IMG/VR virus record: IMGVR_UViG_3300000117_007365
Coordinates: 1,547-38,386 of that record
DNA length: 36,840 nucleotides
Reading direction: 5' to 3' (one strand)
Origin: a virus
This document shows, piece by piece, positions 1-36,840 of the stretch. How positions within the stretch are numbered: position 1 is the stretch's first letter; every line of letters begins with the position of its first letter. The notes under the pieces were generated by a model that did no database searches, had not been told where the DNA came from, and worked only from the letters and a program-made list of their open reading frames with translations. A program made the translations under genes and the position numbers.

Positions 1-1259
1 TACCATTCTAATCTTTTAGTTTGTTGTCTTGCAACAATTCCTCCTGATAACCACCAATCTACGATCATCGGTACCTGTTTACTAGGATGCTCGCGTATAA
101 TTCTGCCGATCCGTTGCTCCAGCTTGATGGGGTTGTTTGAAGGACAAGTGAGATAAAGGGTATCAAGGCGATGGCAAGAGATACCTTCATCAAAGAGCTT
201 GGTAGATAATACAGCTTTGTATTTACCTCCGACATTTTCAAGTACATCTTTTCTAGTTGTTTCATCTGTTTCTCCAATTAGACATACACTATCAGGAATT
301 AGTTCCTGTAAATCTTTTAACATCTGCACACGTTCGCCTAAAATTAGGGGACAACGACCAGTGACTATTTGACTTTTGGCAAAATTAGCGATAGCTTTCA
401 AGTAATCTTGATTGCCACAAAGTTTGTTCAACTGGCGCGACCAGTCTCTTTTTGGGTCAATTACTGGGAATCTAAAGTCAGTGCGTTTAATTTGAACTAC
501 AGGGTCTTGTAGTTGCCTTGGATCACGCGCTTGCACCATAAAAGGAGAAAAGTAATCAGCTAAATACACATGTTTACCGTCTTTTCGTTTTGGTGTTGCA
601 CTAATACCAATTTTAATTTTAGCATTCAAAGAGTTAAGAGCTGTTGAAAACATTTCAGCAGGGCATAAGTGTGCCTCGTCAACAAGAATCATTGAGAATT
701 TATCTGATAACTCATCTCTACGATTATAAACTGATTTATAGATACCTACTGTAATATCTTGGATATCGCATAATCCATCTCCAACTTTACCTATTTTTAC
801 TGTAGGAATTTGTCTTTCTAATTCTTCGATCCATTGCCTAAATAATAACTTTGTATGGACTAATACTAGTGTTTTAGTTTTATTACGGGATATTATTTCA
901 CATCCTGTAAATGTTTTTCCCCAACCACAGGGAGCTTGAAGTAAGCCAGATCTAGCACGACCTCTTTTAAAGAACTTATCTACAACCTCTTTTTGTTCCC
1001 AGCGTAGCGTACCTATAAAATTTAAGTCTGCTTCTGTTTGTTCAAAGTTTCTATCATCTTCAATTTCGTCCCATTCAAGTTTGTGGTACGAGTTTGACGG
1101 TACAATATAGTAGTCTTCATCTTCTGAGATGGTTGATAGAAACTCATCTCCATTGTCATAGGTATATAGTGATAAAAGGTGATCTGCATCCTCTACATCT
1201 TTTTTCTTAATATAAATTTTATCTGATAAGAATATTTTCTTAACTAATGCTTTTTTCAT
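1..1259 (-). CDS. Superfamily 2 DEAD/DEAH-type helicase (UvsW / T5 D10-like), 3' end outside window
   Basis: An open frame of 419 codons reads leftward from ATG at 1259 and runs off the window, so the C-terminus is missing. Translating it shows helicase motifs in order: Walker A APCGWGKT near residue 110, DEAH (VDEAHLCP) near residue 190, motif III-like ISATPKRKDGK near 220, and motif VI QRIGRIIREHP near 400. This is the ResIII/UvsW type of phage helicase, which remodels replication forks and recombination intermediates. Its ATG overlaps the stop of the upstream nucleotidyltransferase (ATGA), so it is translationally coupled. In T5 the related D10 helicase follows the polymerase directly; here seven accessory genes lie between them. 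The family call is secure; the exact role (UvsW-like or D10-like) is inferred. Confidence 0.9.
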   Translation of the reverse strand, partial: MKKALVKKIFLSDKIYIKKKDVEDADHLLSLYTYDNGDEFLSTISEDEDYYIVPSNSYHKLEWDEIEDDRNFEQTEADLNFIGTLRWEQKEVVDKFFKRGRARSGLLQAPCGWGKTFTGCEIISRNKTKTLVLVHTKLLFRQWIEELERQIPTVKIGKVGDGLCDIQDITVGIYKSVYNRRDELSDKFSMILVDEAHLCPAEMFSTALNSLNAKIKIGISATPKRKDGKHVYLADYFSPFMVQARDPRQLQDPVVQIKRTDFRFPVIDPKRDWSRQLNKLCGNQDYLKAIANFAKSQIVTGRCPLILGERVQMLKDLQELIPDSVCLIGETDETTRKDVLENVGGKYKAVLSTKLFDEGISCHRLDTLYLTCPSNNPIKLEQRIGRIIREHPSKQVPMIVDWWLSGGIVARQQTKRLEW

Positions 1260-1612
1260 AAAAGTTCATTTCTTATTTTAGTAGCACTAATGGCTTCAAT
1301 ATTGGCGTCTAACTTTTCCTGTTCGATTGCGTAGCCTACATCTCTTCCATATGTAATATTTACAATATTAGGTACTCTTATTATATCATAATGTGTCTTA
1401 AATACAAAACCTTCTTTTGACAACGCAGATTCTATTAATTTTACTCTTTGGTGGTAAGTAAAAGGATTTGACTCAGTTTCATCTGACTCTCGAACAAGAA
1501 TAGCAACTTGACCTGTTTTAGCGAGTGCTCTTTTAAAAAGCTCTGTGTGCCCATCATGCCACGGCTGATACCTTCCAAGTAGCTGTGTAGTTGGTTTTTT
1601 ATAATCAAACAT
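1256..1612 (-). CDS. NadM/NadR-like nucleotidyltransferase
   Basis: A 118-residue HIGH-superfamily nucleotidyltransferase. GRYQPWHDGH at residues 13-22 matches the nucleotide-binding GRFQPFHxGH motif of NMN adenylyltransferases; NPFT at 49-52 followed by an R/K-I pattern and ISATKIR at 108-114 correspond to the NPFTxxER and ISGTxIR motifs of NadM. It is shorter than NadM (about 170), ending right after the ISxTxxR motif. The gene overlaps the downstream helicase by four bases and the upstream kinase gene by eight. The pairing of an NMNAT-like domain with a small P-loop kinase recalls the two domains of NadR, but the substrate cannot be read from sequence; another cytidylyl- or adenylyl-transfer role in glycan precursor synthesis is possible. 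Confidence 0.8.
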   Translation of the reverse strand: MFDYKKPTTQLLGRYQPWHDGHTELFKRALAKTGQVAILVRESDETESNPFTYHQRVKLIESALSKEGFVFKTHYDIIRVPNIVNITYGRDVGYAIEQEKLDANIEAISATKIRNELL

Positions 1613-2030
1613 TATTTCTCTCCATATAAGTTTTTACTACGTCTAATAATTGAGCGTGAGTATCATCAAACCAATGAGCAACATGGTAATTATATGAAGC
1701 TGGTTTTTCAAACATCTTATTTGTGTCTTCAAATCTACCTTTATCTATTGTATCCATCCAAACAGTGAAATCTGGATCAAACTCTAGACGCGCTCGCTCT
1801 GTTGGACATACAAAATCTGCTACAGCAATTTTTTCTGCCATAACTACTCCGTCTGCTAAATGACGCATACGCTGTGCCTGCCTAATACGGCCTTCTGGGG
1901 TAAAGTCCCAATCGTTGTAACGGTCACGCACTGCATCTGCATTAATATGTATGCCGCCTATTAAGTCAGTAAATGGTTTTGCAAGTGTTGTTTTGCCGCT
2001 TCCAGGCAGTCCAAAAATTAAAATTTTCAT
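1605..2030 (-). CDS. Small P-loop kinase, adenylylsulfate-kinase-like
   Basis: A 141-residue kinase with Walker A GLPGSGKTT at residues 7-15 and an INADAVR segment at 29-35 resembling the DGDNVR segment of CysC/AAA_33 kinases. The middle part (VCPTERARLEFDPDF) resembles the region of APS kinase where the product is bound. APS kinase makes PAPS from adenylylsulfate and ATP, but many phage proteins of this kind are annotated from fold alone. The gene overlaps the NadM-like gene downstream by eight bases and the unknown gene upstream by four. No ATP sulfurylase is seen nearby, so sulfate activation is uncertain; kinase activity on a nucleoside or sugar-linked substrate is an alternative. Confidence 0.75.
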   Translation of the reverse strand: MKILIFGLPGSGKTTLAKPFTDLIGGIHINADAVRDRYNDWDFTPEGRIRQAQRMRHLADGVVMAEKIAVADFVCPTERARLEFDPDFTVWMDTIDKGRFEDTNKMFEKPASYNYHVAHWFDDTHAQLLDVVKTYMERNNV

Positions 2031-2521
2031 AAATTAATACTTTCTATTCTTAAAGGTTTATCGTCATATGTAAATTGTTTTATATACCATTCTAATCTAT
2101 ATTGTACTAGAATACCATAAATTCCAGTGATCATGTGAAGCTCATCATTAGAGGGTATTTTAAATGGGTATGATATTCCTTTGAACCAGATTAAGTTATC
2201 TCTAACTTTTACAACAGGTCGTTTGATTGCTGGGCAATAGATCTTTTCACTAAGATCACAAGGTCTAGCTCTAGCATCCATTCCCCATTTTGGCCTTTCA
2301 TAAATCAATTGTTGTACATCTTTACACGTGCAGTCAAACATTAATCTTTTGTTTAACTGTGCAAGTCTAGCAAAATAGTCTCCTTTAAGTGATTTATCAT
2401 CTACAGTCTCTAGATGGCTGTTGTCTTCTCTCTTAAGTTGAATCTTACTAAGAGAATACTTAATCTCAAAAGGTTTTTTATACAAACCAAATAAAGGAAA
2501 GTTGATGTCATGTAAGTTCAT
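2027..2521 (-). CDS. Unknown protein with four cysteines
   Basis: A 164-residue protein that I do not recognise. It is mildly basic, without signal peptide or membrane segment. Four cysteines (C64, C66, C88, C96) lie in the middle third and could bind a metal, though the spacing fits no zinc-ribbon I know. The C-terminal part is aromatic-rich (IWFKGISYPF, YRLEWYIKQF). It overlaps the kinase gene by four bases and the class III aminotransferase gene by fourteen, so it is co-transcribed with enzymes and may modify or bind their product. Confidence 0.7.
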   Translation of the reverse strand: MNLHDINFPLFGLYKKPFEIKYSLSKIQLKREDNSHLETVDDKSLKGDYFARLAQLNKRLMFDCTCKDVQQLIYERPKWGMDARARPCDLSEKIYCPAIKRPVVKVRDNLIWFKGISYPFKIPSNDELHMITGIYGILVQYRLEWYIKQFTYDDKPLRIESINL

Positions 2522-3557
2522 TGATTGTTTTTACTAGTTTAACAATGTGTTTCTTTTTTGTAAAAGGAGAAAGGTGAATTATCTTATTATTTGCGTAAAA
2601 AATGTCTTTGCTGAGCATATCTAACTGGTTAATTTCTGAATCAATACGCCAAATAGGACCAAATCCTATTAAGTTAGCTTTGTCTAAATTTTTATTAGCA
2701 AATAGTAATAATTTTCTAAATTTGTTCATTAGTTTAGGGTAGTTTGTACTATTTACTAGATCAAGAGTAGCAGAAGCAGCTGCTAATGAAACTGCATTAG
2801 CTGAGAAAGTTCCTCCACTACCGACTTTCTTATTTGGGTGGTTAAAAGTTCTGCTAGTAACATCATCTGTCATAGTTATTAAACTAATTGGCATCCCGCC
2901 GCCTAGGATTTTACCATAACAAACAATATCAGGAGACAGGCCAAGCTCAGAATAAAGACCTTTTTTATTAAATCTGAATCCCGTAACTATCTCATCGCAA
3001 ATTGTTAAGGCATTTTCTTTTTTACACCAGTGCTCAATTTCTGATAAAAACTCTAGATCAAGAGCAGGATTACTAGTTTTTAAAGGTTCATATATTATAC
3101 AGGCTGTTTTGTGCCACCAAAGCCCTTTAAGATCAGATATTTTACTTATGTGCCATCTGTCGATCTTCGGTAATCCAGTATCAAACTCTAAAGTCCAATC
3201 ATTTTGTCCATGCCAACCTTTTTTAATCGATACAACTGCATTTTTACCTGTTGCAGCCCTAGCATATCTTACACTTTTTGTAGTAGCTTCCATGCCGGAG
3301 GTACAAAAAATAAAATTGTGGTGATTATCAGGTAATAGATATTTTAATTTATCTTCTACTTCTTCGTGAATGTCTGAAATACATCCAGTAACGCTTCCTC
3401 TAAGTTGTTGCATACATATGGCAGCACTTATTAAAGGATGGTTATGCCCAAAGTAGTTAACTCCGTTCCCAAGACTAAAATCTAATATTTTTTTATCACT
3501 ATATAAATAAAGTCCTTTTGCCTTATCTATTTTTACGTTACTTAGGTTGTTTAGCAT
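2508..3557 (-). CDS. Class III PLP-dependent aminotransferase (GSAM-like)
   Basis: A 349-residue fold-type I enzyme of the glutamate-1-semialdehyde aminotransferase group. It has the N-terminal GNGVNYFGHNHP segment at 30-41, phosphate-binding SGMEAT at 87-92, the PLP-contacting CDEIVTGFR at 187-195 and the Schiff-base lysine K216 in YGKILGGGMP. Family members are usually about 430 residues, so this is a compact form. In phage glycan cassettes such enzymes usually aminate a keto sugar or other carbonyl rather than make tetrapyrrole precursors. It overlaps the PhyH gene by twenty bases. The reaction class is well supported; the substrate is not known. Confidence 0.85.
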   Translation of the reverse strand: MLNNLSNVKIDKAKGLYLYSDKKILDFSLGNGVNYFGHNHPLISAAICMQQLRGSVTGCISDIHEEVEDKLKYLLPDNHHNFIFCTSGMEATTKSVRYARAATGKNAVVSIKKGWHGQNDWTLEFDTGLPKIDRWHISKISDLKGLWWHKTACIIYEPLKTSNPALDLEFLSEIEHWCKKENALTICDEIVTGFRFNKKGLYSELGLSPDIVCYGKILGGGMPISLITMTDDVTSRTFNHPNKKVGSGGTFSANAVSLAAASATLDLVNSTNYPKLMNKFRKLLLFANKNLDKANLIGFGPIWRIDSEINQLDMLSKDIFYANNKIIHLSPFTKKKHIVKLVKTINELT

Positions 3558-4221
3558 CTAACATCTTACTAAGAATATCAATCTCATAGTCTCTTCTATC
3601 ATAGCCGTGCTTAATTTTAGGTATTTCTCTGCTACAAAGTTGCACAATTAATCTGCTTTGGTCATAGGGACTACCATTTGATGCAGAGCCATGTATTAAA
3701 GAGTAGTCAAAAAATATACCATCTCCTTTTTTAAGATTAACAGAATAAAAATCATTTTTATAATTTCTTAGAACGTCACTTGATATTGCATATTTTGCGT
3801 TTCCATCACGTTCCATAACCATTCTATGAGGTAATAGACCTTTTTTGTGAGACCCAATAAAAACATTTAAAGGTGCATAATCTAAATCGTGGATTGCGAA
3901 AAAACTCTGTATATACTCTGAACTAGGTATCTTAAGATCTTGTCTATAGAAAAAATCTTGATGATAAATTTCATGACTGCCCTCAAATGCAGTTTTATGA
4001 TAAAACTTATTCATAAATACTTTATAGTCTTTATCTCTCAACGAATTAGCCTTTTTCACAATACGATTTACATCTAAACTAACATTTGAAAATTTAGTTG
4101 TAGAGTTTAGTGCAAAAGGATACTCATCAAATGAGTCTAAATATTTAATTGAATCAAGCTCATTTTGATTAAAAAAGCTTTTTACAATTTCAAATCCGTG
4201 TTCTTCTAAATTAAATTTCAT
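3538..4221 (-). CDS. PhyH-family Fe(II)/2-oxoglutarate dioxygenase
   Basis: A 227-residue phytanoyl-CoA dioxygenase-like protein. The iron ligands are visible: H87-x-D89 in YHQDF and H177 in SLIHGSA, with R190 (QSRLIVQL) as the 2-oxoglutarate anchor. The segment APLNVFIGSHKKGLLPH between them is the typical PhyH pattern (xxNGxLxxxPGSHKxG), although the usual NGALxxxPGSH is degenerate. Members hydroxylate a small molecule, lipid or sugar using Fe(II), O2 and 2-oxoglutarate. It sits between a GT-like gene and a PLP aminotransferase, with four-base overlap upstream. A second PhyH lies at 26870-27574. Confidence 0.85.
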   Translation of the reverse strand: MKFNLEEHGFEIVKSFFNQNELDSIKYLDSFDEYPFALNSTTKFSNVSLDVNRIVKKANSLRDKDYKVFMNKFYHKTAFEGSHEIYHQDFFYRQDLKIPSSEYIQSFFAIHDLDYAPLNVFIGSHKKGLLPHRMVMERDGNAKYAISSDVLRNYKNDFYSVNLKKGDGIFFDYSLIHGSASNGSPYDQSRLIVQLCSREIPKIKHGYDRRDYEIDILSKMLDAKQPK

Positions 4222-4934
4222 GTTAATGGTGGTTGATACTGTGGGTCGTGATCTGGTAGTTGAGGTTGAATAATTAGTTTCTCAAACTTATCATAATCTT
4301 CTTCTAAGTCAAGAACTGGAAATTGAAACCACAGTGGAAGTGGTCTTTTATCTATCTCAAAGCGAGTTTGGAGTTTAAGATACTTTGTCCACCACTGCTT
4401 AGTACTATAGGCGTCAATACAAACACGAGAGTTAACTGGGTAAGGCTTATACTTATGCCATTCTGTGAACACATGAGCTGGTTGTCCTGGTAACCACTTA
4501 TGATCAACTTCCTTACTCCATTGATCAAACTCTTGTGCTGCTTTTTTAGTGTAGCTTAACCAAGCGTGAATCGGTCTAATCCAGTGATTTAAATAAGGGT
4601 GATCAGCGATTGGTTGGCAGTGACCTTCAAATTCACACTGCTGTAATAAATGTTCAAATCGATGAAGAATCATTGATCTACAACAAAGATAAATTGTACG
4701 TTCAAAAGGAGATAAAGAGATCTGAAGCGCAGATTCAATCTTTGGATCACTTTGTCTAGGGATAAAAGATATTGTATTAGCATCAACTTTTAAGGTAGAA
4801 TCTGTAGTTGCTACACATCTGGGTAGTTCAGGATAGTGTCGTTTTGCAAGTTGGATTGACCACTTTAAAAGCTTTTGTTGAGTAGGATCTTCAGAAACAA
4901 CCCAAAATATACCTGCATTAGATAAATCAAGCAT
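4218..4934 (-). CDS. GT-A-like protein with degenerate DxD
   Basis: A 238-residue protein whose first 130 residues resemble nucleotide-diphospho-sugar transferases of the GT8 type: an N-terminal strand-helix unit (GIFWVVSEDPTQQKLLKWSI), then a line reading ALQISLSPFERTIYLCCRSMIL where active members have SPFxxTLFLDxD. The acidic DxD that binds the metal is replaced by CCRS, so catalysis is doubtful. The start is the ATG at 4934; an in-frame GTG directly before it is less likely. It overlaps the radical SAM gene by a few bases. It may be a non-catalytic partner or a diverged enzyme. Confidence 0.6.
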   Translation of the reverse strand: MLDLSNAGIFWVVSEDPTQQKLLKWSIQLAKRHYPELPRCVATTDSTLKVDANTISFIPRQSDPKIESALQISLSPFERTIYLCCRSMILHRFEHLLQQCEFEGHCQPIADHPYLNHWIRPIHAWLSYTKKAAQEFDQWSKEVDHKWLPGQPAHVFTEWHKYKPYPVNSRVCIDAYSTKQWWTKYLKLQTRFEIDKRPLPLWFQFPVLDLEEDYDKFEKLIIQPQLPDHDPQYQPPLT

Positions 4935-5757
4935 CACTATATTCCAATTTATCTTTCCAATAGAGAGCAGATTCTTTGCCCATCAAAACTCCGTTTGCAT
5001 TACAACTTTTACACGGATCATGTAATAAACGCTTACCTTCTAGTAAGTTTTTTCTAATATTTCTGTATTCTTCATTATTCCAAATATTAAGAATATGATC
5101 TTTGTGTACGTTACCAAAAGGTTTTTGTTTTCGTAACCAATCGTTACAACACAGAATTAAATCACCATTCCAATCTACTATGACTTGGTAGGAAGGATAA
5201 TAACAGGGATTGCTAGTAAATGCATCAAACATTAATCCTCCTCTATTGGTAAACTTATATTCTTCATATCTATCAGTTCCATCATCATAATGCCTTCGTA
5301 CTCTTACTTCTTTATGCTTTCTTTCTAAATCTTTAAAAAACGGATTTTTATCATAATCAGAAATTAGAATATTATTTACTCCAGCATTAATTAATTGTTT
5401 AACAGATAATTTATTTTTTGTAAAACAATCACCGTTCGTAACTACTTCAATATTAAACTCTTTTAAGATATTACAAATATCTAAAATATTTGGATTTAGA
5501 GTCGGCTCCCCGAACCCAGTTAGCTGTATGTGTCCTAAAAAACCTTTGAGCTGCTGTTTTATTATTTTTACAGTGTCAAGAGACATGTGGAGTTTTTGAT
5601 TTGGGTAAACTTTAGGATCATGTCTAGGACAAAAGCTACAAGTGCGATTACAGAGTTCAGTAACATTTAATTCGACAGCAGTAATTCCATCAAACTTTTC
5701 TGTTTGTTTGTGGTTTAGTAATCTAAAATTTAAATGCTCATCGAAAAATTTAGTCAT
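4927..5757 (-). CDS. Radical SAM protein with SPASM-like C-terminus
   Basis: A 276-residue radical SAM enzyme. C36, C40 and C43 in ELCNRTCSFCPRH form the CxxxCxxC motif that binds the catalytic 4Fe-4S cluster. HIQLTGFGEPTLNP follows as the glycine-rich SAM-binding GGEP-like strand. Further cysteines at 185, 203-204, 249 and 252 (ILCCNDW, DPCKSC), with the GNVHKDHILNIW linker, are typical of SPASM auxiliary-cluster domains. Such proteins often modify peptides or sugars; the target here is unknown. The gene starts four bases inside the polymerase gene's 3' end region and is the first of the cassette between polymerase and the left-end helicase. It belongs to a different subfamily from the one at 31041-32162. 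Confidence 0.88.
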   Translation of the reverse strand: MTKFFDEHLNFRLLNHKQTEKFDGITAVELNVTELCNRTCSFCPRHDPKVYPNQKLHMSLDTVKIIKQQLKGFLGHIQLTGFGEPTLNPNILDICNILKEFNIEVVTNGDCFTKNKLSVKQLINAGVNNILISDYDKNPFFKDLERKHKEVRVRRHYDDGTDRYEEYKFTNRGGLMFDAFTSNPCYYPSYQVIVDWNGDLILCCNDWLRKQKPFGNVHKDHILNIWNNEEYRNIRKNLLEGKRLLHDPCKSCNANGVLMGKESALYWKDKLEYSDA

Positions 5758-8012
5758 TAAATCTCCTCTAGCTCACCCCAGCTAGGTCCAATTTCAAAAT
5801 CTACCTTAATTGGGCAATCAGGAATAGATAGTCCTCTGTCTGTTTGGATACACCGTTTTGCATTTTCGATATAAGCTTCGACTAGATCTTCACGAACCTC
5901 AGAAACAACAGAGTCATGAACAACAGTAAAAGGTTTAATTACCTCAGAGTAATCATTCTCTTCAATCCATTTTACTAGATCAATTACGCCGAGAATATTA
6001 ATATCTGACGCAACAGATTGAACTAAGAAGTTTACCCCAGAACGAATAGCATGTTGAGCTACACCACGATTTGGGGACTTAGCTTCTGGTAATCTACGTT
6101 TACGTCCAAAAAACGAATAAATATAAGCATGATTTTCAATCTGCTGGTTTGAACCATCAATAAACTTTTTAAGAGATCGAGCTTCGTTAAAATACTTCTG
6201 AATAAACTGTTTAGACTGAGCAGAGGTAATTTCTTCACCTGGCTTTGCGTCTTTGTTCACAGTTTCCGCGATTTTAGCTGGTCCCGCCTGGTACATGATT
6301 CCAAACGTAATAGCTTTTGCATATTGTCGTTCGTTTGGGTGTAGCTTCTTGACTTGATTGACCTCTTCAGGGAGGTTGAACATTTGTTTTGCAACATAAG
6401 AGTGAAAGTCAAGCTTATCGATAAAAGCTTTCTGTAAAAACTTGTCTCCAGAGAGCATAGCAGCATAGTAAACTTCCGCTGTGCCCAAGTCACATTGAAT
6501 AATTTTGTACCCTGGACGAGCCTTGAAGAGTTTTTTAATGTCTTTGTTGTCTCGTGGGATGTTTTGATAATTGAGATTCCCGCTAGAAGAGAGCCTACCA
6601 GAGGTGGTCCCATGAATATTAAAGCCACTGCGTAGCCGTCCATCTTTATCTACTCCATTTTTAATGTTAGATATATAGGTTCCTGCCATTTTAGTCTTCT
6701 CTCGAAGCTCAAGAATAGCTTCCGATAGAGGGTGATTAAGATTAGTTAGTACTTCTTTATCAACTGACCAAGCACCTGTATCAGTCTTCTTTGTAGGCTT
6801 TAGTTTGAGAATACTAAAGAACAGATCACGTAGCTGTGCTGTCGAGTTAGGATTAAAAGTTTTCTCGTACACACGTTCAAATCGTTGAACTGCTTCGTGA
6901 GTATTTATCTCTTCAAGACACTCTTCTACGTCAATCTGATATTGTTCTGAAAGCCAATTTACTTGCTCGATATTAATCGGGCCTCCGTTTTTCTCTAATG
7001 TTTTCATCGCATGAGTAGCAGGCAGCAGAATAGTATCGTATAGCCTAGAGAAATCTTCGCTCTTTTCTACTAGTGGTTTGAATTTACCGTACAGCTGAAA
7101 AGTGGCATCAGCATCTTTGCACGCATAAGGTGCAAGAATATCACTAGGCAACATTCCATAGTTAAAATCAGCCAGTTTAACCTTGTTTTTTCTAGCCCAT
7201 GATTTTTTATACTCATCAAGTTCACGTTCATAGTCACCAAGATCGGTAAATCTAAGTGCAAGAGGTTTAAGACCGTGTGTTCCAACTGCTTCTTCTAAAC
7301 AGTAGTGAAGCAACATCGTATCTTCGTAGTTTGGAAACTCAAAGCCCATTTCCGTTTCCATGTAATTCGTATCGAACTTAGAATTGTGGAAAATGCAAAG
7401 CTTTGACGCAAAAAGATCGTGAAACCATTGTTTATGCTTGTTTACAATATCAACAGAAACATAAATACCTTGATGTGGTCGTGTTGACATAGCGATTCCA
7501 AGAATTGTACCTGTGTGTGGTGATACAGATGTTGTCTCAATATCAACTACAATTTTTTGAGCATCTTCAAATTGCTCACGATAGACTTGAAATTGTTCTT
7601 CAGTCTCGACAAAGCAATAATCTTTGTCTGCTTGTTTACCTACGTCTTCTCCAGCTAGCAGCTTTGGCACTTGATTAAATGCTCGAATAATATCATCCTC
7701 AAGCTGAGGTTTAAAAACTGCAATATTAGGATTCATAATTGGAAGATACTTTTTTTCAATGAAAATACCGTTATACTTTTGAATCCCTGTCATTCCCGCG
7801 ATGTATTTCAAGGGTTCCGCACCAATTAACCCAATGATTTTGTAAGTGCCTAGCTCATCAAAATCAAGATCAATATCTTTTTTCAGGATTTTTTCTTTCT
7901 TTCCTGAGTGTAAAAATTTAATATCATACTCTGTATCTTTAAGATACTTGTTTATCACTTTAGTGGGGTCTTTTTCGACACCACTAGCGAAAACAAAACA
8001 TACATCACTCAT
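5757..8012 (-). CDS. Family A DNA polymerase with 3'-5' exonuclease
   Basis: A 751-residue replicative polymerase. The DEDDy exonuclease domain shows D157 and E159 (VVDIETT), HNSKFD with D214, and Y296/D300 (YACKDAD). The polymerase domain shows SGRLSSSGNLNYQNIPR (471-487), motif A with D508 and E513 (CDLGTAEVYYA), motif B R562/K566/F570/Y574 (RQYAKAITFGIMY) and motif C H699-D700-S701. No 5' nuclease domain is present. Motif A is diverged (usually DYSQIEL) and motif C has Ser where Glu is nearly universal. F570 matches the Phe of E. coli Pol I that disfavours dideoxynucleotides. The start overlaps the stop of the small zinc-protein gene by six bases. The neighbours (primase, helicase) confirm a replication role. 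Confidence 0.95.
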   Translation of the reverse strand: MSDVCFVFASGVEKDPTKVINKYLKDTEYDIKFLHSGKKEKILKKDIDLDFDELGTYKIIGLIGAEPLKYIAGMTGIQKYNGIFIEKKYLPIMNPNIAVFKPQLEDDIIRAFNQVPKLLAGEDVGKQADKDYCFVETEEQFQVYREQFEDAQKIVVDIETTSVSPHTGTILGIAMSTRPHQGIYVSVDIVNKHKQWFHDLFASKLCIFHNSKFDTNYMETEMGFEFPNYEDTMLLHYCLEEAVGTHGLKPLALRFTDLGDYERELDEYKKSWARKNKVKLADFNYGMLPSDILAPYACKDADATFQLYGKFKPLVEKSEDFSRLYDTILLPATHAMKTLEKNGGPINIEQVNWLSEQYQIDVEECLEEINTHEAVQRFERVYEKTFNPNSTAQLRDLFFSILKLKPTKKTDTGAWSVDKEVLTNLNHPLSEAILELREKTKMAGTYISNIKNGVDKDGRLRSGFNIHGTTSGRLSSSGNLNYQNIPRDNKDIKKLFKARPGYKIIQCDLGTAEVYYAAMLSGDKFLQKAFIDKLDFHSYVAKQMFNLPEEVNQVKKLHPNERQYAKAITFGIMYQAGPAKIAETVNKDAKPGEEITSAQSKQFIQKYFNEARSLKKFIDGSNQQIENHAYIYSFFGRKRRLPEAKSPNRGVAQHAIRSGVNFLVQSVASDINILGVIDLVKWIEENDYSEVIKPFTVVHDSVVSEVREDLVEAYIENAKRCIQTDRGLSIPDCPIKVDFEIGPSWGELEEI

Positions 8013-8184
8013 TTATAAATACCTTTCCACAGTAATAACAGTCTGCTCTTCCATTCTTAAGTCTATAATACACTATAGGATGATCATCTGAACAGCTTAC
8101 AGTGTCAGTTTTTACTACAACTACTTGTTTATTTTTAGGCGCTGGTTGTTTTTTAAATAAATCTGTTCGTGCTTGCCCACTCAT
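8005..8184 (-). CDS. 59-residue zf-CHCC zinc-finger protein
   Basis: A short gene exactly filling the gap between primase and polymerase. The product reads SCSDDHPIVYYRLKNGRADC then YYCGKVF: one Cys, then an HPxVY core, then CxYCG. This is the arrangement of the zf-CHCC domain known from mitochondrial complex I subunit NDUFS6 and from short alphaproteobacterial proteins. Putative ligands are C31, H35, C49 and C52. ATG at 8184 overlaps the primase stop (ATGA) and its TGA at 8005 lies six bases into the polymerase gene, so it is coupled at both ends. A role as a replisome accessory is inferred from position only. Confidence 0.85.
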   Translation of the reverse strand: MSGQARTDLFKKQPAPKNKQVVVVKTDTVSCSDDHPIVYYRLKNGRADCYYCGKVFINE

Positions 8185-9038
8185 TGTAAATATCTTTCTG
8201 CTTGTCTAGCATTGATCTCTCCAGGATCAGTTCCTACTGGTAGTTTGATGTTCCTTGACATAATATTTTTAGTGTCAAGTGCATCTGCTATTTTTGCAGC
8301 AGCCATTTGCCCAGGAGCATCTGGATCCATCATAATATCTACTCTTGTTACACCAATTCGATCTAATATTTCTAACTTTTTTCTACTAAAATTTGATGCG
8401 CCAAAAATGCAAAGAGTATTGTGATATCCTAATTGCCACATATTTAACATATCAAATATGCCTTCGACTAATATTACATAATTAGTATTTTTTACTTTGT
8501 CTAAGGGAAATAAAACATCACTAACTGACGCTCCTTGTGGTCGCCTATAATACTTTGGTTTGCTAGCCACCATTCCAGCGTATCTTCCCTCTATGAATTT
8601 AAGTTTACCAAATTGATAAACCGGTAAGCAAATATATTCTTTCAATCCCATCTCCGGACTTGTAAATGCTTGAAACTCTTTTAGAGTGGCTCCTGAGATT
8701 CCTTTGAACTCTCCTGCATATACCTGCCGAGTGGGAGGTAGCTGAATATCATCTATTTCAATGACTTTTCTAATCTTATCTCTTAATTTTTTAATTTTAT
8801 AAGGCTGTTTACTATCAACGTCTAATATAACAGTTTCGCCAATAGATTTCATAAATTTTGTTATACCACCGCTAAAACCACAGCTCCAACAATTAAATAT
8901 GTTCTTCTCTAGATTGTATGATAAACTTGGTGACTTATCAATATGTTCACCGCTAGTGCATGAGATTAATATTTCTGAGGGATTATTAGTTTTACGATAC
9001 TCAATACCTCTGTGATTTAAAAGTTCTACTAAATCCAT
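8181..9038 (-). CDS. DnaG-type DNA primase (zinc-binding plus TOPRIM)
   Basis: A 285-residue primase. The N-terminal zinc site is C27, H32, C50, C53 (CTSGEH, CWSCG), a CHC2-like finger with longer first spacing than bacterial DnaG. The TOPRIM domain carries EGIFD at 192-196 and DPDAPG at 238-243, the acidic residues that bind the metal for primer synthesis. It lacks a helicase domain, which is supplied by the next gene upstream, as in T5 (D8 next to D6) rather than the fused T7 gp4. The start overlaps the helicase gene by one base (TAATG-type junction). Confidence 0.93.
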   Translation of the reverse strand: MDLVELLNHRGIEYRKTNNPSEILISCTSGEHIDKSPSLSYNLEKNIFNCWSCGFSGGITKFMKSIGETVILDVDSKQPYKIKKLRDKIRKVIEIDDIQLPPTRQVYAGEFKGISGATLKEFQAFTSPEMGLKEYICLPVYQFGKLKFIEGRYAGMVASKPKYYRRPQGASVSDVLFPLDKVKNTNYVILVEGIFDMLNMWQLGYHNTLCIFGASNFSRKKLEILDRIGVTRVDIMMDPDAPGQMAAAKIADALDTKNIMSRNIKLPVGTDPGEINARQAERYLQ

Positions 9039-10429
9039 TATGATAAATCCTTAGAAGTTTCTTGCCTGTCAGATCCGAACTTTACTGCTGCATGAGGTTT
9101 TTCATTAATTACCTCTGAGGTGGCAGGATTAATTTTTACGCAACTCCAATCCATCATAACATCAAAGCTCATGTGCTTACCATTTCGCATTTTTGTTGTG
9201 TGAATTGAGATTTTACTTTCTAGTTCTCTTTCGTCTGTCTCTGCTGGAGGAAAGAAGTTAAAACTACGGTCAGCAGAATCAAGAATACCTTTGGCAAATC
9301 TAGCTTCGCCTGTAGCATCGATCTGATATGGGGAGATCATTGTAAGATCATACTTACGTGATAATGATTTAAGATTATCTGCAATTGTGATTTGAGTTTT
9401 CCAATCTTTTTGATCATCGTGTTTAACGATATTGATGTAGTCAACAACTGCCATATTAAAGGCAGGGTATTTAGAAGAAAACATATTACAATAATGGTCG
9501 ATTCTATTTAGAGTAAGCGATTCATCGTCAATCATAAAGAGTCTATGGTCTTTTAATTCGGGGCGTTCTATTTTTACTCGTTTTTCAAAGTTTTTAAAGT
9601 CTTTAGTGTATTCTAATTCTTGCAACATAGTTTCGATACGGTCTGATGGTTTATAAAAGTTTTCAAACTTTGCTTTAGCCATCGTAATCTTTTGTGCATC
9701 TGTTAGTTGATTTCTAAAGATATCAAGAAAAGGAACGCCAGATATTATAGAGAGAACTCTATCATAAACTTCTTTGTATCTCATCTCAATTGTGAAAAAC
9801 GCTACTGTATTACCTTGTAAAAATCTATTTATGGCAAGGTTCAGAGAAATAATTGATTTACCTGATCCACGTCTACCACCTAACATGACTAGCTCTTGAG
9901 TTGCGAAGCCTCCATTGATTGCATCGAACTCATGAGATAGACCTGATGGATAGATTTTAAAGTCTTCTTCACTTGGAAAGAAGTCTAACTCTGCAATGTC
10001 ATACAGCTCATCATCATGTGGAATTGCTTGATTAAGGTGTAATAGATGATTCTGAAACTTATCTACAATTTCTACCTTTTCTAAATCTTCAAGCTGATCG
10101 ATAAACTTATCCATAAAATGAATAGTTTCATCACGAATATAGAAGTCTTGTAGCTGGGCAACTAAGAATTCATCTTGAATAGCGTCATTAGTATTTTCTT
10201 CATCACAAATTTGATTTTCTAGATACTCTTGAAGACCTGTATCTTTACGTAACGCAAGAATCTCGTCTGTTGATGGCAGACGAGTATTAGCTTTGTAAAA
10301 GGACTTAATCTTATCAAATAGTACAGAGTTTATACCCGTAAAGTATTGATTTAGAAGTTTAGAATATAAGTCATTACTCTGCGTATCTAATAATCTACGC
10401 AGAGTAAGTTTTTGTAAATCAATTGCCAT
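9038..10429 (-). CDS. DnaB-like replicative helicase
   Basis: A 463-residue RecA-fold helicase. Walker A is GGRRGSGKS at 184-192, the catalytic Glu lies in FFTIEMR (about 215), and Walker B is NMAVVDYINIV with D330. A long N-terminal helical region (1-150) is expected to hold the primase-interaction and hexamer collar part. The downstream primase gene supports a hexameric helicase that unwinds DNA 5' to 3' at the fork. I chose the ATG at 10429, which shares a base with the upstream TGA (TGATG), over the in-frame TTG before it. Confidence 0.93.
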   Translation of the reverse strand: MAIDLQKLTLRRLLDTQSNDLYSKLLNQYFTGINSVLFDKIKSFYKANTRLPSTDEILALRKDTGLQEYLENQICDEENTNDAIQDEFLVAQLQDFYIRDETIHFMDKFIDQLEDLEKVEIVDKFQNHLLHLNQAIPHDDELYDIAELDFFPSEEDFKIYPSGLSHEFDAINGGFATQELVMLGGRRGSGKSIISLNLAINRFLQGNTVAFFTIEMRYKEVYDRVLSIISGVPFLDIFRNQLTDAQKITMAKAKFENFYKPSDRIETMLQELEYTKDFKNFEKRVKIERPELKDHRLFMIDDESLTLNRIDHYCNMFSSKYPAFNMAVVDYINIVKHDDQKDWKTQITIADNLKSLSRKYDLTMISPYQIDATGEARFAKGILDSADRSFNFFPPAETDERELESKISIHTTKMRNGKHMSFDVMMDWSCVKINPATSEVINEKPHAAVKFGSDRQETSKDLS

Positions 10430-11199
10430 CAACCAGCCTTAACAGGGAACAGTTTATCACGCGTGACTATTCGGTAGCCACCTTGGTCATCTTTTTTGTA
10501 AACGAGATAAGACTCGCGTCCTGTCTCTTCAATTACCTTACTAATTTTTTCACGTTGATGCAAGAAAGCTCTTAGTTTACGTGTGGGCAAAGCTTCTCCC
10601 TCAAGCATCCAATATATTTCATAATGAATTCCTTCTGTCGGCTCATGATATTTACCGTGCATGCCTCGACGATCAGGTTTAAAAGCATATGTTTCAACAT
10701 ATTTTTGAAAACCATTCTCATGTTTTTCTAACCAATCTTCGTCATACACTTCACGAACCTCTGCAAAAGCATTCTCACCAGCAAGAAATACTTTATCTCC
10801 TGCGTCGAACCGCACCTCTAGGTCTTGAACAACGTGATCTACTTTAGCAGCTTTTCCTTTACCTCTAGCCCGAATAGGGACATTCATCTCCATAAGAATA
10901 TTTTTAACTCTTTGGGGAGAGATGTAGTATTGTTTTGCAATGCCTGATTGAGTTTCCCCCGAAAGATAAGAGTCTGCAATAGATTGCTTTTCTGCTTGGG
11001 TGAACTTTTTCGTCCGAGCTAGCTTTTTTAGCTCTGCTTCTCTAGCTTGTTTATCATGAAATTCTTGAATGATAGCGTCAAGTCGCTTAGTGTTATAGGC
11101 TATACCTAGATGCTCACATACAGACTTTTTAGTCTTTTTGGCTTTGATCATCCAGATAGCCTGACGGATTTTTGCTTCCGTAATTTCTGTTTTTGCCAT
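10429..11199 (-). CDS. HTH DNA-binding protein heading the replication operon
   Basis: A 256-residue protein with two helix-turn-helix-like segments. One covers residues about 5-50 (AIWMIKAKKTKKSVCEHLGI), the other about 65-110, where FTQAEKQSIADSYLSGETQS is followed by GIAKQYYISPQRVKNIL, like a homeodomain-type or RNA polymerase sigma region 4 HTH. The C-terminal half (about 120-256) is mixed alpha/beta and unrecognised. The ATG at 11199 is chosen because AAGGAG lies seven bases upstream; an in-frame ATG 24 bases earlier would swallow that site. It follows a promoter at 11222-11250 and is the first gene before helicase, primase and polymerase, so it may regulate them or bind the origin. Confidence 0.8.
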   Translation of the reverse strand: MAKTEITEAKIRQAIWMIKAKKTKKSVCEHLGIAYNTKRLDAIIQEFHDKQAREAELKKLARTKKFTQAEKQSIADSYLSGETQSGIAKQYYISPQRVKNILMEMNVPIRARGKGKAAKVDHVVQDLEVRFDAGDKVFLAGENAFAEVREVYDEDWLEKHENGFQKYVETYAFKPDRRGMHGKYHEPTEGIHYEIYWMLEGEALPTRKLRAFLHQREKISKVIEETGRESYLVYKKDDQGGYRIVTRDKLFPVKAG

Positions 11200-11221
11200 T
11201 AAACACTCCTTGATTTTCTTC

Positions 11222-11250
11222 ATTATATACTATGTCAAGGATTTTAGCAA
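11222..11250 (-). promoter_or_regulatory. Sigma70-like promoter of the replication operon
   Basis: On the minus strand: -35 TTGCTA (11250-11245), 17-base spacer, -10 TATAAT (11227-11222), a perfect -10 match. It lies in the only gap before the HTH-helicase-primase-polymerase operon. The spacer also contains TTGACA, but that is only five bases from the -10 and cannot act with it. The -35 resembles those at 31044-31049 and 12403-12408. Confidence 0.65.
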
Positions 11251-11258
11251 TTAGAAAC

Positions 11259-11567
11259 TTAATGAGTTATGAGGTCGTCGTCAGTAAAGAAAATATCAGC
11301 CACTATGTTTCTAATTAAACCTGTATTTGTATAGATAGGAGTAAAAGATTCATTAAAAAATCGGTTTGATCTATATAGTTTTTCTAGGTAGAAGGAGCTA
11401 ACATAGGCCTCTACTAATTTACTATATTCTTCGGAATCTTCTTTGTGGTCAGGATAAAAGTTTTTTATCAGTCTATTAAAATAGTGACCCTTGCCTTTCG
11501 GAGGCAGAGATAAAATTTGATCTAAATTTTCGTCAGGTAAATCTTCAAGTAGAAACGATTTTGTCAT
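11259..11567 (-). CDS. Unknown 102-residue protein
   Basis: A 102-residue acidic, soluble protein I do not recognise; rich in Tyr, Phe and Asn (FYPDHKEDSEEYSKL, RSNRFFNESF). It follows an intrinsic terminator whose U-tract ends at its ATG, and it has no Shine-Dalgarno sequence, so expression should depend on read-through from the strong upstream gene. The next promoter (11222-11250) starts nine bases after its stop, isolating it as a small unit. Confidence 0.6.
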   Translation of the reverse strand: MTKSFLLEDLPDENLDQILSLPPKGKGHYFNRLIKNFYPDHKEDSEEYSKLVEAYVSSFYLEKLYRSNRFFNESFTPIYTNTGLIRNIVADIFFTDDDLITH

Positions 11568-11599
11568 AAAAAAGAAGGGGTGATGTTTCCATCACCCCT
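11568..11599 (-). terminator. Intrinsic terminator after the repeat-HTH gene
   Basis: A perfect ten-base-pair stem, AGGGGTGATG paired with CATCACCCCT, around a four-base loop, followed on the minus strand by TTCTTTTTT. It lies 22 bases after the stop of the 11622-12305 gene. The T-run abuts the ATG at 11567. Confidence 0.9.
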
Positions 11600-11621
11600 C
11601 TCCAAAGCAGTTGTTTAGTGA

Positions 11622-12305
11622 TTACTCACCAGCTGCCTTTGGGGTGTAGTCTGCACAAGACAGACCACGGCGGGTAAGGACAGTCTTGACACCGCGAACA
11701 GTCTTATCAAAAGATTCTGCAATCTCTTCAACAGTCTGGTCAAGCATGTCTTCGATACCTGCATAAGGATCAGCTTTAGTATCCTTCTTGTCACGCTGCG
11801 GAGCCTTGAGGCCCATTGAAAGGAGCTTACCGCGGATTGAATTAACAGAACGTCCCATTGCTTCTGCAATCTCTTCGAGGAACTTACCGTCGTTAACCAT
11901 ATCAGTGATGGTTGACTCTTCAGCTTCCGTGTAAGTACGCGGGGTGACTTTCTTTTCGGCAGGCTTCACGTGAGCTGTCATTTCAAGTGACAGAGCCTTA
12001 CCATTGATTTGACGAGCAGTGAACTTACCGTCCATGAAAGAACCAGCAATTTCTTCTGCGGTCATATTTCCTGAATTATTATTCAGGAATGTAGCCAGTG
12101 CGTCAGTCTCTTCTGCGGAGAAGACTGGAGCAGCGCCCGGCTTCTTTGGCACGTCATATCCCAGCTTACGCAGTTTAGCTGTTACAGAACGACGTGGAAA
12201 ATCGAACTCGTTCATGAGTCCTTCGATCGATTCTTCGGTTACACCCGAACCTGCAACTTCGTGCATACGTGCAACCATTTCATCAGTATATTCAAATTTT
12301 GACAT
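11622..12305 (-). CDS. Multi-repeat HTH DNA-binding protein
   Basis: A 227-residue protein of about four similar units at roughly 5-53, 62-112, 124-169 and 180-216. Each has an acidic start (YTDEM, FSAEE, YTEAE), a helix with an EEIA-like core, and a helix ending in a K-L-x-x-x-G pattern (KLRKLGY, KLLSMGL). This is a SANT/homeodomain-like HTH repeated, suited to cooperative DNA binding. The same unit occurs once in the protein at 14852-15163. AGAGGGG lies upstream of the ATG. The gene has its own promoter and a strong terminator, and it is visibly more GC-rich than its neighbours, which suggests high expression. It may be a regulator or a DNA-organising protein; the role is inferred. Confidence 0.75.
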   Translation of the reverse strand: MSKFEYTDEMVARMHEVAGSGVTEESIEGLMNEFDFPRRSVTAKLRKLGYDVPKKPGAAPVFSAEETDALATFLNNNSGNMTAEEIAGSFMDGKFTARQINGKALSLEMTAHVKPAEKKVTPRTYTEAEESTITDMVNDGKFLEEIAEAMGRSVNSIRGKLLSMGLKAPQRDKKDTKADPYAGIEDMLDQTVEEIAESFDKTVRGVKTVLTRRGLSCADYTPKAAGE

Positions 12306-12379
12306 AGTTTGATCCCCTCTGATCTAATGTGAGTTTTGAATTTCTTCAAGAGTTTGTTTTCTCTTGACTTTGTATAAAG

Positions 12380-12408
12380 ATATTACAAGAAAACTTTATT
12401 ACAAGCAA
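12380..12408 (-). promoter_or_regulatory. Promoter of the repeat-HTH gene
   Basis: On the minus strand: -35 TTGCTT (12408-12403), 17-base spacer, -10 TAATAT (12385-12380), about 75 bases before the ATG at 12305. Each element matches consensus only partly, but the same -35 with the same spacing occurs at 31021-31049. The 147-base gap between ligase and this gene holds nothing else I can identify. Confidence 0.5.
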
Positions 12409-12452
12409 ACAGAAAGTCACTGTTTTTGGTTTCATGGTTCTTTTTAAAAAGA

Positions 12453-14189
12453 TTAAAATTCACCAGATAACACATCTTTTTTGCTTGACCAATAGTCAAT
12501 GATGGTTATACCAAGAGTTGTCGCACGCTTATACTTTGAGGATGAGTTATCTCCCGCCGTAATAAGAGCATAACAGTCTTTTGTCACAGTGTTTGTTACC
12601 TTAAAGCCTTTAGTCTCTAAAATATCAGCTAGTTGACTTCGAGTCATATCTAGCTTTCCTGTAATACATACTTTACGCTGAGTTCCCAATACAACCTCAA
12701 CTGTGGCATTCTGCTCTAGTTGAAGAGGTAGTGTGTATACCCAGTCTTCATTTTCGTCGAGCCAAGATAATACTGAATCAACAGTTGACGGACCAACACC
12801 TTTAATATTGGTTGTCTCTATATCTCTAAGATTCCTAAAAGCTGGAATATGGCTTACAATTAATTTCGAAGCTCTTCTTCCAACTCCAGGAATGCCGAGG
12901 GATGCTAGAACTAAGTCGTATGGTTTAGTTTTAGTCCGTTCAATCTCGGCCTCGACCTTAGCACCATTAGCGCCAAGTTTACCCCAGTTTTGGTATTCAA
13001 AAATATCTACTGGGTGTGTTAGTCCCATTCTCTTTACAGAAGCAGGGCCTAATCCTTTAATATCAATAGTCTTAATAAAATGTTCTAAAACTTTTGATGT
13101 ATTAATATTATTTTTATCGGCCACAAGTAGTCTAGGACCGTCTCTTTTTGTTTTGCTACCTATAGTCTGTTCAGCTTGTTGCGCTGTAATCTTGATTCCG
13201 TGTTCTGAGTGTTGGACAACGCCGATAAATTTTGGTATAACACCACCAGCACGTTCAATTTGAATTTGATCACCAAGGCCAAGATTATGTTCTTCGATAA
13301 TTCCTATATTATGTAAAGTAACACGAGAGATGGTGGCGTCGTCAATTGTTACCGGATCAACGACGCCTGTGGGATTCACTGTTCCTGTGCGACCAACTAC
13401 CCAAAGGACGTCTTGCAGTGTGGTAACAGCTACTTCTACCATACGTTCTTTAAGAGCCACAGCAAACTTAGGATATTTTGAAGTGTAGCCTAGTTGTTGT
13501 GACTTTGCGTATGAATTGCAGCGATACACTACTCCGTCCTTTGGGTATTCCCAAGCGCGGTCATCAAGAACTGTAAAGAATCCCAGTCCTTTTAAGATTT
13601 TCATTCTTGGTTCATAATTAATGTCTACACCAAGCCAGTCATGAGCTATGAAATTGATATTTCTATCCTTAAATTCATATGCAGATTTTAAGCCTAATGC
13701 ACCTGAGACATAGTTTCTAAAGTTTTCAACTTCATTATCTGTAACACACTCACCGTTGATAACTACTTCGTCAAATTCAGTATTTATTCTATGTGGAACG
13801 TTTTTGATCCACTCAGTAAGATGCGTAACATCCTCACCTCTTTCACCGTTACCACGAGTTAGAGCAAGGTTTAATTTTCCTCTACGATAAATTAGCGTAA
13901 GGTTAGTGCCATCAATTTTTGGAAGTTTAACGTCCATCCAAGAATCGACTTCTTCGCTGTCATAAACTTTGCGTAGAGAGTATAATTTATAGGGGTGAGT
14001 TACTTTTCCAGCTGTGCCACCTACAAGCTTAGTCGGAGAATCGTGATCTCGCCAACCTTGGGCTTTTTCTATTGCTTCTAGGTTATCATATAACTGATCA
14101 TACTCTGCGTCACTAATAGTAGGCGCAGAGTCATCGTAGTAAGCAATGTTGTGTTGCTGAATAAGTTTTTTGAGTTCTTGATAATTCAT
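12453..14189 (-). CDS. NAD+-dependent DNA ligase (LigA-type)
   Basis: A 578-residue ligase. Domain Ia: AYYDDSAPTISDAEYDQLY (16-34), which binds NMN. Adenylation domain: K91 in KIDG (adenylated lysine), TRGNGERGEDVT (111-122), NGE (145-147) and KERM further on. Then OB fold, helix-hairpin-helix repeats (IDIKGLGPASV, GVGRRASKLI, IKGVGPSTV) and a C-terminal BRCT domain from about residue 497 (RKVCITGKLDMTRSQL). The enzyme seals nicks in lagging-strand DNA with NAD+. It is shorter than bacterial LigA (about 670), and the four-cysteine zinc finger expected before the HhH region is absent: that stretch (about 335-380) has no cysteine. Confidence 0.95.
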   Translation of the reverse strand: MNYQELKKLIQQHNIAYYDDSAPTISDAEYDQLYDNLEAIEKAQGWRDHDSPTKLVGGTAGKVTHPYKLYSLRKVYDSEEVDSWMDVKLPKIDGTNLTLIYRRGKLNLALTRGNGERGEDVTHLTEWIKNVPHRINTEFDEVVINGECVTDNEVENFRNYVSGALGLKSAYEFKDRNINFIAHDWLGVDINYEPRMKILKGLGFFTVLDDRAWEYPKDGVVYRCNSYAKSQQLGYTSKYPKFAVALKERMVEVAVTTLQDVLWVVGRTGTVNPTGVVDPVTIDDATISRVTLHNIGIIEEHNLGLGDQIQIERAGGVIPKFIGVVQHSEHGIKITAQQAEQTIGSKTKRDGPRLLVADKNNINTSKVLEHFIKTIDIKGLGPASVKRMGLTHPVDIFEYQNWGKLGANGAKVEAEIERTKTKPYDLVLASLGIPGVGRRASKLIVSHIPAFRNLRDIETTNIKGVGPSTVDSVLSWLDENEDWVYTLPLQLEQNATVEVVLGTQRKVCITGKLDMTRSQLADILETKGFKVTNTVTKDCYALITAGDNSSSKYKRATTLGITIIDYWSSKKDVLSGEF

Positions 14190-14226
14190 AAATAGATAAT
14201 ATGAGAAATTTAACTATTATGAAAGT

Positions 14227-14850
14227 TTAATCTTTCTTTTCTTCGTAGGATTCGATTAATCGATCTAAGTAATGTCGAGCTTTACGTAAGTCTTGACATT
14301 GAAGGTCTGGTTGAGAATGCTTTAAGTTATACCGAGTAACATATTTGATTACGTTAGCTTGATCCCAATTCATTTCCCAAGAACGAATATATTCACTAGT
14401 TTCAATGCCTTTGTTATAGTGCGGAGGATGATCTACCATTCCTTTTTCGACCCACCATTTTTCTTCTTCCTCTTCACTAGGCTCGTCGTGGACAAACTCA
14501 TTTTCATCGTCATTTTCAAATTCAAACTCGAATGAATCGTCATCATCAAAATCAACGAGGTTTGCAGTTACTACTTCCATAGGTTCTTCGTTTTGAGTTA
14601 CGATGATTTGATCAAAAGCATCTTTAGTAATAAACACCTCGTGCTCATCTTTTCCATACTGGACAAAAGCCTCCTTTTTAGGTTCCGGCTTAATTTGCCT
14701 ACGCTTTGAAGGCTCTTCTCCAAAGTAACGTTCAAAAACTGTTTCTCCTCCATCAGGAGACTCGTAGATTTTTACACGATTCTTTTTCATGTCTAAAAAT
14801 CTTTCATGTTCTTCCCATTTTTCTTCTTCATAAGCGCTTAGTGGTTCCAA
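14227..14850 (-). CDS. DUF3310 protein with acidic linker
   Basis: A 207-residue protein. The C-terminal 70 residues match DUF3310: HPPHYNKGIE (141-150), IKYVTRYNLK (168-177) and DLRKARHYLDRLI (187-199). The family includes T7 gp1.7, a nucleotide kinase. The N-terminus has a VKIYESPDGGETVFER segment common in small phage proteins, and residues 98-131 are almost all Asp, Glu and Phe. TTG at 14850 is the likely start, with GGAG seven bases upstream; ATG at 14790 is the alternative. It lies one base after the small HTH gene and shortly before ligase. Confidence 0.75.
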   Translation of the reverse strand: MEPLSAYEEEKWEEHERFLDMKKNRVKIYESPDGGETVFERYFGEEPSKRRQIKPEPKKEAFVQYGKDEHEVFITKDAFDQIIVTQNEEPMEVVTANLVDFDDDDSFEFEFENDDENEFVHDEPSEEEEEKWWVEKGMVDHPPHYNKGIETSEYIRSWEMNWDQANVIKYVTRYNLKHSQPDLQCQDLRKARHYLDRLIESYEEKKD

Positions 14851-14851
14851 A

Positions 14852-15163
14852 TTACTTCTCCAATTTTTTCTTAATTGCTTCTAACAGTTTATGCAGATTT
14901 TCTTTCTTATTTAGGTTAGTTCCTAGTACTTCAATCCCAAGAATATCTTCTAACTCTCTTAACATAACTTTAACAGTTAAAGATTTATTCTCTTCCTCTA
15001 CTTGAGGTTTTTCGTAAATTTTAAGCTGCACTAACTTACTAATTACACTTCTGTAACCTTTTTCAAAGATTGTAGCTAGTTCATATACATCTTTAATCCC
15101 TTCTTCTGTATACAGCTTAATTAATTCAGCCTCTTGTTCATCGCTCCAGGCTTTAATACTCAT
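14852..15163 (-). CDS. Small SANT/HTH-like DNA-binding protein
   Basis: A 103-residue protein. Residues about 5-50 (AWSDEQEAELIKLYTEEGI and YRSVISKLVQLKIYEKP) form one copy of the same HTH unit repeated in the 11622-12305 protein. The C-terminal half is a basic, Leu/Lys-rich helix (KKENLHKLLEAIKKKLEK). ATG at 15163 is chosen over ATG at 15169 because GGAG is seven bases from the former but only one from the latter. It overlaps the PC4-like gene. Confidence 0.7.
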   Translation of the reverse strand: MSIKAWSDEQEAELIKLYTEEGIKDVYELATIFEKGYRSVISKLVQLKIYEKPQVEEENKSLTVKVMLRELEDILGIEVLGTNLNKKENLHKLLEAIKKKLEK

Positions 15164-15431
15164 GATCATTCTCCAAATCTAATTCTAATTGAGTGTTCCA
15201 TACATATCTTTGTGCAACAGCTTCGGCTGCGTCTTGTAGAAGAGGGATTAGTGAACTAACCTCGTCAGCGGGTATGGAAAACCCTGTTTTTGTTGGGAAC
15301 CACTGTCCAGTGTCCCCATCCATCGTGTATTCACGTATATGTAAGTATAAGTTGTCTCTAAACTCATTTACTGTAACTTTTACCGCGTTTCCGTTGTTTT
15401 TATGAAAAGCGGTGCCAAAATCTATGTTCAT
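15153..15431 (-). CDS. PC4/YdbC-like ssDNA-binding protein
   Basis: A 92-residue protein matching the PC4 (p15) coactivator fold: VKVTVNEFRDNLYLHIREY (17-35), then FPTKTGFSIP (45-54), the pattern of strands followed by IREY and PTKxGxSL seen in PC4 and its bacterial and phage relatives, then a C-terminal helix (ADEVSSLIPLLQDAAEAV). PC4 proteins bind single-stranded DNA as dimers. No OB-fold single-strand-binding protein is visible in the window, so this may serve that purpose in replication or transcription. Its start shares one base with the stop of the dioxygenase gene upstream. Confidence 0.8.
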   Translation of the reverse strand: MNIDFGTAFHKNNGNAVKVTVNEFRDNLYLHIREYTMDGDTGQWFPTKTGFSIPADEVSSLIPLLQDAAEAVAQRYVWNTQLELDLENDHEY

Positions 15432-16036
15432 TACCTAAAATCATTCGCTTCTATAACATTATCTTCAGAGATAAAGTCCTTAAGCCACTGAGAAAGAGGA
15501 TATGCTTTAAAAATTTGTACTAAAGCAAATCTTGATTCTTCTTTTGACTTATTAATCATGCCATGCTTTACTTTATCAGGATCAAATATAACAGTTTGTC
15601 CTTGTTCTAGAGAAAATTCGTGTAATTCACCCTTTACTTCAAACCGATAGATAAAATCAGGACTATCATTTAGCGCAGTAATCATTCTAAGACGATAGTC
15701 TTCCTTTGTTTTTGCCGCAGTATTGTTATCGTCGGTATGTAAAGGTATTTCAGTATTTGGTAATTGTTTGTGTATTCTAACTCTGGTTGACTCTATTTCA
15801 AATTGAGAAAGTAAACCTGCTATATTATCAAAACTTGTGTAGGCTTTAGTCCACTTAAAATCTTTTGGGTCTTCAATAGGATTAGACCTGTAAAAATCAT
15901 AAACGCTGCCAGACTCACTTTTTAGTGCTATTGCTTGGCAGTGACCTGCTAAATCATAATCTGAGTGATCTTTATAAATAAAATGATCAAGCCAATAGTT
16001 ATTAAACTCTATTTCAGTCTTAGCTATCCAAAACAT
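15431..16036 (-). CDS. Asp/Asn beta-hydroxylase-like 2OG dioxygenase
   Basis: A 201-residue protein with a double-stranded beta-helix dioxygenase core. H100-x-D102 (IPLHTDDN) and H158 (KVKHGMIN) are the probable iron ligands, and R169 (ESRFALVQIF) binds 2-oxoglutarate. The order and the VRIHKQLPNTEIPLH lead-in match the aspartyl/asparaginyl beta-hydroxylase family (PF05118). It overlaps the 453-residue unknown by 17 bases. A second family member is at 17362-18003, so two such enzymes flank the unknown gene. The substrate could be a protein side chain or a small molecule. Confidence 0.75.
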   Translation of the reverse strand: MFWIAKTEIEFNNYWLDHFIYKDHSDYDLAGHCQAIALKSESGSVYDFYRSNPIEDPKDFKWTKAYTSFDNIAGLLSQFEIESTRVRIHKQLPNTEIPLHTDDNNTAAKTKEDYRLRMITALNDSPDFIYRFEVKGELHEFSLEQGQTVIFDPDKVKHGMINKSKEESRFALVQIFKAYPLSQWLKDFISEDNVIEANDFR

Positions 16037-17381
16037 AATCTTTAATCCTATTTCCTTCAGCGGGCCTATCTAAGTAGTCTTTTCCTAGAATCCATATGTC
16101 TGGATTCTGTTTTTTAATTTGATCTATCCAGTTTTCGTAACAGCTTTTTACTCCAGACAGACCTCTTACATACTGAGCATTAACAGTATGGAAAGCGTTA
16201 CTCCACCATATTAGACTATCAGGTTCATTAGTTATTTTAGAAGTAATTTTTTCTGGATTTTCACAGATATCAACATGAACATAAGAATGTTTAAGCTTTT
16301 TATACTCTTGCCAATGATCTTTAATAGATTTTTCAGAACCCCACCAGTCAACTTCTCGTTGCCAAAGCTGCTCTTTAGTTAAGTGCTGAGTCTCATTTCC
16401 ACCGGTTTCATTGAATTGATATTTTTTAATAGCCCAGTTTACAAAAGATACATAGTCTTCTCCATTCCATTGCTCTAACAAAAGTTTTTTAAAGGCTAAT
16501 GAAGGTTTACTGTAGTCATAAAAAACTACCTCTGTATCAGGATAGAACCCATACGTGTTTAAAATCATGTTAGGCTTGAAACTTGCAGCTACAGAGTAAA
16601 GTTTTTTAAGAGGAGAAGGCTTGATATATTTTAAATCAACATAGTTTTCTGTGTTCCAAATAAAGACACAAGTAGGGGCATAAGTGACAATATTATTTAT
16701 CCAACTTAGTTGTTTTGCTAACTCTTCTGCACTAGACTTAGGATATAAAAACTGTTTTGCATCTCGTATTTTAGGATGGAAATTGAATACTGTAAGATCA
16801 TTTGCAAGTGAGGTATTAATAAAGTTCCAACCATCAACAAGCGGTGTGCATATAGTAAGCTCTTCTGTGGGAGCTAGTGAAAGAGGGGTGTAGTCATCAT
16901 GTATATCTTTAGCATGTCTTTTAGCCTTGATAACTCTTTCTTCATTGGTCATCTTTGAACCGAAAACTGGCTTATCAAACTTTTTGTAATAGTCTAAATT
17001 AACTAATAAGCATTGTCTGTGCAAGCCGTAATAACCTTCGTCACCTTTTGGATTGTTTAAGTTCTTTTTGTTCTTATCCATAATATGCCCAGTGACAAAA
17101 AAGTTTTGTTTGTCTATCCATTTTTCAATATGCGTGAAAAAAGAAACATCTTGGATAATGTGACCTACAGATTGAACTATACAATATTTAACATCATGCT
17201 CTAATGCTTTATCTAAGACTTCGTTTACTGTTTTTCCGTGTACTACAGGACCAAAGTATTTAAACCTGGTAAAAAATTCAGTTATTTCTTTGAATTTCTC
17301 ATGTTTACCAATATGACCCGTAAACGAGGGGTCATCATAAATACCAACTATATAGTTTTTATTAAGACCCATTTTTCTCAT
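16020..17381 (-). CDS. Unknown 453-residue protein between two dioxygenases
   Basis: I do not recognise this protein. It is soluble, rich in Trp, Tyr and His (QREVDWWGSEKSIKDHWQEY; SLIWWSNAFHTV), and has no signal peptide. The N-terminal third alternates strands and helices (IVGIYDDPSF, KYCIVQSVGHII), as in Rossmann-like or glycosyltransferase folds; the C-terminal part contains VHVDICENPEKI and PDIWILGKDYL. A second ATG at 17372 is an alternative start. It overlaps dioxygenase genes at both ends (17 and 20 bases), so the three are one translational unit. It may be the enzyme or substrate-binding partner on which the dioxygenases act. Confidence 0.7.
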   Translation of the reverse strand: MRKMGLNKNYIVGIYDDPSFTGHIGKHEKFKEITEFFTRFKYFGPVVHGKTVNEVLDKALEHDVKYCIVQSVGHIIQDVSFFTHIEKWIDKQNFFVTGHIMDKNKKNLNNPKGDEGYYGLHRQCLLVNLDYYKKFDKPVFGSKMTNEERVIKAKRHAKDIHDDYTPLSLAPTEELTICTPLVDGWNFINTSLANDLTVFNFHPKIRDAKQFLYPKSSAEELAKQLSWINNIVTYAPTCVFIWNTENYVDLKYIKPSPLKKLYSVAASFKPNMILNTYGFYPDTEVVFYDYSKPSLAFKKLLLEQWNGEDYVSFVNWAIKKYQFNETGGNETQHLTKEQLWQREVDWWGSEKSIKDHWQEYKKLKHSYVHVDICENPEKITSKITNEPDSLIWWSNAFHTVNAQYVRGLSGVKSCYENWIDQIKKQNPDIWILGKDYLDRPAEGNRIKDYVLDS

Positions 17382-18003
17382 AACTGTCTTCCACTAACTG
17401 TTTAAATTCTTTACCTTTTATACCGTGAATAATCATATGATATCTATCTTCATCGCTTTCATTAAAGACAGCGTGAGTGTTACCTACATCTAGAAGTAAA
17501 GCTGTTCCTTCACTGAATGGAACGTAGCCTTCATGCCCTTTCATTTTCATTCTACACCCTTTTGGGTTATTAAGAGCTATGTTGACGGGAGACAAGGAAT
17601 GAGTATCTTGATCTTCATGAGGTGTTATGTAACCACCTGGCTCAAGAAGCATAAATCTTAGCCTATAATACTGTTTAAAAGGAAAAACTTCTTTAAAAAA
17701 CTTATATGTAACAGGACATTTATCTATGATATCAGTCCATCGATAGGGTGTCTCTTCATGAGAACTGTAACCATACTGAACAAAATGATTTGTTTTAGTA
17801 TGATCAATTCCATGTACACATAGACTTCTCCAACCTTTGTGCCTATACCCTCCCATAGCTGCATCACCATCTTGATCTCTATGCGCAACAAACATATGTT
17901 TTAAAGAAATAGCTTCTTGTAACATTTCTTCATAAGGAAATGTTATATCAAGTTTTAGCCAGGGTAGACCACTTTCTTTTACAATCCAATCATACGTTTT
18001 CAT
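17362..18003 (-). CDS. Asp/Asn beta-hydroxylase-like 2OG dioxygenase
   Basis: A 213-residue protein of the PF05118 type. The core reads YYRLRFMLLEPGGYITPHED with H129-x-D131, then H177 (GNTHAVFNES) and R187 (DRYHMIIHG). The LEPGGxIxPHxD line is the family signature. It overlaps the iron-sulfur carrier gene upstream by fourteen bases and the unknown gene downstream by twenty. Hydroxylation of a peptide or small molecule is expected; the substrate is unknown. Confidence 0.82.
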   Translation of the reverse strand: MKTYDWIVKESGLPWLKLDITFPYEEMLQEAISLKHMFVAHRDQDGDAAMGGYRHKGWRSLCVHGIDHTKTNHFVQYGYSSHEETPYRWTDIIDKCPVTYKFFKEVFPFKQYYRLRFMLLEPGGYITPHEDQDTHSLSPVNIALNNPKGCRMKMKGHEGYVPFSEGTALLLDVGNTHAVFNESDEDRYHMIIHGIKGKEFKQLVEDSYEKNGS

Positions 18004-18487
18004 ATAAATCTAACAAATCCTCATCAAAAGCAAAGCTTGTACCGCACCCACAACTAGCTTTTGCACCAGGGTTACTCACTTTTAACATTTTATTCATATT
18101 TGATTCTTCAAGATCAATTTCAGAGCCGTAAAGATATTTTAAACTCATTGAATCAATGATAGCGGGAGGGCTATCAGAAAAAGTAACGTCATCATCATTA
18201 GGATGATCGTCGATATCAAATAGATAGTTAAAACCAGAGCATCCACCGCCTTCTACTCCAAATCTAAAATATTGATTTTCTCCTAGGTTCTCTGAAATAA
18301 ATATCTGAGCCTTAGGAGTAATAGTAGGAAGCTGGCCTTGAAAAGACTCATCAATTGTAGGAGCAAACCCGTGAAAGTCGTCTAGAATTTTTCTATCGAG
18401 ATCAGTTTTTGATCTTAGACGCTCAATCTCAGCTTTATCAGCCATTTCTTCCAATTCTTCAAAGAACTTATCTAAATCATCAGTCAT
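17990..18487 (-). CDS. A-type iron-sulfur carrier (IscA/HesB/ErpA-like)
   Basis: A 165-residue protein whose C-terminal 105 residues are an A-type carrier: GVEGGGCSGFNYLF with C83 and KASCGCGTSFAF with C146 and C148, the three cysteines that hold a 2Fe-2S or 4Fe-4S cluster. The N-terminal 50 residues are an acidic helical extension not present in IscA. Such genes occur in several marine phages. Here it is first after a strong promoter and followed by iron-dependent dioxygenases; two radical SAM enzymes elsewhere in the window are possible clients. GGAGG lies six bases before the ATG. Confidence 0.92.
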   Translation of the reverse strand: MTDDLDKFFEELEEMADKAEIERLRSKTDLDRKILDDFHGFAPTIDESFQGQLPTITPKAQIFISENLGENQYFRFGVEGGGCSGFNYLFDIDDHPNDDDVTFSDSPPAIIDSMSLKYLYGSEIDLEESNMNKMLKVSNPGAKASCGCGTSFAFDEDLLDLYENV

Positions 18488-18504
18488 AAAGCACCTCCAA
18501 AGTT

Positions 18505-18532
18505 ATTATAACAAAAAATCATAATAAGTCAA
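18505..18532 (-). promoter_or_regulatory. Strong sigma70-like promoter before the iron-sulfur carrier gene
   Basis: On the minus strand: -35 TTGACT (18532-18527), 16-base spacer, -10 TATAAT (18510-18505), then GGAGG (18498-18494) and ATG (18487). It is the best consensus match in the window. The -35 overlaps the stop codon of the upstream glycosyltransferase gene. Confidence 0.75.
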
Positions 18533-19704
18533 CTTCTGACTGTTGAAGTTCTTTTACTGACAGACTTAAATATCTTTAAGTACTCTTGTGCGACGTCTTT
18601 CCAAGTATTTTGAGGAGTGTAGTCTTTTAGACTGTTAAAAAATTGCTTATCTTTATCATGAGAGTAATAAACAGCTCTAATCTTATTAAGAAGATCATCT
18701 CCAGCTGGTTCTTCATAGAAAGTGTGTGTGCTCATTAGGTTTGTAGCATCACCAGGTTTTAGAGCAAATACGTTTGGATCTGCGACATTCATAGACTGCC
18801 TTGAGGTAGCAATTCTAAGACCTATATCAGATGGAATAAAATCTTCTGTAGGACCGTTTGCGGAAATAATAGGAAAACATCCGCAAGCAACTGCTTCTTG
18901 TATGTGCATACCAAATCCTTCAGCTCTATAAGGATGTACTACAACTTTAGAAACTTTGTAAATAGCTGCCATTTCTAAATCAGAAAGCTCAGAATCAATG
19001 TAAACTATTTTTGAACAGCCTGTTTTATATTGCAGTTTAATTATTTCATTCACTACGTTATTTTTACCATAAATTTTAGGATTATCTTTAATTATAAGTG
19101 TGGCTTTATCGTACTTTTTAAAAGCTTTTCCCCAAGTATTAGCTAGGACGTCTAATCCTTTTCTCCACTGAGAATTACCTACATAGACAAAGTTAAAATG
19201 ATCTGGATTGATTCTAGGGTGAAGATGTTCTCTTATATTGTCCTTGTTTTTATTAAATATAGACTCATTGAACCCGTTGGGGACAATAAAAAGATTATCT
19301 GGTTTTAATCCTCCCATCCCAAACACATTAGCTATATAATTACTAGGAACTATTAAAGCGTCTGCAAATGTTTCAAATTTATATTGCCATTCAAAAGGTG
19401 CTTTTTGATACTCCCACGGCTGGATAAAGACTACTTTTGTGTCTTTTGAGGTTGGCCATCTCCAAATAGGTGGATAAGAGTGTCTAACTTGAACATCTAC
19501 CTTATCTAATTCTACTTTTTGAAGATCTTTAAGTACTTTTACATCTTTTTTACTTACTCCGCTTTCAGGACTGTAACCGTCTAAAGCTGTGATACAAAGT
19601 TTTAGCTCTTTACCTACTAATTTAGATAGTTGTAACGCTAAATTTCTATTTATGATAGATAAAGAGTGATTATCATAAAATTTTCCGACTAATTCAATGT
19701 TCAT
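18529..19704 (-). CDS. GT-B glycosyltransferase (GT4-like)
   Basis: A 391-residue glycosyltransferase with two Rossmann-like halves. The C-terminal half contains FVYVGNSQWRKGLDVL (172-186) and AEGFGMHIQEAVACGCFPII (261-280), the E-x7-E sugar-nucleotide motif of family 4. It transfers a sugar from an activated donor with retention of configuration; donor and acceptor are not evident. The last gene of the glycan block before the promoter at 18505-18532, it overlaps the upstream GT gene by one base. Confidence 0.88.
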   Translation of the reverse strand: MNIELVGKFYDNHSLSIINRNLALQLSKLVGKELKLCITALDGYSPESGVSKKDVKVLKDLQKVELDKVDVQVRHSYPPIWRWPTSKDTKVVFIQPWEYQKAPFEWQYKFETFADALIVPSNYIANVFGMGGLKPDNLFIVPNGFNESIFNKNKDNIREHLHPRINPDHFNFVYVGNSQWRKGLDVLANTWGKAFKKYDKATLIIKDNPKIYGKNNVVNEIIKLQYKTGCSKIVYIDSELSDLEMAAIYKVSKVVVHPYRAEGFGMHIQEAVACGCFPIISANGPTEDFIPSDIGLRIATSRQSMNVADPNVFALKPGDATNLMSTHTFYEEPAGDDLLNKIRAVYYSHDKDKQFFNSLKDYTPQNTWKDVAQEYLKIFKSVSKRTSTVRS

Positions 19705-20534
19705 CAGTATGCCTTATTTAAATATTGTTCTATATACTGGAAAATAAATTGCGTCTCAATAGGTTCTAAAGAAGGCCATTGAGCACCGCCTAAACCAGAG
19801 GTTTTAAAGTTTTTTAACTCTTTGTAGTTGTCCATAGTGACTTGAGTCCAGATTTTATAAAAAGGATCTTCTTCAACTATATCTGAGTGTCCTATATTAT
19901 GAATTTTTTGGTGTAAATCTTCACTTTTTCTACATAAGCTGTAGTGTAAAGCTACTAAAGGAGATAAAATTCTATTAGTACCTCCTGCACTTTGGTTTGT
20001 CCATCTAGCGTATGTATATGTATTATTTTTGCTAGTTACAACTCCTTGATTTTCTCCAAAAAAGGGAGATCCATCTTCTTCAGCGATAACTAGAGTAGTA
20101 TTACCGATTTCTTTATAAGGAGTAGCCCAAGTCATACAAATATCATGAGTATCACGATAGTCTTCTACCAGCGGACAAAATTCGTAAAAAAAGTGTTTTG
20201 CGTTAACTAACATTTCATCAGCGTCAAAACTAAAAATCCAATCGTTAGAACATTCATTTTTAAGAAAATTACGCTCATAGTTATCATTTTCTATTGCGAC
20301 ATCACTTTGAACAAAATCTTCTTCAACGATAGAGATTTTTTTATCACCATCGATTCTACTTAATTCTGACCATAGAAGAGATTCATCAAAACTAAATGAG
20401 TTCTTGCTCCAGGTTTGTCTATTTTTGTCTAGTCCTAAAACGATCTCATCTACGTAGTTATAGTATCTTTCGATACTTTTTGGCAAATAGTGAGCATCAT
20501 AACTAATTAAACTTATTACAGATTTTTTAATCAT
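19704..20534 (-). CDS. GT-A glycosyltransferase (GT2-like)
   Basis: A 276-residue protein with a GT-A start (SVISLISYDAHYLPKSIERY; VDEIVLGLDKNR) and a metal-binding DxD in WIFSFDADEML (D104, D106), the layout of glycan-modifying GT2-like enzymes. It is flanked by a GT4 enzyme and a methyltransferase with one-base overlaps on both sides, so all three probably act on the same glycan. Confidence 0.8.
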   Translation of the reverse strand: MIKKSVISLISYDAHYLPKSIERYYNYVDEIVLGLDKNRQTWSKNSFSFDESLLWSELSRIDGDKKISIVEEDFVQSDVAIENDNYERNFLKNECSNDWIFSFDADEMLVNAKHFFYEFCPLVEDYRDTHDICMTWATPYKEIGNTTLVIAEEDGSPFFGENQGVVTSKNNTYTYARWTNQSAGGTNRILSPLVALHYSLCRKSEDLHQKIHNIGHSDIVEEDPFYKIWTQVTMDNYKELKNFKTSGLGGAQWPSLEPIETQFIFQYIEQYLNKAY

Positions 20535-21277
20535 TAAGTCCTCTTAGGAGTAACAGTTGTTTTTGCTGGTGTAACCTTTGCGGCTGCTTTTTTCTTAAAG
20601 CCAATAACTCGGATACCGCTATAATATTTAGTGGCATCTGATAAGCCTCCAGACACACGTAATTCAGAGTATAAAATATCACACTTGTCTTGGTGTCGTA
20701 AAATTGACTTATTTAGTTCTTCTGCGTGCATAGCATTAGATTGAGATGTAAAAATAACTACTGACTCTGGAGCCATTGCAGGTAATACTTTTTCAAAAAA
20801 ATCATCATAAGTGTTTTGATTGACAGGAGTTACATCGAAATGACAAAGATTAAATTTTGGGTGTTTATTATAGTTCACTTTGTCAAAATCTTCACTAACA
20901 ATAGTAATAGCACCAGGAATTTTAGTTTCGGGGTGAAGATCATATTTTTCAATGTTCGCTTCTAACTGAGACTTCATATTATAATGAATGTGTCCTTCAG
21001 GTGCCCATTTATCTGGGTCTCTGTCATCATATTTAAAATTTTCAACCCCAACGGCTTTACAGTCATTACCCATAACAGCTGATATAAGAGTAGCTCCCCG
21101 GTTTACTCCTATTTCAAGATAATTGACACTACCTGCCGCACATAGATTATTAATTAAACAACGTTGTCTAATAGAAGAGGCGCCATAAAGTTCTTTTTCT
21201 CTTTCCGTAATTTTTGATCGTTCATTGTCTGCTTGGTCAAGTGACGCTTTGACCCATGCATGAGTTAATTTAGACAT
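20534..21277 (-). CDS. Class I SAM-dependent methyltransferase-like (Methyltransf_24/TylF type)
   Basis: A 247-residue protein. VNYLEIGVNRGATLISAVMG (51-70) is the glycine-rich SAM-binding strand; CHFDVTPVNQNTYDDFFEKV holds the acidic strand seen in O-methyltransferases of the macrocin/TylF group. It may methylate a sugar hydroxyl added by the neighbouring transferases. The last 20 residues (KKAAAKVTPAKTTVTPKRT) are a basic, Ala/Thr-rich tail. It overlaps the membrane-protein gene by eight bases. Confidence 0.7.
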   Translation of the reverse strand: MSKLTHAWVKASLDQADNERSKITEREKELYGASSIRQRCLINNLCAAGSVNYLEIGVNRGATLISAVMGNDCKAVGVENFKYDDRDPDKWAPEGHIHYNMKSQLEANIEKYDLHPETKIPGAITIVSEDFDKVNYNKHPKFNLCHFDVTPVNQNTYDDFFEKVLPAMAPESVVIFTSQSNAMHAEELNKSILRHQDKCDILYSELRVSGGLSDATKYYSGIRVIGFKKKAAAKVTPAKTTVTPKRT

Positions 21278-21491
21278 TATTTCTCCTTCTAATGATAGTC
21301 TGGTCTACCCAATAAAAAGGTAGGTATAAGATTAATAAAAGACACATCAAAACAATAGAAGGTATGAAGAATAATACTACACTAGTGAAGAACCAAACCC
21401 ATACTACAGATAGTAAGAATGGTCCTACGTTTTGTTGTCTTTTTTGAATTGATTTAGCTAAATCGTTTTTTGTTATAAACACTTTATCCAT
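21270..21491 (-). CDS. Small membrane protein, two TM helices
   Basis: A 73-residue protein with two hydrophobic helices (about 23-42 and 45-61) joined by a short turn with Pro, a charged N-terminus (IQKRQQ) and a basic C-terminal IIRRRNN. A hairpin membrane topology with both ends in the cytoplasm is likely. It lies between a GT2 enzyme and a methyltransferase with eight-base overlaps, so it may anchor a glycan-modifying complex to the membrane; this is inference. Confidence 0.75.
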   Translation of the reverse strand: MDKVFITKNDLAKSIQKRQQNVGPFLLSVVWVWFFTSVVLFFIPSIVLMCLLLILYLPFYWVDQTIIRRRNNV

Positions 21492-22224
21492 TTTTAATCT
21501 CTTTGTCCAGCGTTTTATAAAATTTTGAATTGCCCCATTTCGCCTGCAACTTTTGAAGATTCCTCATTTCCATAGCAGCTTTAGACTCATTCTTTATTCT
21601 TTTAGTGTCTCTTGATTCGTGATGAAAGAGTCTGACTGGAATCTGATATACACGTTCACCGGCTTCTCGTCCTCGAAGGCAGTAATCCACGTCTCTGTTG
21701 TATGTCCATTCGTAGGAAGGATCGAAGTTCCCAACTGACTCAATAAAGGATCTTCTAATATAACATCCTCCAAAAGTAGTCCATGCGACTTCCCTAACTT
21801 TGTCGTATTGACCTGTATCGACTTCCAACTCGGATTTAAAAGCTTGTCCGTTTTCAAGTATGAGTCCACTTCCGAAATGATCTGGTTTTTCATCTGAAAA
21901 CTTCCCTCCACCACATTGTACATAATATCTATTTTCTGCATCTTTTGCGGGGTAAAGTAGTAGGCAACCAAACATTCCTGCTTCTGGAAACTGTTTAACA
22001 TAATCTAAAACCTCATTAAACCACTCTTCATGGTGGATTGACATATCAGCATGAAGGATAAAGATGTCATCATTTGGAAATTTATTCCACATCTTCTGAA
22101 ACATCAAATCACACCCAATACCTGCTATGTCTTTTTCATAGTATATATCTAAATCCCAAAACATGTCTTGATGTTGCTTAATTTCTTCATCAAATACGTA
22201 TGGGGTAATTATTTTAACTGCCAT
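21484..22224 (-). CDS. GT2-like glycosyltransferase
   Basis: A 246-residue GT-A protein. The metal-binding region is IFILHADMSI (55-64, where D60 takes the DxD place), and the acceptor-binding part reads GGCYIRRSFIESVGNFDPSY with a following NRDVDYCLRGREAGERVYQIP, the ED/DVDYC-type catalytic loop of GT2. The C-terminus (HHESRDTKRI) is typical of rhamnosyl- or mannosyltransferase-like members. It overlaps genes on both sides. Confidence 0.88.
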   Translation of the reverse strand: MAVKIITPYVFDEEIKQHQDMFWDLDIYYEKDIAGIGCDLMFQKMWNKFPNDDIFILHADMSIHHEEWFNEVLDYVKQFPEAGMFGCLLLYPAKDAENRYYVQCGGGKFSDEKPDHFGSGLILENGQAFKSELEVDTGQYDKVREVAWTTFGGCYIRRSFIESVGNFDPSYEWTYNRDVDYCLRGREAGERVYQIPVRLFHHESRDTKRIKNESKAAMEMRNLQKLQAKWGNSKFYKTLDKEIKNG

Positions 22225-22390
22225 TCATTTTCTCTTTTATTTCTTGTATCCTGCTTAGTATCCATTTTTCGACAATCTCTTTTTCTTCCTCTGTAAGATT
22301 CCATCGTTCTTGTGCATTACTAACTCTAAAGTCATGTATTTCCCACTGAAGTGCGTGTAATAAATTGTGATCAATACTTGATATATTCAT
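22214..22390 (-). CDS. Small unknown helical protein
   Basis: A 58-residue, charged, helical protein (LTEEEKEIVEKWILSRIQEIKEKMNGS) I do not recognise. ATG at 22390 is chosen, with GGAG seven bases upstream and an ATGA overlap with the preceding gene; an ATG 24 bases earlier is in frame but lacks a site. It overlaps the GT2 gene by eleven bases. Confidence 0.6.
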   Translation of the reverse strand: MNISSIDHNLLHALQWEIHDFRVSNAQERWNLTEEEKEIVEKWILSRIQEIKEKMNGS

Positions 22391-22599
22391 AGCTTTTCTC
22401 CACAATGAGGACAATTTTCAGTTTTACCCAAGTGTTCGTCCATTTTTTTAAGAGTGTCTCTTAAGGATTTTGCTTGTTTTATCTGGTTTCGTAACCACTC
22501 TTTTCGTCGGTCACTTTTTGCACGTTCTAATTCTTTTTTAAGGTCTTTTTTCATCTTCTCTAACTTGCCTTTAAAGACGTCATAAAACCCTGTGTTCAT
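22387..22599 (-). CDS. Coiled-coil protein with C-terminal CPHCG
   Basis: A 70-residue, Lys/Glu-rich coiled-coil (KLEKMKKDLKKELERAKSD) ending in ENCPHCGEKL. The CxxC could form half of a zinc ribbon completed by dimerisation. Its start shares one base with the stop of the epimerase gene upstream. No function is recognised. Confidence 0.65.
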   Translation of the reverse strand: MNTGFYDVFKGKLEKMKKDLKKELERAKSDRRKEWLRNQIKQAKSLRDTLKKMDEHLGKTENCPHCGEKL

Positions 22600-23606
22600 T
22601 AGATTAGTTTCTCCGTCCAGGTTTTTGGTGTTTTCTCTGTGATAAGTTCAAGAGGGAGATGATATTCAAATTCTTTTTTGATGGGTCTAATCCAGTTTAC
22701 CATTTCTCTAATTGTCTGTTCCATAGGAATCGCTGCATTATAATTAAACTCTTTTCTAATTTTATCACTAGAGCAATATGCATTTTTTACTTCTCTAGGT
22801 CTATCTGGGTAGTAGTCTATACTTCTGTACTCTTCACAATGGTATATTACTTTTCCTGCTAAATCATTAATAGAAATTTCATTTTCGTCAGGACCAATGT
22901 TATAAACTTGACCGCACAAGTCAGTTCTGTTGCTTTCCATAATTCTATGCACAGCCTGAATACAGTCTCTTACATTAGAAAAAGATCTTTTTTGTTCCCC
23001 GTCTCCGTATACAATAATATTTTTATGGTTTAGTACACGATTGATCATAATCCCAACCACGTTTCTAAATGGATCATAGTATCTTTGCCCTACTCCTATG
23101 ACATTATGAGGAACAACTGTTACATAATTTAATCCATGAATCTGACTTAGCATCTCTAAATGTTGTTCTGCCTGTACTTTAGCCAATCCATAAGGATCGA
23201 CAGGTTTGGTAGGCATGTCTTCTGTAAACGGCGGTTGTTGATCGCCGTATCGAGCCATAGAACTACAATTAATGAAAATTTTAACATTATTATGCAAGGC
23301 TGCCATAGCAACGGATACGGTTCCTGAAACTATGCTAGTTGTAGTAATAGTAGGAGAGAATACACTTAGTCCTTCATAAGGAAGAGAGGCAGTATGAAAA
23401 ACTGCATCACAACCTTGCATTATTTTTTTCATCTTATCAAGATCGAGAATATCTCCTTTGTGGTACTCAGCGGCCTCTGGAACATTACCTTCAACACCCC
23501 CAATCATGTTATCAATACCAACAACCTCATAACCTCCTTTGGTTAAAAGGTATTTAGCCATAGTAGACCCGAGAAGGCCGCTGATTCCTGTAATAAAAAC
23601 TCTCAT
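22599..23606 (-). CDS. NAD-dependent sugar epimerase (GalE-like SDR)
   Basis: A 335-residue extended short-chain dehydrogenase. NAD-binding GISGLLG (7-13), INCSSMARYGD (112-122), and the catalytic Y139-x3-K143 (PYGLAK) are seen, with VVPHNVIGVGQRYYDPF as the substrate-binding part. Epimerases and dehydratases of nucleotide sugars share this fold; C4 epimerisation is the simplest guess. The ATG at 23606 overlaps the upstream TAA (TAATG) and puts the Rossmann strand at the very start; upstream ATGs at 23612 and 23618 are alternatives. Confidence 0.88.
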   Translation of the reverse strand: MRVFITGISGLLGSTMAKYLLTKGGYEVVGIDNMIGGVEGNVPEAAEYHKGDILDLDKMKKIMQGCDAVFHTASLPYEGLSVFSPTITTTSIVSGTVSVAMAALHNNVKIFINCSSMARYGDQQPPFTEDMPTKPVDPYGLAKVQAEQHLEMLSQIHGLNYVTVVPHNVIGVGQRYYDPFRNVVGIMINRVLNHKNIIVYGDGEQKRSFSNVRDCIQAVHRIMESNRTDLCGQVYNIGPDENEISINDLAGKVIYHCEEYRSIDYYPDRPREVKNAYCSSDKIRKEFNYNAAIPMEQTIREMVNWIRPIKKEFEYHLPLELITEKTPKTWTEKLI

Positions 23607-24586
23607 TACCATACCCATTTCTTTTGTTTATAGTGGTTAATCACGTCTGGAAGACAAAGATCAAAATCTTTTGTAGGTTGCCAGCCTAGCTGTTTCAACG
23701 GCTCACAAGATATAGAATATCTAATATCTTGTCCTGGTCTTCCATAAGTAAAGTCTATATGTTCCATGATATCTGGAACGTCTCTATCTATTTTGCCCAT
23801 AAAGTAATAATTAATAATCTTACGAACAGTTTCATAGTTTGATTGCTCAAAATCAGATTGAATATTATAAATAGAGTTACGTTCGCCTTTTTCGTAAATC
23901 ATTATTAAAGCATTTACAGTATCTTCTGAATGTGTCCAAGACCTGATAGGTTTACCCTCATCATGTAACTTAATTTTTTTACCTCTCATTAAACGTCTAA
24001 TGGCCGTAGGAATAAGTTTTTCTGGGTACTGATGCAATCCATAATTGTTAGATGGTCTAGCTAAGATATATTCTAGACCATAAGTTCTAGCCCAAGATAG
24101 AATAATCATGTCTGCGGCAGCTTTTGTCGCTGAATACGGATTGCTAGGATTTAAGGGTGACGTCTCATCGAAACTACCATCAAGAATGTCTCCATAAACT
24201 TCATCAGTAGACATATGGAAAAATAAAGGTTTATTGTGTTTATTTTGCACACTGTTGTGGGTTACTAGCCTAAGTAAATTTTTAACCCCGTCAATATTAG
24301 AACGAATAAAAGAGTCAATATTTAGAATACTATTATCTACATCACTTTCAGCTGCGAGATTAAAAATTACATCACACTCAGGAAGTCGATCAATCTCACA
24401 AATATCTGCTTCTATAAACTTAAAAGATTCAGGGTAATAGTATGAGAGATAATCTAGCTCTTCTGTTACAGCCACATAGGTAAGTTTGTCAATTCCATAA
24501 ACATTCCATCCTAGATCTAGTAAACTACGAGTTAGGGTAGTACCAATAAAACCAGCACAACCAGTCACTACTGCTATTTTTTTCAT
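23606..24586 (-). CDS. dTDP-glucose 4,6-dehydratase-like (RmlB-like)
   Basis: A 326-residue extended SDR. GCAGFIG (9-15) binds NAD; NLAAESDVDNSI (76-87) and FFHMSTDEVYGD (122-133, with the dehydratase Thr-Asp-Glu triad at 127-129) and Y151-x3-K155 (NPYSATKAA) are hallmarks of RmlB, which makes 4-keto-6-deoxy sugar nucleotides. ARPSNNYGLHQYPEKLIP matches the RmlB sugar-binding loop. ATG at 24586 has GGAG five bases upstream. The 4-keto product is the usual substrate for the DegT aminotransferase made by the gene just upstream. Confidence 0.9.
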   Translation of the reverse strand: MKKIAVVTGCAGFIGTTLTRSLLDLGWNVYGIDKLTYVAVTEELDYLSYYYPESFKFIEADICEIDRLPECDVIFNLAAESDVDNSILNIDSFIRSNIDGVKNLLRLVTHNSVQNKHNKPLFFHMSTDEVYGDILDGSFDETSPLNPSNPYSATKAAADMIILSWARTYGLEYILARPSNNYGLHQYPEKLIPTAIRRLMRGKKIKLHDEGKPIRSWTHSEDTVNALIMIYEKGERNSIYNIQSDFEQSNYETVRKIINYYFMGKIDRDVPDIMEHIDFTYGRPGQDIRYSISCEPLKQLGWQPTKDFDLCLPDVINHYKQKKWVW

Positions 24587-25563
24587 AAGTTCTCCGTTGT
24601 GGCAATACAAGAAATTCTGTCATAAATGTAAGAAGAGATAGGAAATCCTCTTAAAGGTTTATAGTATTTTTTCACTTCTTTACCGTTTAACATATCTAAT
24701 CGAACAGGAGTTGAGTGGATAAAAGGCACGCAGTTAGGGAAAAAGTTATCGTCAGAGTAATGAGGCCAAAAATCTCCGTCATGATGCCTTAGTTCATAAC
24801 GTATTTTATAGTAATTATCTCTATACTTTTGAGATAAATTATCTATATCAAATTGATCCCACCATTGTAGTATTCCGGCAGCTGAAATTTCACTCATTTT
24901 ATAGTTGCCGCCATTTTCATTAAATTGTCCATCGACATATCCAAAATTTATAGCAGCTCTTACAGATTTTTCATATTTTTTATCTATTATTGCTAAACCT
25001 CCTTCTCCAAAACCAATTGGTTTAGTATGGTGAAGTGAAACAAAACTTCCTGTTCCGTAGTTTAGAGCGTTAACTCCATTGTAAAAACTGTAGGGAGTTG
25101 CTGCGTTATCATAGATAATTATTTTATCTTTAAAAACCTGTGAGGCTTTATCAAGATCGTAGAGATGCCCAAAACAATTAGTTAATATAATAATGTCTGC
25201 TGCTTCTAAAATATATTTATCGTCAAAGTCAATCATACAATCATTTTTCAAGTCAGCTACTATAGGGCCTTCTGCTGGCCCTAGTGAATTAGTAGGAAAC
25301 GTAAAATCTTGTGTGCCTACTCTTCTAATACTATTTTCACTATCTCTACGAATACCTTGAACCATAGCAGCGAGAGCGGTTGTGCCGTTGGACGTAGCTA
25401 CAACTGCTTTACTCTCGTCAATTTTAAGTAAGTCTCTTGCTCTCTTTTCTAACTCTTTAACAGCCCAAGCGTAATTAGAAAATAAATTAGTTTGAATCGC
25501 TGCTTGGAGATAGTAATTGAAGCTGTCGTGAGAGAAGGTTTTTTTCTGTATGAATGGTATCAT
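24583..25563 (-). CDS. DegT/DnrJ/EryC1-type sugar aminotransferase
   Basis: A 326-residue PLP enzyme. SNGTTAL (58-64) binds the cofactor phosphate, YDNAATPYSFYNG (151-163) stands where DAAQA... is usual, and K181 in SLHHTKPIGFGEGG is the Schiff-base lysine. It probably aminates the 4-keto sugar from the RmlB-like product. The start overlaps the methyltransferase gene upstream by 77 bases, unusually long for this genome, and the stop overlaps the RmlB-like gene by four. Confidence 0.85.
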   Translation of the reverse strand: MIPFIQKKTFSHDSFNYYLQAAIQTNLFSNYAWAVKELEKRARDLLKIDESKAVVATSNGTTALAAMVQGIRRDSENSIRRVGTQDFTFPTNSLGPAEGPIVADLKNDCMIDFDDKYILEAADIIILTNCFGHLYDLDKASQVFKDKIIIYDNAATPYSFYNGVNALNYGTGSFVSLHHTKPIGFGEGGLAIIDKKYEKSVRAAINFGYVDGQFNENGGNYKMSEISAAGILQWWDQFDIDNLSQKYRDNYYKIRYELRHHDGDFWPHYSDDNFFPNCVPFIHSTPVRLDMLNGKEVKKYYKPLRGFPISSYIYDRISCIATTENL

Positions 25564-26125
25564 TTCTGTATAATGCTAATTTATCTTGTTCTCGTCTTAA
25601 GTTGAATATCTCAACTTTACTAATTTTACCTGCGTTTTCAAATTCATCACAGGAAACTTTAACTCCATTTGACCATGAAACATCTTTATGGTCTTGAGGA
25701 TGCCAGTCATCAAATAAAAGATAAGGAATCTTCAGATTAAGGCAGGTTTGTATATCTTTAATTACTCCTGGTTGAGTATGATCTCCATCAATAAAAGCTA
25801 AATCAAAAATATCGTGCTTGACAATGTTCTCCATTTGTTTACTATCGCTTAAAATAAATCTAAACCTATCTTTGTATAAACCTTTGACAGCCTTAGAAGC
25901 TGCAATAGTATCTTTATGTATTCCAATATCTACTGAAGTAACTCGGCTCTTGCTATCAGGATCAGTTTCTAGCCATAAAGACGCACTATATCCAATGTTG
26001 AAACCTACTTCTAAAATTGATTCTATTCTATACTTACTGTATATATGCCCAACAATCGGTTTTAATATATTAAAATCTGACCAATGACCTTCACTAGTAG
26101 TAAACGGTTCTAAATGTTTATACAT
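25487..26125 (-). CDS. Class I methyltransferase (Methyltransf_24-like)
   Basis: A 212-residue protein with SAM-binding LEVGFNIGYSA (38-48), an acidic second strand (VTSVDIG), and FDLAFIDGDHTQPG (107-120), the DGDH motif of class I methyltransferases that often binds a metal. YLLFDDWHPQDH follows. It probably methylates a sugar hydroxyl or amino group. The start overlaps the GT-like gene by eight bases. Confidence 0.8.
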   Translation of the reverse strand: MYKHLEPFTTSEGHWSDFNILKPIVGHIYSKYRIESILEVGFNIGYSASLWLETDPDSKSRVTSVDIGIHKDTIAASKAVKGLYKDRFRFILSDSKQMENIVKHDIFDLAFIDGDHTQPGVIKDIQTCLNLKIPYLLFDDWHPQDHKDVSWSNGVKVSCDEFENAGKISKVEIFNLRREQDKLALYRNDTIHTEKNLLSRQLQLLSPSSDSN

Positions 26126-26873
26126 TTGCCCAATCTCTAAAAGGTGAGACCCACGGATCTACACAATGAGTTGCTAAGGCAGGCATTGGAGAAATAAAAT
26201 GTCTTTTCTTTTCTGATAGCTTTAGAAACTTATTATGGTCTCCAAGGTTGTAATGGTGAATTTGTTTATCCTCTTTAAAAAACTTTACTTGTCCCCCAAA
26301 TGTCCCACATGTGCTAGGTATCGTTCTCCAATGTGTGTAATTTGATATAAGAATTTGAGATTGTAAACCGATGTATCTCTGAGAGTATTTGTCTGGGTGA
26401 TCGTAGAGAGAAAAATAATTAATATTAGGATACAGTTCATAGAGATTTTTGACAACTGTTACCCATCCTGGCAGGTGTAGATAATCATCTTCTACGATGT
26501 AAACGATATCATCATCTTTAAGATTGTCTATGTTGTTGTATATGTGTTCATAAAGTAGATATCCAGAGGCTTTTTCGGCATCTGGAGCTTCTACTCTTTT
26601 CTCATACTTGTTACCTTGTTCGTCGGAGTCGATGTAAGTATCACTATTCTGCTCCCACTCTTCGAGTAACACAGGAAGGATTTCGTGAGAATCTATTTGA
26701 AACACGTTATCAGCACCCTCATAAGTTCTATCCATAATCCCGTCATGAATTACTGTTAAGGAGCAGTCTTCTTTAGTATTGACTAAATTAGCCCAGCACT
26801 TATCAAAGCTAAACCACTCAGGACGGTTAACAAGATTTCTTTTATGTGCAGTTCTATAGTAAAGGTGAATCAT
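26118..26873 (-). CDS. GT-A glycosyltransferase-like protein
   Basis: A 251-residue protein with an N-terminal strand-helix pattern (MIHLYYRTAHKRN; SLTVIHDGI) and the DxD-type acidic site EDDY (128-131) in VYIVEDDYLHLPGW, where GT-A enzymes bind the sugar nucleotide. PTMALATHCVDPW-like C-terminal residues (actual MPALATHCVDPW) are conserved in phage relatives. It starts four bases inside the PhyH gene. Sugar transfer is inferred from the fold. Confidence 0.7.
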   Translation of the reverse strand: MIHLYYRTAHKRNLVNRPEWFSFDKCWANLVNTKEDCSLTVIHDGIMDRTYEGADNVFQIDSHEILPVLLEEWEQNSDTYIDSDEQGNKYEKRVEAPDAEKASGYLLYEHIYNNIDNLKDDDIVYIVEDDYLHLPGWVTVVKNLYELYPNINYFSLYDHPDKYSQRYIGLQSQILISNYTHWRTIPSTCGTFGGQVKFFKEDKQIHHYNLGDHNKFLKLSEKKRHFISPMPALATHCVDPWVSPFRDWANV

Positions 26874-27574
26874 AATTTAATTGGTTTGTAAATATAAGGA
26901 TGGGGATATCCGCGTTCTATGAACTCGGAATCATACATATTATTAAATCTAAAATGACAAGACCATCTAGTTGCTCCTTGATAGAGTTTTCCGCTGCGAT
27001 GAACTAACTTAGAATCAAAGATGAGAACGTCACCAAGTTCCAATTCAACTGGTTTGTAAGGTCCAACACTTTTACTGACATAACCAAAGCCCTCTTCTAA
27101 CTCTTCACTAACATCACCTAATAGGTGTGATCCAGGAGCTACTTCTAGGGTGCCAGTTAAGTCAGTCAATTCAGCAAGAGGAATCCAACACACTAAGGCA
27201 TCAGAAGACCCTTGCATAGATTTCGAGTCTTGATGTGCTTGAAAAGTATGGTTTGCAGCTTTTTTAGAAGTATCAATATTATTAAAGTATACAACAGGTC
27301 TAGTACAAATGTTGACTAATGGGTCTTTCATAAAGTTTGCTACTTTATAACCTAACATCACTCCTAAATGATGTAATTGTAGATTCCACTGAGCGTGTTT
27401 TGCACAATTCATAAACCTGTCATTATGGTTTTCAAATAGATCGTAAATGTCCATAGCATTGGTATAGTCCATCTGTTTTTCAAAAAGAGCTTCAATAGAA
27501 TTTTTGATTTGTCTTAAAAATTCAGTCTCTACTAATCCTTTTTGAACTACATATCCGTCAGTGTTGAGATCCAT
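26870..27574 (-). CDS. PhyH-family Fe(II)/2OG dioxygenase
   Basis: A 234-residue PhyH protein with complete motifs: H114-x-D116 (FQAHQDSKSM), TGTLEVAPGSHLLG (140-153), H192 (KLVHRSGK) and R203 (ATRWSCHFRFNN). It resembles the phage PhyH proteins found with glycan genes. It overlaps the propeller-protein gene by 28 bases and the GT-like gene by four. Hydroxylation of a sugar or lipid intermediate is possible. Confidence 0.9.
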   Translation of the reverse strand: MDLNTDGYVVQKGLVETEFLRQIKNSIEALFEKQMDYTNAMDIYDLFENHNDRFMNCAKHAQWNLQLHHLGVMLGYKVANFMKDPLVNICTRPVVYFNNIDTSKKAANHTFQAHQDSKSMQGSSDALVCWIPLAELTDLTGTLEVAPGSHLLGDVSEELEEGFGYVSKSVGPYKPVELELGDVLIFDSKLVHRSGKLYQGATRWSCHFRFNNMYDSEFIERGYPHPYIYKPIKL

Positions 27575-28467
27575 TTTAAATCCATTGTTGCGTGAGCGAT
27601 TCCTGTTTCACCGAAACCATCTCCATTGTAGAACATATGAAGTGTATCATTGTAACGTGTGACATTAGGATAAGCACACATTGTTTTTTCAAACTCTAAT
27701 TCTGGTACTATACCAAACTTATCATCTCTTGTCCAATTATAACCGTCTTTTGACGTAGCGTGCATGATTCTATACGCTCTGTCTTTATTAGTCCTAAATT
27801 CATAGGCATGCCTAACTGAGAACCACATATGAAAAATACCGTCAATCTCAACAACCGATGCAGAAGATATACCTGCCTCTTCTCCTATAAGCTTAATAGC
27901 TGTAATACCTGTTTTATCCCACACAATGCCATCATAAGATATTGCTATTTTAATATCGTACATCGGTTGTAGGTTGCCATTCTCATCATTAACCCATCCG
28001 ATACAAGATAAATAGTATCCAATGAGTTCATCCTCAAAATCAACGATGTTAAGGGTTCCTGAGTACCCCTTATCAATTGTGTCAGGAGATAAAATGGGTC
28101 CTAGCTTAGTAAATTTTTCATACATTTTGAATCTGTAATGTGATGAAACTCTAGCTACAGAGCAATAGTTGAAGTACGGTACGTCTTTTCTTATAGTCCA
28201 ACCAATGTAGTACAGATTATTTTTGTAAACAGCAGTAGGCATAACTCCAGCGGAATCAGTGTCACCTTCTGGTCCAGGTAAAAGAATGTTTTTCTTTTGG
28301 TTTATAATAATGCAAGGACTACCAGGCTCTACCTCTAAATAGTTACCTATATTTTGATTTTTACTATTCCTAGAAGTGTAATAGATTCTCCAAACGTCAT
28401 CTCTGGCGTCTAAAATTGGCAACTGAGCTTTAGACGATGCGTAGATTAAACCGTGCTTAGTCCACAT
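27547..28467 (-). CDS. Five-bladed beta-propeller glycosidase-like protein (GH43/GH32 fold)
   Basis: A 306-residue protein with repeated W/Y-rich blade motifs: DVWRIYYTSRN, NLYYIGWTIR, YGYY-like GYYLSCIGW, IFHMWFSVRH, TLHMFYNGDG, each preceded by an Asp-containing turn, as in GH32/43/62 five-bladed propellers. Such proteins hydrolyse or bind glycans, or process phosphorylated sugars as glycoside phosphorylases. ATG at 28467 has AGAGG seven bases upstream; an in-frame TTG at 28473 is less likely. No signal peptide, so it probably acts in the cytoplasm on glycan precursors. Confidence 0.75.
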   Translation of the reverse strand: MWTKHGLIYASSKAQLPILDARDDVWRIYYTSRNSKNQNIGNYLEVEPGSPCIIINQKKNILLPGPEGDTDSAGVMPTAVYKNNLYYIGWTIRKDVPYFNYCSVARVSSHYRFKMYEKFTKLGPILSPDTIDKGYSGTLNIVDFEDELIGYYLSCIGWVNDENGNLQPMYDIKIAISYDGIVWDKTGITAIKLIGEEAGISSASVVEIDGIFHMWFSVRHAYEFRTNKDRAYRIMHATSKDGYNWTRDDKFGIVPELEFEKTMCAYPNVTRYNDTLHMFYNGDGFGETGIAHATMDLKWISTLTDM

Positions 28468-29077
28468 TTCCAATCCTCTTAGCTGGGTTTCCTATATAAA
28501 CTCCATATGCTTCGTTTATAGACTTAGTTACATTAGTTGAAGCGCCTAACATAGTGCCTTCTGCTAATACCGTAAAATCTCTGATAGTAGAGTTAACACC
28601 TAACCAGCAATAGTTTTTAATATCACAATGACCAGATACTACTACATGAGATGTTATAAATACGTGATCCCTAACTGTTCCGTGATGTCCAACATGATTA
28701 CCTGCCCACATAACTACATTGTTTCCAACAGATGTGCGATATTGAATATTATTAAGCTCTTGGATAAAGCAATTATCTCCGACAGCTTTGTGATTCCATA
28801 CATGAGCTGTTGGGTGTATAAATGTAGGCATTTTATAACCCATCATTTTTACTTGTTTGTATATATTAGCTCTAGTGCGGTTATCAGTTAAAGGAGCAAA
28901 TATCTCAACTTCCTCATTAGTAAAAGTAGATTCTATTTTTTCAAAGTCATACATAGGAAGATTACAGAAAATGTCTTTTTCTGGAAAATGCTTTGTAAAA
29001 CCAATTACTCTATCTCCAAAGTAAAATTTAGCCATCTCAGCTAAATCTCTGTCTCCAAAAACGATTATTGGTTTCAT
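28457..29077 (-). CDS. NeuD/PglD-like sugar O/N-acyltransferase
   Basis: A 206-residue protein with an N-terminal Rossmann-like strand (IIVFGDRDLAEMAKF) and a C-terminal left-handed beta-helix of hexapeptide repeats (VGDNCFIQELNN, VGNNVVMWAGNHVGHHGTV), closing with YGVYIGNPAKRI, the usual acetyltransferase ending. The NHVGHH segment holds the catalytic His of PglD-type enzymes. It may acylate the amino sugar made by the DegT enzyme. It overlaps the propeller gene by eleven bases or fewer and the WbqC-like gene by four. Confidence 0.85.
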   Translation of the reverse strand: MKPIIVFGDRDLAEMAKFYFGDRVIGFTKHFPEKDIFCNLPMYDFEKIESTFTNEEVEIFAPLTDNRTRANIYKQVKMMGYKMPTFIHPTAHVWNHKAVGDNCFIQELNNIQYRTSVGNNVVMWAGNHVGHHGTVRDHVFITSHVVVSGHCDIKNYCWLGVNSTIRDFTVLAEGTMLGASTNVTKSINEAYGVYIGNPAKRIGNVD

Positions 29078-29739
29078 TTTTCAATTAACTCGTACATGTT
29101 GAGGTTATTTTTGATACTCTCTTCGCCATATGTAAATAGGAGATCGATAATTGACGTTGTAGGAAGGGTGAATTTGTTATACATAAATCTTAATTTTATA
29201 GGATTAAAGTAATCAGGCTGATAAAAAATTAAATCTCTTCCGCCTATAGGGTTGATATACATTTCAGCATTGAAATCTTTACAAATCTGTCTAATTTTGA
29301 ACTCAGCGTTTAAGTGTCCAACTTCAAAATCAGATGAATAGTGAAATCTTGTATTAATGGTAAGTAATTTACATATTTCTTCTACAGCAAAGCTAGAAGC
29401 TTTGTAGAACTTCTCTCCTTCACAGTTTCTTACTAAAAACTCTATAAAATCTTTGTATCTATTCCAGTAAGGCTGATCTAAATACATATGTCTCAAGGTT
29501 TCCATAAGTTTGTTAGACCAACCCTCTGAGATATATATTTCGTTTATTTTTTTGTTTTGAGAGGCTTTGACTACAGGTATTGTAAATCTGTGATCATCTT
29601 TTAGCATATTTCGATTGATCCAACCTTTTTTTATCCAAGATACATCGTCTAAAAATACAAACTCATTTACAGCATTAGTTAGCTGAAAGTAGCCTAAATA
29701 AGGAAATAAATATGGCTGCATCACCGCAACTTTAGTCAT
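29074..29739 (-). CDS. WbqC-like family protein
   Basis: A 221-residue protein. Its start, MTKVAVMQPYLFPYLGYFQL, is the WbqC signature (VAIMQPYFFPYLGYFQLI), and the rest (VFLDDVSWIKKGWINRN; RFTIPV) fits the family (PF08889). WbqC genes sit in O-antigen clusters and are linked to coupling of amino acids or acyl groups to amino sugars; the mechanism is not well established. The start at 29739 is the first residue of the signature. Confidence 0.9.
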   Translation of the reverse strand: MTKVAVMQPYLFPYLGYFQLTNAVNEFVFLDDVSWIKKGWINRNMLKDDHRFTIPVVKASQNKKINEIYISEGWSNKLMETLRHMYLDQPYWNRYKDFIEFLVRNCEGEKFYKASSFAVEEICKLLTINTRFHYSSDFEVGHLNAEFKIRQICKDFNAEMYINPIGGRDLIFYQPDYFNPIKLRFMYNKFTLPTTSIIDLLFTYGEESIKNNLNMYELIEK

Positions 29740-30295
29740 TTGGAATACCAATACCAGATTGAAAGATAATATCATTGTCAATAGAGTCAAACAATACTTC
29801 TCCTGCCGATATTAGATTGTTATCTCCTACTGACACTCCATTGATTGCCGATGCATATTGATGAAAAATATTTTCATCGCCCACTACGCAGTCATTATTT
29901 ACCGATGAGTATATGTTAAAAAGATTAAAATCACCTATCTCTGCATTAGCATTGACTAGTGAAAAAGATAGAAAAATATTTCCAATTCCCATAGAACTAC
30001 TACTTGATAAATAACTTGCAGGAGCTCCCATGTTTGGCCAATGAGTTACCGTCATTTCATAGTATTGGCAAAAGTGCTCTAGAAATTTAGATCTCCAAAG
30101 CTGATTAGATGTGCCTAACACAAACTGAGCATTTTTTGGGTAAGTAAATACGCTAGAACCTTCTTCTGTAATAGCAAAGGCTTTGTCATCTCTAAGGATT
30201 ACAAAGCCACCAAAGTCTTGAATTGAATTTTCAACAACAATTTGTTCAAACACTTCCTGAGCAAAGCTGCCGTTACCTAAAATAAAAAGTTTCAT
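29732..30295 (-). CDS. NeuD/PglD-like acyltransferase
   Basis: A 187-residue protein: LFILGNGSFAQEVFEQI at the N-terminus binds the sugar nucleotide, and residues about 95-180 (MGIGNIFLSFSLVNANAEIG; VVGDENIFHQYASAI; VGDNNLISAGEVLFD) are left-handed beta-helix coils. It lacks the His-His site seen in the relative at 28457-29077, so one of the two may be regulatory or differ in acyl donor. AGAGGG precedes its ATG immediately after the tmRNA coding piece. Confidence 0.75.
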   Translation of the reverse strand: MKLFILGNGSFAQEVFEQIVVENSIQDFGGFVILRDDKAFAITEEGSSVFTYPKNAQFVLGTSNQLWRSKFLEHFCQYYEMTVTHWPNMGAPASYLSSSSSMGIGNIFLSFSLVNANAEIGDFNLFNIYSSVNNDCVVGDENIFHQYASAINGVSVGDNNLISAGEVLFDSIDNDIIFQSGIGIPND

Positions 30296-30309
30296 TTTTC
30301 CCTCTAAAT

Positions 30310-30484
30310 AAATGCCACACTTCTGTTGCTAGGCAGTGGCCTCCCCATGAGATCACGCAGCTAAGCGATAATCCTCGGCTACAAAGTTATCGTTTGCAGT
30401 TATTTAAGTCTTGCGGTTAAGGTCGCTTGCGCACCTGCCTCTAAGTTTAGTTTTTACTACGTCTGTCGATCCTAGTTCGCCCCC
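30310..30484 (-). ncRNA. ssrA: Permuted tmRNA, coding piece (mRNA-like domain)
   Basis: Transfer-messenger RNA rescues stalled ribosomes. The coding piece starts with GGGGGCG (30484-30478), which pairs with CGCCTCC of the acceptor piece to give a seven-pair acceptor stem with G3-U70, the alanyl-tRNA synthetase signal. A D-arm-like GGATCGACAGAC follows, then a pseudoknot-like region (CAGGTGCGCAAGCGACC) and ATAACTGCAAACGATAAC around the resume codon. The tag stop is followed by further helices (GGCCACT...GTGTGGC). The 5' end is set by the acceptor stem; the 3' end near 30310 is approximate. Confidence 0.93.
30353..30397 (-). other. tmRNA tag reading frame
   Basis: From resume codon GCA (30397) to stop TGA (30353), the frame gives ANDNFVAEDYRLAA. 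ANDN is the classical alphaproteobacterial tag start and LAA is the ClpXP/ClpAP degradation signal. It is preceded by AATAACT as in other alphaproteobacterial tmRNAs. Confidence 0.95.
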
Positions 30485-30485
30485 A

Positions 30486-30683
30486 TCATAAAAGCACGCG
30501 TAAAGCACAGAATTTTTTATAGTTTTCTTCAAATCCTTCTTCACCGTACACAGCTCGTTCATGATTACCCCAAAGCCTCTTGAGATAGCCATCATATGAC
30601 TCTTCGATTTGCTTACAAGATACTCTACACAAATCACCTTTGACTAAGTAGTATATCCTGCATTTTTCTTTGAACGTTGCCAT
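30486..30683 (-). CDS. 65-residue ORF inside the tmRNA intervening segment
   Basis: An ORF that begins 14 bases after the CCA end of the acceptor piece and stops one base before the 5' end of the coding piece, so it fills the segment that tmRNA processing should remove. The product (CRIYYLVKGDLCRVSCKQIEE; LKRLWGNHERAVYGEEGFEE) is basic/acidic mixed with four cysteines and looks like a foldable protein, but no family is recognised. No Shine-Dalgarno sequence precedes the ATG, so translation is doubtful. Chance openness cannot be excluded. Confidence 0.45.
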   Translation of the reverse strand: MATFKEKCRIYYLVKGDLCRVSCKQIEESYDGYLKRLWGNHERAVYGEEGFEENYKKFCALRVLL

Positions 30684-30697
30684 ATAGCATGCTTTTA

Positions 30698-30740
30698 TGG
30701 TGGAGGCGCGGGGTACCGCCCCCCGGTCCAGTCCGTCTAT
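30698..30740 (-). ncRNA. ssrA: Permuted tmRNA, acceptor piece
   Basis: Lies 5' to the coding piece, so the gene is circularly permuted. It contains a five-pair T stem, CGGGG (30725-30721) with CCCCG (30713-30709), enclosing the seven-base loop GGCGGTA; then CGCCTCC (30708-30702), discriminator A and encoded CCA (30700-30698). The loop keeps C56 and G57 but not the usual TTCGATT. The 5' end is uncertain; it begins close after the TAA at 30742. Processing at both inner ends would give a two-piece tmRNA as in Caulobacter. Confidence 0.92.
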
Positions 30741-30741
30741 T

Positions 30742-30996
30742 TTACCTTACGTCAAACAAGGCACTGTCGATTTCTATTTCTTTTGTAGAGCCTTCTGCTG
30801 ATTTCCAGTTAAAAACTCTAAAATTGTCAGCTTCTAAATCCCAAACCAGCTCCATACCTTCAGGATATGTCTGCTCTGATCCAGCTCCTTGAACTTTATC
30901 ATTCAAAAACTTTTCTGGCAAGTCATAAAGTCTGGCAAAAACCATTTCTCTAGAGTCGCCATTTTTCTTCTTAAAAGATCCTTTATAAGCTTTCAT
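30742..30996 (-). CDS. Small SH3-like protein (WYL_2/DUF2693-like)
   Basis: An 84-residue protein starting MKAYKGSFKKKNGDSREMVF and containing EGMELVWDLEADNFRVFNWK, which resembles the short phage proteins of the WYL_2 (DUF2693) Sm-like family. GGAGG lies five bases before ATG 30996. It is the first gene after the promoter at 31021-31049 and ends just before the tmRNA acceptor piece, so the two are probably co-transcribed. A nucleic-acid-binding role is guessed from the fold only. Confidence 0.7.
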   Translation of the reverse strand: MKAYKGSFKKKNGDSREMVFARLYDLPEKFLNDKVQGAGSEQTYPEGMELVWDLEADNFRVFNWKSAEGSTKEIEIDSALFDVR

Positions 30997-31020
30997 GTAT
31001 ACCTCCAATGTTACTTAACA

Positions 31021-31049
31021 AGTATACACAAATTAATAGGTTAAAGCAA
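31021..31049 (-). promoter_or_regulatory. Promoter before the SH3-like gene and tmRNA
   Basis: On the minus strand: -35 TTGCTT (31049-31044), 17-base spacer, -10 TATACT (31026-31021). It overlaps the 3' end of the radical SAM gene and lies about 25 bases before ATG 30996 with its strong GGAGG. It should drive the tmRNA and the start of the glycan block. Confidence 0.6.
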
Positions 31050-32162
31050 GATTGAATCATACCAATCTTTAAGTTCTGGAGCAAAGTCTGGAAAGTTTAT
31101 ATGTGAGTCATGATTATTGATGATAGTTTGTCTTTTGAACTGTTTTACTAACTCGTCGTTATTAGAGTTTTCTTTTAAGATAGATTTAAAAAATGCACTT
31201 TCAAACTGTTTTATGATTTTAGGATATTTCTTAAATCTATTAAACATCTGTTTTACATAATTTACTTTTATGTCTTTTGGAAGTATAGAAGGGTGAAGAG
31301 ATCCTAGATTAATCATATAAATCTCAACGTTAATCTCATTTTTAATTCCCCAGTCAAACAAGTCTCCCAACGAGAAAAGTGTGTATATAGTTGGAGTAGC
31401 ATGAATATAATCAATATATTCTTTTATTTCTAACATATTTTTTACTTGTTTATCCCAGTTACTATTGAGTCGTTGATAGTCATTTGCTAAGCCAAAGCCA
31501 TCAATTGATGGAGACACAGATACTTTGTTGAATCTTTTAAAATATTTTGGTATATACTCACCTTTGAAGTATAAGTTAGATACGTTAGAATTATAGAATA
31601 AATTGAGATTTCTATTTATTTGAGGGGCAACTTTAAGAAATTCTAGATGATCTGGGCTTTGAAAAGGTTCACCCCCACTCATTGATAAAAGCTCTAAGGA
31701 AGGAAGCAAGTCTTTATAAAATTCCAGTTTTTTGGCAGCTGTATCAAGAGTATTCCATACTTCTATCTTAGTTCCATCCCGTTTGTTAAGTCTTTTGCCT
31801 AGACTGGTAGATAGATAAGGCCGGCACATTTGACATGCTAAATTACAGGTATTTGAAAAGTCAATACCAGCATATTTAATTTTAGGGTTTTCAAAATCAA
31901 CTTCTGCTTGAACTCTGTTAGACCAGACTTTAGCGTCTTCTTGGTCCCAGCAGACTTTACAGGCGGGATGTTTTTGCCCTCTCAACAAAGAGTGCTTAAT
32001 GTCATTTAAATAGTCACTAGTTAGATAATCTTGAAGTGAATCAAAATTATTTTCTTTTATCATACAACAGGGCGAAAACCCTTTATTAGCAAGAAATACA
32101 TCATTCCAAGGCCTAGAACAAAACGTATCACTCTTCACTTGTTTCGGCAGCTTTTTTTGCAT
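31041..32162 (-). CDS. Radical SAM protein with N-terminal twitch domain
   Basis: An approximately 373-residue protein. The N-terminal twitch-type region has FCSRPWNDVF, SPCCMI and HPACKVCWDQE (auxiliary cluster cysteines), followed by the radical SAM motif CNLACQMC (CxxxCxxC) and MSGGEPFQSP (SAM-binding GGEP). These twitch-domain radical SAM proteins are common in marine phages, with unknown substrates. The start is uncertain: ATG 32162 is given; ATG-less upstream frame to 32195 and GTG 32138, just before KSDTFC, are alternatives. All overlap the upstream gene. Confidence 0.87.
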   Translation of the reverse strand: MQKKLPKQVKSDTFCSRPWNDVFLANKGFSPCCMIKENNFDSLQDYLTSDYLNDIKHSLLRGQKHPACKVCWDQEDAKVWSNRVQAEVDFENPKIKYAGIDFSNTCNLACQMCRPYLSTSLGKRLNKRDGTKIEVWNTLDTAAKKLEFYKDLLPSLELLSMSGGEPFQSPDHLEFLKVAPQINRNLNLFYNSNVSNLYFKGEYIPKYFKRFNKVSVSPSIDGFGLANDYQRLNSNWDKQVKNMLEIKEYIDYIHATPTIYTLFSLGDLFDWGIKNEINVEIYMINLGSLHPSILPKDIKVNYVKQMFNRFKKYPKIIKQFESAFFKSILKENSNNDELVKQFKRQTIINNHDSHINFPDFAPELKDWYDSILL

Positions 32163-32448
32163 CTTGATATTCGCTAAATAACTTAGCAAAAGCAAACCTA
32201 GCAGAAGTCCACTCGTCAGCAGGGATTCTAAAATGCCTCATATAATCAGTGTCGTATATTTTTACATGATCCTTTAAAACTCTGAAGGTCCATTCTCCTG
32301 CTACAACTTTTTTATCTTCTCCTACAAGACGAATAAACTCACCTATAGATAAAACAAAGTTTTGAACATGGTAAGGGCCTATTTTAAGAGCCAGATGAAC
32401 GTGTTCTGTTTCTGTGTTGAGTTGAACTTTTATTGTGTCTGTGTACAT
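32128..32448 (-). CDS. Unknown 106-residue protein
   Basis: A soluble, acidic-basic mixed protein of beta-rich character in its first 80 residues ([37 protein letters not shown]), ending in an Ala/Lys/Glu helix. Not recognised. Its start overlaps the bS21 gene by 65 bases in another frame, with AGGA upstream, and its end overlaps the radical SAM gene. Confidence 0.6.
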
Positions 32449-32689
32449 TTTTGTTCTTCCTATTCTTTCTTAATTGGTTTCTTTCTTCTCTGACGAACTG
32501 CTGTTCAAGTTGTTGCCGTTTTTTCAACCACCTTTTACGACCAGCCTTTTTAGCTAATCTCTTTTCTTCACCAGGAGGCGTGAAGTGCCGTCTATCACGA
32601 ACCTCTTTCATAACACCTTCGTTGTGTAATTTCTTTTTTAGTATACGCAGAGCTTTGTCTACGTCATTGTTGCGAACGAAAATTTTCAT
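32384..32689 (-). CDS. rpsU: Ribosomal protein bS21 homologue
   Basis: A 101-residue protein. [20 protein letters not shown] followed by [20 protein letters not shown] and [18 protein letters not shown] matches bacterial bS21 (V-x-ALRRFKR, AGVLAEVRRREFYEKP, ERKRAKA). bS21 binds the 30S subunit near the anti-Shine-Dalgarno sequence and helps choose mRNAs. Phage-encoded bS21 is known, including in pelagiphages. The protein is about 30 residues longer than bacterial bS21, with a basic, Asn/His/Arg-rich tail. ATG 32689 is chosen because it begins the homology; the upstream in-frame ATG at 32722 lies inside the epimerase gene. Confidence 0.85.
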
Positions 32690-33602
32690 ATTTTGTGTAG
32701 TAGTCTTTGATGGTTGATTCATAGTCTTGATAACTAAAGTTAAAATTAAAAGTTTTAGTTAGTTTTTCTGAGACTAACAAACCTCTAGGTTTTCCAGTTG
32801 GTCCTAATTTTTCTTTGATATCAAGAGGTTCTGGAAATACTTTATTAAGAGCTTCTGCAGTTCTTGTAAAGTTGTATGAAATATTATACGTTCCAGATTT
32901 CCAATTGTCTATAATCTTTTTGATTGCAAGAATAAAATCGTCTATATAAATGCATCCTGCTCGCTCTATTAAAACAGGTTTATTAGCAGCAATCTGTCTT
33001 TCTATATTCATCCAGATTGGAAACTTAGAATCACCCATACCATAAATATGTATGGGTCGCAAAATTACATCATTCTCTCCGCAGATAGTTTCTGCCTTTA
33101 TTTTACTAAGACCATAAGGGTTCTCTGATCCTAAAGAGTACTGCTCGTCAATTACTCCTTCCCAAGTGCCATAAACCATGCTACTACTTATGTGTAAACA
33201 CGGTGTGTTTGGATAGCTCTTTTTAATTCTATGAAGGCCAGTTACTATCGAATCTTGTGTAAACTCAGGAAAATGTTGAGAAAGAATTGCTTCTGATAAT
33301 GATCCACAATTTATGATTAAATCATACTTAGTTGACTTAAATGCAAATTCAAAAGAGTGGTTGTTATAAAATTTATTAAAATAACCTTTTATTAAGTCTA
33401 ATCTGTATCTTAAATTTAATTGTCTGTGATGTTTTTCTATCGGATTAGTCTCTTGAAGTCCTTGACTACCTCTATGAATGTATTTATAACCTACATAATT
33501 TCCATTAAAGCCGTCTAGTATATCTACGTCATGACTTTTTCCAAGAAAAGCTACTAGATGAGCACCTACAAAACCTAATCCTCCCGTTATAAGTATTCTC
33601 AT
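32664..33602 (-). CDS. NAD-dependent sugar epimerase/dehydratase (SDR)
   Basis: A 312-residue extended [13 protein letters not shown] (7-16) binds NAD, SSSMVYG holds the Ser of the catalytic triad, and NPYGLSK the Tyr and Lys. The substrate-binding half ([17 protein letters not shown]) is typical of nucleotide-sugar epimerases and reductases. It is flanked by a DegT aminotransferase gene (four-base overlap) and by the bS21 gene, forming a second sugar-nucleotide mini-operon separate from the main glycan block. Confidence 0.85.
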
Positions 33603-34651
33603 AATATTCGTTCAACTCTAGATTTTAAATCATCTATATCAATAAACGGATGACAAGGTAACTCAATTGCTCTCGCAACAAACTCATTTGCCTTCTGACA
33701 AGTATTTGTATTAGCTGCGTATACTGGTTTAGCTAGTATTTTCTCTGACTTTAGTTTCTCAACAAGAGTATTTCTCTCATCTTTTTCAGGTAAAATTATA
33801 AAACGATGATAAATATAATTTTCTCCGCTTAGAGTTTTATAAGGAAGATTGTTTTTATAGTAAGTAGCAACTTTGACTTTTTGCGCTCTATACTGGTTTT
33901 TGTCCATTAAAATCATATCTTTATTTAACACAGCAGCTGCAACTGTATCTAAGTATGATTTAGTTCCAACTCCTACATCAGTTGTAGTATGAGATAGTAT
34001 AGACTTAAATTTTAGATGATGATCTAGATTGTTTGTAGCTAAGGCTCCTCCAGCTCCTAGAGTTCCTGGAGACTTAGTAAAGTCAAAAGAAAAGCATACT
34101 GCATCAGAGGCTGATCCTAGTTTATAAGGATAAGGTTCATTCATTGTAAATGAAGGAGCTGCATCCTCAATAATCTTAGCACCAAATAACTCACAATAGG
34201 TTTTAATATGAGACACATTAACAAGCGTACCAAAGTTGTGAACAATTAAAACTGCGGCAGGTTTGTGTTTTTTAACTAAATCTTTGAGTATGTTAAGATC
34301 TACGTTACCTGTTTCATCAATATCACAAAATATAACATTTAATCCTACAAATAGAGGAGCGTTCATAATTGCTCTCCAACCATATGCAGGTACTATCACT
34401 GTGTCTCCTGGCTTACAAAATGTGTGAAAGGCTACTTGTAAAGCATCTGTACAACAGTTTGTAAACTGCCAAAGATTGATATCAGTATAGTCACGACATC
34501 TTAGTTCAAGCTCTTGATGGGCAGGAGAGGGTTCTCTACCATCTTCAGACTGCCAAGGATGATCCATAGCCGCTGCCATAGCTCTGAGATAGTCAACTTT
34601 GTGAGCTTCTAGTCTTTGTTTGTGTGGAATACAAGCAATAGCTTTAGGCAT
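33599..34651 (-). CDS. DegT/DnrJ-type PLP aminotransferase
   Basis: A 350-residue enzyme: NCCTDALQVAF (65-75) replaces the usual SGTxAL phosphate loop, PAYGW (88-92) and EDAAPSFTM (162-170) follow, and K193 in FSFDFTKSPGTLGAGG is the Schiff-base lysine. It is a sugar-nucleotide aminotransferase by family. It shares one base with the SGNH-like gene and four with the SDR gene. A second DegT enzyme is at 24583-25563. Confidence 0.88.
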   Translation of the reverse strand: MPKAIACIPHKQRLEAHKVDYLRAMAAAMDHPWQSEDGREPSPAHQELELRCRDYTDINLWQFTNCCTDALQVAFHTFCKPGDTVIVPAYGWRAIMNAPLFVGLNVIFCDIDETGNVDLNILKDLVKKHKPAAVLIVHNFGTLVNVSHIKTYCELFGAKIIEDAAPSFTMNEPYPYKLGSASDAVCFSFDFTKSPGTLGAGGALATNNLDHHLKFKSILSHTTTDVGVGTKSYLDTVAAAVLNKDMILMDKNQYRAQKVKVATYYKNNLPYKTLSGENYIYHRFIILPEKDERNTLVEKLKSEKILAKPVYAANTNTCQKANEFVARAIELPCHPFIDIDDLKSRVERIL

Positions 34652-35244
34652 TAGAGATACTTTTTAATTAAATCATACATCCAACCAGCAAATTCAGCGT
34701 TTTGCTCTACAGTAAAGTGATTTGCTACTTCATCTGGTTGTTTTTCAAAAGGAACTGAACGGAGAGTGTTGAGCGGAGTTCTAAAGTCGTTTATTCCATG
34801 AGTAAACTTATAGAGGCGATTAGAAAAAGAGAACAGGTTAACAGCTAAGCCTTCATAGTTTGCCAACACTGTATGATCAAACCAGTAGAGGTCTCTTTTA
34901 TATCGCTCTTCTGCCATATGAGGATTGTGTATGTATTTGTAGTAGTCATACACAGCCTGATAATATTTACTCATCTCCTTACGAGACTCTGCCATGTTTA
35001 GAGATGTGGGATAATGATCGTGATAAAGTCTTTGTGGCTCTGTCCAACAGATCACATTTATATCGGCAGATGAGTTAAATGTTTTAAACACATGCTCATG
35101 AGATGATCCACTTCTGCCTAGCCCAATAATGCTGGCTCCCAGTTTGTCTGCTAATAGAGTGGTCCAAGCTATGTCTGAGTTAGGCCTATCATCGTCCATA
35201 CCGCCTTTATAACAAAACGAGTCACCAGTAAAGTTTATACGCAT
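34651..35244 (-). CDS. SGNH/GDSL hydrolase-like protein
   Basis: A 197-residue protein starting MRINFTGDSFCYKGG, where GDS(F) is block I of SGNH hydrolases; SIIGLGRSGSSHEHV provides the Gly of block II and a C-terminal ANHFTVEQNAEFA may hold the catalytic His. An Asp two or three residues before the His is also present (PDEVANHF). It could add or remove acetyl groups on a glycan. It is co-transcribed with a DegT aminotransferase. Confidence 0.65.
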   Translation of the reverse strand: MRINFTGDSFCYKGGMDDDRPNSDIAWTTLLADKLGASIIGLGRSGSSHEHVFKTFNSSADINVICWTEPQRLYHDHYPTSLNMAESRKEMSKYYQAVYDYYKYIHNPHMAEERYKRDLYWFDHTVLANYEGLAVNLFSFSNRLYKFTHGINDFRTPLNTLRSVPFEKQPDEVANHFTVEQNAEFAGWMYDLIKKYL

Positions 35245-35513
35245 TAGCCTAGTTTTTCACGCACCCAGTCTATAGCTTTTTCATCAAACAACTTTGCTTG
35301 AACATGAGCCTTATAAGCTTCATTTTTAAACAGTATGTAACACGGCAGCCGATCTGGATTTTTAAGATACCTAGCAAGCCGAAAGTCAGTTTCATCAGCT
35401 GACTCTGTTTGTAGCCCGTCAAATTGATTAGCAATTGTCAAAAGCTGTGCTTTGATGTATTCTACATTAGTCTGATTAGATGAATCAGCGAATCCAACTA
35501 ATTTATGTGTCAT
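35244..35513 (-). CDS. Small thioredoxin-fold-like protein
   Basis: An 89-residue protein. The C-terminal part RLPCYILFKNEAYKAHVQAKLFDEKAIDWVREKLG resembles the cis-Pro and following strand/helix of thioredoxins (xLPxxxLFKxG), but the N-terminal CxxC is absent, so no redox activity is expected. It overlaps the coiled-coil gene by eleven bases and the SGNH-like gene by one. Confidence 0.55.
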   Translation of the reverse strand: MTHKLVGFADSSNQTNVEYIKAQLLTIANQFDGLQTESADETDFRLARYLKNPDRLPCYILFKNEAYKAHVQAKLFDEKAIDWVREKLG

Positions 35514-35688
35514 TTATATGATCTCTCATTGCTTGAATATCTTCTTGCAGAGTTTGCACTAGTTCTCTCAACTCATGTATCTCTTGGTGTAGATAACGAA
35601 TATCTCCTCCAAGATCTGAGGCTAAGTCTTTGAGATTAGAGTTCATCTCTCGCATGTGAAATTTTAATTCTTTTTCTGTTACATACAT
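35503..35688 (-). CDS. Small coiled-coil protein
   Basis: A 61-residue helical protein with heptad-like spacing (LKDLASDLGGDIRYLHQEI; LRELVQTLQEDIQAMRDHI). ATG 35688 is used; a TTG in frame at 35703 is less likely. It has no clear Shine-Dalgarno sequence. A weak TTGCCA-N17-TACAGT lies just upstream, which would make the message almost leaderless. It is the first minus-strand gene after the divergent region. Confidence 0.6.
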   Translation of the reverse strand: MYVTEKELKFHMREMNSNLKDLASDLGGDIRYLHQEIHELRELVQTLQEDIQAMRDHINDT

Positions 35689-35751
35689 AGTTATACTGTA
35701 CAAAAAATTAATTTATTTGGCAATAAAAAACTGCCGGATTATTCATTAAGG

Positions 35752-35780
35752 TTGCATCACTGTGTTAAACGAGATACAAT
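35752..35780 (+). promoter_or_regulatory. Promoter of the plus-strand gene set
   Basis: TTGCAT (35752-35757), 17-base spacer, TACAAT (35775-35780), about 30 bases before ATG 35812. The AT-rich run ATTATAAATAATAATTAAGG follows. It shares the TTGC -35 start and 17-base spacing with the minus-strand promoters. Confidence 0.55.
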
Positions 35781-35811
35781 ACATTATAAATAATAATTAA
35801 GGAAAAACTTA

Positions 35812-35991
35812 ATGCACAAACGACCCACCCTACAAGAAGCTAAAGCGCTTCTCTCTCAACACGCACCTGATATCATGCAAGAGTATGCAGAGCTAAAACG
35901 CACTCACGGCGAGTTTTTTGCGGCTCGATACATTGTAGATATCGTAGATCACTATAATCATATTAACAACATTGGAGTTGTAAATGGCTAA
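35812..35991 (+). CDS. Small unknown protein, 59 residues
   Basis: A plus-strand ORF starting MHKRPTLQEAKALLSQHAPD and ending HYNHINNIGVVNG. It is helical and soluble, with no recognised family. AAGGA precedes the ATG, and the stop overlaps the start of the next gene by eight bases. The position right after a promoter and the divergent orientation are typical of early phage genes. Confidence 0.65.
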   Translation: MHKRPTLQEAKALLSQHAPDIMQEYAELKRTHGEFFAARYIVDIVDHYNHINNIGVVNG

Positions 35992-36298
35992 ATCTACTCT
36001 CAATCAAGATTATTTTCATATTGGATACACTGTGTGGTCAGTTCGTCGCACTATTGATGAAGCACGTAATATTGCTCGTTGGTCGCCGTGGAAGGCACAC
36101 GAGTGGATGAAAGAAGCTCGTAATCGACTTGATATCTATGAAGCTCCTTTTCATCAAGAGTATGATTATGCAGTACGTGAAATTAATGATCTCTGGCACT
36201 CACTTGAGCGTTATTCTTGGTTTAACAAGGCAGAGTTTTGGAGCAAAGGAAAAGTTAAGTTTCCTGCTACATATCTCGAGCCGCTTTATGATGAGTAA
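35984..36298 (+). CDS. Unknown 104-residue protein
   Basis: An aromatic-rich helical protein (WSVRRTIDEARNIARWSPWKAHEW-type repeats of Arg, Trp and Ala; LWHSLERYSWFNKAEFW). Not recognised. GGAG lies six bases before ATG 35984. It overlaps the preceding small gene and is separated from the next by about 60 bases. Confidence 0.65.
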   Translation: MAKSTLNQDYFHIGYTVWSVRRTIDEARNIARWSPWKAHEWMKEARNRLDIYEAPFHQEYDYAVREINDLWHSLERYSWFNKAEFWSKGKVKFPATYLEPLYDE

Positions 36299-36361
36299 GC
36301 TGTCTTATAATTTATATTTTGCTATCTTTTAATTTTTGTGCTATTTTATATGGAGTTATTA

Positions 36362-36733
36362 ATGCACTTTAAGCTTGTGTCAAAAAACGCATATCGTGAT
36401 CTAGTTCGTAATGCACGTCGCATTAGCATCTCAGAGCTGAGTGACAGCGAAAAACGCGAAGCGTTTTGTGAGCTATTTGAACTGTTGAAGCCTCGTCTCG
36501 GAGAGACAACGCGTACACTTAACGCTGAGGCAGCATATGCACCTCGTTGTCAACACTGGAACCAACGTGATGTAGCTGTGTTGAAGCCTGTCAAAAACGA
36601 AAAGAATCCTTGGCTCCGCTTCAAACGTGAGTTTGTTGATTCGATACACGCCAAAGATGCGTCTCGTCGAATTGAGATCGCTCTTGCCTGGTTTTACAAT
36701 CATCAGCATCGCGACGATTGGATTTCAACCTAG
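36362..36733 (+). CDS. Unknown 123-residue basic protein
   Basis: A basic, helical protein (LVSKNAYRDLVRNARRIS; SELSDSEKREAFCELFELLK) with a WLRFKREFVDSI segment near the end. Not recognised. ATG 36362 has GGAG six bases upstream; an in-frame GTG at 36338 is less likely. Composition is more GC-rich than the minus-strand genes. Confidence 0.65.
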   Translation: MHFKLVSKNAYRDLVRNARRISISELSDSEKREAFCELFELLKPRLGETTRTLNAEAAYAPRCQHWNQRDVAVLKPVKNEKNPWLRFKREFVDSIHAKDASRRIEIALAWFYNHQHRDDWIST

Positions 36734-36782
36734 GTTCACGCGAAGCGTGTGCCTTCATTGCGACCGAAGGGAGCACGCGTTG
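36734..36782 (+). other. Hairpin-rich intergenic stretch
   Basis: CACGC GAA GCGTG is a perfect five-pair hairpin just after the stop at 36733, followed by CCTTC/GAAGG and GTGC/GCAC pairings that form a second helix. It could be a terminator-like or regulatory element, but there is no T-run. Confidence 0.35.
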
Positions 36783-36840
36783 GAACAGGCCAAAAAATAC
36801 GAAGCAATGGTATGGAAGATCTTATCTGGCATACCGATTG
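36780..36840 (+). CDS. Possible gene start cut by the window edge
   Basis: TTG at 36780 has AGGGAG six bases upstream and opens a frame (LEQAKKYEAMVWKILSGIPI) running off the window. Too short to judge. Confidence 0.3.
   Translation, partial: MEQAKKYEAMVWKILSGIPI

Follow-up and report, generated by a model that had tools for sequence, protein, structure and literature searches.

The intervening segment of permuted phage tmRNA genes as a likely slot for small protein genes

A permuted tmRNA gene gives a transcript that tRNA-processing enzymes cut into two pieces. That phages can encode a tmRNA of this kind is already in the literature: the accessible sections of one study (PMC9004378) list 53 two-piece phage tmRNAs, found by ARAGORN in 18,146 genomes, 50 being marine or aquatic, and those of the tmRNA database paper (PMC11915505) count 79 phage tmRNAs. 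Among the phages that encode them is Methylophilales phage Melnitz, which infects an OM43 isolate and has Methylophilales H5P1 as its cultured host. As for the segment that separates the two pieces in the gene (IVS), the nearest published cases are one that contains a tRNA-Ala and another that contains a repetitive element. A protein gene in the IVS of a tmRNA gene is not mentioned in the openly licensed papers covered by our search, the two main ones as far as their accessible parts go. A reading of the DNA letters made before this analysis (the sequence-only reading) had taken phage tmRNAs to be mostly one-piece genes; this is right as to the majority, but two-piece phage forms were already documented (PMC9004378, accessible sections).

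The locus described here lies in a stretch of viral DNA of 36,840 nucleotides, analysed as a whole and referred to as the window. Judging from the sequence, we consider it quite likely that the alpha-type permuted tmRNA gene of this marine phage has a working gene for a 65-aa protein in its IVS, and that the IVS serves as a slot in which genes are replaced by others.

The tmRNA gene of the window and its surroundings

The proposal of the sequence-only reading that the window encodes a permuted two-piece tmRNA of alpha type, with the acceptor piece first, is borne out by both relevant Rfam models, which score above their gathering values. In the cmscan search, the alpha_tmRNA model, suggested in that reading as a check, matched positions 30811-30311 of the minus strand with 108 bits (E 9.2e-29, gathering 50), and the tmRNA_permuted model matched positions 30763-30353 of the same strand with 105.4 bits (gathering 47). 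Only these two tmRNA models matched, and no Rfam intron model did, which leaves a group I intron in the window without a match. ARAGORN missed the tmRNA of the window and detected its homologue in contig L282. The acceptor stem that had been read from the sequence was found as described, by reading and by script: GGGGGCG and CGCCTCC form seven of seven pairs, including G3-U70, with A as the discriminator and an encoded CCA. On the minus strand, CGCCTCC, A and CCA occupy positions 30708-30698, and GGGGGCG starts at 30484. Nothing interrupts the T arm, the additional DNA being located between CCA and the coding piece. The peptide tag is encoded in the coding piece, as had been noticed, by a frame (30397-30353, minus strand) that gives ANDNFVAEDYRLAA and ends with TGA; the tag terminates in a hydrophobic AA, as expected of a permuted alpha-type tmRNA. 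The features of the locus are the following:

30742..31008, minus strand: 88-aa ORF directly upstream, with an overlap into the beginning of the tmRNA model (ORF list)
30698..30763, minus strand: acceptor (3') piece of tmRNA, first in the permuted gene, with T arm, CGCCTCC, A and CCA (30700-30698); its 5' limit is the predicted boundary of the Rfam model (RF04321, RF01849)
30485..30697, minus strand: IVS of 213 nt, presumably removed on maturation, with ends that pair with each other (11 pairs in the terminal helix; script)
30486..30683, minus strand: nested 65-aa ORF (MATFKEKCRIYYLVKGDL...), with TGA 1 nt ahead of the coding piece (ORF list)
30311..30484, minus strand: coding (5') piece of tmRNA, with the GGGGGCG strand, the tag and the 3' hairpin region (RF01849)
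30353..30397, minus strand: tag reading frame, ANDNFVAEDYRLAA and TGA (sequence reading, script)
29732..30295, minus strand: 187-aa ORF directly downstream, beginning 16 nt past the end of the tmRNA model (ORF list)

Both flanking ORFs are conserved neighbours in other viral contigs, the 88-aa one in L282, L054, L048, L431, L386 and L363, and the 187-aa one in L282, L068, L054, L048, L386 and L431. This synteny, together with the 38,386-base virus record from which the window was taken and the presence of phage replication genes, places the tmRNA gene in a phage and not in a host chromosome, in agreement with the sequence-only reading. The window encodes a phage-type DNA polymerase, a primase, a DnaB-like helicase and an NAD-dependent ligase. 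The nearest relatives of its polymerase come from phages with genomes of about 110 kb that we take to be T5-like, e.g., Salmonella phage S114 (41% identity). A long sugar-nucleotide/glycan-type cassette (2508-35244, minus strand) includes genes for epimerases/dehydratases, a DegT aminotransferase, a glycosyltransferase, PhyH oxygenases and radical SAM proteins, and an A-type iron-sulphur carrier-like protein (Pfam Fe-S_biosyn) is encoded at 17990-18487 of the minus strand.

The nested ORF and its family

The nested ORF, a feature absent from the sequence-only reading, fills 93% of the 213-nt IVS (30683-30486, minus strand). When the IVS was shuffled with its dinucleotides and ends preserved, the ORF coverage had a p of 0.003, which is the floor of 300 shuffles. 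Between the ORF of the window and that of L281, both located in an IVS, dN is 0.18 and dS is 1.05, with 14, 7 and 25 differences at the successive codon positions. The family comprises at least 263 IMG/VR contigs, and residues K15, G16, Y33, R36, W38, G50, F51 and E52 are invariant across 41 of its members. In sequence terms, the 65-aa ORF thus looks like a real gene that is selected as a protein. The protein is predicted to fold into four helices (mean pLDDT 85), and a fold search with the predicted structure gave no match. The family has no match in Pfam or PHROGs, and hence no endonuclease domain was matched; a group I intron or a homing gene was rejected as an identity of the segment on the lack of an Rfam intron match and of a nuclease family match. 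No homologue of the ORF was found in the annotated phage collection, and none of the family in 289 alphaproteobacterial genomes, in a search run without a positive control. The neighbours of free-standing family members, structural and nucleotide-metabolism genes as judged by eye, gave no functional lead.

Members of the family occur at different sites with respect to RNA genes. They lie inside the IVS of a permuted tmRNA gene in the window, L281, L282, L283, L352, L383 and L011, immediately upstream of a permuted tmRNA gene in L298-L300, L311, L313, L315, L357 and L360, and about 30 nt past a tRNA gene in L284-L288 and L335, while for most of the remaining members no tmRNA or tRNA gene was found within the available flanks. 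The tree of the family needs at least three changes of the IVS location, forced by the starred branches, with a resolution limited by the few alignment columns. All 11 members of the tree group of the window (support 100/98) are adjacent to a tRNA or tmRNA gene.

Several of these loci have peculiarities of their own. The IVS ORFs of L383, L398 and L460, all of the window family, have no ATG, GTG or TTG where the family starts; in L383, whose start codon is unclear, ATA comes after an AGGAA motif. In L284, the IVS of a tmRNA gene (1251-1645) is 383 nt long and contains a 114-aa ORF of a different kind, and the window-family gene follows a tRNA-Arg gene 1.3 kb downstream of this tmRNA. In L335 and L286, where the window-family gene is beside tRNA-Trp, there are tandem glutamine riboswitch aptamers (5099-5208 and 5089-5198, respectively). 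The tag predicted for the tmRNAs of L315 (3172-3586) and L360 (3172-3601) is unusually long, with 29 aa (ANDNASNVFSFVDFSNARKYVNEDFAIAA).

Intervening segments of other phage tmRNAs

Permuted tmRNA genes of phages were collected by motif and via the window ORF family, and their IVSs were extracted by a script that required a full acceptor stem, a T stem and CCA, a subset being checked against Rfam; the IMG/VR loci are fragmentary, and motif sampling favours canonical sequences. When a stop codon within the coding piece was allowed, sense ORFs covered at least 75% of the IVS in 41 of the 67 dereplicated viral IVSs of at least 100 nt, and antisense ORFs in 6; a p of 0.05 was reached by 35 sense vs. 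4 antisense ORFs of this set, which is partly non-independent of the question because a few of its IVSs were obtained via the window ORF family. The IVS ORFs form more than 10 unrelated groups, several of them short and hydrophobic. Bacterial controls collected with the same motif have a median IVS of 34 nt, only one of 99 reaching 100 nt, and among the 150 best-scoring host tmRNA genes of a class-wide search none spans more than 439 nt. Many phage IVSs are likewise short or non-coding, which indicates that the ORF is dispensable for the tmRNA.

Two further ORF families were searched by protein, without regard to tmRNA. Their members are IVS-located in 48 of 72 and 66 of 80 loci, proportions that lean towards IVS members because the query proteins had been taken from IVSs, and the free-standing copies mean that the same genes also live elsewhere. 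The median dN/dS is 0.13 in one of these families and 0.10 in the other; the out-of-frame control yielded no usable pairs for either. In L571-L575, a member of a nested-gene family keeps an IVS-like 3' end and runs on without the tmRNA coding piece, possibly as a result of the loss of the tmRNA around a retained ORF.

With the IVS removed, the tmRNAs nearest to that of the window (80-91% identity of the mature form) belong to phages that share its flanking genes. The IVS of L282 (91% over 223 nt) carries an ORF of the window family, whereas that of the syntenic L068, the best relative of the mature tmRNA (89.5% over 256 nt), is empty, with 29 nt. Unrelated ORFs occupy the IVSs of L054 (86%), L048 (88%) and L363 (80%), and L431 and L386 (80%) have an IVS of 97 nt, which is below the length limit of the ORF test. 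At the level of sequence, the mature tmRNA is conserved among these relatives and the IVS content is exchanged.

The ends of the IVS are a constant element. In each of the 47 ORF-bearing IVSs (ORF coverage of at least 0.7), the two ends pair better mutually than with swapped partners (mean -13.3 vs. -6.8 kcal/mol), which argues that the stem linking the acceptor strands is kept. A Shine-Dalgarno-like motif is present in 32 of the 47; the window, whose ORF has no clear motif of this kind, is not among them. The ORF stops concentrate at positions -1 (15 IVSs), +13 (15), -12 (9) and -7 (3). At +13 the stop is the TAG of the sequence GAANTAG, within the mature coding piece; where the stop is at -1, the final codons of the ORF make up the 3' arm of the IVS stem.

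A proposed mechanism, its alternatives and known systems

In the arrangement that we propose, one transcript would bear both the small ORF and the tmRNA, and ribosomes would translate the ORF from the unprocessed precursor or from a longer operon transcript, as suggested by the overlap of the 88-aa ORF with the start of the tmRNA model and by the distance of 16 nt between its end and the 187-aa ORF. Cleavage by RNase P at the 5' end of GGGGGCG and 3' trimming to CCA would then take the IVS out, leaving the two-piece tmRNA and destroying the message of the ORF. Small unrelated phage genes could be swapped in the loop between the paired IVS ends, which would themselves be kept because they hold both acceptor strands together. 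Use of trans-translation by the virus, which the sequence-only reading had suggested, is plausible as a putative function of the window tmRNA.

It is hardly credible that the 65-aa ORF is a chance frame or a decaying remnant in an IVS that is simply long: some long IVSs are indeed ORF-free (e.g., L085 and L106), but the shuffle p of 0.003 in the window, the coverage of 41 sense vs. 6 antisense, purifying selection and the conserved families speak against it, and the shuffle test and the dN/dS values, both against L281 and in the two other families, led us to reject it. We also regard as very unlikely the recent capture of the tmRNA from an alphaproteobacterial host that had been proposed from the sequence. 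The match to the alpha-type model and the alpha-type acceptor and tag features would fit it, and a capture may stand in a deep sense; however, the closest sequences are phage tmRNAs at syntenic loci, the window scores 108 bits, whereas the 150 best-scoring host genes listed reach about 240-312 bits, and in the alignment with bacterial tmRNA genes, one of the checks suggested, the best controls align over fragments of about 80-100 nt only. The closeness of phage-borne tmRNAs and the fragmentary bacterial matches point to a long residence of the tmRNA in this phage group. Less improbable, although still quite unlikely, is that the small genes behave as selfish mobile elements with tRNA-like ends as their targets, in the manner of the homing genes of tmRNA introns. 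The positions of window-family genes some 30 nt past tRNA genes (L284-L288, L335) and directly ahead of tmRNA genes, as well as the three or more changes of IVS location forced by the tree, could be explained in this way, but no nuclease or recombinase family is matched, the window family is mainly free-standing with no RNA gene nearby, and the IVSs hold more than 10 unrelated proteins, several of them short and hydrophobic.

Plausible and of greater weight, while in our opinion still rather unlikely, is a switch between translation and maturation, by which the ORF and the tmRNA would regulate each other during infection. A ribosome on the ORF might open the IVS stem and reach the RNase P site, and the IVS message left after processing, ending at or before its stop, might be a nonstop or near-nonstop message removed by the tmRNA in an arfA-like manner; in the +13 class, processing would remove the stop and so make the leftover message a tmRNA substrate. 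The clustering of stops at -1 and +13 (15 of 47 each) and the building of the 3' arm of the stem from the last codons in the -1 class favour such a switch. On the other hand, other classes have their stops at -7 and -12, and conserved tmRNA sequence provides the stops (TGA in TATGAT, TAG in GAANTAG), whose placement may therefore be passive. If the switch did operate, and we would not expect it to, the permuted phage tmRNA would be a dual gene, its transcript being either translated or matured and the leftover message serving as a substrate of trans-translation.

The reading of the IVS as a gene slot changes the view of the split-tmRNA spacer, previously treated as discarded, which in marine phages appears to be a recurrent home of small protein genes. 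This use of the IVS is most likely what is new here, the permuted phage tmRNA being already known. The slot would be a further route of gene packing for phages, and it offers a reason for their keeping the permuted form of tmRNA. Annotation of a tmRNA can hide a nested gene, as in Melnitz, where the ORF lies under a feature annotated as SsrA only. When five nested proteins were compared with the annotated phage collection, four had no match and one matched Melnitz records only. A cultured phage makes a possible trade-off between a ribosome-rescue RNA and protein output in infection testable.

Of the known systems, the tmRNA gene of Melnitz (PMC9004378, accessible parts) resembles that of the window in being permuted, alpha-type and phage-borne and in having an ORF in its IVS. 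This IVS of 142 nt contains the SD-like sequence GGAGAAG together with a homologue of the L075 ORF, which the accessible parts of the Melnitz paper do not mention and which is unannotated in the Melnitz record (L002, MZ577095.1, 10054-10218); a gap in the locus tags there, from _85 (the tmRNA) to _88, may mean that adjacent features were deleted from the annotation. Unlike in the window, the Melnitz ORF is of another family, and the genome is T4-like, whereas the polymerase of the window phage is T5-like. The IVS of Pelagibacter phage Mosig is short, with no obvious ORF as judged by eye. Alphaproteobacterial permuted tmRNAs (RF01849, RF04321) share with the window the permuted order, the G3-U70 stem, the T arm, CCA and the tag, but their sampled IVSs are short and hold no comparable gene. 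The tmRNAs with group I introns, some with homing endonuclease genes, are similar in having a protein gene in a removed segment; according to the accessible sections of PMC11915505, that segment is a self-splicing intron in the T loop, whereas the window segment joins permuted halves, matches no intron family and, like its counterparts, encodes a protein without a nuclease match. Although arfA of E. coli (PMC10107115), unlike the window ORF, is not nested in ssrA, it may offer a parallel: the message of this small gene is deprived of its stop and then comes under the control of trans-translation.
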